A stretch of 64,000 bases of DNA from positions 124,001-188,000 of the forward strand of contig NZ_CP034660.1 of assembly GCF_003971255.1 (NCBI RefSeq), in the 5' to 3' direction. A program made the translations under genes and the position numbers. Of the stretch, positions 1 to 64,000 are shown one piece after another. The stretch's first letter is position 1, and each line of letters begins with the position of its first letter. This stretch comes from Colwellia sp. Arc7-635. GTDB lineage: Bacteria; Pseudomonadota; Gammaproteobacteria; Enterobacterales; Alteromonadaceae. The notes beneath the pieces were generated by a model. The model saw nothing but the letters and a program-made list of their open reading frames with translations, was not told the DNA's origin and searched no databases.

Positions 1-1504
1 TTGGTAATTCAACCGCGTCCCAAGGTACGCCGTTAATGCCAGAAACACCTGCAGCATTAATTTGTGTCAGCATATGATGAATGCCGTGGCCAAACTCATG
101 GAATAAAGTAACGACTTCGTCATGAGTAAATAGTGCCGGTTTGTCACCGACAGGGCCATTAAAATTACAGGTTAGGTAAGCCACTGGATATTGAATGTCG
201 CCATTGGCTAATTCACGGCGACCCACGCAATCGTCCATCCAAGCACCGCCGCGTTTTTTTGCACGGGCGTAAAGATCTAAATAGAAGCTACCACGTAGTT
301 GTTGATTGCTATCGAAAACATCAAAAAACTTAACGTCTTTATGCCAAGTGTCGACACCCTGGCGTTCGCTGATGTTTAAACCAAATAAGCGATGTACCAC
401 TTCAAATAAACCGGCAACAACTTTGCTTTCAGGGAAGTAAGGACGCAGTTCTTCATCAGAAATGGCGTAACGTTCTTGCTTAAGTTTTTCACTGTAATAC
501 GGTAAATCCCAAGCTTGTAAATCACTTTGGCCGAAATTCTCTTTCGCAAAAGCGGTAACTTCAACTAAGTCTTGCTTGCCTTGCACTTTTGATTTCACGG
601 CAAGGTCTTCTAAAAAGCCTAAAACTTCAGCGGTATTGTTAGCCATTTTAGTGGCTAATGACTTATCAGCAAAACTGTCAAAGCCTAATAAGTTAGACAG
701 TTCGTGACGTAATGAAAGTAACTCAGCCATTATCGGGCTATTGTCATACTCTCCAGCATTTGGACCTAACTCAGAGGCACGAGTCACGTATGCGCGATAC
801 ATTTTTTCGCGCAATGCTTGATTGTCGCAATAGATCATTACCGGTAAATAGCTTGGAATGTCTAAAGTAAATAACCAACCTGATTTCTCTTGTGATTCAG
901 CCAATGCTTGTGCCGCTTCTTTTGCACTGTCAGGTAAGCCAGCAAGTTCAGCTTCATCAGTAATGTTGACGCTAAATGCTTGTGTTGCATCGAGAATGTT
1001 ATTACCAAAAGTAGAGCTGAGCTCTGATAAACGCGTCGATATTTCACCGTAGCGTTTTTTGTCTTGTTCGTTAAGGGCAATGCCTGAAAGTTTAAAATCT
1101 CTTAACGCGTTGTTGATCACTTTTTGTTGCGCAGTATTAAGTGTTTTAAAGGCGTCACTGTTACTTAGTTGCTGATAAGCCGCAAACAAGCCTGCATGTT
1201 GGCCAACAAAAGTGCCATATTCAGACAATAGTGGTAAACATGACTCGTAAGCTTCGCGTAGTTCATCGCTATTAACCACTGAATTCATATGCGAAACCGG
1301 TGACCATAATTTACCCAGCACATCATCAACTTCATCTATTGGAGTAACTAAATTAGCCCAGGTAAATTCAGTATTATTAGCTAATACTTCAACAATCGTT
1401 TTTTTGCAATTGGCGATAGCTTCTTCAACCGCAGGTTTAATATGCTCTGGCTTGATTTTAGAGAATTGCGGTAATGATGTATTTTGTAATAATGGATTGG
1501 TCAT
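1..1504 (-). CDS. prlC: Oligopeptidase A (M3 metallopeptidase), 3' end outside window
   Basis: Cytoplasmic zinc oligopeptidase of the thimet/M3 family, which degrades short peptides including cleaved signal peptides. The minus strand reads open from an ATG at 1502-1504 (MTNPLLQNTSLPQF...) to the window edge, giving about 501 of the usual roughly 680 residues. The zinc site HEFGH is at residues 469-473 (bases 86-100), the position expected for E. coli PrlC. Sequence after the motif (GIHHMLTQ) also fits the family. The last third, including the remaining catalytic helix, lies beyond base 1. No frameshift is seen in the part present. It is transcribed away from the large sensor gene at 2005. The identification is firm. 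Only the C-terminus cannot be judged. Confidence 0.95.
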   Translation of the reverse strand, partial: MTNPLLQNTSLPQFSKIKPEHIKPAVEEAIANCKKTIVEVLANNTEFTWANLVTPIDEVDDVLGKLWSPVSHMNSVVNSDELREAYESCLPLLSEYGTFVGQHAGLFAAYQQLSNSDAFKTLNTAQQKVINNALRDFKLSGIALNEQDKKRYGEISTRLSELSSTFGNNILDATQAFSVNITDEAELAGLPDSAKEAAQALAESQEKSGWLFTLDIPSYLPVMIYCDNQALREKMYRAYVTRASELGPNAGEYDNSPIMAELLSLRHELSNLLGFDSFADKSLATKMANNTAEVLGFLEDLAVKSKVQGKQDLVEVTAFAKENFGQSDLQAWDLPYYSEKLKQERYAISDEELRPYFPESKVVAGLFEVVHRLFGLNISERQGVDTWHKDVKFFDVFDSNQQLRGSFYLDLYARAKKRGGAWMDDCVGRRELANGDIQYPVAYLTCNFNGPVGDKPALFTHDEVVTLFHEFGHGIHHMLTQINAAGVSGINGVPWDAVELP

Positions 1505-2004
1505 AACAGGCACAACTTGTCGATAAATATTGTTAATAAAGGTAAGGGCAAAATTGTTAAATTCAAGTGATGAAATTAATATCTATTAAGGATAATCGGT
1601 GAAATAGTAGATATATATCACTAATTTTTCATCAAATTACATTTTTATTAATAATATTAAATGCCATACTAAATTTTCATGACGTTTTGATCGCTATAAT
1701 TTAGCTAATGACTGATTGAGTTAACTAAGTGGTAGCGAAACGTCAGGCTTTATAGTTAATATCGCACCTCTTTTCCGCAAATTAAACATAAATACTATAG
1801 AGATGTGAATAAGGTGTTTAATTGATCTTCTGTGGCCTTAATTGCCAATAATGGTGAAGAGTTTTGTTGAACAGTCGCGGCTTACTAGCCTTTAAATCAT
1901 TCAATATATTGGATACTTAGGCCACCTGACAATGAACAATTTACTATTTTTATTCTTATATTTCATTCGCACAATGCTTTTTACTGAATTGAGTTCTTGA
2001 AAAA
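1505..2004. other. Divergent intergenic region between prlC and the sensor gene
   Basis: This AT-rich stretch of 500 bases separates two divergently transcribed genes, so it should hold both promoters. A TATAAT-like hexamer lies near 1696-1701, but no -35 hexamer with good spacing was found. No open frame with a convincing ribosome binding site, no strong hairpin and no RNA gene was recognised. Confidence 0.4.
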
Positions 2005-5000
2005 ATGCCAATTACTTTTCGCCAACTTTATATAATTATCTTCTTTTTGTATTTTGCTGTTTTACCAGCAAATGCAAAAATTAATAATATCGTTTTAGAT
2101 CGGATCACGGTTGAAGACGGTTTGTCTCAAGCGACGGTTATGGCGTTAGCTCAAGACAAGCAAGGTTATATTTGGTTTGGTACAGAGAATGGTATCAATA
2201 TTTATGACGGCTACACCATTTCTTCTTTAGCGGGCCCTGATAATGATTTTCATAAATTCAGTAATAATAGCATTTATGTTGCCAGTGACGGTTTAGTCTG
2301 GATGTCGTTGTTTGATAAGGGGTTATACACTTATAACCCTATAAGTAATGAGTACCGCTTGATTAGTGTCGCAGGCTCTGATGGTAAAGAACTTAATGTT
2401 TGGAAAATTACTGAAGACATAAAAAATAATGACATTTGGTTCATCACTGAAAAGATCGCATTTCGTTACGACTTAGCTTCTGGCGCTGTCATACAGCGTA
2501 TCAACTTTACTGAACGCTTTACGAATATAGGTACGTTATTTAACGTAAGTGTTATAAATGACAGGGTATTATTTTCTAGCCGGGCGGGACTGTTTGTTTA
2601 TGATCTTGAATCAGAGCTTTTAAGTAAATTACCTCGTATTCAGCATAGCGACGTTCCGGGCGTTGATTTTGATATCAATGAAAGTGCAAAAGTTTTCGGT
2701 GTAACCTTTATTGGTGAAAACTATTATGTTGGTACAAATGATGGCGTTTTTAGCTTTTCAGAAGAAAATCTAGTCGCTTTTTTAAAAGCCGATATTATTG
2801 AACTACCTTATCAAGTTGTGATCGAAAATGTAGCGGTTTGGAAGTTAGTTGCGTTTGAAAATACCGTTTATGTGGCAACTATTTCTGGCCTTTATCGCAT
2901 TGATAATGAAAGTAAAAAAAGTGAATTCTTATTAAAGTTTGGTGAATATTTCCAGACCGTTGCCGATGCTAACGTGCTCGATTTACTTGTTGATTACAAT
3001 GGTCAATTATGGATGGGCTCACAAAGTTCAGGGGCCTATCGATGGGATCTTAACACCGAAATTATTACTACTTACACTTATGATAGCCAAAGCCAAAATA
3101 GCTTATCTAATGGTAATGTGAATGTAATAGCACCAGCACCGAATAATCAATTGTGGGTCGGCACAGATAACGGTCTTAACCTTATCGACTTAAAAAGAAA
3201 TAGCATCAAGGGCTATTTAACCAATAAGAATGAAAAAAATTCTTTCACTCAAAGTAACATTATGGGGCTTGAGAAGGATTACTTGGGTAGAATTTGGTTG
3301 TCAACGGCTGACGGTATTATACTGTTTGATGAGATTAAAAAAGAAATTATTCAAACAGAATTTCCTGAAAAAACCCAAGAATTATTAAAAGTTAAAAATG
3401 GTTGGGCGATCATAAACAGTGTAGGCGAATACATTTGGATGATCTCAGATTTAGGTATACATAGAATTCATGCGCAAACAGGTGAAGTGTATAAGCTAGA
3501 AAATTTACCAGAGTATTTTAATAGCCGATATGCCTCGAGTATCATGAAATCTTTTTCTAAAGACCCTAATGATATTTTGATCTCTACCACGGACACACTG
3601 TGGCAATATAATCAGCTTACAAAGCAGTTAACGAAAGTTTATTACCAAGAGGGATTATCAAAAGAAGGTAATAGCTATATTGACCATTGGGTACGTGACA
3701 GCAAAGGTTTGATTTGGTTTTCTTACTCTCAAGTGGGCGTATTTGCTATAAATCCTGATGATTATCAGGTGCAATATTTTTTCGATCAACACAACAGTAT
3801 ATTAGACATTAATGTTTACGGAGTTCAAGTCGACAGTGCTGATAATATATGGGTGTCTAGTCATGGCGGCTTATTTCGATTGCGAGTTGCAGACAAACAT
3901 ATACGTCGCTTTAATAAACTTGATGGCGTTGCCAGTTCAGAGTTTAATGCTGGCGCTTTCTATCAGTTACCAGACGGTCGCTTGGCTTATGGTGGTATCT
4001 CAGGCGTTAGTCTTTTTGACCCGATAATATTAGAGAATAAAAATAAAGATAAAGATATCAATAATACGGTCAGTATCGTCAATGTAGATACTTTATCTCG
4101 ACCACTTAATTTACCGCTTTTTTTGTCGAATAATGACCAAGTCAATTTAGCGTATGATGATTTTGGTATTCGCATCAGTTTTAGTGATTTCTCATACGGA
4201 CATGTTGAAAATCCAACCTTTAAATTTGGCTTTGTTGATGGTGTTTCGTTTCCTGAAACACAACAAAATTTTGTTACTTTTCCTCGCTTAGACTCTGGTC
4301 ACTATACCTTTAAAGTACAAGTGAAATCAGTACTTACGGGAGAATTTTCTGAACCTTCTTTCATTCGCATTAATGTTGATTATGCTCTTTGGAAATCACC
4401 ACTTGCTTATAGCCTTTATGCTATTACGTTTATTATTTTGGCAATGTTATGGTATAGAAGTCGACAGCTCAGACAGCGGGAGTTAATTGAGGCTCATAAA
4501 GAAGTTAAATATCGAGAAAACCGTTTACAGTTAGCCTTATCAGCGAGCAATAGTGACGTTTGGGATTGGCAGGCGGATAGCGATATTATTTTTGCTAAAC
4601 GTTTTTCTCATGAACTCGGTTATAAAAATCAAGACTTAGCGATTAGCTTATCAAAGCATGTTGAATTTATTCACCAGGAAGACCGAGCTGAATTCTCCAA
4701 AAAATGGCATGCCTTCATTGCTAGTGCCGATCCTGAAGCATTGTTTGAATGTACTTATCGTTTGAAGTGCGCTAACGATAATTGGATGTGGTATCGAGAC
4801 GTAGGTAAAATTGTTGCTTTCGATGCTAATGGTGAGCCTTCTCGGGTGACAGGTTCGTATAGTAATGTCACTGAATCAAAAGCCATGCAAGAGCGTGCTC
4901 AATATTACGGTGCTGCGTTTGAGCAAACACGCGATTGGGTGCTGATTTTTGATGATGCGTTTGAAGTTGGGCGTGCGAATAAGTCCATGTCTGATGTTTT

Positions 5001-6594
5001 TGGCTGGAAAAATGAAAAGCTAACGTTATCTGGCGAAATACCGGGTATCACTCAGAAACGAACTGAGTATTATCGAAAACTAATCCCTATTATTTTACTT
5101 GAAGGTCATTGGCGTGGTGAAGAATTAATTACCACTCCTAATGGCAAAGAATATCATGTGATCATTAATATCAGCGTTAGTGTTAATATTGAGCATCAAA
5201 AAACCCACTTTATTTGTGTGTACACCGATATCACCGCGCAAAAGTCTGCCGAAGATGAACTTCGTATCATGGCGAATTACGATCATTTAACGGGCTTACC
5301 TAATCGAACACTGTTACTTGATCGCATCGCACATGCCACGGCTTCTTCACATCGAAGCAAAGAACCGATAGCGCTATTTTTCATCGATCTCGATCGATTT
5401 AAGCAGATTAATGACTCATTAGGGCATGAATGTGGTGATTTACTACTAAAAGAAGTGTCTAAACGTTTAGTGGCGTCGATGCGTGCCGATGATACATTAG
5501 CAAGAATCGGTGGTGATGAGTTTGTCGCTTTACTTGAACGTTTTCGTAGCGCTAATGAGCTTGCTGGCATAGCACAAAAATTTATCAATTTAGTGCAGCA
5601 ACCTTTTACCCTCAATAATAACGTGGTTAGCATTGGTGCCAGTATTGGTATTTCACTTTACCCCAATGATGCCGATGGCTCTGAAGAACTTTTCAGAAAT
5701 GCTGACGTTGCTATGTATCATGCTAAACAGTTGGGCCGTAATAATTATCAATTTTTTACTGAGCACATGAACAAAGAGGCCAAGCAGCGTCTTGAAAAAG
5801 AGACTAACTTAAAGCTAGCGTGCACTCATGAAGAATTTTTTAATGTTTATCAGCCTGTTATTGATGCCTATACTGGAAAGTCAGTCGGTGCAGAACTTTT
5901 AATGCGTTGGCTCCATAAAGGTGTTGTAGTTCCACCGATTAACTTTATTAGCCTTGCAGAAGAGTTAGGGCTTATTGTTTCTATGACAGAACAAGCCATT
6001 ACTCGAGGCTTTGAACAATTGAAGTTATGGCGAGAAGAACGCCCCGATTTTTATCTATCAGTGAATTTTTCGGCAAAGCATTTTAGCGATAATAATTTAA
6101 TTACTTCGATAAAAAGCCAGTTACAAAAATTTGATTTACCCGCGAATGCCTTGAAGATAGAAGTGACTGAAAGTGCTTTTATTTTTGAACCAGAAAAAGC
6201 GATTAAAACCATGAATGAATTGAGTGACATGGGCGTTTTACTGGCACTCGATGATTTTGGCACTGGTTTTTCATCTTTAGCCTATTTAAAACAATTACCG
6301 TTGGATATCATTAAAATAGATCGAAGTTTTGTTAATGGTATTGGCATTGAAAAAACTGACGAGGCTATCGTTGAAGCCACATTAGTCTTAGCTAACAGCT
6401 TAAATATTTATTGTATTGCTGAAGGCGTAGAAACCGAAGCGCAGCTAAATTACTTGGCTGAGCGCCAATGTCACTATATTCAAGGCTACTTATATTGTAA
6501 GCCTATCTCGGCCAGTGAATTGATAAAACGATTGAAGGAAAACCATGATGAAATTAAAGTGGTTTCAGTTAGGTCTGCTTCTGAGGACAATTGA
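2005..6594 (+). CDS. Beta-propeller sensor with PAS-PAS-GGDEF-EAL output (dual c-di-GMP enzyme)
   Basis: A 1529-residue membrane sensor predicted to make or degrade cyclic di-GMP. In order: a signal-type segment (residues 1-24); a long periplasmic propeller of two-component-regulator repeats (for example IWFGTENGINIYD near residue 60); a Y_Y_Y-type Ig fold near 725-785; one membrane span near 800-818; two PAS domains (about 836-963 and 968-1085); GGDEF; EAL. The cyclase motif GGDEF is intact at 1169-1173, and an inhibitory RxxD site (R1160-D1163) lies five residues before it. The phosphodiesterase signature reads ELL with the catalytic Glu at 1297, and later motifs (NFSAKHF, DDFGTGFSSL, AEGVET, QGYLYCKP) look complete. 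Both activities are therefore plausible. The propeller resembles those of hybrid sensors that read polysaccharide breakdown products, but the ligand is unknown. It stands alone, with no neighbouring partner. Confidence 0.9.
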   Translation: MPITFRQLYIIIFFLYFAVLPANAKINNIVLDRITVEDGLSQATVMALAQDKQGYIWFGTENGINIYDGYTISSLAGPDNDFHKFSNNSIYVASDGLVWMSLFDKGLYTYNPISNEYRLISVAGSDGKELNVWKITEDIKNNDIWFITEKIAFRYDLASGAVIQRINFTERFTNIGTLFNVSVINDRVLFSSRAGLFVYDLESELLSKLPRIQHSDVPGVDFDINESAKVFGVTFIGENYYVGTNDGVFSFSEENLVAFLKADIIELPYQVVIENVAVWKLVAFENTVYVATISGLYRIDNESKKSEFLLKFGEYFQTVADANVLDLLVDYNGQLWMGSQSSGAYRWDLNTEIITTYTYDSQSQNSLSNGNVNVIAPAPNNQLWVGTDNGLNLIDLKRNSIKGYLTNKNEKNSFTQSNIMGLEKDYLGRIWLSTADGIILFDEIKKEIIQTEFPEKTQELLKVKNGWAIINSVGEYIWMISDLGIHRIHAQTGEVYKLENLPEYFNSRYASSIMKSFSKDPNDILISTTDTLWQYNQLTKQLTKVYYQEGLSKEGNSYIDHWVRDSKGLIWFSYSQVGVFAINPDDYQVQYFFDQHNSILDINVYGVQVDSADNIWVSSHGGLFRLRVADKHIRRFNKLDGVASSEFNAGAFYQLPDGRLAYGGISGVSLFDPIILENKNKDKDINNTVSIVNVDTLSRPLNLPLFLSNNDQVNLAYDDFGIRISFSDFSYGHVENPTFKFGFVDGVSFPETQQNFVTFPRLDSGHYTFKVQVKSVLTGEFSEPSFIRINVDYALWKSPLAYSLYAITFIILAMLWYRSRQLRQRELIEAHKEVKYRENRLQLALSASNSDVWDWQADSDIIFAKRFSHELGYKNQDLAISLSKHVEFIHQEDRAEFSKKWHAFIASADPEALFECTYRLKCANDNWMWYRDVGKIVAFDANGEPSRVTGSYSNVTESKAMQERAQYYGAAFEQTRDWVLIFDDAFEVGRANKSMSDVFGWKNEKLTLSGEIPGITQKRTEYYRKLIPIILLEGHWRGEELITTPNGKEYHVIINISVSVNIEHQKTHFICVYTDITAQKSAEDELRIMANYDHLTGLPNRTLLLDRIAHATASSHRSKEPIALFFIDLDRFKQINDSLGHECGDLLLKEVSKRLVASMRADDTLARIGGDEFVALLERFRSANELAGIAQKFINLVQQPFTLNNNVVSIGASIGISLYPNDADGSEELFRNADVAMYHAKQLGRNNYQFFTEHMNKEAKQRLEKETNLKLACTHEEFFNVYQPVIDAYTGKSVGAELLMRWLHKGVVVPPINFISLAEELGLIVSMTEQAITRGFEQLKLWREERPDFYLSVNFSAKHFSDNNLITSIKSQLQKFDLPANALKIEVTESAFIFEPEKAIKTMNELSDMGVLLALDDFGTGFSSLAYLKQLPLDIIKIDRSFVNGIGIEKTDEAIVEATLVLANSLNIYCIAEGVETEAQLNYLAERQCHYIQGYLYCKPISASELIKRLKENHDEIKVVSVRSASEDN

Positions 6595-6631
6595 TAATTA
6601 AAGTATTATGAAATAAGCTCTTGGCTTTATA

Positions 6632-6897
6632 TATACCCAAGCCACTTGAAGATGCGGGATTCAGCAAGTCGAGAAAGGGTTAGCGCCAAGGCATTGATTG
6701 AAGAGAATGGTTGTTCCATTGTCGAAATCAATAACGCCGGAGATGACCCTTTATCGCCTTGCCCGAAGGGAGCTAAGCTAGAAAACCAACTCCGCGTTGC
6801 AGCACTTGATAAGGGAATAACCATTGCCTTCGTGCTGCGCCTTGACCTGATTTCCTAGCTTAGCTCTGAAACGGCATCTTCAAGTGGTTTGGGTATA
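6632..6897 (+). mobile_element. 266-bp inverted-repeat element (MITE-like), copy A
   Basis: The element is bounded by 24-bp terminal inverted repeats beginning TATACCCAAGCCACTTG at the left and ending CAAGTGGTTTGGGTATA at the right, with one mismatch between the two ends. A second copy of identical length lies in opposite orientation at 51014-51279. I count seven substitutions between the copies and no indels. It encodes no transposase. A 70-codon frame runs through both copies, but six of the seven differences change the residue, so it looks like a passenger frame rather than a protein. Target-site duplications are unclear because the ends are themselves TA-rich. The right end is 54 bases before the gorA start, so it has separated or replaced gorA promoter DNA. 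Confidence 0.8.
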
Positions 6898-6951
6898 TTA
6901 CACTCATCTATATGCATTACATCTATATTAATAGAAAATAAGGTAACAACC

Positions 6952-8304
6952 ATGACACAACATTTTGACTATATTTCAATTGGTGCAGGCAGTGGCGGAA
7001 TCGCCTCAGCTAATCGAGCAGCACGTTTAGGTAAGAAAGCAGCCGTTATTGAAGCCAAACATATTGGTGGTACTTGTGTGAATGTTGGCTGTGTACCTAA
7101 AAAAGCGATGTGGTATGCCGGACAAATTGCTGATGCCTTACATTATGCGAATGATTATGGTTTTAAAGCGCCATTGCAAAGCTTTGACTGGTCAAAATTG
7201 GTAGCAAATAGAGAAGCTTACATTGAACGTATTCATGCTGCTTATGCGCGTGGCTTTGCGAGTAACGATGTTACTGTTATTAATGGTTTTGCTAAGTTTG
7301 TTGATAAAAACACGGTAGAGGTTGATGGTGTTTTATATACTGCTGACCATATTACGATTGCAACAGGTGGCCGCCCAAGTCGTCCAAGTATCGAAGGCGC
7401 AGAGCACGGTATTGATTCTGATGGCTTTTTTGCTTTGACTGAACAGCCAGAAAAAGTAGCGGTTGTTGGTGCCGGTTATATTGCTGTAGAACTTGCGGGT
7501 GTTTTGCATGCACTAGGCAGCGAGTCACATTTATTAGTGCGAAAAGAAAAACCATTACGTGGTTTTGATGACATGCTCAGTGACACTTTAGTTGAGCAAA
7601 TGGCTAAACATGGCCCAACGTTACATACCATGAGTGTGCCAACGCGTGTTGAAAAACATAGTGACAACACGCTGACTATTCACCTAGAAAACGGTAAAAC
7701 TGTTGGACCTGTAAATACGTTAATTTGGGCTATTGGCCGAGAGCCAGCCACTGATAATATTAATATTGAATCGACAGGTATTAAGCTCGACGAACGTGGC
7801 TTTATTCCAACTGATAAATATCAGAATACTGACGTTGCTGGTGTTTATGCGGTGGGTGACAATACTGGGCGTGCTCAATTAACACCCGTTGCTGTTGCTG
7901 CAGGTCGTCGTTTATGCGAACGCTTATTTAACAACAAACCAGATGAGCATTTAGATTACTCAAATATAGCGACTGTGGTATTTAGTCATCCAGTTATTGG
8001 TACGGTTGGTTTGTCAGAAAAAGAAGCCATTGCAGAGTATGGTGTTGATGAAATTAAAGTCTATAACTCTCAATTTACGGCTTTATATCAAGCGATAACT
8101 GAAGATTATCGTGATCCAACTCGTATGAAATTAATTTGTATTGGCAAAGAAGAAAAAATTGTCGGTATTCATAGTATTGGTTTTGGTAGTGATGAATTAT
8201 TGCAAGGTTTTGCCGTGGCGATGAAAATGGGCGCAACGAAAGCGGATTTTGATAATACGGTTGCTATTCACCCAACTTCTGCAGAAGAGTTTGTTACCAT
8301 GTAA
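6952..8304 (+). CDS. gorA: Glutathione-disulfide reductase
   Basis: FAD- and NADPH-dependent cytoplasmic enzyme that regenerates reduced glutathione. The protein is 450 residues, the same as E. coli Gor. Seen directly: the FAD-binding GAGSGG near residue 11, the redox-active disulfide GGTCVNVGC with C42 and C47, the NADPH fold [11 protein letters not shown], the second FAD motif YAVGDNTG, and the C-terminal HPTSAEE that supplies the catalytic base (H440). An upstream start at 6889 in the same frame would begin inside the repeat element and adds a tail unknown in the family. ATG 6952, which follows an AAGG-type ribosome site, is preferred. A strong terminator follows at 8331. It is monocistronic. 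Confidence 0.96.
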
Positions 8305-8330
8305 CGGCAAGCTTTTGTGAACTAATACCT

Positions 8331-8382
8331 AACGCTGCAATGATAATAAACTTACCCGTTTGCCATCATTGCAGCGTTTTTT
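8331..8382 (+). terminator. Rho-independent terminator after gorA
   Basis: The arms AACGCTGCAATGA and TCATTGCAGCGTT form a 13-bp perfect stem followed directly by a run of T. It begins 27 bases after the gorA stop. Confidence 0.9.
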
Positions 8383-8498
8383 ATGAGTAAAAATAATCGC
8401 TATTTTTACTCATTTATTGACTAAATCTAGGATCATTTTATTATTTTAATGTAACCATATACTTATTCTTGTGTATTTTGACTAATAAGACGACCTTA

Positions 8499-9383
8499 AT
8501 GACTTTTCACTTCAATCATTGGTGGCTGGCTATTCGTCCCAAGACCTTACTTGCATCAATGGGTCCTATTTTATTGGGTACGGCATTAGCGACCAGTGAA
8601 ACTACAATTAACTACGTTATATTTTACGCCGCGTTACTTTGCGCAATGTCATTACAGGTATCGGTAAATTTAGCGAACGATCTCTTTGATAGTTTATCTG
8701 GTGTTGATACTAAGCATAGGTTGGGGCCGACAAGAGCCGTGCAATCGGGCTTAATCTCATTAACAGCGATAAAGGTTGGCTTAGCGCTAGTATGCATGCT
8801 GGCATTGCTGTCAGGGCTTTATTTGATAGCGGTTGGAGGTTGGTGGATATTTCTACTGGGCATTTTGTCATTTATAGGTGTATTTGCTTATAGCGCAGGG
8901 CCTTTTCCATTGGCCTCGCATGCTTTAGGTGAAGTAACTGTCTTGATATTTTTTGGTTGGGTTGCAGTACTTGGTAGCTACTATTTACAAACAGGCACTA
9001 TTTCATGGCTAGCTTTTGGCATAGCAACCAGTGCAGGTTTATATAGTAGCGCTATTATGTTGATTAATAATATTCGCGATATCAGCACTGACCGTCACGC
9101 AAAAAAATATACTCTGGCGGTAGTGCTAGGTGATCACAAGGCAAGATACTTACTCGCTATATTCATTGTTGCTGCATTAATTATTCATGCAGCAATTGCC
9201 ATGCAAATGTCAGCCATCCTCTGGTTCACTTTTATGATAATGATTACGCCGAGTTATTACTTAATTGCGAAAGGTTTTAAGTTGCAAGGTCAGGCACTGA
9301 ATCAATTATTAGCCGAAACAGCAAAAGTGGGTTTTTTGTATTGTTTTTCTGTTGCCTTAAGTTGGCTTTATTTTTCGTTATAA
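8499..9383 (+). CDS. menA: 1,4-dihydroxy-2-naphthoate polyprenyltransferase
   Basis: Integral-membrane UbiA-family prenyltransferase that attaches the polyprenyl tail in menaquinone synthesis. The Mg-diphosphate motif reads NDLFDSLSGVD, followed by KHRLGPTRAVQSG, which is characteristic of MenA within the UbiA group. The second Asp-rich loop is NNIRDISTDRHAKKYTLAV. Eight or nine hydrophobic spans cover the chain. I chose ATG 8499 (294 residues). A TTG at 8469 in the same frame would add ten residues, and neither start has a strong ribosome site. No other men gene is in the window. The enzyme implies that the organism makes menaquinone as well as any ubiquinone. Confidence 0.92.
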   Translation: MTFHFNHWWLAIRPKTLLASMGPILLGTALATSETTINYVIFYAALLCAMSLQVSVNLANDLFDSLSGVDTKHRLGPTRAVQSGLISLTAIKVGLALVCMLALLSGLYLIAVGGWWIFLLGILSFIGVFAYSAGPFPLASHALGEVTVLIFFGWVAVLGSYYLQTGTISWLAFGIATSAGLYSSAIMLINNIRDISTDRHAKKYTLAVVLGDHKARYLLAIFIVAALIIHAAIAMQMSAILWFTFMIMITPSYYLIAKGFKLQGQALNQLLAETAKVGFLYCFSVALSWLYFSL

Positions 9384-9900
9384 TACCGAAACAAATCGGA
9401 CATCAAAATTATAAAGAGCAGATATTAATAGCAACAGAAAGTGATAAGTTTTCTGAAAATTAACTTTGCATAATTGAGCTAGCCCTTGCTAAATATAGCT
9501 TATGTTTTTTTGTTATTTCTAGGTGTCATATAACGGTAAAAATAGTTTAATAATTGTCTGGTAATGACGTAATTTTCTGGTAACCTCTTAGCTCGCTTAT
9601 TTCTATTGCTCGTTAAATGAACAGTGAAATTTGCGCAAAGACATTTATTTATCCACATAATAAAAAAAATAATAATAATTATGTGAAAAGGATTTCTGAC
9701 TCACCTTTTTTCATTAATTACAGTTACTTAAATCAAACTATCCATAAAGTTCGTCAGATCTTTAAGGTTTTTCCCCATGCTTTTCAACATACTTATCCAC
9801 AATTTCCATTATTTCGTGTGACTAAATATGATGAAGTGCTAGAGAGAATTTGCCGATTATGGCATGCTTAGCCAATCTTTCTTCCAGTCAAAAAATTATC
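9384..9900 (+). promoter_or_regulatory. polA upstream region with two consensus DnaA boxes
   Basis: Between menA and polA lie two exact 9-base DnaA boxes TTATCCACA, at 9649-9657 and 9793-9801 on the same strand. A near match, CTATCCATA, is at 9738-9746. An A/T-only tract (about 9658-9680) follows the first box. The spacing between the exact boxes is 144 bases. DnaA has been reported to stimulate polA expression in E. coli, so control of polA by DnaA is a reasonable reading. A titration site is an alternative. A full replication origin is not supported because dnaA, gidA and mioC are absent. Confidence 0.6.
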
Positions 9901-12645
9901 ATGCCAACTTCTGACCAATCACCGCTCATTTTAGTCGATGGTTCATCCTATTTATTCCGTGCATATCACGTACCATACTTACAAGCTTTATCAACTTCAG
10001 CAGGCCAACCTACGGGTGCTATAACTGGCGTTTTGAATATGTTCAGAAGCCTGAAAAAAGACTATCCCAATGGTAATATTATTGCGATATTTGATGCTAA
10101 GGGGAAAACGTTTCGTAATGACATGTATTCAGAATATAAAGCGAATCGACCACCCATGCCGGATGATTTACGCACGCAAATTGCGCCAATACATGAAATT
10201 ATCACTGCCATGGGTTTGCCGCTTTTAGTTATTGAAGGCGTTGAGGCAGATGATGTTATTGGCACGTTATCGCACCAAGCAACGGCATTAGGTATTGAGA
10301 CTGTGATCTCTACCGGCGATAAAGATATGGCTCAGTTAGTTAATCCGCATGTGCGTTTAATTAATACCATGACCAATGTTGAGATGGATGAAGCTGGCGT
10401 TATTGAAAAGTTTGGTGTGCGTCCTGACCAAATAATCGATTACCTTGCCTTGATGGGCGATAAAGTTGATAACATTCCAGGTGTTGAAAAATGTGGCCCT
10501 AAAACGGCAGTAAAATGGTTAACTGCACATCCTAGTTTAAAAGAAGTAATGGAACATGCTGATGAAGTTAAAGGTAAAGTAGGTGAGAACTTACGTACCG
10601 CTTTAACACATTTACCACTTTCTTATGAGTTAGCCACCATCAAGCTTGATGTTGAACTTGAGCAAACCGTTGCTGAACTAAAACCTGTAGCACCAGATAC
10701 CGAAGCATTGAGATCACTTTATCAACAATATGAACTCAAACGTTTGTTAACTGATTTAGATGCAGGTGATAGCAAAACAGCTAACGCTGTGACAGAGACT
10801 AGCGTTGAAGTTGCAGAACTTCCTGCAGACGTTGATAGCGAATACGAGATTATTCTCGATAAAGCGAGCTTTACCGTTTGGCTTGAAAAACTAAAGGCTG
10901 CTGAGCTTTTTGCTTTTGATACAGAAACCACCAGCGTTGATTATATGAAAGCTAAGTTAGTTGGCTTGTCATTTTGTATTGAAGCCGGAAAAGCAGCTTA
11001 TGTACCATTGACCCATGATTATATTGATGCACCAGAGCAACTTGAACTGGACTGGGTACTTGAGCAATTGAAACCGTTACTCGAAAGTGGAACCTGCCTT
11101 AAAGTCGGGCAAAATTTAAAATATGATGCCAATGTACTTTCGCATTACGATATTGTAATGCAAGGTATCGCATTTGACACCATGCTTGAGTCTTACTGTT
11201 TTAATAGTGTCGCAACACGCCATAATATGGATGCTTTAGCAGATAAATATTTAGGCTATAAAACGGTACATTTTGAAGATATCGCAGGTAAAGGCGCAAA
11301 ACAGTTAACCTTTAATCAAATAGAGATTGAAAAAGCGGGTCATTATGCCGCTGAAGATGCTGATATTACCATGCGTTTACATCAAGCTATTTACCCACAG
11401 TTAGCCAACATACCATCGCAGTTATCGGTATTTACTGAAATTGAAATGCCATTACTTCCTGTGCTTGCTCGTATGGAGCAACACGGCGTATTAATTGATT
11501 GTGATATGTTAGCTGAGCAAAGTCAGTCAATTGGCGCACGTTTAGCCGAGTTAGAAATTGAAGCGCATAACTTAGCCGGCAAAAGTTTTAATCTAAGTTC
11601 GCCTAAGCAGCTACAGGTTATCTTATTTGAAGAGCTAGAAATTCCGGTCATTAAGAAAACACCGAAAGGGGCGCCTTCAACGGCGGAAGAAGTGCTACAA
11701 GAATTGGCATTAACTTATCCATTACCGAAAGTTATTTTGGAAAACCGTGGATTGAGTAAGTTGAAGTCAACTTATACTGATAAATTACCATTGTTGGTTG
11801 GCGCAACAACGAATCGTGTTCATACCTCTTATCATCAGGCGGTTACTGCGACGGGTCGTTTATCTTCGACCGATCCAAACTTACAAAACATTCCAATTCG
11901 AAGTGAAGAAGGGCGTAAAATACGCTTAGCTTTTATTGCGCCGAAAAATCACAAGATTGTCGCGATAGATTATTCTCAAATTGAATTGCGCATCATGGCA
12001 CATTTATCTGATGATCCAGGGCTTGTGAAAGCTTTTTCTGAAGGTAAAGATGTTCATAAAGCCACAGCAGCAGAAATATTTGCGGTACCGCTTGACGAAG
12101 TAACCACAGATCAACGTCGTAGTGCGAAAGCGGTTAACTTTGGCTTAATTTATGGTATGTCAGCATTTGGTTTAGCGAAACAGCTTAATGTTCCTCGCCA
12201 TACGGCACAAGCGTATATGGACAAGTACTTTGAACGTTATCCTAATGTTTCTCAGTATATGGAAGATACGCGTCAGAAAGCGACCGAGACGGGCTATGTT
12301 GAAACCTTATTTGGCCGTCGACTTTATTTACCAGACATTAATGCAAAAAATGGTATGCGTAAAAAAGCGGCTGAACGTGCTGCTATTAATGCACCAATGC
12401 AAGGTACCGCTGCAGATATTATCAAGAAAGCTATGTTGGCGGTTGACGCTTGGATATTAGAGCAAAACGACCCTAGAATTAAAATGACCATGCAAGTTCA
12501 CGATGAATTAATTTTTGAAATTCATCAAGACATTGTTGAAGCAACAACAGCGACTTTAGTTGAGATAATGAATAACGCTATTACCATGAGCGTACCGCTT
12601 ATTGCCGAGGCGGGTATTGGCGATAACTGGGAGCAAGCTCATTAG
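9901..12645 (+). CDS. polA: DNA polymerase I
   Basis: Repair and Okazaki-fragment polymerase with all three activities. The 5' nuclease domain occupies about residues 1-300 (LVDGSSYLFRAYH, GDKDMAQL). The proofreading exonuclease is intact, with D340 and E342 in FAFDTET, the conserved Asp of QNLKYDANVL, and the YAAEDAD motif. The polymerase motifs are IDYSQIELRIMAH (A), RRSAKAVNFGLIYG (B) and MQVHDELIFE (C). ATG 9901 gives 914 residues beginning MPTSDQSPLILVDGSS, which matches the family start. The upstream ATG 9850 would add 17 unrelated residues. A terminator follows at 12754. In many gammaproteobacteria spf and engB directly follow polA. Here a different putative RNA gene follows, and engB lies 12.5 kb away. 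Confidence 0.98.
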   Translation: MPTSDQSPLILVDGSSYLFRAYHVPYLQALSTSAGQPTGAITGVLNMFRSLKKDYPNGNIIAIFDAKGKTFRNDMYSEYKANRPPMPDDLRTQIAPIHEIITAMGLPLLVIEGVEADDVIGTLSHQATALGIETVISTGDKDMAQLVNPHVRLINTMTNVEMDEAGVIEKFGVRPDQIIDYLALMGDKVDNIPGVEKCGPKTAVKWLTAHPSLKEVMEHADEVKGKVGENLRTALTHLPLSYELATIKLDVELEQTVAELKPVAPDTEALRSLYQQYELKRLLTDLDAGDSKTANAVTETSVEVAELPADVDSEYEIILDKASFTVWLEKLKAAELFAFDTETTSVDYMKAKLVGLSFCIEAGKAAYVPLTHDYIDAPEQLELDWVLEQLKPLLESGTCLKVGQNLKYDANVLSHYDIVMQGIAFDTMLESYCFNSVATRHNMDALADKYLGYKTVHFEDIAGKGAKQLTFNQIEIEKAGHYAAEDADITMRLHQAIYPQLANIPSQLSVFTEIEMPLLPVLARMEQHGVLIDCDMLAEQSQSIGARLAELEIEAHNLAGKSFNLSSPKQLQVILFEELEIPVIKKTPKGAPSTAEEVLQELALTYPLPKVILENRGLSKLKSTYTDKLPLLVGATTNRVHTSYHQAVTATGRLSSTDPNLQNIPIRSEEGRKIRLAFIAPKNHKIVAIDYSQIELRIMAHLSDDPGLVKAFSEGKDVHKATAAEIFAVPLDEVTTDQRRSAKAVNFGLIYGMSAFGLAKQLNVPRHTAQAYMDKYFERYPNVSQYMEDTRQKATETGYVETLFGRRLYLPDINAKNGMRKKAAERAAINAPMQGTAADIIKKAMLAVDAWILEQNDPRIKMTMQVHDELIFEIHQDIVEATTATLVEIMNNAITMSVPLIAEAGIGDNWEQAH

Positions 12646-12753
12646 GGAATAGGGCGAATTTGACGAGATTATTATTGATTGTTTGAAATTTAATCCGTCG
12701 TATCCCGCTCTTATTAGTAACACTAAATGATCCCTTCATGTGTGTGTTTTTTT

Positions 12754-12780
12754 AGGCCTCTTTTTAGAGGCCTTTTTTTT
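12754..12780 (+). terminator. Rho-independent terminator after polA
   Basis: AGGCCTCT and AGAGGCCT form an 8-bp perfect stem with a TTTT loop, followed by eight T. It lies about 110 bases after the polA stop. Confidence 0.92.
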
Positions 12781-12908
12781 GCTTTAAATTTTAGCTATTT
12801 GTCTTAACTTAACCTGCGTAGTAAATGAAAAAACTAGTAACCAGCACATTTAACTTTAGCTTTTATAGTGATAAAGGAACAAAAGTGAAAATAAATTACA
12901 CTTTGTGC

Positions 12909-12938
12909 TTTACAGGTTTAGAGTTGTTACTCTATAAT
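12909..12938 (+). promoter_or_regulatory. Sigma70-type promoter with internal dyad, drives the small RNA at 12945
   Basis: TTTACA (12909-12914) and TATAAT (12933-12938) are separated by 18 bases. A dyad TAGAGTTGTTACTCTA (12919-12934) fills the spacer and overlaps the -10, where a repressor would block polymerase. The same layout with the same spacing recurs on the minus strand at 27809-27838. Confidence 0.7.
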
Positions 12939-12944
12939 GGCTTT

Positions 12945-13035
12945 GTTCCTAACGTGAACGCTTGTTGTAATAATTTATATTTCTAGCTCTCCTCATAGCT
13001 TGTACGCCAATAACTTTGTTGTTGGCTTTTTTTTT
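12945..13035 (+). ncRNA. Putative small RNA, copy 1 of a two-member family
   Basis: A predicted 91-nt RNA between polA and a small Cys-rich gene. The promoter places the start at G12945. The 5' end can fold as GUUC-N7-GAAC. Next come an unpaired UUGUUGUA and AU-rich stretch, then a hairpin with AGCU arms and the loop CUCCUCAU, then a terminator with a 9-bp stem (GCCAATAAC/GTTGTTGGC, 13006-13026) and nine T. The first 40 bases from the -35 match copy 2 at 32 of 40 positions without gaps. It sits where spf (Spot 42) lies in other gammaproteobacteria but does not resemble Spot 42. The CUCCU loop is complementary to a Shine-Dalgarno core, so translational control is a guess. A 33-codon GTG frame (12885-12986) overlaps it, but the matching frame in copy 2 is closed. 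Confidence 0.7.
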
Positions 13036-13280
13036 GCCTAAATAAAAATTTATTCTGCGACTAATAAAAAATTCATTTTGTAATTTTATTCTTATTTTTG
13101 TAATTTAATTACATTATGATGCGTGCTACCTATATTTTTAAAGTTGAGTCATTTTGGCTCATTGTGCTGATAAATCATTTGTTATCAGAGGTTGGTAAGT
13201 TCGATTTTGCTGATTTCGATCAATAACTAGATTTTTCTAGCTGATATTATCAACACAGATTTAATCAGCGGAGAATTGTG

Positions 13281-13376
13281 ATGGGATGTTGTGGACAATG
13301 TGGCGGTGAAGGCCATGAACCAGTAGCAGAGCAAGAGCAAACAGAAGAGTCAGTTGAAACAACTGAAGAAGAGTAA
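13281..13376 (+). CDS. 31-residue Cys-rich, acidic-tailed small protein
   Basis: ATG 13281 is preceded by GGAG at 13270-13273 with good spacing. The peptide starts MGCCGQCGGEGHEP and ends in a strongly acidic, Glu/Thr-rich tail (EEE*). Three Cys in CCGQC suggest a metal or cluster ligand, but this is inference. Its own terminator at 13391 supports a real transcription unit. It resembles small CCGSCS-motif-type proteins, annotated without known function in marine gammaproteobacteria. I cannot confirm membership without a profile search. It is cytosolic by sequence, with no signal or membrane segment. Confidence 0.72.
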   Translation: MGCCGQCGGEGHEPVAEQEQTEESVETTEEE

Positions 13377-13390
13377 GCATATTGAAAACT

Positions 13391-13416
13391 AAAAAGCAGC
13401 ATGAGCTGCTTTTTTA
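13391..13416 (+). terminator. Terminator of the 31-residue gene
   Basis: AAAAGCAGC and GCTGCTTTT flank a short ATGA loop and run into T. It starts 15 bases after the stop codon. Confidence 0.88.
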
Positions 13417-13810
13417 TTGTCTAAAATTTACTGCTATGAACAGAATTAATAACATGCTTCATTCTTCTTCAGCCGTGTCGTACCAATGTAGATGTGACCT
13501 ATAGCTAACAATTATCCGGCCTAAAAAGTGTCTGCTTTTTTACACGCTAACCTTATTCAATAATATGTCTCAACGAAGCGGTTTCGGTTAAGATGTTCCC
13601 AAACTTAAGCCGGTATAACCGACATTATTTTTCAGCATGCCGACTACTTTTATATGCGCTCTAAACAGTATTAATCACTTTGTGAGATAAGTAACCTGAA
13701 CTTTACATTATAGGTAAGGTCTACAGCCGAGTAATATCGCTAAACTATGTACTTATGAGCTATATCGATATTATGACAAGATATATCATGATTGAACCGA
13801 GGAAAAAATT
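13417..13810. other. Intergenic region before the M16 protease gene
   Basis: About 390 bases without a gene. GAGG about ten bases before the TTG at 13811 is the ribosome site of the next gene. No clear promoter, RNA or repeat was seen. Confidence 0.4.
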
Positions 13811-16660
13811 TTGAAAAAATGGACGTTACCACTGTTGCTGACTTTTTTGACGGCATGTGAAAATAGCAATATGTCGGAAGATACGACTTCTGCTAGCAAA
13901 CTATCTGGCATGAGCTTCGTTGAGCAAGTTAAAGCAAAACCAGGGCAAACCGTTATTCCATATCGAAAATATACCCTTGATAACGGCTTAACGTTAGTAC
14001 TTCACCAAGACACGTCTGATCCGCTAGTGCATGTTGATATGACCTATCATGTTGGCTCTGGCCGCGAAGAATTAGGCAAGTCTGGCTTTGCGCATTTTTT
14101 CGAACATATGATGTTCCAAGGTTCAGAACATGTTGCAGACGATGAGCACTTTAAAATAGTGACAGAATCTGGCGGCACCATGAATGGAACGACTAATAGT
14201 GATCGCACTAATTATTTTCAAACCGTTCCAGCCAATCAACTAGAGAAAATGCTTTGGTTAGAAGCCGACCGCATGGGCTTTTTAGTTGATGCTGTTACGC
14301 AAGAAAAATTTGAGATACAACGAGAAACGGTAAAAAATGAACGTGGCCAAAGCTATGAAAACCGACCTTATGGACTATTCAGAGAACGTGTAGCTGAAGC
14401 TATGTACCCAGTAGGACATCCTTATTCATGGCAAACCATTGGTTATATTGATGATTTAAATCGCGTTAATGTTAATGATTTAAAAGCCTTTTTCTTACGT
14501 TGGTATGGCCCTAATAATGCCACTCTAACGATAGGTGGTGATATTGATGTTGATAAAACCTTGGCCATGGTTAATAAATATTTCGGTACTATTCCTCGTG
14601 GTCCAGAAGTAAAAATGCCAGAGAAACCTAGTTTTACTATTGATGCTGACCGTTATATTTCAATGGAAGATAATGTGCATTTACCTTTAGTGTATATGTC
14701 TTATCCTACAGTGAGCGTTAGGCATGAAGATGAAGCGCCATTGGATTTACTCTCAAGCATTTTAGGTGCGGGTAATACCTCATTACTTTATAAAAATTTG
14801 GTGAAAAACCAATTTGCAGTGCAAGCATCAGTGACTCATCCATGTGCAGAGCTAGCTTGTACTTTTAATTTGTTAGCGTTACCGCATCCTGCCTCGGGTA
14901 AAACTTTAGCGGATATGGAACAAATTATTCGTGAAACTCTAGTCGAATTTGAAGCTCGTGGTGTAGAAGATGATGATTTAGTAAAAGCGAAAGCGTCGAT
15001 GGAAGCAAATTTTGTTTTCGGTTTACAAAGTGTCGCCGGAAAAGTTAGCCAACTTGCTGCGAATGAAACCTTTAAAGGTAATCCAAACTATATTGAGCAA
15101 GATATTGCCCGTTATGCTGATGTAACTAAGGCTGATGTTATGCGGGTTTATCGCAAATATATTAAAAATAAACATGGCGTTATTATGAGTGTAGTGCCGA
15201 AAGGACAAACTGCGCTTGTTGCTGCGAAAGACAACTTCACACCACAACCACGTGTTATTCCTGAGCTGACTAAAACGTTAGATAGCGACCTGACTATACG
15301 TAAAGCTAGCGATAATTTCGATCGTAGTATAATTCCTGTCGCAGGCGCGAATAAAGCGGTTGAAGTACCACAAATGTGGCAAAAAACGTTAGCCAATGGC
15401 ATGAAAATACTGGCAACGCAGAGTAATGAAACACCAACAACATCAATATTAATTAAAATCCCTGCGGGCCATTATTACGAAAGTAAAGAAAAGGCCGGTA
15501 CTGCGGTCCTGTTAGCGGCAATGCTAAATGAGTCAACAACTCAGCGTAGTACGGAAGAGATGAGCAAGGCCTTACAAAAACTTGGGGCTTCTGTCGGTAT
15601 TTCAGCGGGTAGTAATTATTTAGCGATTAATATTAATGCTTTAACAAAACATTTAGATGCGACGCTTGCACTCGTTTATGAAAAGCTAACAGCACCGGCA
15701 TTTTTAGCGAGTGAATTTGACCGTAATAAAAACAACGCTATTCAAGGGGCTATTAACGGTAAAAAAGATGCTGGATATTTAGCAGCAAGTGCTTATCGTC
15801 AACTATTACAGGCTGATAATATTGCAGCAACATCGAGTCAAGGTTCAGAGGCATCTTTAGGTAATATTGAACTAGCCGATATTAAAGCGTTGTACCAGCA
15901 ACAAGTGAAACCAAAAGACAGCGAAATAATCGTGGTTTCAGATTTAGATAAAAGCAGTGTTTTGAAGTCTTTAGCGGTATTTAAACCATTAACAGGGGCA
16001 GGTAAAAAACTCTCATTAACGTTGCCTAAATCGACAGCTAAATTAGGTGTTATTTACTTAGTAAATAAAGATAATGCAGCTCAATCTGTTATTCGTATTG
16101 GTAAACGCTCACTTACTCAAGACGTTACGGGTGAGTACTATCGTGCTTACTTGATGAACTTCCCATTGGGCGGTGCTTTTAACAGTCGTATTAATTTAAA
16201 TCTACGAGAAGATAAAGGCTACACATACGGTGCTAGATCTTATTTTTATGGTGACAAATTCTCTGGTGCCTACACTGCTAGTGCCGAAGTTCGCGCTGAC
16301 GTAACTGATAAGTCAATTGTTGAGTTTGTTAAAGAAATTAAGAACTATGCAGAGCATGGTATTAGTGATGAAGAGCTTATGTTTATGCGTAATGCTATTA
16401 ATCAACAAGACGCACTGAAATATGAAACACCGGGCAGTAAACTGAGCTTTTTAGCACAGATACTCGAACATAATCTTACTGCTGATTTTGTTAAAGTACG
16501 AACCGATATTGTAGCGAATATTAGCAAAGCAGAAATTAATGCTTTAGCGAAAAAACACTTAGATATTAATTCGATGCTAATGGTCGTGGTTGGCGATGCT
16601 AAAACGTTAAAACCGCAATTAGAAGCGTTAGGTTATGAAGTGATTGACTACGAAATATAG
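13811..16660 (+). CDS. M16 family zinc peptidase, lipoprotein
   Basis: A 949-residue pitrilysin/insulinase-type protease, probably anchored as a periplasmic lipoprotein: the N-terminus reads KKWTLPLLLTFLTAC, with lipobox LTAC. The catalytic zinc motif HFFEH is at residues 95-99, with the downstream Glu supplied around FEIQRETVKNERGQ. The chain has two M16 halves. The second (from about residue 520, WQKTLANGMKILA) lacks HxxEH and would close the clam shell, as in tandem M16 proteins. Translation starts at TTG 13811 behind GAGG. The bidirectional terminator at 16683 separates it from the convergent S10 peptidase. The substrate is unknown. Scavenging of peptides is likely. Confidence 0.92.
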   Translation: MKKWTLPLLLTFLTACENSNMSEDTTSASKLSGMSFVEQVKAKPGQTVIPYRKYTLDNGLTLVLHQDTSDPLVHVDMTYHVGSGREELGKSGFAHFFEHMMFQGSEHVADDEHFKIVTESGGTMNGTTNSDRTNYFQTVPANQLEKMLWLEADRMGFLVDAVTQEKFEIQRETVKNERGQSYENRPYGLFRERVAEAMYPVGHPYSWQTIGYIDDLNRVNVNDLKAFFLRWYGPNNATLTIGGDIDVDKTLAMVNKYFGTIPRGPEVKMPEKPSFTIDADRYISMEDNVHLPLVYMSYPTVSVRHEDEAPLDLLSSILGAGNTSLLYKNLVKNQFAVQASVTHPCAELACTFNLLALPHPASGKTLADMEQIIRETLVEFEARGVEDDDLVKAKASMEANFVFGLQSVAGKVSQLAANETFKGNPNYIEQDIARYADVTKADVMRVYRKYIKNKHGVIMSVVPKGQTALVAAKDNFTPQPRVIPELTKTLDSDLTIRKASDNFDRSIIPVAGANKAVEVPQMWQKTLANGMKILATQSNETPTTSILIKIPAGHYYESKEKAGTAVLLAAMLNESTTQRSTEEMSKALQKLGASVGISAGSNYLAININALTKHLDATLALVYEKLTAPAFLASEFDRNKNNAIQGAINGKKDAGYLAASAYRQLLQADNIAATSSQGSEASLGNIELADIKALYQQQVKPKDSEIIVVSDLDKSSVLKSLAVFKPLTGAGKKLSLTLPKSTAKLGVIYLVNKDNAAQSVIRIGKRSLTQDVTGEYYRAYLMNFPLGGAFNSRINLNLREDKGYTYGARSYFYGDKFSGAYTASAEVRADVTDKSIVEFVKEIKNYAEHGISDEELMFMRNAINQQDALKYETPGSKLSFLAQILEHNLTADFVKVRTDIVANISKAEINALAKKHLDINSMLMVVVGDAKTLKPQLEALGYEVIDYEI

Positions 16661-16682
16661 TTTAAGTCGATATAGTGTTAAT

Positions 16683-16719
16683 AAAAAATGCCAGTCAATT
16701 AATCTGACTGGCATTTTTT
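16683..16719. terminator. Bidirectional terminator between convergent peptidase genes
   Basis: AAAAAATGCCAGTCA and TGACTGGCATTTTTT form a stem usable on both strands, between the M16 gene (plus) and the S10 gene (minus). Confidence 0.92.
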
Positions 16720-16759
16720 ATGGTGAATATTTTTACGCTAACGCTTATTAGCGATTAAA

Positions 16760-18283
16760 TTACGGCTTGCTGTGATATTTTGCCGGTGTTTTTTTATTGG
16801 GTAATGTTGCTTGTATAAACTGACGAATATCTTGATTAGAAGATTCTAAGTCTTGATAACGTAGGTACATCATGTGGCCACTTTTATAACCTTTAAACGA
16901 GAGTCTATCTTTCATTTTTCCGCTAGGGTCAAGTTGGGATAGCGTATATTTCGCGTCAAAGTAATTGGTTGCGCCGTCATAATAACCTGACTGTATCATC
17001 ACGTTTAAGTAAGGGTTTTGTGCCATGGCTAAGCGCAAGTTTTCGCCAGTTTTATTATTACTTCTGTCCCAAGGATGCACATTGCCGAACATGTTGTATT
17101 TAATGTCGGTTTTATAGTTAAGCTCTTCCCGTAAATAATAGTTAATAGCAGGTGTAAAGCTGTGTAACCAAGACGTTAGCTCAGCGTTATAATCAGGGCG
17201 GCTACCGGTAACTTTTTCGTCAATGCCCAAATAGCGAGAATCTAAACGACCAACCGTTTGCTCACGATCACGTAGTATTTCTTTCCAGAAATAAGACGCT
17301 TCAATATCTAAGTTATTACGCAGAACTTCTTGTACTGATAAACCAGAGTAATGTGCTACTTTTTCTGCGATACGCTGCTTCTCTTCAGCGGCAATAAATC
17401 CACCTTTGGCAAGGGCTGGTAGATATTCATTCAGTGTAAAACTTTCAATTTCAGGCAAGATCTCTAATAGATCACGACTTTGTAAATCACTGGCTAAGGC
17501 TTTATGGTACCAAGCTGTCGCGGCGAAATATGGTAAACGATTAGCTGCTTTTACTGGGCCATCACGTTTAATGCCGATATCCGTTGGCGACACTAAAATA
17601 ACGCCGTTAAGATACATCCATTGGCGAGCTTGTAATTCTAACGCTAAGCCAGATACGCGAGTAGTACCGTAGCTTTCGCCAATAAGGTACTTAGGTGACT
17701 GCCAACGATTATTACGGGTAACAAAAGTATTTACCCAATCAGCCAGGTATTTAACGTCAGCATTAACGCCAAAAAACATTTTCTTCTGTGTTTCTTTTGA
17801 AGGCATTTTGCCATCTTTACCTGATAAAACACGTGAGTAGCCAGTATTAACCGGATTGACGAAAACAATATCGGCAGTATCTAAAATAGAAAACTCATTG
17901 GTTTTTACGCCATACGGTTGTAGCGGAAAGCCTTCATTATCAACATTGAGTACTTTAGGACCGGTATAAGCAACATGCATCCAAACTGATGCTGAGCCTG
18001 GACCGCCGTTAAATGAAATTAATAATGGACGTGCTGCCTTATTTTTTACTTTGGAGCGTTGATAATAGGTATAAAACAGTGTTGCTGTCGGGTTACCTTC
18101 TTCATCCCATACGGGCTGTGTGCCAGTGGTTGCCGTGTAGTCAAAAGACTTACCATTAACTTTAGTGCTGTGCTTAGTGGTGCTACTTTCATCAATAGCA
18201 ATTTTGCGCTCAAAATCAGCATTGGCCAATGGCGATAACAATAGCAATAAGCTAAATATCGGTACTAAATGCCTAATTCTCAT
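16760..18283 (-). CDS. Secreted S10 family serine carboxypeptidase-like protein
   Basis: Alpha/beta-hydrolase peptidase of the S10 group. The oxyanion motif NGGPGSASVW, the nucleophile elbow GESYG and the catalytic His near the end (KSGHMMYLR) are all present. The Asp is probably in SGYYDGATNYFD. A signal peptide, MRIRHLVPIFSLLLLLSPLANA, precedes DFERK. I took ATG 18283 because AAGGA precedes it and the signal peptide then begins at residue 1. The frame extends to 18352, but that adds 23 residues ahead of the signal. The length is 507 residues. Probably periplasmic or secreted peptide degradation. Confidence 0.9.
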   Translation of the reverse strand: MRIRHLVPIFSLLLLLSPLANADFERKIAIDESSTTKHSTKVNGKSFDYTATTGTQPVWDEEGNPTATLFYTYYQRSKVKNKAARPLLISFNGGPGSASVWMHVAYTGPKVLNVDNEGFPLQPYGVKTNEFSILDTADIVFVNPVNTGYSRVLSGKDGKMPSKETQKKMFFGVNADVKYLADWVNTFVTRNNRWQSPKYLIGESYGTTRVSGLALELQARQWMYLNGVILVSPTDIGIKRDGPVKAANRLPYFAATAWYHKALASDLQSRDLLEILPEIESFTLNEYLPALAKGGFIAAEEKQRIAEKVAHYSGLSVQEVLRNNLDIEASYFWKEILRDREQTVGRLDSRYLGIDEKVTGSRPDYNAELTSWLHSFTPAINYYLREELNYKTDIKYNMFGNVHPWDRSNNKTGENLRLAMAQNPYLNVMIQSGYYDGATNYFDAKYTLSQLDPSGKMKDRLSFKGYKSGHMMYLRYQDLESSNQDIRQFIQATLPNKKTPAKYHSKP

Positions 18284-18422
18284 AACACTATCCTTAATAA
18301 GTAATTTTAACTGTGCGTGTAGACTTGTGCTTTGAGCGTACTGCAGTACCAATAAAAAATCATAATTAAAAGTTAAAATGAGTATTTCTAGCGATTAATA
18401 ACTTTATCTTCAAGCTTGGGCG

Positions 18423-19001
18423 CTATGTGCAATCGTTTAGGTAAACCACGATAAGGTGGTCTCCTGTCAGTGTGGCGTAGTTTTCTGGCAAGTTGGTTAT
18501 CTGTATTAAGTGTTGAGCGGGTAAGGTCATGATTTTTTGCTCGCCGTTTATAGTTAATAAAGCATCTTTGAATAAACTATAAATAAAACAAAGCTGACCC
18601 GTGCCAAGCGCTTGGCCTTTTGCTTGGGGATAACACGCTACTTTGGTGGTAAAGCGTGTGGTACGAGTGATGATATTGAAATCGGTAATTTCATTGCTAT
18701 GTAAATTGCCGACAGTTTTATCGCCACCATCAAAAGTAGAAATATCGAGTAAACGTGTTAGGCGATCAATTTTATTGTCGTTGTGTTGTAAATTAATACC
18801 GTCACCATCAATTAAAATAAGGTTACGGGTATATCCAGAAAAGTTAGAAAAAACGCCATCTTCAACCACGCTTGCCATGCTTAGACGCCAGTCAAAATCA
18901 TCTAAAGTGCCGCCATCGTTTATTGCCATCTCGATGGTTTCGCCTTGGCCATTTTTCCATGGAACGGTTTTAAATTGTCTAGGTGGAATAACTTTGATCA
19001 T
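18423..19001 (-). CDS. HutD/Ves family cupin protein
   Basis: A 192-residue protein with the family start IKVIPPRQFKTVPWKNGQGETIEMA and FDWRLSMASV, diagnostic of the HutD/Ves group (DUF886). The structure is a bicupin. The molecular role is not settled: HutD accompanies histidine utilisation genes and Ves was named from a cold-stress phenotype. No hut gene is nearby, so the Ves-type reading is as good. It has no signal peptide. Its promoter region is shared head to head with the barrel gene at 19212. Confidence 0.85.
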   Translation of the reverse strand: MIKVIPPRQFKTVPWKNGQGETIEMAINDGGTLDDFDWRLSMASVVEDGVFSNFSGYTRNLILIDGDGINLQHNDNKIDRLTRLLDISTFDGGDKTVGNLHSNEITDFNIITRTTRFTTKVACYPQAKGQALGTGQLCFIYSLFKDALLTINGEQKIMTLPAQHLIQITNLPENYATLTGDHLIVVYLNDCT

Positions 19002-19086
19002 GTGGGTGCCCTTAAATAAGCAAGCCTAGTGAGTAAAATATTAAAAGCATAACGTGAAGAGATTAATATGTCTGTGATAAGGAGAT

Positions 19087-19150
19087 TTTATCACTTATTT
19101 TATCACTTATTTTATTACATATTGTTACAAATTAAGCAATTGTAACAATA
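19087..19150. promoter_or_regulatory. Tandem 12-mers and a 10-bp inverted repeat in a divergent promoter region
   Basis: TTTATCACTTAT occurs twice in tandem (19087-19098, 19099-19110), with a degenerate third unit. A perfect inverted repeat follows: TATTGTTACA (19120-19129) and TGTAACAATA (19141-19150), 11 bases apart. The arms span about three helical turns, which fits a dimeric regulator. It lies between the HutD-like gene and the outer-membrane barrel gene. The regulator is unknown. Confidence 0.55.
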
Positions 19151-19211
19151 GATTAACATTGTACCTTTTGATAGTATCCGCCCAGCTAATATATTAACTA
19201 ATAAGGATATT

Positions 19212-19700
19212 ATGATGCTTAAAAAATCATTAATTGCTCTATCTCTACTTACTTTACCTTTAACTGCTTCTGCCAACTGGTCTGCCGGTGCAGGTTATGC
19301 AAACTTCTCTGATAATGGTATCTCATTAGATGCTGCTTATGCTTCTATGTCTTACCTGTTTCCAAAGCAAGATGGTAAATTTGTTGTAATATCTGAGCTG
19401 CGTTATGCTGCTGGTATTTCTGACGATACTGTAGGTGGGCTTGAAATAAAGCTTGATAACTTCACTGCATTCTCTATGCGTGGTCAGTATAACTATGACA
19501 ACGGTATGTATTTATATGCAGCACCGTCTCTTGCACAACTTAGTCTTAACGTAAAGAATGCTGCAAGCATTACTAGCTGGGATTTAGGTCTAGGTGCTGG
19601 TGTTGGTAAAAAACTTACTGATCAAGCAAGCGTTGAAGCATCGTATGAAAACTACGATGGCACAGATGTTTTCTCTGTAGGCTTTAAATACGCTTTTTAG
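19212..19700 (+). CDS. Small outer-membrane beta-barrel protein
   Basis: A 162-residue secreted protein with signal MMLKKSLIALSLLTLPLTASA before NWSAGAGYA. Alternating hydrophobic strands continue to a C-terminal FKYAF, and a terminal Phe is the usual BAM recognition residue. By length it should form an eight-strand barrel. It lacks an OmpA peptidoglycan domain and does not show the OmpW start. The function is unknown. AAGGA precedes the start and a strong terminator follows at 19726, so the gene appears monocistronic and well expressed. Confidence 0.82.
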   Translation: MMLKKSLIALSLLTLPLTASANWSAGAGYANFSDNGISLDAAYASMSYLFPKQDGKFVVISELRYAAGISDDTVGGLEIKLDNFTAFSMRGQYNYDNGMYLYAAPSLAQLSLNVKNAASITSWDLGLGAGVGKKLTDQASVEASYENYDGTDVFSVGFKYAF

Positions 19701-19725
19701 GCGATTAAGTAAATAGTGTTAACTG

Positions 19726-19752
19726 AAAGGGAAGCGCGAGCTTCCCTTTTTA
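19726..19752 (+). terminator. Terminator after the outer-membrane barrel gene
   Basis: AAAGGGAAGC, loop GCGA and GCTTCCCTTT form a 10-bp perfect stem that runs into T. Confidence 0.93.
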
Positions 19753-19827
19753 TATTCTAGGTTTTATCCTCATCAATCTATCGCTACTCTTTTCTCTACT
19801 TACTAAACCTACAACTAATAGCTTGTT

Positions 19828-20853
19828 CTAGTAATTAACTGTGCAGCTGTCAGCATTGGCTTGCGTGCAATAATGGTAACCTAAGTAGTATGCTGATTTA
19901 GCTGGTTTTTGTTGCTCAGTAATAAAATTGTATAAAAGCTCAGTGCCTAAACGTCCCATTTCAAAAGGTTTTTGCCCCAAATTAGTTACAGAAACGCCGG
20001 CTTTAAGTGCCGCTATTTGTGAGTGTTCAGTGTCCGCAGAAACAATCACAACTTCACCGTTAGCAATACGTGTTTTATAAGCTTTCATGTGCTCGATATA
20101 ATTGGTATTAAATTGTGCGAACCCTGCAACGGCCAAAAATACTGGTGGGTTATCTCTATCAATCATGAATTTCAATTGATTTAATGCAATGTCTCTTTTT
20201 CCTAGGCTATATAGCGGGCAGCGTTCTGTTTCGAACCAGCCATTTTGACCGGATAGTTGCTCAGTGCTCTGTCCAGAAAGTGCGTAACGAACTCCTGCTA
20301 TACGTTTGTTCAAGTTAGGCGCGGTCGCATGACCCGATTGCATGCAAAGATAATTATTTTCTTTTTTGGCAAACTTTTTGATGTGATTTCCTAAGGCTTT
20401 ACCAAAATTAAAATTTTCTGTACCAACATAAGTTAAACGGTATTGTTGATGTTGAGGTAGAAGGTCTGAATCAAAGGTGATGACAGGTATATTTTTATTT
20501 TTGAGGGTTTGTAACGCTGCATTGGTTAAAAAATCTGAATCTGTTATTGATATAAGTAAACCATCAATACCTTTTTCAAGTAATTCATTTACAATAATAT
20601 TTTGTGCACGAATATCCTGATAATTATCAGCACCATCATAGACACAGCGTATATTTTGGTGAGTTTCAGAAAATTTTAAGCAACCTTTAAAAGATTGCTG
20701 ATAAAAACTATCATTTTTAGTTTTTCCAACAACACCAATAACTATTTCGGCAAAAGCGTTGCTAGAAAATACGCATAAAAAGCTAATAAATGAAAAATAA
20801 TATTGTTTATAAGGCCTATAATCTTTCTGCTTTATTCTTGAAAAAAAAGACAA
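19828..20853 (-). CDS. Periplasmic binding protein, sugar-binding/TorT-like family
   Basis: A 341-residue type 1 periplasmic binding protein. After a signal segment (ending FSSNAFA) it begins EIVIGVVGKTKNDSFYQQSFKG, the usual first strand. GIDGLLISITDSD and IPVITFDSD follow. No ABC ATPase or permease is adjacent, so it may serve a sensor kinase or a remote transporter, as TorT does. The start is TTG 20853, and a start a few codons further in cannot be ruled out. The ligand is unknown. It has an unusual number of Cys for a periplasmic protein (for example CLKF, RCVYD, CMQSG, RCPL, YCTQANADSC), so disulfides are likely. Confidence 0.78.
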   Translation of the reverse strand: MSFFSRIKQKDYRPYKQYYFSFISFLCVFSSNAFAEIVIGVVGKTKNDSFYQQSFKGCLKFSETHQNIRCVYDGADNYQDIRAQNIIVNELLEKGIDGLLISITDSDFLTNAALQTLKNKNIPVITFDSDLLPQHQQYRLTYVGTENFNFGKALGNHIKKFAKKENNYLCMQSGHATAPNLNKRIAGVRYALSGQSTEQLSGQNGWFETERCPLYSLGKRDIALNQLKFMIDRDNPPVFLAVAGFAQFNTNYIEHMKAYKTRIANGEVVIVSADTEHSQIAALKAGVSVTNLGQKPFEMGRLGTELLYNFITEQQKPAKSAYYLGYHYCTQANADSCTVNY

Positions 20854-21064
20854 TCAATAATCCTTACAAAACTTTAATAGATAACTTTAAGGTCAGTATA
20901 GTCAAATAATAGTACTTACATACACAATTTATTCACATTATTTTGCGGCATTGCTATCGTCCCAGTCACGTTGATTCACTATGTGCTTTAATCCTATTTT
21001 CTTTATGCAGCATGATATAAGCGCTTGCTGATATTGATAATTAATGGGATATGCTCAATTTAGC

Positions 21065-22765
21065 TTACAAACCTAAAATATTTAAAGTGCTGATATAAAA
21101 ATTAGCGTCGACTTTAACTTTAGGGGGTCCAACACGACTATGCTGCTCTGCTAGATTAAGGGTTGTCCAGTGACTTGTTGGTGCTAACCATAATGGCTTG
21201 CCCGCTATAAATACTCTCACGGGCATATCAAAGCCATTGATAGCATTGCCCCAGCGATATTTCATGACATTTTCTTTAACAAAATATTCTAAGCTTGGAA
21301 TACGAATATCACGTAAATACTGGTCAAAAACCTTCGTTAAGTCTTTACCTGATTGTTCACTAATATAGTGTTCAATCTCTGCCGTTTCAGCAATGCTATG
21401 ATAAAACTTTTTGTTTAAACCACGTAAAATAGCGCGCCACGTATCGTCATTGTCGATGATCTGACGAATGGTATGTAACATGTTGCCGCCTTTGTCATAC
21501 ATGTCACTTGAACCTTCCTGATGCAAACCATATTGGCCGATAATAGGGCTTTTATTTTGAATATTTAAACGGGTGCCTCTAACATACTCAAAGGCTTGCT
21601 CTTTACCAAAATGATGTTCCAAAAACAGGCTTTCTGAATAGTTAGTAAAGCTTTCATGTATCCACATATCAGCAACATCATTGTGGGTAATATTGTTGGC
21701 AAACCATTCGTGCCCAGACTCATGAACAATAATAAAGTCAAACAACATACCAGGACCCGCTTGGCTTCGGTCACGGCCTAAATAGCCATTTTGATAACCA
21801 TTGCCATAAGTAACAGAACTTTGATGTTCCATGCCTAAATAAGGCGCTTCAACAAGCTTAAAGCTGTCTTGGTAAAAAGGGTAGGGACCAAACCAATACT
21901 CAAAAGCTTCAATGGTACGTTTTGCGTCTTTGAATTGTTTTTTAGCTTTATCGAGATTGTCGCGTAAAACATAATAATCCATGTCCAATGGACCGGCTTC
22001 ACCTTGATATTGCTCACCAAAATGAACATAGTCGCCGATATTAATGTTAACACCGTAGTTGTTTATCGGATTGAGAACTTGCCAGTGATAGGTTTTCGTT
22101 TGCGCTTGCTTATTGTGCTCAACCTTAACTAAACGTCCGTTTGATATATCCATAAGGTGTTCAGGTACTTCAACACTGATCATAACGCCATTGTTAGGCT
22201 CATCATAAGCATGATCTTTGTTAGGCCACCAAATACTAGCCCCAACACCTTGGCACGATGAAGCGATAAAGTCGTTGCCGTTATTATCTTTTTCCCATGT
22301 TATACCGCCATCCCAAGGTGCTCGAATCGCTTCATGTGGCACACCTGAAAAGTGCATGGTTAGCTGATATTCTTCTCCTATTTTTTGCTCGTCTTCAAGG
22401 CTAATAAAATAAGAATACCCCTGTTGTTCAACCGTCAGTGCTTTACCGTTTTGCTCTACTCTTGTTAGTTGCATCGGTGCTTGCAATTCAACTTGTAAAC
22501 GTTGCTTTTCAGTAAGCACCCGATAGCTCATGGTATTGGTACCGGTAATACTTTTACTCGTTGGATCAACACTAATATCAAGATGATAATAGCTTAAATC
22601 CCACCACGACCGTTCAGGTGTTATCGTGCCGCGTAATACCTGTTGTTGGTGATCGTTTATGGCGTGCTTAGGAAACAAATCAGCTTTTGCATCATGTATG
22701 CTGATAAAGCTAGACAGTAAGAATATGACAGGTAAAAATATGCTAGGTAAAAAGGTAAACTTCAT
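21065..22765 (-). CDS. Secreted M1 family metallopeptidase
   Basis: Gluzincin aminopeptidase with zinc motif HESGH at residues 348-352 and the third ligand Glu in HESFTNYSE (about 371), the M1 spacing. A GMEH segment stands in place of the usual GAMEN exopeptidase loop. A signal peptide (MKFTFLPSIFLPVIFLLSSF...DAKA) directs export. At 566 residues it is shorter than cytosolic PepN (about 870) and resembles the compact secreted M1 proteins common in marine gammaproteobacteria. It is probably involved in peptide scavenging alongside the M16 and S10 proteins upstream. Confidence 0.9.
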   Translation of the reverse strand: MKFTFLPSIFLPVIFLLSSFISIHDAKADLFPKHAINDHQQQVLRGTITPERSWWDLSYYHLDISVDPTSKSITGTNTMSYRVLTEKQRLQVELQAPMQLTRVEQNGKALTVEQQGYSYFISLEDEQKIGEEYQLTMHFSGVPHEAIRAPWDGGITWEKDNNGNDFIASSCQGVGASIWWPNKDHAYDEPNNGVMISVEVPEHLMDISNGRLVKVEHNKQAQTKTYHWQVLNPINNYGVNINIGDYVHFGEQYQGEAGPLDMDYYVLRDNLDKAKKQFKDAKRTIEAFEYWFGPYPFYQDSFKLVEAPYLGMEHQSSVTYGNGYQNGYLGRDRSQAGPGMLFDFIIVHESGHEWFANNITHNDVADMWIHESFTNYSESLFLEHHFGKEQAFEYVRGTRLNIQNKSPIIGQYGLHQEGSSDMYDKGGNMLHTIRQIIDNDDTWRAILRGLNKKFYHSIAETAEIEHYISEQSGKDLTKVFDQYLRDIRIPSLEYFVKENVMKYRWGNAINGFDMPVRVFIAGKPLWLAPTSHWTTLNLAEQHSRVGPPKVKVDANFYISTLNILGL

Positions 22766-22821
22766 GGGCGATACACTTAGCGTTAGGCGTTTAGTTACAA
22801 GTGATAGGTTTTATTTTGGAC

Positions 22822-22851
22822 AAAAAAAAGCAACGTAATCGCTGCTTTTTT
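22822..22851 (-). terminator. Terminator after the diheme cytochrome c gene
   Basis: On the minus strand AAGCAGCG and CGTTGCTT (with G-T pairs) form a stem followed by eight T, 28 bases after the stop of the gene at 22879. Confidence 0.8.
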
Positions 22852-22878
22852 ATAACTAGATGTAAATAACCTTGGCTA

Positions 22879-23499
22879 TTACTTTAACGACGAAGCATAT
22901 TGCGCTAATGCGGTAATTTCTTCATCAGTTAAGTTTGCTGCAACACCTTGCATCATGGCATTAAGGTCATTGTTACGAGAGCCATTACGGAATTTCTCTA
23001 GTTGGCTTTTTAAGTATTCTGCATTTTGGCTAGCAAGTGCAGGGAAACCTGCGTTTGGCATGCCTTTACCATTAATACCATGACAAGCAACACAAGCGGT
23101 TACTTCCATTTCAGCATTACCGCCTAAATACAGTTTTTTACCGGCTGCATTCGCGGTGCCGTTTCCTGCGGTTATTTCTTGGCTTGCATAGAACGCAGCA
23201 ACATCAGCGATATCTTGCTCGCTCAATGTCATTGCCATACCACCCATTACTGGGTCAACACGGCCTGATTTACCAGCAGAAGTCATACCTAATTTAAATT
23301 CAGTCAGTTGTTTAGCTAAGTAACTAGCGCTTTGGCCAGCTAACTTAGGGTAAATAGTGACTAAGCTGTTGCCGTCAGTGCCATGACAAGCAGCACACAT
23401 AACTGATTTGCCTTTACCTGCTTCGGCATTGCCCTGGGCTGCATGGGCAGTAGTTACTGCGCTTAATCCTAATAAAACAGTAAAGATAAATTTTTTCAT
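22879..23499 (-). CDS. Diheme cytochrome c4
   Basis: Periplasmic electron carrier with two class I heme c sites, CAACH and CVACH, one per half. Axial Met residues are probably in the DPVMGGMAM and NAMMQGVA stretches. ATG 23499 (206 residues) places the signal peptide MKKFIFTVLLGLSAVTTAHA first. The frame extends upstream to 23562 but adds residues ahead of the signal. Cytochrome c4 normally passes electrons to terminal oxidases such as cbb3. A larger paralogue follows at 23692 on the same strand with its own terminator between, so the two are probably separate transcripts arising from a duplication. Confidence 0.92.
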   Translation of the reverse strand: MKKFIFTVLLGLSAVTTAHAAQGNAEAGKGKSVMCAACHGTDGNSLVTIYPKLAGQSASYLAKQLTEFKLGMTSAGKSGRVDPVMGGMAMTLSEQDIADVAAFYASQEITAGNGTANAAGKKLYLGGNAEMEVTACVACHGINGKGMPNAGFPALASQNAEYLKSQLEKFRNGSRNNDLNAMMQGVAANLTDEEITALAQYASSLK

Positions 23500-23639
23500 T
23501 GGTTTAGTCTCTGCTTGTGATAACACGATAAATGTTTTGGGCGAAATAGTATATTTCGGCATTCTACACGAATTTAATGATTGTTAATATTGTGCTGAAA
23601 AAAATCAATTAAATCTACTACTAGATCATGGGGTATAAA

Positions 23640-23669
23640 TAAAAAAAGCAGCGATAGTCGCTGCTTTTA
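23640..23669 (-). terminator. Terminator after the tetraheme cytochrome gene
   Basis: AAAAGCAGCGA and TCGCTGCTTTT form an 11-bp perfect stem with a three-base loop and a T tract on the minus strand. Confidence 0.92.
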
Positions 23670-23691
23670 GTTAATCAGTTTATTGCTAAAC

Positions 23692-24912
23692 CTATTTCAT
23701 TGACGCCATGTACTTCGCTAATTCATCCATATCGTTAGATGAAAGTTTTGAAGCAACGCTTTGCATCATGGTGTTGTAATCGTTATTACGCTCACCTTTT
23801 TTGAATTTCATTAATTGTGCTTTTAAATAAGCTTCGTTTTGACCAGCAATTGTTGGGAAACCAGCTTTATTCATGCCTTTACCGTTAACGCCATGACAGG
23901 CAACACAAGCGGTTATTTTACGTTTAACGTTACCGCCAAAATAAAGCTCTTTACCAATATCAGAACCGGCTAAGTCAGCAACAGCAATTTTTTGTGCTGA
24001 AAAGTAGCTTGCAAGCTCTACCATGTCTTGATTGCTTAATGCTGCAGCCATAGGTCCCATAACAGGATCTTTACGCGTACCAGACTTAAATTCTTGTAAC
24101 TGTTTTACGATGTAATCAGCACTTTGACCTGCTAGTTTCGGATAAATAGCAACAGGGCTATTACCGTCAGTACCATGACAAGCTGCACAGGTAACTGATT
24201 TAGCTTTACCTGCGATAACTTCAGCAGTAACAGGTGCCGCTGGCATTACTCGGCGAGAAACTACATTCGCAACGGCCGCTGGGTCAGCAAAGTAAGCAGT
24301 CATGTCAGCAATATCATCATCCGTCATGTTGCCAGCAAACTGGTTCATAGCGTAGTTGATACGGTCTTTGTTTTTAAAATTCATTAACTGTTTAGCAATG
24401 TATTCAGGATGCTGGTTAGCAAGGTTAGGGTAAATTAACACCTCGCTGTTACCTTCGCTACCATGACAACCAATACAAGCACCAATGCTGCGAGAAGCAT
24501 CGCCTAATTCGTATAAGCTTTTACCTGCTGCAGGATCTGGCACATAAGCGATAGGTGCTGAACTTGCACCGGCACTAGCTGAACCAGTATCTGTGCTGCC
24601 GCCATCGTGCGGTAAGCTTGAAAAATATGCCGCAACGTCAGCCATATCTTGTTCAGATAAAGGCGCAGCCATAGCCGTCATTACCGGGTCTTTACGATCG
24701 CCAGCTTGAAAGCCTTTTAGCTGTTTAACAATATAGTCTGCATGTTGACCGGCTAGGTTGGGGTAGCTATCGCTAGCACCAATACCGTTAGCGCCATGAC
24801 ATGCCGCACAAGTGGCTGCCTTAGCTTTACCTGCTTCAACGTCGCCTGATGCGGCTACAGCAATATTAATACTTAATAGTGTTAAAATTAGTGAAGTTAA
24901 AATACGTTTCAT
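23692..24912 (-). CDS. Tetraheme cytochrome c made of two cytochrome c4 units
   Basis: A 406-residue exported protein with four heme c sites: CAACH 35-39, CIGCH 146-150, CAACH 242-246 and CVACH 336-340. Each is followed by the c4-type segment YPNLAGQ, YPNLANQ, YPKLAGQ or FPTIAGQ and a Met-containing stretch (DPVMTAMAA, NYAMNQFAG, DPVMGPMAA, TMMQSVAS). Ordinary cytochrome c4 is diheme and about 200 residues, so this is a tandem fusion of two c4 modules. A low-complexity Ser/Gly/Ala linker (residues 104-119) separates heme domains 1 and 2. The signal peptide ends at AVAA. The third and fourth domains are closest by eye to the two halves of the diheme neighbour. Confidence 0.9.
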   Translation of the reverse strand: MKRILTSLILTLLSINIAVAASGDVEAGKAKAATCAACHGANGIGASDSYPNLAGQHADYIVKQLKGFQAGDRKDPVMTAMAAPLSEQDMADVAAYFSSLPHDGGSTDTGSASAGASSAPIAYVPDPAAGKSLYELGDASRSIGACIGCHGSEGNSEVLIYPNLANQHPEYIAKQLMNFKNKDRINYAMNQFAGNMTDDDIADMTAYFADPAAVANVVSRRVMPAAPVTAEVIAGKAKSVTCAACHGTDGNSPVAIYPKLAGQSADYIVKQLQEFKSGTRKDPVMGPMAAALSNQDMVELASYFSAQKIAVADLAGSDIGKELYFGGNVKRKITACVACHGVNGKGMNKAGFPTIAGQNEAYLKAQLMKFKKGERNNDYNTMMQSVASKLSSNDMDELAKYMASMK

Positions 24913-25047
24913 AACAAAACTCTCAACATGCTTTTGTGTTTATTATTGAATAGATTCAATAAGCCGAAAAAATTGGCGTCATCATACACCATTAACGCCA
25001 TTTAGAGGTGGTTTTAACGAAAAAATTTGCCTAAAGTCTAATACAAT

Positions 25048-25078
25048 TGCATCTTTAGTGCGAAAAAACGATATAATG
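25048..25078 (+). promoter_or_regulatory. Probable engB promoter
   Basis: TTGCAT at 25048-25053 and TATAAT at 25073-25078 are 19 bases apart, and the -10 is followed by GCGCG. It ends 32 bases before the engB start. Confidence 0.5.
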
Positions 25079-25110
25079 CGCGTCTTATTTACTATTGTTG
25101 GATCTAAATC

Positions 25111-25767
25111 TTGTCTTCTACAGTCATTCATCTAAGCAAAGCGACTTTTACTCTTAGCGCACCCGATATCCGTCGTTTACCCGCAGATAGTGGTATTGAA
25201 GTTGCATTTGCAGGTCGCTCTAACGCAGGCAAGTCGAGTGCGTTAAATACATTAACTAATCAAAGAAGTTTAGCACGTACCAGTAAAACACCAGGACGAA
25301 CTCAGCTGATCAATATTTTTGAAATTGCTGAAGACAAACGTTTGGTCGATTTACCAGGCTACGGTTTCGCCAAAGTGCCAATGGAAATGAAGAAAAAATG
25401 GCAAAAAGCTTTGGGCGAATACCTAGAAAAACGTGAGTGCTTAAAAGGTCTAGTGATCTTAATGGATATCAGACATCCGTTAAAAGACCTTGATATGGAC
25501 CTAATTCAATGGGCCGCTGACGGCGAATTACCTGTTTTAGTGCTATTAACAAAAAGCGATAAACTTTCTCAAGGTAAAGTCAGTGCGCAAGTACTTGACG
25601 TTAAAAAGAAGCTAGCATCATTAAATGCTGATATTAAAGTACAAGCTTTCTCATCATTAAAACGTACGGGTTCAGAACAAGCAGACAAAGTTATTTGTGC
25701 TTGGTTTCAAGACGAAAACATTCAAGAGTTAACTGAATTGAGTGAAGAGCCTTTAATCGAAGAGTAG
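25111..25767 (+). CDS. engB: Ribosome biogenesis GTPase EngB (YihA)
   Basis: Essential TRAFAC GTPase needed for large-subunit assembly. Motifs: G1 GRSNAGKS (35-42), switch region KTPGRTQL, G3 DLPGYG, G4 TKSD. The length is 218 residues. The best start is TTG 25111, giving [13 protein letters not shown], with no in-frame ATG before the conserved region. It is divergent from the cytochrome genes, an arrangement I recall from other marine gammaproteobacteria. A strong terminator follows at 25792. polA, its usual neighbour, is 12.5 kb upstream here. Confidence 0.97.
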
Positions 25768-25791
25768 CGCTAAGCCACTAGTCATTAAAAT

Positions 25792-25820
25792 AAAACGCCT
25801 CGACATTTCGAGGCGTTTTT
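25792..25820 (+). terminator. Terminator after engB
   Basis: AAAACGCCTCGA and TCGAGGCGTTTT form a near-perfect stem with a short loop and a T tail. Confidence 0.92.
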
Positions 25821-25900
25821 GTATCTAAAACTTTTATATATCCACAGATGTAAATAATATTATTAACCATTGAAAACAAAGCTATAGCAAGTGTTTTGTG

Positions 25901-26419
25901 CTAAAGCACCAAGCCTGCATTAGTTAGCTTTTCATGATCGACATGTTTGTTGAAACGTTGCATTAAAAACTGCAATTTAGGATGAATATAGCGCTGACAA
26001 AAAGGGCGATTAGGTGACGTATAAAGATAGTCAGTCAGCTCTGCCTTATTGGCTTTAAACTTATCAAAGGGCAATACTTGTGTGACAATTGTTTCTGCAA
26101 AGTCGGGCTGCAATTGTCGTAAAATACCGCCACATTGCGCTATTTGCTGATTATTATAAGTATAAATGGCTGAACGATATTTATGACGCATGGCATGATT
26201 AGCCGTACAAGCATGGGTATGTAAATGTATGCTGATTAAATCTTGCAAAGTAATAAAATCGGGCTCAAAACATAACTCAATTGCTTCCGAAAACGTGCTG
26301 TTTTCTCCTACTGAAGCTATCCAGCCTTGTCGAATGTCAGTTACGCCACGTAACGACGCAAAAACACCTTCAGTACACCAATGGCAACCACCGCCCAAAC
26401 CAATTTTATGCGTTAACAT
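25901..26419 (-). CDS. Divergent MsrA-like protein with a CHWC active site
   Basis: A 172-residue member of the peptide-methionine (S)-S-oxide reductase fold. It keeps GGGCHWCTEGVF, where classical MsrA has GGCFWG, and YRSAIY, but lacks the QGND segment next to the latter (it reads HTHACTANHAMRHKYRSAIY). The change creates a Cys-x-x-Cys pair (C12, C15), so its chemistry may differ from MsrA. It is the last gene of an msrB-msrA-msrA-like operon, seven bases after msrA. This kind of paralogue is usually annotated simply as MsrA. The substrate is not known. It has no signal peptide. Confidence 0.82.
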   Translation of the reverse strand: MLTHKIGLGGGCHWCTEGVFASLRGVTDIRQGWIASVGENSTFSEAIELCFEPDFITLQDLISIHLHTHACTANHAMRHKYRSAIYTYNNQQIAQCGGILRQLQPDFAETIVTQVLPFDKFKANKAELTDYLYTSPNRPFCQRYIHPKLQFLMQRFNKHVDHEKLTNAGLVL

Positions 26420-26425
26420 CTTTGT

Positions 26426-26923
26426 TTATCTTTCTGGCAGTACCCAGTCAGCTCTTGGAAAATGGCAAGTATAGCCATAAGGTACACGCTGTAAGTAATC
26501 TTGATGCTCTACTTCCGCTTGCCAAAAGTCACCTACTGGCTCAAGTTCTGTTACCACAGTGCCAGGCCATAAACCGGAAGCATTAACATCGGCAATAGTT
26601 TTTTCAGCCATCGCTTTTTGTGCTTCACTGGTATAATAAATGGCCGAGCGGTATTCACTACCTCGGTCATTACCTTGTCTATTTTCGGTTGTTGGATCAT
26701 GTATTTGAAAAAAGAAGGATAAAATTTTTCGATAACTGATCACGGTATTATCAAAATAAATTTCAAGGCCTTCAGCATGATCACCATGATTTCGATAAGT
26801 CGCATTAGCGATACTACCGCCGGTATAACCAGCACAAGTTTTGCTCACACCGGGCAACTGACGAATTAAATCTTGCATGCCCCAAAAGCAACCACCCGCT
26901 AATACTGCGCGTTCAATCGTCAT
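26426..26923 (-). CDS. msrA: Peptide-methionine (S)-S-oxide reductase
   Basis: Repairs oxidised methionine (S epimer). Classical active site [10 protein letters not shown], then [43 protein letters not shown] and the C-terminal VEHQDYLQR. The length is 165 residues, with no C-terminal resolving Cys pair, so recycling probably uses thioredoxin on a short form. It begins three bases after the msrB stop, indicating a co-transcribed pair that covers both epimers. Confidence 0.96.
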
Positions 26924-26926
26924 AAT

Positions 26927-27370
26927 TTAACCCTCAACCTGTGATAAATAAGCTTCGTAGCCTTCTTTAACCATATCAGCTCGGGCAATAAACTTAAGTG
27001 AAGCCGAATTTATACAATAACGAAGTCCACCTTGTGCAACGGGACCGTCAGTAAAAACATGCCCTAAGTGACTATCGCCGTGAGTTGAGCGCACTTCGGT
27101 ACGAACCATTCCATGAGTGTTGTCGGTAATTTCATTAACATGAATCGCTTCAATAGGCTTACTGAAACTAGGCCAGCCACAACCGGAGTCAAATTTATCA
27201 GCAGAAGCAAATAAAGGTTCGCCTGAAACCACATCAACATAAATACCAGGAGAGGTGTTTTCTAATAACTCACCAGTCCAAGGGCGCTCAGTGCCACTTT
27301 CTTGAGTAACACGGTATTGTTCAGCCGTTAATGTAGCAATAACTTCGCTTGATTTTTTATATTGAGACAT
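26927..27370 (-). CDS. msrB: Peptide-methionine (R)-S-oxide reductase, zinc-free type
   Basis: Reduces the R epimer of methionine sulfoxide. The catalytic Cys is in [12 protein letters not shown], with a second Cys in SGCGWPSF. The two CxxC pairs that bind zinc in E. coli MsrB are absent: the first site reads [13 protein letters not shown] and the second [11 protein letters not shown]. It therefore belongs to the zinc-less subtype. The length is 147 residues. It is first in the operon, followed by msrA and the MsrA-like gene with gaps of three and two bases or so. AGGAGA precedes the ATG. Confidence 0.95.
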
Positions 27371-27712
27371 AAAATCTCCTTAGTCGCTTGATGATAATGT
27401 ACTTGCACTATGATGCGGATAATAAGTGCAATACTAGCTTATACGAATGCTATTAATTAAATGATCATTTTAAGGTGGTCTAAATATCTAGCATCTGCCT
27501 TGTTTTCAATCTCAATAGCTCGCTACTAGTCAATAAGAAGGCGTCTTGTTATTGAAAATGTATTCAGGCTAAAAATAGATCACTAACTTAATGCGCTTGG
27601 CATTATAAGCTTGGTTTACTAATAGACCGGAAAATTAACGAATAATTCGCAATAACAATATGCTGATGACAATAATAGAAGTAAAAAGAAGTTGGAGACG
27701 AAATTTAGACAT
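27371..27712. other. Intergenic region upstream of msrB
   Basis: About 340 bases. On the minus strand a TATAAT is present near 27600-27605, a possible msrB promoter. A 25-codon frame (27635-27712, minus) encodes a single hydrophobic helix beginning MSKFRLQLL, but its ATG abuts the terminator of the RNA gene and it has no ribosome site, so it is not called. Confidence 0.35.
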
Positions 27713-27802
27713 AAAAAAACCGATGGCAAAAGGGGCCATCGGTATAGTTAGCTTGGGGAAGCTAGAATTCAAAATTAATACAACAGGTGTTCTAACGAGA
27801 AC
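27713..27802 (-). ncRNA. Putative small RNA, copy 2 of a two-member family
   Basis: A predicted 90-nt RNA on the minus strand upstream of msrB. The start is expected at base 27802. The RNA begins with a perfect hairpin GUUCU-CGUU-AGAAC. A CUGUUGUA/UUAAUUU single-stranded stretch follows, then a hairpin UAGCUU-CCCC-AAGCUA, and then a terminator with a 9-bp stem (ACCGATGGC/GCCATCGGT, 27719-27743) and seven T. The promoter, 5' hairpin, central stretch and second hairpin align with copy 1 (12945-13035), but the terminator is unrelated in sequence. No gene overlaps it sensibly. The C-only loop could pair with G-rich ribosome sites (inference). I do not recognise it as a named RNA family. Confidence 0.72.
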
Positions 27803-27808
27803 AAATTC

Positions 27809-27838
27809 AGTATAGAGCAACAACTCTATAAAAGTAAA
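27809..27838 (-). promoter_or_regulatory. Promoter with internal dyad for the small RNA at 27713-27802
   Basis: On the minus strand TTTACT (27838-27833) and TATACT (27814-27809) are 18 bases apart. The dyad TATAGAG-TTGTTG-CTCTATA occupies 27811-27830 with perfect 7-bp arms. It is the same arrangement as at 12909-12938. Confidence 0.7.
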
Positions 27839-27880
27839 GTCTTTACTCTAAATAAATGTGAAAAAATAATAAGGGGGCGT

Positions 27881-28102
27881 TTGGGTTGTGTTAAGTTTCT
27901 AGCTAATCACGAATGCATTGAGCGCTGGTCAGCTATAAACCATGCTAGTCGTGGACAAGTATTGAGTAATCTTTATCAAGCAGGGTTCGCAGCAGAAATT
28001 CAGCCATTCATCTTCAAAAAGAGACAAGAGTTACAATACCTTTTAATGACAAAGGTTAATACATCATGGGAGAAAAAAGAGCAGCTTGAACTAGTGCTTT
28101 GA
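27881..28102 (+). CDS. Possible small hypothetical protein (73 residues)
   Basis: Open frame from TTG 27881, preceded by AAGGGGG at a suitable distance. The product is mixed in composition (FLANHECIERWSAINHASRG...), without signal or membrane segment. No family was recognised. It could be a real small gene or a remnant. The weak start and lack of a clear promoter keep confidence low. Confidence 0.35.
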   Translation: MGCVKFLANHECIERWSAINHASRGQVLSNLYQAGFAAEIQPFIFKKRQELQYLLMTKVNTSWEKKEQLELVL

Positions 28103-28226
28103 CCCATTGAAAGCTTGTTTATATTACTAACCATTAATATATAAATAATTTAAAAATAATCATACATTTGAATCTTTCCTAATGCCTAAGTTATGATGTT
28201 GAATCACACTATAAGGAAGACTCAAA

Positions 28227-29294
28227 TTGAAAGTATGGATTAGTCTCGCTGCATTATTATCAGTATTTACTGTATTAGCTGAAAACACTCCCCCTAGTTC
28301 AATCGAAATCACAGGAAAGTTCCAATTTAAAATGGTCGATGGTAATGGGCAGATGCAACTTGGGGACTACATTAAGTCTGCATCAGATATAACTTCTTCT
28401 TCAGCCTGCTTACTCAATTTTAGTGCCGATGACGATTTTTATAATTCATACTCCGGTGGCTTAAATATTGTAACTGAAGACAATAGTAATATTATTCCTT
28501 ATTTCCAAATTGAATCGCAATACATTGATGGAAATAGTCGATATTGGACAAAAAAAATTAAGCAGGTCACTTATAGGATTGGGACTTATAAAATAAGTGA
28601 CGAAAGTTGGTCACAAGAAACTATTAAAGGTAACCATTTCTTATTCGCACCGTCCATTGAGCAAGGACAGCTTGCATTTCACGAGCTATCCATGGGACAG
28701 CCTCTTTTGATCGAAATGACTAGAGAAGAACTACCAAAAAACATAACAATCATAGTTCCTCCGCTTTCATCTAAGGTAGCTTCTTTTGTGAGAAAGTGCT
28801 TTAAACTGATGGATGAGAATGCAGTTGCTTCAAATAACAAAACTGCTCCAGAAGCAAGCTCACGAAGCAATAACGAAGAACAAGTGCTTGGCGAAGATGT
28901 AAAAAGTGAAGTACGTTATGCATTTGAGCTGTATAAAGAAAATGAAGTTAAAAAAGCGGTTAAAGTTCTGATCAATACGGTTACATACTCCCCTTATGAG
29001 GAAGCTTATGTAGCTAGGTTTGTAGGTGTTTTTTTAGCATCATCTGGAGATGACAATAAGCTTGCCATTAGCCATCTCAATAAAGCAGTAGAACTCAATA
29101 TTTTGAAAGTTGCTGATCATGCTGAAAGTTTAAAGTTACTTGCTGACCTGAACCTATCTGAATCACATTATGCTAAAGCTCTTAAATCATATAATGCTTG
29201 GCTAGCTATTACTGACAATGACGCAAGTGTGATACAAGATCGTTTAGACAAGATTCAAGTAGGGTTAAGTTCAGTAGAAGAAATTGAACATTAA
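28227..29294 (+). CDS. Unrecognised secreted protein with C-terminal TPR-like repeats
   Basis: A 355-residue protein starting at TTG 28227 behind AAGGA. Signal peptide KVWISLAALLSVFTVLA. Residues 20-190 look beta-rich and match no family I know. A Ser/Asn/Glu-rich linker lies near 200-220. The last 130 residues form helical pairs resembling tetratricopeptide repeats (AFELYKENEVKKAVKVLIN, AISHLNKAVELNILKVADHAESLKLLADLNL, YAKALKSYNAWLAI). The protein at 29312 follows after 17 bases, so they are probably co-transcribed. A TPR plus a secreted beta domain suggests an envelope scaffold, which is inference only. Confidence 0.75.
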   Translation: MKVWISLAALLSVFTVLAENTPPSSIEITGKFQFKMVDGNGQMQLGDYIKSASDITSSSACLLNFSADDDFYNSYSGGLNIVTEDNSNIIPYFQIESQYIDGNSRYWTKKIKQVTYRIGTYKISDESWSQETIKGNHFLFAPSIEQGQLAFHELSMGQPLLIEMTREELPKNITIIVPPLSSKVASFVRKCFKLMDENAVASNNKTAPEASSRSNNEEQVLGEDVKSEVRYAFELYKENEVKKAVKVLINTVTYSPYEEAYVARFVGVFLASSGDDNKLAISHLNKAVELNILKVADHAESLKLLADLNLSESHYAKALKSYNAWLAITDNDASVIQDRLDKIQVGLSSVEEIEH

Positions 29295-29311
29295 AAGGGA
29301 ACTATGGACTT

Positions 29312-29851
29312 ATGAGAATTATTTTTTTATTACTTTGGGTTACTTCTTTTTACGTTAGCTCAAGCACTCAATATCAGTCGTGGTGGATTGCAAAAGCTCA
29401 TAACAAGGGCTTTTGTACTTTAGAATATGATGGCTCTTTCAATTCTCATGAAGGAGGAAGGCTTAAAGTATTTATTGGCGCAGCATATTTTGGGGATGCT
29501 TTTAGCTTTAATGACCAAGACATCACCAAAGGTGCCGAAAACGGTTTAGTTGCACTAAAATTAAAAGTATCAACTATGAATGTCCAATATCCAATAGCCA
29601 CAGATCTTTTAGAAGTGAAAATATATGGCAATATATTTTCACTTAAGAAAATTTCGTCAGATGATGTCGATATATATCAAGTTATTATAAAGGGTGATGA
29701 AGCCAATCAATTATTAAAAAGATTTTCATTAGAGTCATCGATCCAACTTATGTTCGACATACCTTCAAACCCTGAATACTTAATTAATATTTCAAATGAA
29801 ATGTTTAAAGTAAATCATGAAATGTTTAAAGCTTGTACCAACAGCATATAA
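29312..29851 (+). CDS. Unrecognised secreted protein
   Basis: A 179-residue protein with signal MRIIFLLLWVTSFYVSSS and ribosome site GGGA. It has just two Cys after the signal (GFCTLEY near residue 36 and FKACTNSI at the end), which could form one disulfide. No family was recognised. Its size and beta-rich look recall the N-terminal part of its operon partner at 28227, but I see no clear homology. Confidence 0.7.
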   Translation: MRIIFLLLWVTSFYVSSSTQYQSWWIAKAHNKGFCTLEYDGSFNSHEGGRLKVFIGAAYFGDAFSFNDQDITKGAENGLVALKLKVSTMNVQYPIATDLLEVKIYGNIFSLKKISSDDVDIYQVIIKGDEANQLLKRFSLESSIQLMFDIPSNPEYLINISNEMFKVNHEMFKACTNSI

Positions 29852-29912
29852 TTATTTATAGGAACGGCAAAAATAAAATGAGTAGTAGTCATTACAAGGA
29901 AAATCAGCAAAC

Positions 29913-30308
29913 ATGTTAAAAGTTTTTGTGTTAATTGGTGTCCTAATAATCAGCTATTTTTCTTACCTAATTTGGTGGAAACCTATACCTGAAATTCCTC
30001 AAATTGCTTTCGTTCTTAAGAATCATTTTCAAAAATCAGGTATTCAAACTAAAGTAACTTCGATTCCTTATTCAGTAAGCGGAGTCGTTGCTTATATTGA
30101 ATACGCAATTGATGATTATCCTGTAGCAATATCAGTGAGTGTATACCAAGATGAAAATGCAGCTAAAAATGCACTTGGTTTAATTGAGCAAAGCCCTAAC
30201 CTAAACTTTCCTGTTCAAAATGGAGAGTTATTACTTTTCTTGGTTCATGGGGAGAAGGGTGATCTGACAAAAAATATTTTGAGTGCTTTTAAGTCATTTG
30301 AAATTTGA
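29913..30308 (+). CDS. Unrecognised membrane-anchored small protein
   Basis: 131 residues: one N-terminal membrane helix (MLKVFVLIGVLIISYFSYLIWW), then a soluble domain of about 100 residues with alternating strands (VVAYIEYAIDDYPVAISVSVYQDENAAKNALG). The domain should face the periplasm. It is 61 bases after the previous gene and in the same direction. There is no family match from memory. Confidence 0.65.
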   Translation: MLKVFVLIGVLIISYFSYLIWWKPIPEIPQIAFVLKNHFQKSGIQTKVTSIPYSVSGVVAYIEYAIDDYPVAISVSVYQDENAAKNALGLIEQSPNLNFPVQNGELLLFLVHGEKGDLTKNILSAFKSFEI

Positions 30309-30411
30309 CGATTTCAGGCACTAAACTGCCCCTAAGCCATTAAAAATGGTTAAGTTAAAATTAAAACGAACATAAGTCACTAACTAATATTGAGGTACGG
30401 ATGCTAACACA

Positions 30412-30912
30412 ATGCAATTAACTCCATCTCCATCTCCATCAGAATCAGAATCGATTAAGCGATTTCACTGGTCTATTTTTTATACACAGCTAATGATGTT
30501 TCTCTATAGTGTGGGAGGAACAATAGGTGTTTTCTTTTTATATTCACAGTCTTTACCAGCTATCGCTCATTGGTCTTCTATAGCAATACTTATCGCATCT
30601 ATGACTGGTGTATATGGACTGTATAAACGAGCGCTTTATGGTTATCTAATTGGAATTGTTTTTAATATCTGGTATTTGACCAAGAATGTATTCGATTTTA
30701 TTAGTAGAGAAGAGGATGCAGGTAAATTGGCTATCGGTGATGGCTTCTTAGATCCAGTAAATCAGGGCGAATTAGCTGGTGCTGTATCAGCCGAATTATA
30801 TACCCCAATGATATTGGTAGGTCTTTTCTCTTTGAGTCTCTTACATTTCATTCTTTCAAAGAATATTAAATCAGAGTTTTTCGGTAAAAATATAAATGTC
30901 GTTAGCGAATAA
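30412..30912 (+). CDS. Unrecognised four-helix membrane protein
   Basis: 166 residues with about four hydrophobic segments (for example LMMFLYSVGGTIGVFFLY, IAILIASMTGVYGLY, YGYLIGIVFNIWYL, MILVGLFSLSLLHFIL). The N-terminus LTPSPSPSESES is encoded by short near-repeats (CCATCT then GAATCA), so the repeat could vary in length. The function is unknown. Last of four codirectional unrecognised genes. Confidence 0.65.
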   Translation: MQLTPSPSPSESESIKRFHWSIFYTQLMMFLYSVGGTIGVFFLYSQSLPAIAHWSSIAILIASMTGVYGLYKRALYGYLIGIVFNIWYLTKNVFDFISREEDAGKLAIGDGFLDPVNQGELAGAVSAELYTPMILVGLFSLSLLHFILSKNIKSEFFGKNINVVSE

Positions 30913-31073
30913 GCCTTCATAAAAAATCAAATATGAACAGTAGTCAATAGCACTTTTTGATGTAAGAGTATGATATTTATCAGGCCACCCATAATAACTT
31001 CTCTAGAATTTACTTAAATAACACATAAACATTTCTTAGTTATAATGGCTGTCATGATTCGAAACTTGTTTTT

Positions 31074-31337
31074 TTAGTGGCGTTTATCGTTATCTTTTAA
31101 TTCTCGCATCCCAATCAATCGACCAAAGAATGTCGATAAGCCTATTGTTTTTCGAACTCGTTCTGCCCACAAACCGCCAATAATAAATCCGACAAAGCCA
31201 CATAGCGGAACGGTTAAGCTGTAGAGTTCACCAGCTTGCATACTGATAATAAAACCAATGATCAGTCCTGCTATCGTGGGTGATGCTGCAACGGCTAACC
31301 ACAGTAATGATTGCGCTATAAATGCTAAAAATTTCAT
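31074..31337 (-). CDS. Small two-helix membrane protein
   Basis: 87 residues: two or three hydrophobic segments (FIAQSLLWLAVAASPTIAGLIIGFII, LCGFVGFIIGGLWA) and a basic, cytoplasmic-looking C-terminus (ERVRKTIG, KDNDKRH). Ribosome site AAGGA. It is alone on its strand downstream of the merR gene, 257 bases away. The function is unknown. Confidence 0.65.
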   Translation of the reverse strand: MKFLAFIAQSLLWLAVAASPTIAGLIIGFIISMQAGELYSLTVPLCGFVGFIIGGLWAERVRKTIGLSTFFGRLIGMRELKDNDKRH

Positions 31338-31594
31338 CTGCTATCCTTGAATCGACTTAAGTTGCTAGCCGTATATTGATCGTCAATAATCACTGTAAAT
31401 GAAAGCAGAAAAATATGCTTTGATGCTATTGTGAAGTGTTTTTTGTAATAATTATAACAACTTAACAGCAAAGTTGATTGCACTCAATCTTAGTGGTGAG
31501 TTTAGATAGCGAGTTTAGGGGATTTGAGTCTAAAACTTAGATTATGTGTAGGCGATGATTCGTCATAGCACTGCTAACTGCTAGCCGTTAATCG

Positions 31595-31993
31595 TTAACA
31601 AGGGCTCTCTTGTTGTAGATTTTTTAATATTTCGCATTCGCCAATCATGTTGTTTGGGCATGAGCTCGCCAAGGTGTGTAATGTTTTTTCTAGTAAGGTT
31701 AATTCGCTGATCGTTTGACGTACTTTTTCTAATTGTTGGGCGATTAGCGCATCGACTTCACTGCATGATGATGTTTTGTCTTTTTGTCCTTGAATGAGAG
31801 TTTTTATTTGCTCTAGTGGAATTTGTAGCTCTCGACACCGCCTGATGAAAATCAATCGCTCAACATCTATTGCGCTGTACTCACGATAGCCATTACTATT
31901 GCGTGCTGCTTTTGGAAGTAAGCCGACGGTTTCATAATATCTGATGGTTTTGCTCAATACTTTGGTGATGGTAGACAGCTGATTTATTTTCAT
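31595..31993 (-). CDS. MerR family divalent-metal-responsive regulator (CadR/ZntR-type)
   Basis: 132 residues. The N-terminal winged helix reads LSTITKVLSKTIRYYETVGLLP and NGYREYSAIDVERLIFIRRCREL. Cys are at 77, 112 and 120 (and 132). In CueR the Cu(I) ligands are C112 and C120 and position 77 is Ser. A Cys here is the mark of sensors for divalent ions such as Zn, Cd or Pb. It is divergent from the efflux operon, and a MerR-type promoter with a 19-base spacer lies between (31999-32029). Direct control of czcICBA is therefore very likely. Confidence 0.9.
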   Translation of the reverse strand: MKINQLSTITKVLSKTIRYYETVGLLPKAARNSNGYREYSAIDVERLIFIRRCRELQIPLEQIKTLIQGQKDKTSSCSEVDALIAQQLEKVRQTISELTLLEKTLHTLASSCPNNMIGECEILKNLQQESPC

Positions 31994-31998
31994 TACAC

Positions 31999-32029
31999 TT
32001 GACCTTACTCTTGCAGTAAGGTTTATGAT
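31999..32029 (+). promoter_or_regulatory. MerR-type promoter/operator of the metal efflux operon
   Basis: TTGACC (31999-32004) and TATGAT (32024-32029) are separated by 19 bases, the overlong spacer that MerR activators correct by DNA distortion. The dyad ACCTTAC-N7-GTAAGGT (32002-32008, 32016-32022) lies in the spacer. It reads toward the czc genes and starts six bases from the merR start codon. Confidence 0.9.
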
Positions 32030-32135
32030 ACCTGTATAAATGGCTTATTCAATCAAGAACAAGCCGATGCCGACATTTATTTTTAATGTCATTGTGGTGG
32101 GCGAAGCCCCTAATAAGTAAGCAAAACTGTATTTT

Positions 32136-32564
32136 ATGATGCTATTACATAAAATTTTACAACAACGAAAAGTACAAAGATGTTTCAATCTTTGTAGTTA
32201 TTTGATGGTCGCCATGTTTGCGTTGCAGTCAGTGTTCGCTGCGGCAAGTGGCTGTGCTTACGACACCGACATTAAATTTTCCGCTGCAACTGCGTTGCAA
32301 TTAAGTGCTGTAGAGCCTGAAATTACTGAAGTTTTTGACCTTGTTACGGGCCGTGATGCTGTTCTAACGTCAGAAAGTAGCCAAGATGAATGCGCTGACC
32401 ATAACAGCAACTGTTGCGCTTGCTGTGCTAGTAGTATGTTAACTGCGCTGCCTGAGGCGGTAAAAATAAAAGCGAGTCTGTTTTTATTTAAAGCTTTAAA
32501 ATCAACACCCATCGATTCACATTTCTACGCTTTACTTCGTCCTCCAAAACCTGCAATTACTTAA
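32136..32564 (+). CDS. CzcI/CopL-like Cys-rich exported protein
   Basis: 142 residues with a hydrophobic N-terminal segment (LMVAMFALQSVFAAASG) and a metal-ligand cluster DECADHNSNCCACCAS. The end LLRPPKPAIT recalls the RPP-type tail of CzcI/CopL/DUF2946 proteins found first in metal resistance operons. These are thought to act in periplasmic metal handling or signalling. It is the first gene after the MerR-controlled promoter. Homology is by layout and motif only. Confidence 0.7.
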   Translation: MMLLHKILQQRKVQRCFNLCSYLMVAMFALQSVFAAASGCAYDTDIKFSAATALQLSAVEPEITEVFDLVTGRDAVLTSESSQDECADHNSNCCACCASSMLTALPEAVKIKASLFLFKALKSTPIDSHFYALLRPPKPAIT

Positions 32565-32783
32565 CTCAATTTCCGTTAATTTACTGCTCATTTGTCACGG
32601 TTAGCATAATGCTCTTTTGCATTACGTTTACATTCAAATGAAAGTGCATCAAGTGTTTCTCCTTGATTTGCTTTTTTGTGGACAGCACGTTCAAAAAATT
32701 AATGGCATTGAGATTAGTCTTCATTATTTTTTACTGGCTTAAAAACCATATATTACTGATATAAAATCGAGGATAAAACCTAA

Positions 32784-34148
32784 ATGTTTCACACTACTCC
32801 AGTGTCCTTAAAGGGCGGGAAACTTTCAGTGCTAGCAAAAAAATGGCTAGCGGTGGCAAGTTTACTCGTCGTTAATTTTTGCTTATACAGCCCTTTGTCT
32901 TTAGCCGATGGCGTTGACAGTGCGGGCACAGAAGAAAAAGTTTTAACATTATCTGCTGCTATTAAAAAAACACTGCAAGATAACCCTGAACTGAAAGTAT
33001 TTCAGTTTCGTCAAGAAGGTCTGGCTGGGCAATTACAAAGTCAGCGTTTAAAGCCCGCTTATACCATAGGTTTTGACGTAGAAAACTTTGCCGGAACCGG
33101 CGATATAGGCGTGCTTGATAGCACTGAATTTACTGTTTCTCTTTCTTCAGTTTTAGAAATGGGCGACAAAAGAGCGGCACGTGTTGGTGTTGTTAACAGC
33201 AGAAGCTCGCAACTTATCGCGCAACGTAAAATTAAAGCACTGAATTTGTTGAGTGCAGTGACCCGACGATACATTGATGTGCTGAGCGCACAAGAGCGTT
33301 TAGCTTTGGCACAAGAAGCGACAACACTGGCAGAAAACACGTTAACTGAAGTAGAAAAGCGTGCTAAAGCAGGGGCGGCACCAAAAGCAGAAGTTAAACG
33401 AGCACTTGCCGGTGTTGGCAATGCCCGGTTAATTGCGTCGTCGGAGCAACAACAGTTTGAGTATACAAAAGTTGCGTTGGCAATGATGTGGCAACAAACT
33501 ACACCGTCATTTACGCAAGTGGCGGGTGACTTATTTCGATTTTCTACCGATGTATCATTTAAAAAACTCTATGCCAAAGTACAACAAAACCCTGAGATTT
33601 TAATTTATGCAGCAGAAGAGCGAGTAAGAGATGCCGAACTACGTTTAGCTCGTACGGCGTCAAATGCAGATATAACCTGGTCGGTAGGTGTAAGACAAAT
33701 TCAAGATATCAATGATACTGCGCTGACGGCAGGTTTTAGCATGCCATTATTTTCTTCGCAGCGTAACACCGGAGCAATCATATCTAGTCAGGCTGCTCGT
33801 GATGAAGTTGTTGTTAAAAAAGCAGCAACATTGCTAGCTCTACACAGCCAATTATATCGAGCATACGCCAATAGAAAACAAGCTGTTTTTACCGCTACAA
33901 ATTTGAAGAACGGTATTATTCCGACGTTAACTGAGGCATTGCACGAAACTCGCATTGCCTACCAACGCGGTCGTTATAGCTATCTAGATTATTTAACCGC
34001 TAGACAAGAATTACTTTTTGCTCGTCGCGTCATGATTGAGTCTGCAGCAGCAGCTTTGCGATACGGTACTGAAATAGAGCAATTAATCGCTGAGCCTTTA
34101 CCCGCCTCCCAATATGGCTTTACGTCGACAATTCACGATGAATTTTAA
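32784..34148 (+). CDS. czcC: TolC-family outer-membrane factor of metal efflux pump
   Basis: 454 residues: an outer-membrane channel of the CzcC/CusC type. Export signal in KWLAVASLLVVNFCLYSPLSLA. Two OEP repeats of long helices (LTLSAAIKKTLQDNPELKVFQ; FKKLYAKVQQNPEILIYAAEE) and the family feature of short glycine-containing strands between. The C-terminal half has YQRGRYSYLDYLTARQELL, typical of CzcC. It is followed by the fusion protein gene ten bases later. Confidence 0.9.
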   Translation: MFHTTPVSLKGGKLSVLAKKWLAVASLLVVNFCLYSPLSLADGVDSAGTEEKVLTLSAAIKKTLQDNPELKVFQFRQEGLAGQLQSQRLKPAYTIGFDVENFAGTGDIGVLDSTEFTVSLSSVLEMGDKRAARVGVVNSRSSQLIAQRKIKALNLLSAVTRRYIDVLSAQERLALAQEATTLAENTLTEVEKRAKAGAAPKAEVKRALAGVGNARLIASSEQQQFEYTKVALAMMWQQTTPSFTQVAGDLFRFSTDVSFKKLYAKVQQNPEILIYAAEERVRDAELRLARTASNADITWSVGVRQIQDINDTALTAGFSMPLFSSQRNTGAIISSQAARDEVVVKKAATLLALHSQLYRAYANRKQAVFTATNLKNGIIPTLTEALHETRIAYQRGRYSYLDYLTARQELLFARRVMIESAAAALRYGTEIEQLIAEPLPASQYGFTSTIHDEF

Positions 34149-34158
34149 GAGATTTACT

Positions 34159-35214
34159 ATGACTATTACCAGCACCACTATCGGCACCACAATGTACTCG
34201 AATACCTGCAACAAAATTAAATTCCTTGGATTACTGCTACTGGTCACTTCGTTAGGTGGCACCATGTTAAGTAAAAATGCTTTGGCTAGTGACGAGCACG
34301 GTAAAGCTGAAGCTCATATGGATAAAGGTTCAGCTCACGGTAAAGACAAGCATGAAGCAGGGCATGAAACGGAACATGAAGACGAGCACGAAACAGGGCA
34401 TCACGAGGAAGAAGGCCATATCGAAATTTCAATTGATGATGCTGCGAATGCTGGGATCATCAATGCTAGCGCAAGTGCCGGTCATATTAAGAACATCACT
34501 ACTGTTTATGGTCGTGTTGTGGTTAAACCTGACAGCATTAGTCAGGTGCGCGCTCGCTTTCCTGGTTTGATCACCAAGTTAGATGTCAATGTTGGCGATG
34601 TTGTTAAGGCTGGCGATACCGTTGTGCAAGTTGAATCTAGTGATAGTTTGAGACGTTATGACATTACAGCGCCAATTTCAGGGCTGATAAGTGCCCGATA
34701 TGCTAATGCAGGCGAACTAGCAAATCAGCAACAGCTGTTAACCATCGAGAATTATGAGCAGCTATGGGTTGAATACAATATTTTTCCGAGTCAACAACAA
34801 GTAATTGAAAAGAAACAACAAGTGACTGTTTCTTCTGCAAGTATGACGGCACAATCAAGCATTATGCATTTAATGGCAAATAAAAATCAGCCATTTATGA
34901 CCGCGGTAGTAGCATTAGATAATAGCGCTGGCAAATGGATTCCAGGACAAATGTTAACCGGTGAAGTGGTTACGGCTCATCGCTCGGTTGCTTTGGTGAT
35001 TGATAATAGAGCTTTACAAGAAATCGAGGGGAAAACGGTTATTTTCGTTACTAATCAAGGTGGTTATGAAACGCGAGAACTGCAACTTGGTGATACCGAT
35101 GGTCAATTCAGTCAGGTACTATCAGGGCTTAATGCAGGTGAGCAATATGCGCTTATCAATAGTTATTTGCTTAAGGCCGATTTAGGCAAAGCTGGCGCAT
35201 CACACGCTCATTAA
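34159..35214 (+). CDS. czcB: Periplasmic membrane-fusion protein of metal efflux pump
   Basis: 351 residues from ATG 34159, chosen because AAGAGA precedes it and an upstream start (34114) would overlap czcC. After a signal-anchor segment there is a His/Glu-rich metal-binding stretch (DKHEAGHETEHEDEHETGHH). Biotinyl-lipoyl-type halves follow (RARFPGLITKLDVNVGDVVKAG, ITAPISGLISAR), then the beta-barrel domain. The His-rich segment marks Czc-type fusion proteins for Zn/Cd/Co. Eleven bases separate it from czcA. Confidence 0.9.
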   Translation: MTITSTTIGTTMYSNTCNKIKFLGLLLLVTSLGGTMLSKNALASDEHGKAEAHMDKGSAHGKDKHEAGHETEHEDEHETGHHEEEGHIEISIDDAANAGIINASASAGHIKNITTVYGRVVVKPDSISQVRARFPGLITKLDVNVGDVVKAGDTVVQVESSDSLRRYDITAPISGLISARYANAGELANQQQLLTIENYEQLWVEYNIFPSQQQVIEKKQQVTVSSASMTAQSSIMHLMANKNQPFMTAVVALDNSAGKWIPGQMLTGEVVTAHRSVALVIDNRALQEIEGKTVIFVTNQGGYETRELQLGDTDGQFSQVLSGLNAGEQYALINSYLLKADLGKAGASHAH

Positions 35215-35224
35215 GGGGAAAGGT

Positions 35225-38340
<3,116 letters not shown>

Positions 38341-38348
38341 CTGAGCAT

Positions 38349-38382
38349 AGCAGTAGCTAGACGTTTATAAGCTACTGCTTTT
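38349..38382 (+). terminator. Terminator of the czc operon
   Basis: AGCAGTAGCT and AGCTACTGCT form a 10-bp perfect stem followed by T. It lies eight bases after the restored czcA stop, which supports 38340 as the ancestral end of the gene. Confidence 0.85.
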
Positions 38383-38625
38383 ATATTGATAATAATGCTC
38401 GAACTGTTCGATAAAAAGGCATGATTTGGGGCTGTTGAGTGCGGTAAAGCAATTGTTGAGTAATGATTAAAGTGGATGAGGTTATGTGAGATCAGAAAGT
38501 GGGGCGGATTGTTGCGCAGAGCTTAGATAACTCAGGACTTGGATAACTCAGAACATAGATATTTAAAGCTTAGCTAGCTTAAGGCTTATTTGGGTCAGTG
38601 TTTTAGCTTAATCAAATGGACAAAA

Positions 38626-38658
38626 ACCGTTGGCTTACGTTGCCAACGGTAGTTTTTT
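38626..38658. terminator. Bidirectional terminator before the DUF4282 gene end
   Basis: ACCGTTGGC and GCCAACGGT form a 9-bp stem with T tracts on both strands. On the minus strand it ends the gene at 38674. Nothing convincing is transcribed into it from the left. Confidence 0.8.
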
Positions 38659-38673
38659 CAATTGAATTGAGTG

Positions 38674-38934
38674 TTAGTTTGATTTTTCTTCAGACTTGTT
38701 CGCTATTTTTTGTAAATTTTCATGGATCTTAAACAGAACAATTAGTAGCTCACACCAAATTCTTGAACCAATAGCACCACCGATAATGATACCTAAACCG
38801 GCAAAAACACCACCACCATATTCGTTGAACATAGTGCCTAAGCCCGTAATTACAGAGCCTAACAACATTAACCAATAAACAAATGTGATGATTTTTGGGG
38901 TTAACATCGAATCAAAGAAAAAAATGTCTTTCAC
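38674..38934 (-). CDS. DUF4282 membrane protein
   Basis: 86 residues with FFFDSMLTPKIITFVYWLMLLGS and SRIWCELLIVLFKIHENL, the two conserved parts of DUF4282. Two membrane helices. The function is unknown. It stands alone between terminators. Confidence 0.82.
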   Translation of the reverse strand: MKDIFFFDSMLTPKIITFVYWLMLLGSVITGLGTMFNEYGGGVFAGLGIIIGGAIGSRIWCELLIVLFKIHENLQKIANKSEEKSN

Positions 38935-39442
38935 AGGTAAATCCTTTTTTTATTAATAACTCCATTAAATTTAACGCTAGGCTAGCGGAGTCATGACAGC
39001 CTAACGGCTATATTCCCTATGTGTCAGAGTAATTTTGAATTACTGACTACAAATAAACTTATACTAAATCTTTTATATTTCAAAGTTTTAATTTTATTTT
39101 TTGCGTTGTTGTGAATAAAGTAATGACTGTTAACGTAATATAATTTTTTTGTTTCAATTTTGAGAGAAAACGTTAGCAGGTAAAGCCTTGTTCTCATGTT
39201 ATGTATCATCAAAAGAGCTCTTGAAGTTGAGAGCTATATGAGAAATAAAAAACATTTAGTGCTGATTCGCCACGCTATAAAACCTTATAGCAAACATATA
39301 ACTACCACTAAATTTATTAATTTCAGGGTCGTCTGGTTTTTGGCGTTTTTCTAGTCAATACTGTCTTTGTAGGTTCTTGAAAATTTTTATCATATTGATT
39401 GCTAGATAAACTAAAAATAATAAAAACGGAGGTAAGTGACAG
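38935..39442. other. Divergent intergenic region
   Basis: About 500 AT-rich bases between the DUF4282 gene and the receiver-hemerythrin gene. An inverted repeat GCTATAA-AACC-TTATAGC occurs at 39274-39291. GGAGG about ten bases before 39443 is the ribosome site of the next gene. No RNA gene or c-di-GMP riboswitch was recognised. Confidence 0.4.
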
Positions 39443-41050
39443 ATGAATGCACCTAAACACCCTGATGTCATTATGATTTATCAAGATAGGGATATTGTCG
39501 CATCAGCATTACAGCAAATAATGGAATTAAAGTTAGAGTTTAAAGCTTATAAGTACGATCCGGCAAAGATGCATGAGATCGCGCTGATGGAGCCTAAAGT
39601 TTTATTGCTATCATCAAACAATGTTAAAAATACCATCCAAGTTTATATCGATTATTTAGAGGAATATGGACAACATATAGCACGACACAGTGCCGTACTG
39701 CTGATCAATAATCGTGAAACATTGCGAGCCTATTTAGCCTGCGAAAATGGCCTCTTCGACAATTACGCCATTATTAGTCCTTTGAACGAGCCCTTCCGAC
39801 TGAAACTGGTATTACTGCAAGAATTAAAACTTATCGAAAATAGTAATAATGATGGTTTAGAGCAACTTATTTCAGATGGCGATGATGAACTTGCATCGTG
39901 TATAGAGCATGGTTTAGCACTTAAGAAGACTTTTATTACCAAAGTGAATCAATGTGAAAGTGATATTTTGTTTGCCGCGAACGATGCTTTAGAAAGTAAA
40001 AGTAAAGATGCAAAAGCGGTATTACAAGAGTTGATAGGTGTTTCACTTGAAGAGATGAACGAAACGGTTTCTGAGGGCATCCAAAGTATCTTAGATCAAT
40101 TAACTGAACTGCAATTAAATAATCAGTCAGTGCAAGAAAGTGTCGAACAGTTAAGTAGCCAGAAAGATAAAACCACGGTGGGGGTTAATACTGAGTTATT
40201 AGTGTCTGACGAAGTAGGATATGAAAGTTCAGAAAGTCCAGAGAGTTCGCGTTATAAAATATTAATAGCAGAGCCCTCGGATATGTTTTCCAGTGTTATC
40301 GATAAGATATTTTCTTCAACCGTCTTTAATTACCGATTAGTCAACGACGGTAAAATTGCTTTAGACGAAATCAAAGCATTTGAACCCGACGTTATACTTT
40401 TAGCCTATGATTTACCATCGTTTGACGGAATTGAGATTACACAGATTATTCGCGATGAAGGTAATAATGTGCCAATTGTTGCTTATCTTCAACCACGTGA
40501 TAAGAAAATGATTAAACGCTGGGCGACGTTAAAATTAAGTGGTTATTTAATTAAGCCGTCAAAGAAAAGTGCTATTTTACAAAGCATAACGAAAGCGGTG
40601 AAAATTAAACCCGATCCCAACTCTCCTCATAATCGTGAAGATAACGACAATATTCAATGGTTACCTAAATATGCGGTGGGTAATGAGGAAATTGATGAGC
40701 AGCATAAATTGCTTTTTACTATGATTAATGACTTTTTTCATCAAGACAGTCAGGAGGACGCTATTATGCTATTTCATAATTTATCCTCGTACATTGAATT
40801 GCAATTCGAGTCAGAAGAAAACTTATTAAAGCAGATGAATTATCCCCAAACTGATGAGCACATCAAAGAGCACCTTGAGCTAAAGGGCAAATTGGATTTT
40901 CTGTTGAAAAAACTTGATGATTACAGCTTCGATATACAGCATAAAATAGCGATGTTTTTATATTCATGGCTAACCAAGCATATTTTAAAATCAGATATGG
41001 ACTATAAAGCTTATGCTTTGTCTATCGAAGAAGAGAGCTTTAGTGAGTAA
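39443..41050 (+). CDS. Receiver-domain protein with C-terminal hemerythrin domain
   Basis: A 535-residue cytoplasmic protein. Residues 1-130 look like a degenerate receiver (VIMIYQDRDIV, KVLLLSSNNV). A helical region follows, then a true receiver near 270-385 with phospho-acceptor Asp in ILLAYDLPSFDG and Lys in YLIKPS. Residues 405-530 are bacteriohemerythrin: IDEQHKLLF, EENLLKQMNYPQTDEHIKEH, WLTKHILKSDMDY. The His that normally precedes FxxEE is Gln here (Q454 in LQFESEE), so one di-iron ligand is missing. Hemerythrins sense or carry O2. Loss of a ligand could tune redox or disable O2 binding. No kinase is adjacent. Confidence 0.85.
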   Translation: MNAPKHPDVIMIYQDRDIVASALQQIMELKLEFKAYKYDPAKMHEIALMEPKVLLLSSNNVKNTIQVYIDYLEEYGQHIARHSAVLLINNRETLRAYLACENGLFDNYAIISPLNEPFRLKLVLLQELKLIENSNNDGLEQLISDGDDELASCIEHGLALKKTFITKVNQCESDILFAANDALESKSKDAKAVLQELIGVSLEEMNETVSEGIQSILDQLTELQLNNQSVQESVEQLSSQKDKTTVGVNTELLVSDEVGYESSESPESSRYKILIAEPSDMFSSVIDKIFSSTVFNYRLVNDGKIALDEIKAFEPDVILLAYDLPSFDGIEITQIIRDEGNNVPIVAYLQPRDKKMIKRWATLKLSGYLIKPSKKSAILQSITKAVKIKPDPNSPHNREDNDNIQWLPKYAVGNEEIDEQHKLLFTMINDFFHQDSQEDAIMLFHNLSSYIELQFESEENLLKQMNYPQTDEHIKEHLELKGKLDFLLKKLDDYSFDIQHKIAMFLYSWLTKHILKSDMDYKAYALSIEEESFSE

Positions 41051-41183
41051 TTTATAGATAGAGCCACTGAGCGAGTCATTAGTCGTGCGGCATTGTCGAA
41101 GTTAGCATTGCCGCACAATCACATTCCCATCGTTGAAAAATTGCCTTACACTCTTATCATTTGAAGTTACTTGAACTGGTGTT

Positions 41184-42419
41184 ATGGCTGCCGACCGATT
41201 TATTCCCTATAGAAAGCAAGACATTGTTGAAATGTGTTTACGAGAGCTAGAACTTGATGCCTCTGCTGCGTCGTTTCGCCAATTTTGTGATTTACTGTCG
41301 AATTCACTGCATGTTGAATATCATCAGACTCTAGAAGCACTAAAAAACGACTACGCTCCCTTGGACCCAAATGCTGATACTAAGCAACTTGAGCCCTATA
41401 CACTTGAGCAAAAAGCACAGTGCCAAGCTAGCTTTGCAGAACGTTTTGCTCAAGTGTTAAATGCGGCGAATTTCGAGAAAATTACCGAGCAAGATCTGCA
41501 AGATGCTTTAACAGAAGAATCACTATTTAAAGTTAGGCTTGAAGTTGAGTTTGATGATTTTGAACAAGTGGTTTTCTATCGTCGAGGCGAGTCGCAATTA
41601 ACGGAAAAAATTACCTCTTTATTTGGCCTGCGCAAGCAAACGATTAATTTTACCAATTATGATCGCGTAGCCGTTTTTATTACTTTTAAAGATAAAGCGC
41701 ATTTTGACGGTAAAAATAAAACGTTGTTTGGCTTCGAACCTGGCTCAACGATAATTAAATTATTTCAAAATGTGCCAAAAGCTGATTTAGAGATGTTATT
41801 TCCAAACAGTGAAGTGCGCATGAGACCGATCGATAAAGCTTTTATTGGCGCGTCGGCTGTCGTTGGTGGTGCTGTGGTGTTAGTGACTAAACTCGGTGCA
41901 TCAATTGTGTTATTAGCCGCTTTACTGGCCTTTTGGTTCGGCTGGCGTGCAGATTCCGTTGAAATGACTCAGCAACATTGGCTTTCTTTTGCCATTGGTT
42001 TAGGGGTTTTTGCGGGCTTTATTTTTAAAGAATGGAGTAAATTTAAAAATAGAAAAATTAAGTTTATGAAGGCGTTATCCGATAATCTGTATTTTAAAAA
42101 TTTAGATAATAACGCTGGTGTTTTTCATACCTTGATTGATGCCGCGGAAGAAGAAGATTTTAAAGAGGCGATATTAGCTTATAGTTTTTTACTTAATAAC
42201 CAAAGTGGCTTAACAGCAGAAGCACTAGATGAGTGTATAGAATGTTGGTTTAAAACGAAGTATCAATGTGAATTGGATTTTGAAATTGTCGATGCGTTAA
42301 GTAAGCTTGAACGTATGCAGCTAGTTGAGAAGAAAGATGATATTTATCATGCTATTGATTTAGCTCAGGCGCAAAAAATACTCGATACACATTGGGATAA
42401 TATTTTTAACTACGCCTAA
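41184..42419 (+). CDS. DUF3754 (TMEM143-like) membrane protein
   Basis: 411 residues. The N-terminus RFIPYRKQDIVEMCL and the central KLFQNVPKADLEMLFPNSEVRMRP match the DUF3754 group, which includes human TMEM143. Two adjacent membrane helices near 225-285 (AVVGGAVVLVTKLGASIVLLAALLAF; WLSFAIGLGVFAGFIF). The C-terminal 110 residues are helical with a winged-helix look (LERMQLVEKKDDIYHAI). The function is unknown. Confidence 0.82.
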   Translation: MAADRFIPYRKQDIVEMCLRELELDASAASFRQFCDLLSNSLHVEYHQTLEALKNDYAPLDPNADTKQLEPYTLEQKAQCQASFAERFAQVLNAANFEKITEQDLQDALTEESLFKVRLEVEFDDFEQVVFYRRGESQLTEKITSLFGLRKQTINFTNYDRVAVFITFKDKAHFDGKNKTLFGFEPGSTIIKLFQNVPKADLEMLFPNSEVRMRPIDKAFIGASAVVGGAVVLVTKLGASIVLLAALLAFWFGWRADSVEMTQQHWLSFAIGLGVFAGFIFKEWSKFKNRKIKFMKALSDNLYFKNLDNNAGVFHTLIDAAEEEDFKEAILAYSFLLNNQSGLTAEALDECIECWFKTKYQCELDFEIVDALSKLERMQLVEKKDDIYHAIDLAQAQKILDTHWDNIFNYA

Positions 42420-42598
42420 GGATTCGCAGAGAACCTTTAAAGTACTTATATGGCATCTAAATAGTACCTAACTCGAAGCTACATAGAACTTAAAGCGCAA
42501 TTACGACAGTGCCTACTCAAATAAAGTGTAGGCACTTAATTTTAAAATACTTTGTAAACTATCCTGCTAAACGTTTAGTAAATTAATGTCATTTAATA

Positions 42599-43843
42599 TC
42601 ACATTAACTCCCACACTTCCCAACTTTCAAATTGATATTGCTTAGCCAATTTTATTGCTATTGCTTGATGTTTTGCTGCCAGTTCAGGCTTTTCTATCGC
42701 GTTATAATAAACGCTCATTTGTTTGTGCCAACTTGGATAACTTTCACCTTCGGTTTTGACATTGTTTAGTAGTTGCAATGCTTTAGGGTGATTTTTCTTT
42801 TTGTTAAAACCATTAGCTAGATGAATAGTGACTAGTGTTAATGACTCTGGAAATTCGTTACTGATCACGGCTAATACTTCATCAACTTGCTCTATTTGCT
42901 TCGACCAAAACATATATTTAGCAAATTGATAGCTCTGTAACCATTCAAACTGAAAGCCGGCCCATTGTTTTTTTTGTGCTTTAAAGTGTGCAAATACTTG
43001 TTTGTAGTCGCCAACTGCCAGCATGTCAGTACCGTCAATAGCATAATCAGGCGCTAAAAACTGTAAGCCGTCATAAAGAGCGGGTAGTGCAGTAGTAAAA
43101 TGATTTTCATTTGGGTAGTGCTTGTATTGCCAATTTAACGATTCAGGTGCAGAGCTTTTAAATGCCTCAATAACCGCATCAACGCCCATGTCTTCTTCAT
43201 TAGCGAGTGAAATAAAAACCGGCGCAGTTAGTTTGTTTTCTTTAAGTAAAGGCGTCAATTTACTGGGTAAACTGCCTTCGTCGAACCAAGCACTTGGGCT
43301 CATGGCTAAAAAGGCATTAAAAGGTGTTTCTTGCTGCATCATACTGTAAAGCGTAAATAAACCACCAAGCGAATAACCCGCAAGGGCCTTTTGGCTGTTA
43401 GTACGATATTGCTGGTTAATTATTGGTAGTAGCTCTTTCGTTATATAGGCTTGGAGCTTATCTGCATCACCAAAGGCTTGATCTTTTTTATCTGGCCATG
43501 TGGTGGTTTTTAGATAGTCATCACCGCCTTGATTAGCAATACCAACGACAATCATCGGCGGTATTTTACCCATTCTAGTTAGATTTTTTACCACCGCAGC
43601 AACATGTTGAAATTGAAAGTCAGCATCAATAACAAATAGACTTGGATACTGTCGTTTGTTCATTAAGTAGCGTTCAGGCAGTGCTACCATATAACGTCTT
43701 TGTTCGTTGAATATTGTTGAGGTATGTTGGAACTCATGCGCGCTAACAATAGCTTTACCAAGTTTTGTGCTATCAGCAGCAAAAGCAGAAAAGTTAAAGA
43801 TAGTTAAACTACAGAGTAAGCAAATTATTTTTTTTATTGTCAT
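42599..43843 (-). CDS. Secreted esterase of the enterochelin-esterase/D family with C-terminal helical repeats
   Basis: 414 residues. Signal KIICLLCSLTIFNFSAFAA. Alpha/beta hydrolase with nucleophile elbow GYSLGG, a catalytic Asp probably around EEDMGVDA, and the His in NHFTTALP. This is the Esterase_phd (COG2819) group, which also includes IroE. Residues 270-410 are helical and TPR-like (NGFNKKKNHPKALQLLNNV, YYNAIEKPELAAKHQAIAIKLA). The substrate is unknown, and no siderophore gene is nearby. Confidence 0.85.
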   Translation of the reverse strand: MTIKKIICLLCSLTIFNFSAFAADSTKLGKAIVSAHEFQHTSTIFNEQRRYMVALPERYLMNKRQYPSLFVIDADFQFQHVAAVVKNLTRMGKIPPMIVVGIANQGGDDYLKTTTWPDKKDQAFGDADKLQAYITKELLPIINQQYRTNSQKALAGYSLGGLFTLYSMMQQETPFNAFLAMSPSAWFDEGSLPSKLTPLLKENKLTAPVFISLANEEDMGVDAVIEAFKSSAPESLNWQYKHYPNENHFTTALPALYDGLQFLAPDYAIDGTDMLAVGDYKQVFAHFKAQKKQWAGFQFEWLQSYQFAKYMFWSKQIEQVDEVLAVISNEFPESLTLVTIHLANGFNKKKNHPKALQLLNNVKTEGESYPSWHKQMSVYYNAIEKPELAAKHQAIAIKLAKQYQFESWEVWELM

Positions 43844-44203
43844 AGCAACACCTGTTAGGTAGGTAATAGAAGATTAATAGTATCAGCAATACTGCTATTT
43901 TTGTCACTCGTAAAGTTAACTTATACGCTTATTATCGATAATGTTAGGGGTGTTTTAGCCGAAATGATTACGAGGGTATCGTCAGAAATCTGAGATAAGT
44001 TTGCGATTTATCAAGGTAAGTTTAATTGATTGTTCTAGAATAAATACCTAGTAATTTATGCAAACCGAAAGGCAATCTAACGGAGTTAGGTTATTGATGA
44101 TACCGGACTTATCTTTATCACTTATAACGGTACTGGAATAGCATTGCTCTACAGCATATTTGTAATATGTGTAATTTTTTACTATTAAATAATGGATAAA
44201 AGA
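43844..44203. other. Divergent intergenic region
   Basis: About 350 bases between the esterase (minus) and the lipoprotein (plus). No gene, RNA or strong repeat was seen. Confidence 0.4.
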
Positions 44204-44572
44204 ATGAAAAAATATTTACTAATTTTGTCAGCACTGTTGATATTTATGGGCTGTAGTAAGGTAGTTGATGTACAACTTGACCCTGAAGTGACGGTATTTT
44301 TGAGTAGCAGTGAAGAGAAAGTCCATTTAACTTCGAGCGATGCCGAATATCTAATGTTGAAACAATGGCTAGAGCAGCACAAAACTAGTTGGCTTTCTAC
44401 CTCAGGAAAATACTCAGGTGGTATCTACCTAACATCAGGTAACTACGGCATTCAAGTGACTGATAGCAAAGTCGTGCTGTATTCAAGTATCGAAAATAAC
44501 CCAACAGCTATTTACGCACAAGAAATTGAACGTAGTGATCTTCGGGCCTTAAAAGACCTTAGTAAGCTGTAA
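44204..44572 (+). CDS. Small lipoprotein
   Basis: 122 residues from ATG 44204: MKKYLLILSALLIFMGC gives a signal with lipobox FMGC. An ATG four codons earlier (44192) is also possible. The mature part is small and strand-rich, and includes LEQHKTSWLSTSGKYSGGIYLTSGNYGIQV. There is no family match. The bidirectional terminator at 44649 lies between it and the LysR gene. Confidence 0.7.
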   Translation: MKKYLLILSALLIFMGCSKVVDVQLDPEVTVFLSSSEEKVHLTSSDAEYLMLKQWLEQHKTSWLSTSGKYSGGIYLTSGNYGIQVTDSKVVLYSSIENNPTAIYAQEIERSDLRALKDLSKL

Positions 44573-44648
44573 AAAAGTCGAAGAAGTATTAAAGAAGCAC
44601 TTTAATATCGTTTAGCTATGCATAAAAAATGAAGTGATTGATTCACTA

Positions 44649-44678
44649 AGCAATGGCACCTTACTGCCATTGCTTTGC
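44649..44678. terminator. Bidirectional terminator
   Basis: AGCAATGGCA and TGCCATTGCT form a 10-bp perfect stem between two convergent genes. T runs are short. Confidence 0.7.
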
Positions 44679-44720
44679 TCTATTTAGTTTTATTTATTGA
44701 TAAAAAACAGCAATGAGAAT

Positions 44721-45635
44721 CTAATTCTTAGCTGTTGATAACTCGGCATATTGTTCAAGTAACAACTCACGTAATCTCAATGCTCCTTTGCCTTTATTAA
44801 CAATTTTCCAAGCAAGAAATAACTCGGTGTTTTGTGGCTTTTTCTCTGTTGTTAAGGCAACGAGTAAACCTTGATTTATAGCATTTTGTACTCTGTCCTG
44901 AGGTAAAAAACCAACACCAATACCAGCGACAATCGCTTGGATTTTATGTTCAACACTCGCGACATAAAAATGTCGACTTTGATCAATCAAATTAGCTGAC
45001 CAAGGGATAGCACTTTTCGATGAATCATGGACAATCACGGTACGATAATCAGCAATGTCGCTATGGGTAATTGGATGAGTGAAATGACTAAGTTCATGGT
45101 GCTTAGCAGCGACCAACACACTGTTAATTTCTGTGATTTTAATTGCTCTAATGCCTGCATGATTAGGTACTGGCGGCGGTGCGCCAACCAGTAAGTCAAC
45201 TTTGTCTTCTATTAACGCTTCCCAAGATCCGTTCATCACATGCTCGCTAACGTCAACTTCAACATTAGGGTGCTGATGTAAAAACTTTTGTAAGCATTGC
45301 ATGATTGGCTCAACGGCGATGATTGAATCGAAGGCAATATTAATTTTTGGCTCCCAACCATGAGCTAAGGTTTGCGTTTGTTCAGTTACTTTACTGACTG
45401 CAGCTAAAATTTTTCGACCTTCTAGTAATAAATGCTGCCCGGCTGGCGTAAGTACAGAACGTCGACCTTGCCTGACAAATAAAGTGACAGACAATTGCTC
45501 TTCAAGTTTTTGCACAACATAGGATAGTGCTGACGGTACTTTATTCAATTGTTCAGCGGCAGCGGCGAAACTGCCTCTATTATCAATAGCGTCTAGTACC
45601 AGTAGTGCTTCTAGAGAAAGTGGTGAACCCTGCAT
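44721..45635 (-). CDS. LysR family regulator, YhaJ-like
   Basis: 304 residues. The winged helix LEALLVLDAIDNRGSFAAAAEQLNKVPSALSYV closely follows E. coli YhaJ (LEALRVMDAIDRRGSFAAAADEL, VPSALSY). YhaJ controls yqjF (DoxX family) and yhaK (pirin), and both kinds of gene lie divergently here at 45803 and 46323. The effector of YhaJ is related to aromatic or quinone stress. The match in sequence and neighbours makes the assignment strong. Confidence 0.88.
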   Translation of the reverse strand: MQGSPLSLEALLVLDAIDNRGSFAAAAEQLNKVPSALSYVVQKLEEQLSVTLFVRQGRRSVLTPAGQHLLLEGRKILAAVSKVTEQTQTLAHGWEPKINIAFDSIIAVEPIMQCLQKFLHQHPNVEVDVSEHVMNGSWEALIEDKVDLLVGAPPPVPNHAGIRAIKITEINSVLVAAKHHELSHFTHPITHSDIADYRTVIVHDSSKSAIPWSANLIDQSRHFYVASVEHKIQAIVAGIGVGFLPQDRVQNAINQGLLVALTTEKKPQNTELFLAWKIVNKGKGALRLRELLLEQYAELSTAKN

Positions 45636-45699
45636 TTTATCGTCCTAATGTTATCGCGGTGTCAATATTACTGTTCGAATGATGTGGCATGAAAGACTG

Positions 45700-45714
45700 T
45701 TCAAATTTTTTGAA
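45700..45714. promoter_or_regulatory. Candidate LysR-type operator
   Basis: Perfect palindrome TTCAAA-TTT-TTTGAA between the YhaJ-like regulator and the DoxX gene, 89 bases before the DoxX start. The size fits a LysR recognition site. Confidence 0.5.
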
Positions 45715-45802
45715 TGAATCAAACAAATATTGGGGGTTATTCAATTGTAACTCAACTCGTAGAATACTCACATCTTAAATAAACAGAGCAAACGAGACCA
45801 CA

Positions 45803-46246
45803 ATGAACAATTCAATTATTAAGCGTATATTTACAACACAAGCTAGCATTTCAACCTTACCTTTACGTGTTATCGCCGGCATTATTTTTGCCGCACATGG
45901 TTCGCAAAAATTATTTGCATGGTTTGGTGGTTACGGACTCGATGGAACAGGGCAATGGATGGAGTCGATTGGTTTAGCCCCAGGTTATTTAATGGCGTTA
46001 ACGGTAGGCAGTGTTGAATTTTTTGGTGGTTTGTTGCTTATTATAGGGTTATTAACCAGACCAACCAGTGCGGTATTGGCGATTACAATGGTCGTAGCCA
46101 TTTTGAAAGTGCACTTAGCGAATGGCTTATTTATGACCAACAATGGTTACGAGTTTGCTTTAGCGTTATTAGCGATTAGCCTGGCATTAGCCATTCATGG
46201 TGGTGGTAAGTACTCTGCCGATCAGGTGATTAGTCACAAGCTGTAA
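45803..46246 (+). CDS. DoxX family membrane protein, YqjF-like
   Basis: 147 residues with four membrane helices. RVIAGIIFAAHGSQKLFAWFGGYGLDGTG is the DoxX signature, followed by GSVEFFGGLLLIIGLLTRPTS. Possibly works with the pirin next door in detoxifying quinones or aromatic electrophiles, as proposed for YqjF/YhaK. A hairpin (46266-46292) sits between it and the pirin gene. Confidence 0.9.
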   Translation: MNNSIIKRIFTTQASISTLPLRVIAGIIFAAHGSQKLFAWFGGYGLDGTGQWMESIGLAPGYLMALTVGSVEFFGGLLLIIGLLTRPTSAVLAITMVVAILKVHLANGLFMTNNGYEFALALLAISLALAIHGGGKYSADQVISHKL

Positions 46247-46265
46247 ATGTTTCAAACAAGACAAT

Positions 46266-46292
46266 AGCCAGTAAATACCTTGTTTACTGGCT
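46266..46292 (+). other. Intergenic hairpin in the doxX-pirin operon
   Basis: AGCCAGTAAA and TTTACTGGCT form a 10-bp perfect stem with a 7-base loop but no T run. It may stabilise mRNA or partially terminate, which would give unequal expression of the two genes. Confidence 0.55.
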
Positions 46293-46322
46293 CCTGCAAA
46301 TAAAAAGATCGTAGGAAAATAG

Positions 46323-47030
46323 ATGATTAAACATTATCCACTTCAAGAGCTTGGCAAAGCTAAGCATGGTTGGCTGAAAACTCATTATCATTTCAGCTTC
46401 GCGAACTATTACAATCCAAGAAGAATGGGCTTTGGCTGTTTACGTGTTATTAACGATGACTGGATTGCGCCTCATACTGGTTTTCCTGAGCACCAACATA
46501 AGAATATGGAGATTATTAGTTTTATTCGTACCGGCGCAATTTCTCATCAAGATAGTCGAGGAAACCAAGGTGTAACTGGAGCGGGTGAAGTGCAGGTGAT
46601 GAGTGCAGGTAAAGGCATTTCACATGCTGAATATAACCGTGGTGATACACCAACAACTATGTTTCAGATCTGGATTGAACCTAATAAACAAAATGTTGCG
46701 CCGCGCTGGGATAGTATGAAATTTCCTAAAGCTGAAAATAGCACGAGTTTACCCATGGTGGTTTCGGGTTATGAAGAAGATCGTCAGCAGGCTTTATTCA
46801 TTCAACAGCAAGCGCGTATTTTTGCCGGAAAAGTAAAACAAGGCAGTGTGATAAGTCATGAAATAAACCATCAGGCCTATGTTATCGCTTCGCGCGGTGA
46901 GTTTACGGTAGTAGACAAAAAACAAAGCGTTAAGATGTTAAAAGGTGATGGCGCAGAAGTAACTCAAACCAAGTTAATAACGATTAGCACGTTAACTGAT
47001 AGTGAGATTATCATTATTGATACGCCATAG
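46323..47030 (+). CDS. Pirin family protein, YhaK-like
   Basis: 235 residues. The cupin metal ligands are visible: HTGFPEHQHKNMEI gives two His, and GKGISHAEYN gives the third His and the Glu. Pirins of this kind can have quercetinase-like or redox-sensing activity. Cytoplasmic. Preceded by TAGGA. It is downstream of the DoxX gene and probably under the same LysR control. Confidence 0.92.
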   Translation: MIKHYPLQELGKAKHGWLKTHYHFSFANYYNPRRMGFGCLRVINDDWIAPHTGFPEHQHKNMEIISFIRTGAISHQDSRGNQGVTGAGEVQVMSAGKGISHAEYNRGDTPTTMFQIWIEPNKQNVAPRWDSMKFPKAENSTSLPMVVSGYEEDRQQALFIQQQARIFAGKVKQGSVISHEINHQAYVIASRGEFTVVDKKQSVKMLKGDGAEVTQTKLITISTLTDSEIIIIDTP

Positions 47031-47140
47031 TGTCGTATTACCTTTACTCAGTTTTTTGTTGGTTTATCTGGCCATGACATATTTAATTTATGTTTACGCT
47101 TATGTTCAACCTCAACCTCAGTCTCAACCTCGAGCTTAAC

Positions 47141-48076
47141 TTATGCCAATACATCACTCGTGAGTATGTTTTTATCAACTAATTGCTGCAAAATTGTTTG
47201 GCACTTTGTACGAAAAGTATTACGCAGTAAGCGTACCGCTGGTGTTATTGATTGTCGGCTAGGACAAATAATCCATAACTCAGTGGCTGTGGGGTGATAA
47301 TCAGGTAGAACATTAACGAGTTCACCTGTGAGTAAATTGTTCGCAACGTCTAATACCGACTTTGTCGCGAGGCCATGTCCTGCAACACACCAACGCCTAA
47401 CAAGGTCACCATCGTTACCCGCACGATTACCTTTCATTTTAACTTTAAACTTCTCTTCATTGTGACTAAAGTGCCAAACGTCGTGAATTATGTCGCTAAG
47501 TTGATAGAAAAGTCCGTTGTGTGTGACTAAGTCATGTGGATGTTGAGGTGTGCCATTACGTGCTAAATAATCTGGACTTGCACATAACAAGCGTGGAACA
47601 TTACAAACTTTAAAACCATACATATTTGAGTCAGTGGGTGAACCGTAGCGTAAGGCGATATCGATGGAGTCACGATAGAAATCGATATTGCTATCACTAA
47701 GGTTAACTTTCAAACTAACCGCACTATGAGTTTGCATAAATTCGTCTAACCAAGGGATGACAAGGTTACGGCCAAAATCTGACGATATACCAATCCGCAG
47801 CTCGCCATCAACAATATCAAGGTCATCTTTGACGTGCTGCTTTGCTTGATCAAGCATGCCTAACGCTTGCTGACAATGAGGAATATAGCGTTCTCCAGCA
47901 CTACTTAAACGTAAGCTGCGAGTAGTACGGATAAATAGGTCGGCACCTAGTGCGCGTTCTACACGCTTAATAGCAGCACTGGCTGTCGCGGTTTGCATGT
48001 TTAAACTTGCTGCTGCTGCGGTAATACTGCGAAACTCTGCTACTTTAAGAATAATTTGAAGGTCAGCTAGGTTCAT
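47141..48076 (-). CDS. LysR family regulator
   Basis: 311 residues from ATG 48076 (MNLADLQIILKVAEFRSITAAAASL). The frame could start at TTG 48106, but the ATG start is the family norm. The effector domain shows no special motif (NVPRLLCASPDYLARNGTP is typical). Divergent from the zinc-binding reductase at 48204, which it probably regulates. The intergenic gap is 127 bases. Confidence 0.88.
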   Translation of the reverse strand: MNLADLQIILKVAEFRSITAAAASLNMQTATASAAIKRVERALGADLFIRTTRSLRLSSAGERYIPHCQQALGMLDQAKQHVKDDLDIVDGELRIGISSDFGRNLVIPWLDEFMQTHSAVSLKVNLSDSNIDFYRDSIDIALRYGSPTDSNMYGFKVCNVPRLLCASPDYLARNGTPQHPHDLVTHNGLFYQLSDIIHDVWHFSHNEEKFKVKMKGNRAGNDGDLVRRWCVAGHGLATKSVLDVANNLLTGELVNVLPDYHPTATELWIICPSRQSITPAVRLLRNTFRTKCQTILQQLVDKNILTSDVLA

Positions 48077-48203
48077 ATTGTCAAATTTAAATTGATAATG
48101 ATTCAACTATTATGCTGTTTATCTAGAGTAAATCAAGCGCTATTATATTCCCAAGTTAAAGCGTACCTATACAAACAAATATACCAACAAATAAGCGAGA
48201 TAA

Positions 48204-49247
48204 ATGATGAAAGCTATTGGATATACTCAATCGTTACCTATAAATAACGTAGCGTCGTTAATGGATATAGAATTACCACAACCGGTTGCTAGCGGCCGTG
48301 ATTTATTAGTGAAAGTATCAGCAATAGCCGTTAATCCTGTTGACTACAAAGTACGCCAAAATGCCGTGCCAACTGAAGGTGAATATAAAGTTTTAGGTTG
48401 GGATGCTGTCGGTGAAGTGGTTGCTGTGGGCAGTGATGTTAGCAAGTTTGCTTTAGGCGATTTAGTTTATTATGCGGGCGACATTACACGCTCAGGTAGT
48501 AATGCTGAGTATCAGTTGGTTGATGAACGCATTGTCGGTAACAAACCGAAAAGCTTATCTGATGCCGAAGCCGCTGCGCTGCCATTAACGGCGATTACTG
48601 CGTGGGAAATGTTATTCGAACATCTAACGATTAAACAACAAGCGCCAACAAGTAGTGATAAATCTAACGAGGTGCTTTTAGTGGTGGGTGCTGCAGGTGG
48701 TGTGGGCTCTATTTTAGTGCAATTGGCAAAAGCAGTTACCGGTGCAACCATTATTGCTACGGCGTCGCGTGAAAGCTCAAAAGATTGGGTGAAAAAATTA
48801 GGTGCTGATTACGTCGTTGATCACAGTAAACCATTACAAGCGCAAATTGATGAATTGATTGCTAATGAAGGTATCGGGCAGGTTACTCATGTAGCGAGTT
48901 TAAATAGTACCGGTTCTTACTTTGATACTTATATTGATTTATTAGTACCATTTGGCAAAATTGCTATTATTGATGATCCGACAATGCCGCTTGATATTAT
49001 GAAAATTAAGCCAAAAAGTTTGTCGTTCCATATTGAGTTTATGTTTGCTCGTTCAATGTTTAATGCTGCTGATATTCAAGAGCAAAGTCATTTATTAAAT
49101 CGTGTCGCTGAACTGATCGACCTTGGATATATTCAAACAACCATTGGTAAGAACATGGGCACTATTAACGCTGAAAATTTAAGAGCTGCACATCAAGTAT
49201 TAGAATCAGGAAAATCAATCGGTAAACTAGTTTTAAAAGGTTTTTAA
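48204..49247 (+). CDS. MDR-family zinc-binding alcohol dehydrogenase/quinone reductase
   Basis: 347 residues. Medium-chain dehydrogenase fold: the catalytic domain KVSAIAVNPVDYKVRQ, then the Rossmann motif VGAAGGVGSILVQLAKA. The Cys/His zinc ligands of true alcohol dehydrogenases are missing, so an NADPH-dependent quinone or enone reductase is more likely than an alcohol dehydrogenase. Paired divergently with the LysR gene. Confidence 0.9.
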   Translation: MMKAIGYTQSLPINNVASLMDIELPQPVASGRDLLVKVSAIAVNPVDYKVRQNAVPTEGEYKVLGWDAVGEVVAVGSDVSKFALGDLVYYAGDITRSGSNAEYQLVDERIVGNKPKSLSDAEAAALPLTAITAWEMLFEHLTIKQQAPTSSDKSNEVLLVVGAAGGVGSILVQLAKAVTGATIIATASRESSKDWVKKLGADYVVDHSKPLQAQIDELIANEGIGQVTHVASLNSTGSYFDTYIDLLVPFGKIAIIDDPTMPLDIMKIKPKSLSFHIEFMFARSMFNAADIQEQSHLLNRVAELIDLGYIQTTIGKNMGTINAENLRAAHQVLESGKSIGKLVLKGF

Positions 49248-49460
49248 TCTTACTGTTATCTGGTTAGACTGAAAAAAATTTTAAGATAAGTCATTGCACG
49301 CAAAGCACGTTTGATGACTTTGCCTTACTTAAGTTACAGCAGATTGTGTGCTCGATATTGACCTTGCCGTTATGGCTTAAGGGCAGTGTTGAGCTCATAT
49401 GATGATTTAGTTTAGTTTAGTTTACCTAGCTTTAGACACCCATGTAACGATGTAACATTA

Positions 49461-49712
49461 TTATTGGAGGCTAAAAAACGTCATCACTTGTACTTTAAAC
49501 GCCAACTGACTTGCTTCAGACACTGATGCTCTACAAATACCCCACCAAGTATTAACAACTTCAAGGCTGAGAGAATTTATCGTTTTTGGGTGTTCATTCT
49601 CTATGGCAACTACAGTTTCTCTACTGATGCCTATTTTATTCGCTAGATCTTTTTGGGTAAAGCCAGCTTCTTTTCGTAAGTTTTTTAACTCTATGCCAGA
49701 AAAATGTGCCAT
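49461..49712 (-). CDS. XRE-family small DNA-binding protein
   Basis: 83 residues with one helix-turn-helix: LKNLRKEAGFTQKDLANKIGISRETVVAIEN. A longer, unconserved tail follows (TINSLSLEVVNTWWGICRASV). Usually such proteins regulate nearby genes or act as antitoxins. No toxin partner is seen adjacent. Confidence 0.8.
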   Translation of the reverse strand: MAHFSGIELKNLRKEAGFTQKDLANKIGISRETVVAIENEHPKTINSLSLEVVNTWWGICRASVSEASQLAFKVQVMTFFSLQ

Positions 49713-49946
49713 TTATGTGCGTCCCAAACTATTGTTAATGAATACTTGTTAGTGTTATTAACTTTCAGTTAAGTTTAAAACTTAACTGAAAGTATTATAA
49801 ATTAACATATTTCGTATGATTATTTAGTAATTAATCATTATAAATGTAAAAAAGTTGAATATCTAACACATTGGGTGAGCTTGTATTTACCCTTGTTAAC
49901 TGATGTTTTTAAATAAATACATGCCCCGTTAATATGGAATGACTGT

Positions 49947-50993
49947 GTGATTTTACTCTTTATTTATTTGGCTATTGCCATTGGCATTTCATTTTTATGC
50001 TCAATACTCGAGGCGGTTTTATTATCCGTAACGCCTAGCTTTGTCGAGCATTTAAAAATAAAACGGCCGAAATCTGGTGCAGTATTAGCAAAAGTAAAAG
50101 GTCGTTTAGAAGCATCTCTTTCTAGTATTCTCATTTTAAATACTTTCGCTCATACCATGGGCGCTGCTGGCGTTGGAGCTCAGGCTATCAGGATTTTTGG
50201 TGAAAAATGGGAAACCATTATTGCCGTGCTCTTAACCTTAATTATTCTATTTTTTTCAGAAATTATCCCTAAAACTTTAGGGGCAACTTTTTGGCGTACT
50301 TTAGCGATACCTTCTGCTTATGTTATTGTTTGGCTTATAAAAATCACCTACCCTTTAGTTTGGCTTTCAACGCGTTTAACCCGACTTTTTAAGCGTGGTA
50401 AAGCAAGTGGTATCACGCGGGAAGAAATTATTGCACTAGCATCGCTAGGACATGAAGGTGGTAGTTTACTGACTAAAGAAAATGAATATTTATCTAACCT
50501 ATTAAACTTACGTGAATTACGGACAGGTGAAATATTTACCCCTCGTACGGTTGTACACATGCTACATCAAGACACCACGGTAACGGCTGCGTTAGACCAT
50601 GAAAAAACTCGACAATTTAGTCGTATGCCAATATACGGTGAAACGGTTGATGATATTGAAGGTGTGGTGATAAAGAATGATTTGTACGAAGCTGAGCGTA
50701 ATGGCCATGGTGACATGGCGATTATTAATTTTATGACACCACTGACTCGGGTATCTGAAAAACTCCCTATTCAGCAGCTATTAGATATGTTTATTAAAAG
50801 TTATATGCACATGTATTTAGTTGAAGACGAATATGGACAAACATCAGGTGTTGTCACCTTAGAAGATGCGATTGAAACTCTGCTCGGTTGTGAAATTGTT
50901 GATGAAAGTGATGAAGTGACTGATATGCAAACATTAGCGCGCGATAAATATAGAGAACGCTTGAGAGAGCTAAAGCAGCAAAGTGATGAGTAA
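49947..50993 (+). CDS. CNNM/CorC-family membrane protein with CBS domains
   Basis: 348 residues starting at GTG 49947. DUF21 (CNNM) membrane domain with four helices at residues 1-165, including LIILFFSEIIPKTLGA, then a CBS pair (RTGEIFTPRTVVHMLHQDTTV; PLTRVSEKLPIQQLLDMFIKSYMHMYLVEDEYGQTSGVVTLEDAIETLLG). No CorC/HlyC tail domain follows. Probable magnesium or other divalent cation transport. Copy B of the 266-bp element begins 20 bases after its stop. Confidence 0.9.
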   Translation: MILLFIYLAIAIGISFLCSILEAVLLSVTPSFVEHLKIKRPKSGAVLAKVKGRLEASLSSILILNTFAHTMGAAGVGAQAIRIFGEKWETIIAVLLTLIILFFSEIIPKTLGATFWRTLAIPSAYVIVWLIKITYPLVWLSTRLTRLFKRGKASGITREEIIALASLGHEGGSLLTKENEYLSNLLNLRELRTGEIFTPRTVVHMLHQDTTVTAALDHEKTRQFSRMPIYGETVDDIEGVVIKNDLYEAERNGHGDMAIINFMTPLTRVSEKLPIQQLLDMFIKSYMHMYLVEDEYGQTSGVVTLEDAIETLLGCEIVDESDEVTDMQTLARDKYRERLRELKQQSDE

Positions 50994-51013
50994 AAAATTA
51001 ACCAGAGAGTGTG

Positions 51014-51279
51014 TATACCCAAACCACTTGAAGATGCCGTTTCAGAGCTAAGCTAGTAAATCAGGTCAAGGCGCAGCACGAAGACAATGGTTATTCCCTT
51101 ATCAAGTGCTGCAACGCCGAGCTGGTTTTCTAGCTTAGTTCCCTTCGGGCAAGGCGATAAAGGGTCATCTCCGGCGTTATTGATTTCGACAATGGAACAA
51201 CCATTCTCTTCAATCAATGCCTTGGTGCTAACCCTTTCTCGACTTGCTGAATCCTGCATCTTCAAGTGGCTTGGGTATA
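51014..51279 (-). mobile_element. 266-bp inverted-repeat element (MITE-like), copy B
   Basis: Same length as copy A at 6632-6897 and inverted relative to it. Ends TATACCCAAACCACTTG (left) and CAAGTGGCTTGGGTATA (right). Seven base differences from copy A by my count. Flanks do not show a clear target duplication (left GTG, right TGC). Located between the CNNM gene and a lipoprotein gene, 20 bases after a stop codon. Confidence 0.8.
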
Positions 51280-51517
51280 TGCTAGCTCTGTCGATCTATA
51301 TTTAATAGACATTATTGCTATCAGGTTAATGAGGTTATCTACTTTTTTATGATAAAAATTAATAGGTAATCTAATCTGCTTGGTATTAATGCTTTTGCAA
51401 TCAAGTGAACCAAAAGGCAGCGAGCAACGTAATAACGTTAGTTGTTCGACTTTGCCAGTACCTTGAACTGTATTCGGAGCGGGCTTAGACACATTGATAT
51501 TTTAACGAGACATTCAA

Positions 51518-52045
51518 ATGAAATTATTTACTTTAGTTTTTACACTATTGCTGGTTACTGGCTGTAGTACGGTATATCCCAATAAAGATATTACTGGCCA
51601 AACATTCCCGACGATAACGGGGCAATCATTAGAGAAAAAAATACTGACCATTCCGAACGACTTTGATGAAGAGGTAACCTTATTATTGATTGGCTATGTG
51701 CAAAATTCACAGTTTGATATTGACCGCTGGTTAATTGCTTTAGACATGACACAAACGCAAGTGAGTGTTTATGAAATACCGACAATTCAAGGGTTATTCC
51801 CTAAAATGTTCAGTACCTTTATTGATAATGGTATGCGCAAGGGTATTCCAAAACCACTTTGGAAAGGTGTTGTTACGGTGTATAGCGATGGCGAGCAAGT
51901 ACAAGAATTTACCGGCAATGAAAATTCGTCAAATGCTCGTGTAGTCTTGTTAAATAAAGCAGGTGAGATTTTATATTTCTATGATCAAGGCTTTGCTGTC
52001 GACGCTTTAAATAATTTAAAAGCGAGCTTAGCAACTCAGGGATAG
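51518..52045 (+). CDS. Lipoprotein with thioredoxin-like C-terminal half
   Basis: 175 residues: signal MKLFTLVFTLLLVTGC with lipobox VTGC. DITGQTFPTITGQSL and the end NARVVLLNKAGEILYFYDQGFAVDALNNL look like a thioredoxin-type fold, as in Atp10-like proteins, but no CxxC pair is present, so it is not a redox enzyme. Uncharacterised. A TGAAT repeat begins 11 bases after the stop. Confidence 0.7.
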   Translation: MKLFTLVFTLLLVTGCSTVYPNKDITGQTFPTITGQSLEKKILTIPNDFDEEVTLLLIGYVQNSQFDIDRWLIALDMTQTQVSVYEIPTIQGLFPKMFSTFIDNGMRKGIPKPLWKGVVTVYSDGEQVQEFTGNENSSNARVVLLNKAGEILYFYDQGFAVDALNNLKASLATQG

Positions 52046-52055
52046 TACTTTTTGC

Positions 52056-52105
52056 TGAATTGAATTGAATTGAATTGAATTGAATTGAATTGAGCTGAAT
52101 TGAAA
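52056..52105. repeat. TGAAT pentanucleotide tandem repeat
   Basis: Seven exact TGAAT units (52056-52090), then TGAGC, TGAAT and TGAAA. A five-base unit in a non-coding position just after a lipoprotein gene. Slippage would change only the length of the 3' region. The rest of the gap to 52360 holds nothing I recognise. Confidence 0.9.
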
Positions 52106-52360
52106 TAGGCGCAGCTAAATTAGGCCTTATTTTTTATTGTTCTGGCCGTCGTCATGTTTGATGTCAGTAGTGCTCGGTTCTAGACGTCATACAAGTATTC
52201 AAGGCGAAATGATTTTCTGAGTAGTTGTGTGTTCAGTAAAACTTATTCAGTAACATTTTTTTATTAAAGCATTAAACTTATCAGCACAGCATTGGAATTG
52301 AATTCAGCCCAAGCGAATAAAAGATTAATTCGCTTGGGCGGAGAGCTATTTTTCAACTAA

Positions 52361-53509
52361 TTATTTAACAGCAGCTTCTAAAATTTCACGACTTTGCGTT
52401 AAGGTGATCGCTTTATTTTCACCTAGTTTTGTCATTTTATGCGCTTCTAATTGTGCAATAATTTTATCAATGGCAGCGGCTTTATCGTCACCATGTTCAG
52501 TTAATTGTGTTGCCACACTTAAGCTATGATAAAAAGCTTCTATCGCGTCTATCGTGCGCTCTGCTAAATTATCGCCTTCAGTTAAGGCAAAAACGTTACG
52601 ACCCATCTGCTCTAACTTGTCTTTTTTCACCGCTAATTGATTACGGAATAATGACGGTTGCACAATTGCTAATGAACGAGCATGGTCAACACCATAAAGC
52701 GCCGTTAACTCATGGCCAATCATGTGAGTAGCCCAGTCATGTGGTACGCCAGCACCAATCAAACCGTTAAGTGCCTGATTTGCTGTCCACATTAAGTTTT
52801 CGCGCCATTGTAACGTTTCATATTGGTCGTATTGTTTGGCTAATGTCAGCAAGTTTTTAAGTAACGCTTCTGCGTAACCGTCTTGTACCATTGCGCCGGT
52901 TGGCATTGTTAAATATTGCTCGCAGGTGTGTACCCAAGCATCAACTAAACCATTAATTAACTGACGTTCTGGCAATGTTTTCATGGCATCGGCGTCAAGT
53001 ACAGCAAACTTAGGTTGTACTGCTGGCGAGGAGAACGGTAATTTATCTTGTGTTGATGCGCGAGTAATAACCGAACCGGAATTAGACTCTGAGCCTGTGG
53101 CAGGTAACGTCAAAATAGCGCCAATTGGAATCGCTTTAGTGATAGTGTATTTGCCTAATAAAATATCCCAACCAGCACCGTCATAGCATGCTGCTGCGGC
53201 AACATACTTAGCACCGTCGATAACTGAACCACCACCAACAGCGAGGATAAAGTCAACTTTTTCAGCTTTAGCGATAACAACTGCTTTATCTAAATTTTCC
53301 ATCGTAGGATTAGGCTCGACACCTGAAAATTCAATCCATGTATGATCGCTTAATGCACTTTCTACTTGTTGGTAAACACCATTTTTCTTGATTGAACCGC
53401 CACCGTAGATAACCAATACTTTGCTAGTGCTTGGAATAGCATCACTAATACTAGCAATTTTACCTTGGCCAAAATGGATTTGAGTTGTGTTAACGTATGA
53501 AAATTCCAT
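52361..53509 (-). CDS. yqhD: Iron-containing alcohol dehydrogenase (YqhD-like aldehyde reductase)
   Basis: 382 residues, NADPH-dependent group III alcohol dehydrogenase. Metal ligands: Asp and His in NGLVDAWVH, and His in VPHDWATHMIGH and GVDHARSLA. The nucleotide site includes GGGSVIDGAKY. YqhD reduces short toxic aldehydes, including those from lipid peroxidation. Divergent from an AraC regulator of YqhC type at 53685, an arrangement like E. coli yqhC-yqhD. Confidence 0.93.
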   Translation of the reverse strand: MEFSYVNTTQIHFGQGKIASISDAIPSTSKVLVIYGGGSIKKNGVYQQVESALSDHTWIEFSGVEPNPTMENLDKAVVIAKAEKVDFILAVGGGSVIDGAKYVAAAACYDGAGWDILLGKYTITKAIPIGAILTLPATGSESNSGSVITRASTQDKLPFSSPAVQPKFAVLDADAMKTLPERQLINGLVDAWVHTCEQYLTMPTGAMVQDGYAEALLKNLLTLAKQYDQYETLQWRENLMWTANQALNGLIGAGVPHDWATHMIGHELTALYGVDHARSLAIVQPSLFRNQLAVKKDKLEQMGRNVFALTEGDNLAERTIDAIEAFYHSLSVATQLTEHGDDKAAAIDKIIAQLEAHKMTKLGENKAITLTQSREILEAAVK

Positions 53510-53684
53510 GAGTCACCTTAATTTAGTCTGTATCTAATAAAATATGTATCGAATAAAAAGCATAGCGATTTCGATGTATTGCATAATACTGTAATAACTA
53601 TTGCTTAAATAGGCGTATTTGTCGATAATCATTGCCTATTCCTGTCAAAGTTACAGGGCGTTATTTTTAACCGTTGAGTGCTTT

Positions 53685-54575
53685 ATGAAAACAATAGCAA
53701 AAATTATGCAGTCGTACGTTGATATCAAAGCACTTAATGACTTAAATGGTCCTTATCAAACGGCAACACCAGGGGTAAAGTTTTATCGAGCTAGTTCAAG
53801 TAGTGAGCGAGAGCCTCTACTTTATCAGTCGGGTATTATTGTGATGGGACAGGGACGTAAAAATATTTATATTGCCGATAACTGTGTGCAATATGGCCCT
53901 GGTGATTATCTCGCGCTAGGAGTGCCGATGCCGTTAGAGTGTGAGGCATTTTCTGATAACGGTCTGCCTATTTTGGGCTTAATTATTGATGTTGAGCCCC
54001 ACACCTTGCATAAACTTGTCAGCCAAATAGATGAACAAGACAAAGTGCATAAAATGGTATCACACAGTGATAAATTATGTTTTGGTGTTAAATCAAGTAG
54101 CTTAAACGAGCAGTTTAATAATGCCATTATTCGCTTAATTAATGTTTTACATAATGATGTTGAAGCAAAAATTCTTGGTCCAGCGATTGTTGAGGAAATA
54201 GTTTATCGAGCATTGGTAGGGGCTGATGGGCATATACTATTCGATTTAGCTCGTCATGACGGTCATTACGCAAGAATCGCTCGGGTGCTTGATACCTTAC
54301 ACAAAGAATATGCTGATGTTATCTCGATAGAACATTTAGCTGAACAAGCACACATGAGTGTGTCAGGTTTTCATCGCGCGTTTCGCCAAGTCACCAGTGA
54401 AACTCCACTGCAATATCTCAAAAAAATACGCTTGAACAAAGCTAAGGAACTTATTGTTGCCGATGGTAAACAAGCAACAGAAGCCGCAATGTTAGTCGGC
54501 TATGCTAGCCCTTCACAATTTAGCCGAGAATTTAAACGTCACTTTAACGCCACACCTAAAACGATCGCTATTTGA
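53685..54575 (+). CDS. yqhC: AraC-family regulator, YqhC-like
   Basis: 296 residues from ATG 53685. An in-frame start at 53619 would add 22 residues. The N-terminal cupin domain (GIIVMGQGRKNIYIADNCVQYGPGDYLALGVPMPLECEA) is the AraC_N type of YqhC. Two helix-turn-helix units follow (ISIEHLAEQAHMSVSGFHRAFRQVT; ATEAAMLVGYASPSQFSREFKRHF). Divergent from yqhD, so aldehyde-induced activation is likely. Confidence 0.88.
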   Translation: MKTIAKIMQSYVDIKALNDLNGPYQTATPGVKFYRASSSSEREPLLYQSGIIVMGQGRKNIYIADNCVQYGPGDYLALGVPMPLECEAFSDNGLPILGLIIDVEPHTLHKLVSQIDEQDKVHKMVSHSDKLCFGVKSSSLNEQFNNAIIRLINVLHNDVEAKILGPAIVEEIVYRALVGADGHILFDLARHDGHYARIARVLDTLHKEYADVISIEHLAEQAHMSVSGFHRAFRQVTSETPLQYLKKIRLNKAKELIVADGKQATEAAMLVGYASPSQFSREFKRHFNATPKTIAI

Positions 54576-54595
54576 TTGCTAATCGTTTGGCGATA

Positions 54596-55096
54596 TTAAC
54601 GGTTAATAAGCACAATGCCACTATTAGAATCATAATCAACCGTTAAGTTAGGCTGCTTATTATGTGTATAAGTACAGGTGCCATTACCATTATACGTGGC
54701 TCGTAAGTCACCAGTGTTATTGCTTTCGACTTGTGCATCTTGAGAATCAAGCACTGCGCGCCATACATCGATACAGTCATTACTGCTATTTAATGTCAGG
54801 CTAATACCGCGTGTATCTGCAGGGTAGCCCGCAGCATTTACACTTAAATCGCCACCAGCGTCGGCATCGGTAATTTCAATAAAATTTAACACTGCTTGGT
54901 TATTTCCTCTGATTAACCAAGCAATATGTACTTGATAAACGCCACTTTTAAATGCACCAGCAATACCAGAAAACACGGCTTCTTCGGCATCATCGGTTAA
55001 ATCAATAAATTTAGGTGCTGCTGTCGCGGCAAGAATACCTAAAATAACAATAACGACGACCAATTCGATTAAGGTAAAGCCTTTGTTTATATTCAT
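54596..55096 (-). CDS. Type IV pilin-like protein (MSHA type)
   Basis: 166 residues. Prepilin leader MNINKG followed by [24 protein letters not shown], the MSHA/type IV motif with Glu at position 5 of the mature chain. Two Cys ([12 protein letters not shown] and [10 protein letters not shown]) form the usual pilin disulfide. No other pilus gene is near, so it is an isolated pilin that may be assembled by an MSHA or type IV system elsewhere. Confidence 0.88.
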
Positions 55097-55411
55097 GCTT
55101 CGCTATAAATTATTCAATGCTAGCGCTAATTTATCATTGCATTGGGCGCTTGGCAAAAAAACACGACCGCTACAGCCGTTAACGTGCTAATAAAGCTTCT
55201 TTCCAGTAAATACATTATTGATTATTCAATCAACTCAATTGGCATTTTTCTATGGGGAAATTAGTGTTGGCGTTGCTGTATTTTGCCTTTATTGAGGTAG
55301 GTCAGGTTTTGTGACGAAATAGTGCTGATTTCCGACGGTTTACTTGCCCAACTTTGCAGCGAGATGGTAAAACTAGGTTATGAAGTAGCATGTTTAACTT
55401 AAGGTCTGGTT
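55097..55411. other. Intergenic region
   Basis: About 315 bases between the pilin gene (minus) and the broken gene (plus). No gene, RNA or repeat was recognised. Confidence 0.4.
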
Positions 55412-55884
55412 ATGAAAAAATTAGCAGTACTCAGTAATTTTTTACTTTTAACATCACTCCTAACATTGTTTGGGCAGTCAGCGGCGATGGCACAAGAACA
55501 AGTCGTTGAGCAAGCGAGCAGAAAAATTACCGTTAAGGTAAATATCCAGGAAGATTTAATCCCAGTGATGCAGAGCAATGGGTACTTTATGTTTATGCAT
55601 CTAAGCCGGGAGCTCGACTACCTTTAGCCAACTTTAAGGGAAAATTATCACAATTACCCAGTGAAATAGTGTTACATCAAAGCATGTATTTACTACCACA
55701 CTTGACACTTCAACAAGCTGAACATGTTGTTATTATTGCTAAAGCAACGAAAAGTAAAAATCCACATCAAAAAAGTTCGGCTGATATTATTGGCTATTCT
55801 AGTGCGGTGAGCTTTAGCAGCGGGCCAGCACAAAGCGTAAGTATGACTATCGATCAACATGATAAAACTGCGGTGCAGAAGTAA
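55412..55884 (+). pseudogene. CcmI/CycH-like beta-sandwich secreted protein, frameshifted
   Basis: Two frames that belong together. The first (55412-55627) has a signal (LTLFGQSAAMA) and KITVKVNIQEDLIPVM, then stops after a shift. The second (55669-55884) continues with LHQSMYLLPHLTLQQAEHVVIIAKATKSKNP. Restoring one G at the GGG of 55580-55582 gives NGVLYVYASKPGARLPLANFKG and then runs without a stop into the second frame, about 158 residues in all. The restored sequence resembles the C-terminal domain of CcmI/CycH (D.SM...P.L.L..A..VVI.A..SKSGN). Either a recent pseudogene or a homopolymer read error. Confidence 0.75.
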
Positions 55885-56076
55885 CTTAGTTGTTAATTCA
55901 TTTAATCGTTGAGTGTTTGCTGATTTTTTGCCATTTAGCGCGGATAAAAAAAAGCCAGCTTTCGCAGTAGGGTAAGGTTTATTATTGACGTAAAACTACG
56001 TGGTAGCCATGTTGAGAGTTATGTTGACAGCTACAAGCAGAACGCTCTAATCAGCTTTATCATGTTCGTTATAAGT

Positions 56077-56110
56077 CATTGGCAATAGAAGTGAGATGCT
56101 ATTGCCAATG
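56077..56110. repeat. Perfect 12-bp inverted repeat after the LptA-like gene
   Basis: CATTGGCAATAG and CTATTGCCAATG, 10 bases apart, 26 bases after the stop of the minus-strand gene at 56136. There is no T tract, so it is an atypical terminator or a protein site. Confidence 0.6.
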
Positions 56111-56135
56111 AGGATACTGGTGATTAGTTTAGCGG

Positions 56136-56477
56136 TTAGTAATAAGTGAAAGTCACTCGGTCCATTTTAGCAATTATCCCCTGCTGCGAAGGAATAAAAG
56201 TGACTCTTTGAGTTTTGGCTATCGCGTTACTGAGAATAATTTCTACGTCGCCTTCCATCACGGTTTTGCCTTTTTGAAAAGAAGCATGAGTAGATTTAGT
56301 TGATAAATTACCATCGCTAAAAGCAATTCTGACGTCACCGCTGTAAGTCCGAAGTTTACTGTCTGGCGAAATCTCTTGAGACTTAGCAGTGATTTCCATT
56401 TCATTTGCCGATATACAGCCTGAAAAAAGACCTGATAAGAGCAAAGTTGATATCGTTAACTGTTTAAATAATTTCAT
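56136..56477 (-). CDS. LptA-like (OstA) lipoprotein-type protein
   Basis: 113 residues, with a signal MKLFKQLTISTLLLSGLFSGC carrying a possible lipobox FSGC. SKLRTYSGDVRIAFSDGNLSTKSTHASFQKGKTVMEGDVEIIL repeats the beta-jellyroll strands of LptA. LptA is normally about 180 residues and lies between lptC and lptB, neither of which is here. This is more likely a shortened LptA-like paralogue than the main transport bridge. Confidence 0.65.
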   Translation of the reverse strand: MKLFKQLTISTLLLSGLFSGCISANEMEITAKSQEISPDSKLRTYSGDVRIAFSDGNLSTKSTHASFQKGKTVMEGDVEIILSNAIAKTQRVTFIPSQQGIIAKMDRVTFTYY

Positions 56478-56747
56478 CTTGATTCCCCATCTCGATTCAT
56501 TAAATACTGCTTAATATAACTTCATTGTTAATTGACACCATACTAAATTTTGACCTCATTGGTATAGCTAATTTGCAATAGTCATAATAGCTTCACAAAT
56601 GTTTTATTCGTCTAATTTTACTACTACTTGATAACTCAGGTTATTTGTTTTAATCATCGATTTTAGCCTTTTATTTACTTCATCCTTTTGTTTGCAGTTA
56701 TTACTTGTAGCATTCATTTATGACAATAGCGTTAAAGTGTTGCAAGG

Positions 56748-58382
56748 TCATTGCGCACTAAAGCCAATACGAAAGCCACCCCAATGTTTGCCATTAACAA
56801 TAATCGGCGCTGAAACATCATGCATGATTTCTCCAGTGTCACGTTTGTATGTTTGTAAGAGAAATTTATGATTGTGTTTACCACAGCGAATGCCAGTTGG
56901 ATCATCGAATATGCGCTTGGTACGATTGTTAATGGTGTCTAGCGCTATATCGCCAGTAAGCGGCTGTGAAAAACAGTGATTATGCGTTGGAAAGTAGCCA
57001 TTGATATCAACTGCGCCAGCATAAATAATTTCAGGATGATTTTTCAAAAGAGGCTCTTGAATCGCCGGTAAGTACTTATCGGTAAAACTATCAAAACTAC
57101 TGTGATATTTTTTCGGATTAGTGTCTGCAATAGCATGGTATTTAAAGTCAAAAAGCGCTTGTAAGCTGATCTTATTAAGCGCAATTTGCTCACTGAACAT
57201 AAGCGCGACTTGCTGTGCGGCGAGTTGTGCTTGTTGGCTAATTTTCTCCACAATAGAGCCGGTGTTGAATTCAGCAAGGTCAACAAATATCGATTCTGTG
57301 TTTTCACATAATTCTTCGGCTTTCCCCGAAACGATGTGAGTCTCCTTACTTTTTTCGAGGAGAAAATCATGTAAGTGCTTAATCGCGATAGATATTTCAC
57401 CGCTGGTCAGTTCCTGCTCTTGTAGGGCATCACTTATATGGTTGCTGGCATTAGACGATTCTGTCATTTGTTGATTGATGTCGTGCCATGAAGTCGCGAG
57501 TGTACTCATATTATTAACAATGGCATGACTTTGCTCAACAACTTGCGTCATTACTTGTGTCGTTTGTGATGTTTCATCGTTAATTTGGTTGAGCATGGTA
57601 CCAATTTGCTCGGTTGCTTCAGCCGTTTTTGATGCTAATGCTCTTACTTCATCGGCAACAACAGCAAAACCTCTGCCTTGTTCGCCTGCTCTAGCTGCTT
57701 CAATAGCGGCATTAAGTGCTAATAAGTTTGTTTGTCCTGATATGCCATCAATAACATTGGTAATATTCTGAATTTCAGCGGCTTTCTGAGCCAGAGATTT
57801 AATTTTTTCAGCAGCATCGATAACATCGCTGTTTAACTGAACGATAACCTCAACATTGTCATTTAACTGCTGTGAACCCGTTGACGTTGATGTCATGGCT
57901 TGACTTGATTGTTGAGAGGCAATGGTCGCGTTTTCGTTCATGACTTGAATACTGATATTCATTTGCTCTGCGGCACTTGCTAATCGGTCAACATCTTCAC
58001 TTGATAGCGCAATAGCACTGCTAAGTTTATCAAGAAAAAAACTGACTTCAGCAGAGTTAATCGCGAGTTTACTAGTTTTATCATCGATGTTACGGCCAGC
58101 AGTCGATGATCTTTTGGTCTGACGGGTCAATATATCTTGTATTGATTCGCCTTGTGAACTATCGATTTTTAAACTTTCGAGTAATAATTTTTGCTGATTT
58201 TTTTGGTCTTTTTTGATAGCAAAATTGCTGCTGAAGGCAAAAATAATAAAACTAATGACAAATATGGCCGACATTTGCCAGATGATATTGTTTGTTAGCT
58301 GCATTAAAGCCACTAATAGCAAGGTGATTAATAGCGCCGAAATCAAGGCTAGAGCAATTGAAATATAACGTGTTGTAAACAT
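56748..58382 (-). CDS. Methyl-accepting chemotaxis protein with C-terminal cytoplasmic sensor domain
   Basis: 544 residues. Two N-terminal membrane helices with almost no periplasmic loop (residues 9-52). The signalling hairpin includes [53 protein letters not shown]-type sequence (the conserved MCP tip). The sensor is the C-terminal part, residues 420-544, a Cache-like domain with [39 protein letters not shown] and HWGGFRIGF. Two HNH pairs and two Cys (HNHC; CGKHNH) suggest metal or redox binding, unproven. The input must be intracellular. Confidence 0.88.
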
Positions 58383-58561
58383 GACTTATCACCGTATGAG
58401 TATTTTAATAGGTGTATTGTTCTGATTATAACGTAGTCAAGATTGCGCTAATTGGCAATCCTACTTTAGTACTGAACAGTATAGTCGCTTGTATGTGAGG
58501 ATAGATTTTATTTTTAATATTAAGATCTTAAATGATCATTTGCATGAGGGATTAGGCTCAA

Positions 58562-59209
58562 TTAACGATTAAATTTTCCTTGTTTTAGATAGCAAATAAC
58601 CTGTTCAATTACGATATCATTTCGCATCATAAAGACATGGGTAGTCGGTATTTCAATATGATCATTCATACCTTCAATTTTGGTGTTTTCTACCGATACT
58701 TTACCGTCATCGGTATCAGGAATAAGTGATGATAATAGTAAGTTAATACTTTGGGTGCCAGCAATAATACCGACATCAAAATTAGCTTTACCCAGCTGAT
58801 TTGGTACGCTCAATTCGCTCGTACCTAATTGCATACCTGCATCACCATTCACCAAATGAAACCCGGGTAAGTGACCCAGTTTATCAACAATTTCAGTACC
58901 TTTGTTGGGAGGACCCAGCATGACAACCTTATTGAGATTTTTAATGCTGTGGTTACTCAGAAACTGTCGCACCAAAATACCGCCCATTGAATGAGTGACA
59001 AAGCTGACCGGCATATCTTTGCATTGCGCCAATGCCTCAGAAATGGTTTCTTCGGCGAGTTGTTTAATTGGGTGGGCACGCGAAGGATAGTCAATATTTA
59101 GCACTTTATAACCTTGTTCGGTTAAACGCTGCGCCATTTTGTCCATTGAATGTGCAGAGCGTGCTAAGCCATGCAATAAAATCACACATTCTGTTAGTGG
59201 GGTTGTCAT
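58562..59209 (-). CDS. Alpha/beta hydrolase, lipase/PGAP1-like
   Basis: 215 residues. ILLHGLARSAHSMDKMAQRL is the oxyanion region, and the nucleophile elbow is THSMGG. A catalytic Asp and His should be in the last third (NDHIEIPTTHVFMM gives the His). No signal, so it is cytoplasmic. Probable lipase or esterase on small esters. It lies 36 bases after the phospholipase D-family gene and on the same strand, so they may be a pair. Confidence 0.85.
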   Translation of the reverse strand: MTTPLTECVILLHGLARSAHSMDKMAQRLTEQGYKVLNIDYPSRAHPIKQLAEETISEALAQCKDMPVSFVTHSMGGILVRQFLSNHSIKNLNKVVMLGPPNKGTEIVDKLGHLPGFHLVNGDAGMQLGTSELSVPNQLGKANFDVGIIAGTQSINLLLSSLIPDTDDGKVSVENTKIEGMNDHIEIPTTHVFMMRNDIVIEQVICYLKQGKFNR

Positions 59210-59245
59210 ATTCTTTACCTTTACCTTTACTTGCTTGGCAACAGT

Positions 59246-60814
59246 TTACAGTATGCTTTTTGGCACAACGCGTCGTAGTTTAACTTTCAGTCGTTTCATT
59301 AAGTCGACTTCACCGTCTGGGTTCCAATCTAGAGAAATTGGCCACGCATTTTCTGGCTGCATTTCTTCTAACATGCCTTGCTTAATTTCTAAGGCAATTT
59401 TTGTTGATGGAATAATCACAAAATTCTCAGTATTAAGATTAGCACTGCGCGGATCTACGTTATAAGTGCCAACTACGGCAATATGATCATCGATCACCAT
59501 AGATTTAGCATGTAAGCCAAAAATAGGCGCCTGAGTTAATTGTTTCTGCATAACTTCAGACATCACCTTTTGGCGAATTTTAGCATCAGGTTTAAATTCA
59601 AATATTTTTACGCCTGTTTTCAGCAAAGCTTTACGGTCCCGTTGATAACCGCTAAATGCTTCTAGGTTGTCGTTTGAAGCTAAGCTATTGGTCAATATAT
59701 GAATGCTGATACCTTTATCGACTAAACTTTTGAGAATTTTTCGTGTTGCCTTTGTGGTAATCAAATAAGGTGTTTGAATAACAACTGACTTATTTGCGCT
59801 TTGTAGTAACGCTACTAATTTTTCAGTTGATAAACCACCTCCGGCTAGAAATTTATTCGCGTTGTTTTTACCTGGTAAATCAGAAATATATTCAACATTA
59901 TCCAGCCATTGTAACTGTTGCTCTTGCTGTATGGCGGTGATCGCTTCAGGGATATCTTTAATTTTTTTTCTTACTGAAGCGACAAAGTTTAAAGGGTTAC
60001 AGGCATATTGATGTAACGGCGCAAAGTTGGGAACATAGCCTTCAGGTGTTTTTTCTTTGATTAAATCGCTGACGTCGACACTCAGGTCACTTTGCCAAAA
60101 CTGTTCAAACGAGGCTTGAACTTTATCGGTAATACCACCAATTAATAGTACATCGCGATCACGAAAGTTATATAGATGGTCATAACCAAAATATTCATCT
60201 GCGACGTTACGGCCACCAGTAATCGCTACTTTGCCATCAACGGTGAAGGTTTTGTTATGCATGCGTTGATTTAGCTGGTGGAAGTTGGTGGTTAAGGTGA
60301 TTATTTTATCGAATAAGTTTTTTCCGATATTGGCAACCGGGTTATAAATTTTTATCGAAATATTTTTATGTGCAGCTAAGGTTTGCAGCTCGCTACCGCT
60401 AGCTTCAACCATAATGTCGTCAACTAATATACGTACCCTAACGCCTCGTTCTGCGGCTTTTACTAGGTAATCAATGGCAATCAAGCCTATGTTATCAGTA
60501 GAGAAAATAAAGTATTGCACGTCAATCGTTTTTTCTGCATGTTCGGTTAGCCATGCCCGAGACAACATCGCTTCTATACCTTGCTCTAGAATATATACGC
60601 CAGTTTTATCATGCATGTTGTGCTTAACAGGCGCTAGATATTCAGATAGTCGCTTGTTGTTATTTTCTGGGATATCAGCGCAATAATCTGTTGTTGATGT
60701 GCTAAGCCTGTCGCCTTGTGCGCTGCAAGAAAAAAGCCCAAAACTAAGAGTTAAAGCAAATATTGCTCTGATCATAAGTTGATTTTTTGATCTAAGAAAA
60801 TGTAAATATGACAA
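59246..60814 (-). CDS. Phospholipase D-family lipoprotein (cardiolipin synthase-like)
   Basis: 522 residues with two HKD motifs: MHNKTFTVDGKVAITGGRN and LHAKSMVIDDHIAVVGTYNVD. The N-terminus has FGLFSC, a lipobox. The best start is TTG 60814, because AAAGGA lies seven bases before it. An ATG at 60775 would start closer to the lipobox but lacks a ribosome site. The family includes ClsC-like and YjhR-type proteins. Envelope phospholipid modification is likely. It may act with the hydrolase at 58562. Confidence 0.88.
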   Translation of the reverse strand: MSYLHFLRSKNQLMIRAIFALTLSFGLFSCSAQGDRLSTSTTDYCADIPENNNKRLSEYLAPVKHNMHDKTGVYILEQGIEAMLSRAWLTEHAEKTIDVQYFIFSTDNIGLIAIDYLVKAAERGVRVRILVDDIMVEASGSELQTLAAHKNISIKIYNPVANIGKNLFDKIITLTTNFHQLNQRMHNKTFTVDGKVAITGGRNVADEYFGYDHLYNFRDRDVLLIGGITDKVQASFEQFWQSDLSVDVSDLIKEKTPEGYVPNFAPLHQYACNPLNFVASVRKKIKDIPEAITAIQQEQQLQWLDNVEYISDLPGKNNANKFLAGGGLSTEKLVALLQSANKSVVIQTPYLITTKATRKILKSLVDKGISIHILTNSLASNDNLEAFSGYQRDRKALLKTGVKIFEFKPDAKIRQKVMSEVMQKQLTQAPIFGLHAKSMVIDDHIAVVGTYNVDPRSANLNTENFVIIPSTKIALEIKQGMLEEMQPENAWPISLDWNPDGEVDLMKRLKVKLRRVVPKSIL

Positions 60815-60846
60815 TTATAAATCCTTTATAAAGCATTGTGATAGCC

Positions 60847-61581
60847 TCAGTTTTTTCTAAGCTTTTGAAAATGAGGTAATTCCCATGGCCGCATGGCTAA
60901 TAGTAACCCAATATGCTGGCGATTCTCTAATGGTAATGCCGCATCTTCTTGATTTAATTGTGCGACTTCTTTTTTAAGTTGATTGAGTTTGCGCTTAATA
61001 ATGTCGATAGAAGTCTGGCTATAAGTGCCGCGAATATAAAAGCGAAAGCTGTTTTCTTCAGTAAACGGTTTCGAGAGAAAGGTCGCAATACCATCTTTAG
61101 TCATAAACTGCTCAAGTGGACCATGAGGGATCCATTGAAAATCTTGTGCAATTAAAACCTTATATTGATTATTTGGTAGTAACTGAATCATTTTTAAGCG
61201 GTCTAACTTCGCCAACAGTTGAATGCATTCAAATTTGTCGATGGTGTAATGGGTAATAATATCGTCGAACAGCCAGCCGTCTCGTACGCAAGCGGCGACC
61301 AAAATTAGCTTAACGTCACTCACTAACTCAAGCTCTTGCGCTGGTGTTAGTTGGCTAAGTTTCTTTTTTTGTTGTTCAACCAAAACAAATAGGTCAGATA
61401 AAGAGATATTTAATACGGTGCATATGGCTTCAAGTCGAGCTAAAGCAAATTGCTTTAAAGAAAACATACGTTTGACATTTGCCTCGCTCATGGCAAGTTG
61501 CTCAGCTAGCATTTTATAAGTGATATGTTGCTGCTTTAATAGTGCCTTTAATGTTGCACATACATCTTCTAATTGACTCAA
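60847..61581 (-). CDS. XRE-family transcriptional regulator
   Basis: 244 residues. The N-terminal helix-turn-helix (YKMLAEQLAMSEANVKRMFSLKQFALARLEAIC) is followed by a long C-terminal domain of unknown ligand (about 170 residues). It is divergent from the secreted pair at 61698. No partner is identified. Confidence 0.82.
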   Translation of the reverse strand: MSQLEDVCATLKALLKQQHITYKMLAEQLAMSEANVKRMFSLKQFALARLEAICTVLNISLSDLFVLVEQQKKKLSQLTPAQELELVSDVKLILVAACVRDGWLFDDIITHYTIDKFECIQLLAKLDRLKMIQLLPNNQYKVLIAQDFQWIPHGPLEQFMTKDGIATFLSKPFTEENSFRFYIRGTYSQTSIDIIKRKLNQLKKEVAQLNQEDAALPLENRQHIGLLLAMRPWELPHFQKLRKN

Positions 61582-61697
61582 AGTATTAAATTCCTATACC
61601 TTTAGTATTGATAGTTAATACATTATACGTTTCGGTTTATTTATACAATCCAAGAGTCATACTCAATGCGGTTTTAAACATTGACTAAGGAAGCAAG

Positions 61698-62033
61698 ATG
61701 AAAACACGTAACATTGTTTTAACGTTAGTATTAACAGTAACGAGTATGCAGTCTTTCGCTAATAGTGGCGCGTCAGAAAATGGCAGTGCAGCAAGTAAGC
61801 ATTCTGCTCTTGCCGCTTTTCATGGTACTGCGGCAAGCGCAAAAATTGGTAGTGCGGTACTCGCTACACCGCTGATTATTGCGGGTTCAGTTGGTCAGAT
61901 TTCTCAGCAATTAGGCACTTCATTAATGGCAAGTGCGGTAGCTGAGGGCCCGTTAGAGATCACCGACAAAACCATTACCGTAACGCCCTCACCAAAGCAG
62001 ATGATGAAAATCGCTCATACCGAGGAGCTATAA
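61698..62033 (+). CDS. Unrecognised secreted Ala/Ser-rich protein
   Basis: 111 residues. Signal MKTRNIVLTLVLTVTSMQSFA, then a low-complexity small-residue region (GSAASKHSALAAFHGTAAS) and a hydrophobic stretch (SAVLATPLIIAGSVG). Its stop almost touches the start at 62035, so it is cotranscribed and probably works with the DUF2145 protein. No family was recognised. Confidence 0.75.
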   Translation: MKTRNIVLTLVLTVTSMQSFANSGASENGSAASKHSALAAFHGTAASAKIGSAVLATPLIIAGSVGQISQQLGTSLMASAVAEGPLEITDKTITVTPSPKQMMKIAHTEEL

Positions 62034-62034
62034 C

Positions 62035-62838
62035 ATGGCTAAAATACTGTATTTAATTGCTGGTATGGGTTTGTTTTATACGCAGTTAACACATGCGGGC
62101 AGCGCACAAGACAATACGATAACACTGCCCATAGAGCAGGTAGAAGTTTTTGCTAAGCAGGTTGAACATTATGCTGCAGGGCAAGGTGCGAGGGCTTTTA
62201 TTATTGCGCGTGTTGGCCGTCCTGAAAGTGAGTTACCTAAGGGCATTAAATTTACCCATACCGCGGTAGCCTTGTATTCAGAAATAAGCTTAGACTCAGG
62301 TGAAAAAGTGAAAGGCTATGCCATTCATAATCTTTATCAAAAAGCAGGACAACGTGATAAAAGTGAATTAATTATTGATTATCCCGTTGATTTTTTTTGG
62401 GGCGTGAGTGCTTTGAAAGCCGGTATTATTATTCCTAATGCTGATGTTCAGCAGCGGATAATCGAAGTTATTGCTAGTGGTAAAGATAAGAAGCTACATA
62501 ACGAAAACTATTCAGTGATTGCTAACCCTTTTAACAATGACTTTCAAAACTGTACTGAACATACCTTGAATATTATTAATGCCGGTATTTATCAAACAAC
62601 GGATATAAAAACGCTAAAAAGCAGTGCTGAACAGCACTTTCAAGCGCAGCGAGTGAAGATTAACCCATTAAAATTGTTGTTAGGAAATATTTTTGTTGAT
62701 GATGTTTCTACTAAAGATCATCGTGGTAAAGTCAGTACCACAACGTTCTCAACCATTGGCCAGTATTTACGAGAGAATGATTTGTTGGCAAAAGCCGTAG
62801 TGCTAAATAGTCAGGGTGAAATTACGACTTTGCTTTAG
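62035..62838 (+). CDS. DUF2145 secreted protein
   Basis: 267 residues. Signal peptide ending THAGS. Conserved parts of DUF2145: GRPESELPKGIKFTHTAVALYSE, GYAIHNLYQKAG and NDFQNCTEHTLNIINA. The His of FTHTAVA and the Cys/His of NCTEHTL resemble a Cys-His catalytic pair of the NlpC/P60-like fold, so a peptidase or amidase is possible but unproven. Cotranscribed with 61698. Confidence 0.85.
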   Translation: MAKILYLIAGMGLFYTQLTHAGSAQDNTITLPIEQVEVFAKQVEHYAAGQGARAFIIARVGRPESELPKGIKFTHTAVALYSEISLDSGEKVKGYAIHNLYQKAGQRDKSELIIDYPVDFFWGVSALKAGIIIPNADVQQRIIEVIASGKDKKLHNENYSVIANPFNNDFQNCTEHTLNIINAGIYQTTDIKTLKSSAEQHFQAQRVKINPLKLLLGNIFVDDVSTKDHRGKVSTTTFSTIGQYLRENDLLAKAVVLNSQGEITTLL

Positions 62839-62850
62839 TGAGCAATAATA

Positions 62851-62886
62851 AAAAACGCGATAAGAACTCAGTCTTACCGCGTTTTT
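62851..62886 (+). terminator. Terminator after the DUF2145 gene
   Basis: AAAACGCG-A-TAAGA and TCTTA-C-CGCGTTTT form a stem (one internal mismatch) with T at the end. Confidence 0.88.
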
Positions 62887-63037
62887 CGCTATATTTAGCG
62901 TCGAATTATTTTACGAGAATTTATCGCTTATTACTCTTACTAAGCTTTACCTTAATAAGGTAGATTCGTTTGCTTCATTTTGAGCTCTATTTTTCACTTT
63001 AACCTGAAAAATGAAGAGATAATTACCCAACTTGCTA

Positions 63038-63937
63038 TTACAAGTTCAACTCTACAGAGATAGGGCAATGATCACTCAGTGTTTGGCTAAGCTCTTTCGT
63101 GTATTTTGGTTTGAATACTAATTGATCAAATGAATTTATCACATAGCGCGCTTTTGCTTTAGGGTCAAAAATGATGTGGTCGATATAGTCTTTGTAATAA
63201 CCGCCCCAACATTTCGATTCGGCGTCGATGGTAGGCGCCCAGAGAGCTTCTGCGCCTTCATCATCAATCGTTTGCCATAAGCCTTGTATTTCGGTGTGGT
63301 TTAATGAGATATCTTTCACAAATCGACGGTTAAAATCGCCTAATAAAAGAAAAGGAACGCCTTCTTGTGCACGAGCATCAACCCATGCTTCTAATGGTTT
63401 TGCTTGTCTCGCAAGTTCGGCACAGGCCGTTTTTGCATAGAGTTCTTTTTCGTTGCTGCTCGGCATTTTAGCAATACTGGCTTGATCAAGTGCTTTATCA
63501 AAACAACCAGACTTCATGTGTACTGCTAACAAACGAACGCTCTTACCGTTTTTAGTTAATGTAACGTCCATACCGCGGCGGGCAAGACCTTGATCAAGTT
63601 CACGATATTCAACGGCCGTCGCTTTATAGCCACTACTTTTTCTGACAGCTACGCCGACACGTTGAACCCAATCTTTAGTGGTGAAGAAATAATCATACTC
63701 ATCACCAAAAACTTTAGCGGCCCACTTTTCACTTTCCACTTCTTGTAGGGCAATAACATCGGCATCTAATTCGCGAGCATAACGTGCTAGCTTCTGATAA
63801 TCAGCGGCTTTACGTTGGTTATATTCATGAGAACCTAACCAGGCTATGTTCCAAGACGCTACTTTCAGGGTTTCAGCAAAAGTAGCTGAACTCAAAAATG
63901 TTAGGGCGATGATAAGAAGACTAATAAATTTTGTCAT
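63038..63937 (-). CDS. Secreted endonuclease/exonuclease/phosphatase-family protein
   Basis: 299 residues with a signal peptide ending TFAE. EEP fold: LKVASWNIAWLG, ALQEVESEK (catalytic Glu), LLGDFNRRF and LSDHCPISVEL. These four give the full active site. Secreted members cleave DNA, phosphodiesters or inositol phosphates. The context does not tell. It may provide phosphate or nucleotides outside the cell. The gene ends the window without a downstream partner visible. Confidence 0.9.
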   Translation of the reverse strand: MTKFISLLIIALTFLSSATFAETLKVASWNIAWLGSHEYNQRKAADYQKLARYARELDADVIALQEVESEKWAAKVFGDEYDYFFTTKDWVQRVGVAVRKSSGYKATAVEYRELDQGLARRGMDVTLTKNGKSVRLLAVHMKSGCFDKALDQASIAKMPSSNEKELYAKTACAELARQAKPLEAWVDARAQEGVPFLLLGDFNRRFVKDISLNHTEIQGLWQTIDDEGAEALWAPTIDAESKCWGGYYKDYIDHIIFDPKAKARYVINSFDQLVFKPKYTKELSQTLSDHCPISVELNL

Positions 63938-64000
63938 TTCGTTATTCTAGGTAATTCATTGGGCAGCTATAGTAACCGCTAGCAATACAAATTCAAGTAA

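Follow-up and report, generated by a model that had tools for sequence, protein, structure and literature searches.

Two sibling small RNA genes in a Colwellia genome, one of them at the place of Spot 42 behind polA

The two genes and their surroundings

The window, which denotes the whole stretch of 64,000 nucleotides analysed here, carries two predicted small RNA genes of similar build, sRNA1 directly downstream of polA and sRNA2 beyond engB. Their elements are given below together with the neighbouring protein genes, the names of which (polA, engB, cytochromes, msrA, msrB) were recognised from translations without a family search.

9850..12645, plus strand: polA, the upstream neighbour of sRNA1 and, elsewhere, of Spot 42; named by recognition
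12886..12900, plus strand: HexR-like box TGAAAATAAATTACA, matching TGTAATTAAATTACA at 13 of 15 positions, at -59 of sRNA1
12909..12938, plus strand: promoter of sRNA1, -35 TTTACA (12909-12914) and -10 TATAAT (12933-12938), kept in relatives
12919..12934, plus strand: spacer palindrome TAGAGTTGTTACTCTA of sRNA1 between -35 and -10, a possible operator
12945..13035, plus strand: sRNA1, predicted transcript of about 91 nt with a 5′ hairpin, the UUGUUGUA stretch, an AGCU hairpin and a terminator
12945-12959, plus strand: predicted 5′ hairpin of sRNA1
12985-13000, plus strand: AGCU hairpin of sRNA1 with a C-rich loop
13006-13026, plus strand: terminator of sRNA1, followed by a U-run
22879..24912, minus strand: two c-type cytochrome genes, of the kind found behind engB in several genomes; named by recognition
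25111..25767, plus strand: engB (yihA), which many other genomes have on the downstream side of Spot 42; named by recognition
26426..27370, minus strand: msrA-msrB, downstream of sRNA2; named by recognition and from the sequence-only reading
27713..27802, minus strand: sRNA2, predicted transcript of 90 nt with a 5′ hairpin, the UGUUGUA stretch, a hairpin and a terminator with U-run
27764-27749, minus strand: hairpin UAGCUU-CCCC-AAGCUA of sRNA2
27802-27789, minus strand: 5′ hairpin of sRNA2
27809..27838, minus strand: promoter of sRNA2, -35 TTTACT (27838-27833) and -10 TATACT (27814-27809)
27828-27813, minus strand: spacer palindrome TAGAGTTGTTGCTCTA of sRNA2
27835..27852, minus strand: X box TTTAGAGTAAAGACTTTA, matching TTTAGAGYAAANACTTYA at 18 of 18 positions, at -50 of sRNA2

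An earlier, sequence-only reading of this DNA had described the two genes as a paralogous pair, and both indeed proved to be conserved in relatives. Its count of 32 matches in 40 for the ungapped block from the -35 element to GTTC is exact (12909-12948 on the plus strand against 27838-27799 on the minus strand), and elsewhere in the 64 kb not a single 40-mer, whichever the strand, has as many as 26 matches to this promoter block; a recount of the alignment returned the same 23 of 29 for the block after the hairpin. None of 500 shuffles matched as well as the bodies of sRNA1 and sRNA2 match each other, and the genome itself has exactly two places with the sRNA. The predicted start base is a G in both cases, at 12945 and 27802, and the full units, boxes included, reach upstream to approximately 12886 and 27852, respectively. 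In folding, both RNAs are more stable than shuffled sequences (z of -3.2 for sRNA1 and -5.4 for sRNA2), and both terminators consist of a 9-bp stem, as had been noticed before, and a U-run. An own promoter, a short non-coding body and an intrinsic terminator with a U-run are present by sequence and constitute the layout of an Hfq-type sRNA. The two are very probably real sRNA genes, and that they are siblings within one RNA family is likewise very probable.

Some of the earlier structural claims needed correction. The 5′ hairpin had been thought to differ in sequence between the copies with its pairing kept; the GUUC/GAAC stem is identical in both, and the differences consist of one extra pair and the loop, hence of no compensatory change. 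The AGCU hairpin, described for both copies, belongs to the minimum-energy structure in the case of sRNA2 only, and not in that of sRNA1. The lack of a named family was borne out, with Rfam 15 giving nothing at gathering score within the window. Weak matches to Qrr (RF00378; 13.5 and 20.1 bits, gathering score 50) and to Hrs13 (RF02631; 21.9 bits, E 0.001-0.002, gathering score 52) align mostly over the terminator. An identity with Hrs13, Qrr or GadY was dismissed, the matches being terminator-driven or far below the gathering score, and so was one with VrrA (19.2 bits versus 50).

Conservation and the two promoter types

Used as a DNA query, the polA-side gene matched 24 of 60 genomes, its own included, although four of these (G038, G040, G054 and G058) have no more than short, chance-like matches at E 0.006 to 0.01. 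The palindrome TAGAGTTGTTNCTCTATA was found in 21 of the 60 when one mismatch was allowed; three of these genomes (G036, G037 and G046) are from outside the family, and their matches did not register as sRNA copies. The arms of the sRNA1 spacer palindrome are conserved and its centre is variable. A covariance model of promoter and RNA built from 31 sequences, here called R1 and of the kind that the sequence-only reading had proposed, showed orthologues to be widespread in the family, with matches in 73 of its 196 genomes and 20 of its 52 genera, seven of the 73 being weak at 37 to 46 bits (G032, G086, G190, G222, G250, G288 and G306). Over 247 genomes of the order R1 matched nine, all of which belong to the same family, and nothing outside it, so that the link to the relatives in other families described below rests on the upstream box and the C-rich hairpin.

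Of the three helices only that of the terminator has pairs changed on both sides, eight of its nine in the alignment of 31 rows, where the 5′ hairpin is 96.6% and the AGCU hairpin 93.4% paired with no double change in either. The changed stem bases that had been taken as a sign of selection are thus real for the terminator; for the 5′ hairpin they do not exist between the two copies and appear once distant relatives are added, in which the stem reads GUUC/GAAC, GUCUU/AAGAC, GUCUC/GAGAC or GUCCUC/GAGGAC with the pairing kept. In 52 of 55 sequences the predicted 5′ stem has 3 bp or more, and the three that have lost it (L015, L016 and L018) are polA-side copies from the window's own genus. The C-rich loop is predicted to be exposed, with a median unpaired probability of 0.93 over the 55 sequences, and the corresponding value for the UGUUGUA stretch is 0.76. 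Tandem copies were seen in two loci, three in L143 (G263) and two in L144 (G240), with near-identical bodies and differing promoters, which suggests gene conversion.

The promoters fall into two types. The comparison drew on 23 promoters of Spot 42 genes in the family, obtained from 24 tried loci of which several share a genus, and on 74 different sRNA copies picked by pattern from L001-L166; polA lies no more than 1 kb away in 31 of the copies but not in the other 43. The thresholds were at least 12 of 15 positions of TGTAATTAAATTACA for the HexR-like box and at least 15 of 18 for the X box. The HexR-like box is found in 18 of the 23 Spot 42 promoters, 23 of the 31 polA-side copies and nine of the 43 others, three of these nine (L025, L116 and L135) having both box types, as compared to 0.9 to 1.4% of shuffles; it lies mostly at -57 to -59 in Spot 42 and mostly at -59 in the polA-side copies. 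The X box, written TTTAGAGTAAATACTTTAA and mostly located at -50, occurs in none of the Spot 42 promoters, in five of the polA-side copies and in 34 of the others (0.1 to 0.3% of shuffles), and it shares one motif, TAGAGTnnnnACTYTA, with the spacer palindrome, from which it is 22 bp apart in sRNA2. The GCTT stretch after the HexR-like box of sRNA1 likewise agrees with the Spot 42 promoters of the family, and the copy in locus L145 carries a Spot 42-like GCTTGCACC.

The TGTAATTAAATTACA-type motif is a predicted HexR site in PMC11906056, and a HexR gene is present in the genome of the window (521 bits versus a cut-off of 296). HexR sites upstream of a promoter are linked with activation in the same paper, and HexR, if acting at -59, would be upstream of the promoter and thus at a position tied to activation (PMC11906056). 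On this sequence evidence, the chances that sRNA1 is under HexR, and thereby sugar catabolism, control appear evenly poised.

With up to two mismatches, the X box was found 26 times in 15 genomes, 13 times at sRNA loci, the reversed control giving nine matches. Neighbours were recorded for 12 of the 13 other matches and include a DUF1302 gene in G040 (family f6) and G086 (Rheinheimera), a FadL-like gene in G131 (family f21, probably Vibrio), TolQ/thioesterase-like genes in G032 and G209 and a TetR gene in G000 and G168, the rest, several of them inside genes, looking like chance. These neighbours provide a lead, and only that, to a link of the X-box input with lipid or acyl-CoA genes. The TetR gene (PF13972) has an X-box-like site with one mismatch upstream in all five genomes of the window's group (L367-L371) but in none of 19 further loci with TetR-like genes, and is therefore no more than a candidate for the X-box regulator; this comparison took in 25 out of 28 matches of the TetR-like kind, in one of which the gene start could not be located. 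In L343 and L346 the X-box-like site near 1501 (G000:C1:4511981 and G168:C12:219977) adjoins the TetR gene, with coaD on the other side, which in G000 lies behind a SnoaL-like gene. Among the X-box-like sites of L363, L364, L361 and L223, those outside Zobellella lie close to a FadL-like gene or to DUF1302 genes, the latter in two families; the Zobellella site is exact, and the gene behind it is presumably fadD-like.

Spot 42 and its neighbour in the polA-engB interval

The placement after polA and before msrB was correct in the sequence-only reading, which had missed that the former site is the Spot 42 (spf) locus. Spot 42, a widely kept carbon-regulating RNA of the order, was matched in 54 of 119 order genomes. 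Its model (RF00021) has no match at E 0.001 in the genome of the window, and even with E values of up to 10 it matched neither sRNA1 nor sRNA2, the gathering score being 80 bits. In 196 genomes of the family, taken to be those searched with R1 as the number and the listed handles agree, Spot 42 was matched in 50, at 35 bits or more in 39 and above the Rfam cut-off in one. Where R1 matches strongly, in 66 genomes, Spot 42 never exceeds 31 bits; five of the 66 have weaker Spot 42 matches, located at least 240 kb away from the R1 places or on a different contig. In 91 of the 196, R1 has no strong match and Spot 42 does not reach 35 bits. No recognisable Spot 42 is present in the polA-engB interval in the window's group.

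The genomes with weak R1 matches provide the complementary picture. Spot 42 with a relative of these RNAs directly behind it is found in six of the seven, five being Rheinheimera or Arsukibacterium and the sixth G190, and the order in Rheinheimera and Arsukibacterium is polA, Spot 42, the relative and engB; in the seventh, Rheinheimera sp. D18 (G222), the relative lies between polA and engB and Spot 42 has no match. The relatives have in common an upstream box TTTTTAGAGYAAATACTTYAAA, a stretch CCUGUUGA and a hairpin UAGCUUCUCCCC..GCUA. Among the 24 Spot 42 loci of the family that were read, 12, L164 included, have the relative behind Spot 42; in 11 of the remaining 12 the site is taken by another probable sRNA or by other sequence. 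The former, seen by eye in L173-L183 (for example L174, L177 and L178) from several genera, has a GAACTT-N16-TCTNA-like promoter, a GGTTTATGTGTGTCCC-like body and a terminator. The promoter resembles that of sigma-E.

Comparisons of the bodies further separate these RNAs from Spot 42. Against the Spot 42 body of the Arsukibacterium locus L184, shuffles did equally well in 327 of 500 cases for sRNA1, 181 for sRNA2 and 128 for the relative, whereas against the Arsukibacterium RNA of the same locus sRNA2 was equalled by two and sRNA1 by 72 of 500; the similarity of sRNA1 to the latter is therefore not significant and the link runs via sRNA2. sRNA1 is alike Spot 42 in its place behind polA and has the upstream box kind and distance of most family Spot 42 genes, but its body is unrelated, has no covariance-model match and is without the GUAGGGUACAGAGGUAAGAUG start. 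An identity of sRNA1 with Spot 42 was rejected on the body, which has no model match and a similarity no better than shuffles. Box type and body comparisons together imply that sRNA1 combines an upstream region of the Spot 42 type with a body that belongs with sRNA2.

In other families, Spot 42 also occupies the polA-engB interval and is followed by engB and often by a cytochrome c gene, and a C-rich hairpin is found by eye behind Spot 42 in six of 27 loci (L077, L079, L080, L082, L084 and L087). The pattern AGCTTCTCCCCN{2,9}GCTWW was found in 46 of the 394 genomes of the order searched, which represent 11 of 115 genera, as compared to eight for the reversed control; a few of the 46 look like chance. 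The RNA of family f6 is the same as that in the Shewanella-named loci L207 and L281, in which Spot 42 was not found by sequence pattern. A scan of GTDB contigs for the box with a -10-like TATA returned 104 stretches, of which the 28 outside Gammaproteobacteria look like chance and the remainder come chiefly from Rheinheimera, Arsukibacterium, Alishewanella and Photobacterium, Shewanella and Thalassotalea being represented in smaller number. In 24 of the 104 that were read, Spot 42 lies up to 450 bases upstream in 11 and was not found by pattern in 13; in the Photobacterium loci the box follows Spot 42, but the C-rich hairpin is missing. In 17 related loci the only Rfam family to reach its gathering score was Spot 42, in three of them. 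With no Rfam 15 entry at such a score, the RNAs of Rheinheimera, Arsukibacterium, Thalassotalea and relatives represent a new sRNA family to annotate, and the polA-engB interval, as these loci suggest, often hosts a second sRNA.

Among the published counterparts, VSsrna24 of Aliivibrio is approximately 60 nt long, downstream of spf, repressed by glucose and expressed opposite to Spot 42, and it is reported as limited to Vibrionaceae (PMC3295665, Hansen et al. 2012); an sRNA beside spf is hence not new as such. As judged from its published description (PMC3295665), VSsrna24 is alike the RNAs of Rheinheimera and other relatives in being an sRNA of the polA-spf-engB interval downstream of spf, but is shorter than the 90 and 91 nt predicted here and involves no takeover of Spot 42. 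A CU-rich stretch ahead of the terminator, seen by eye in L060 and L062 (probably Vibrio), is a further likeness. NgncR_162/163 of Neisseria are likewise two adjacent, similar Hfq-binding sRNAs acting on metabolism (PMC9973317); no sequence relation to them is claimed, and the present pair differs in its upstream boxes and in having one sibling in the place of Spot 42. The words polA, engB and Spot were not found in the main text of PMC5471319 on sRNAs of Shewanella piezotolerans, and neither the present conserved family outside Vibrionaceae nor a takeover of Spot 42 was found in the literature covered, which took in the smaller part of the subscription journals.

Origin and possible function of the pair

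The explanation that accounts best for these observations, with a probability of roughly two in three overall, is that the neighbouring sRNA has overwritten Spot 42 under the promoter of the latter, and that both siblings act in trans by pairing. The ancestral seat of the RNA family would have been directly downstream of Spot 42 between polA and engB, and in the lineage of the window a copy of the neighbour would have replaced the Spot 42 gene. sRNA1 would thereby have kept the HexR-like box of Spot 42 at -59 while encoding the RNA of the neighbour, and sRNA2 would have kept the neighbour's own box (TTTAGAGTAAA..., -50). From the promoter sequences, such a takeover of the control region is probable.

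A later inversion of the block of sRNA2, engB and the cytochrome genes would have moved sRNA2 away to its present position ahead of msrB. In the window's genus the first sRNA gene lies behind polA and the second ahead of msrB-msrA, and the msr genes adjoin the second copy in this genus only; in G017, G023 and G028, of other genera, the copies are located between polA and engB or adjoin either. The order and strands in the window (cytochromes minus, engB plus, msr genes, sRNA2 minus) match what an inversion of sRNA2-engB-cytochrome would produce from the order in G028 or G017, and the location of sRNA2 beyond engB fits such an event.

Two other histories of sRNA1 have to be weighed against the takeover. 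It might be a plain tandem duplicate of the neighbour, inserted after Spot 42 had been lost and equipped independently with a HexR-like box, which is conceivable for a short, A+T-rich box and has a parallel in the promoters of L144, L148 and L149, where half a box accompanies the X box; the box type, the -59 register and the GCTT stretch are however as in the Spot 42 promoters of the family, and the Spot 42-like element of L145 also speaks against an independent gain, which makes this rather unlikely. More doubtful still is that sRNA1 is a Spot 42 diverged past recognition and its neighbour an old tandem duplicate, with the shared body brought about by later gene conversion. Its place behind polA, an upstream box of the Spot 42 kind that is equally far from the start and the near-identical tandem copies of L143 and L144, as expected of gene conversion, would agree with this history, but the Spot_42 model matches neither sRNA1 nor anything in the genome at the limits given above, none of the bodies resembles Spot 42 better than shuffles do, and in Rheinheimera Spot 42 and the relative exist side by side.

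Readings that deny the pair a pairing function fare worse. That the RNAs act by binding a protein, for instance as a CsrA decoy, would suit short, structured molecules with exposed loops, but is very improbable considering that the C-rich loop is both conserved and exposed and that repeated GGA motifs, a feature of CsrB-type RNAs, are by eye absent from sRNA1 and sRNA2. Silent or decayed copies, or a mobile repeat, with no regulatory RNA at all are scarcely credible, as promoter, body and terminator are kept in all the family genomes and genera matched by R1, if weakly in seven genomes, the genome of the window has two places with the sRNA, and the terminator pairs are maintained via double changes.

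As to the function of the pair, the exposed C-rich loop (CUCCUC or CCCC) would pair with purine-rich ribosome-binding sites, to which the loop CUCCUCAU (or CCCC) is complementary, and repress the target mRNAs at the level of translation, probably with Hfq. The balance is slightly in favour of this loop as the main seed, with the UGUUGUA stretch as a second candidate. sRNA2 would be controlled by a putative regulator reading TAGAGTnnnnACTYTA. The pair might then feed two inputs into one type of RNA, sugar through the HexR-like box and a second, possibly lipid-linked one, and so rewire a carbon regulator, for which the balance is about even. If true, a global carbon regulator has been rewired by the takeover of an RNA gene: genera around Thalassotalea appear to have lost Spot 42 and to have another RNA under a control region of the same type. 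Such a replacement of a global RNA regulator is directly testable, the place and the upstream box being the same and the RNA different.

Two minor features of the window may be added. A G(C/T)(C/T)TAAA(A)TT-like stretch follows terminator U-runs at 12773, 13027 and 13410 on the plus strand and at 27719 on the minus strand; the GYCTAAAATTT-like stretch was dropped as a part of the sRNA unit, since it also trails other terminators in the window. Between sRNA1 and an M16 peptidase gene lies a small open reading frame of 31 codons (13281-13376), which starts with MGCCGQCGGEGHEP and has a cysteine-rich start and an acidic tail.
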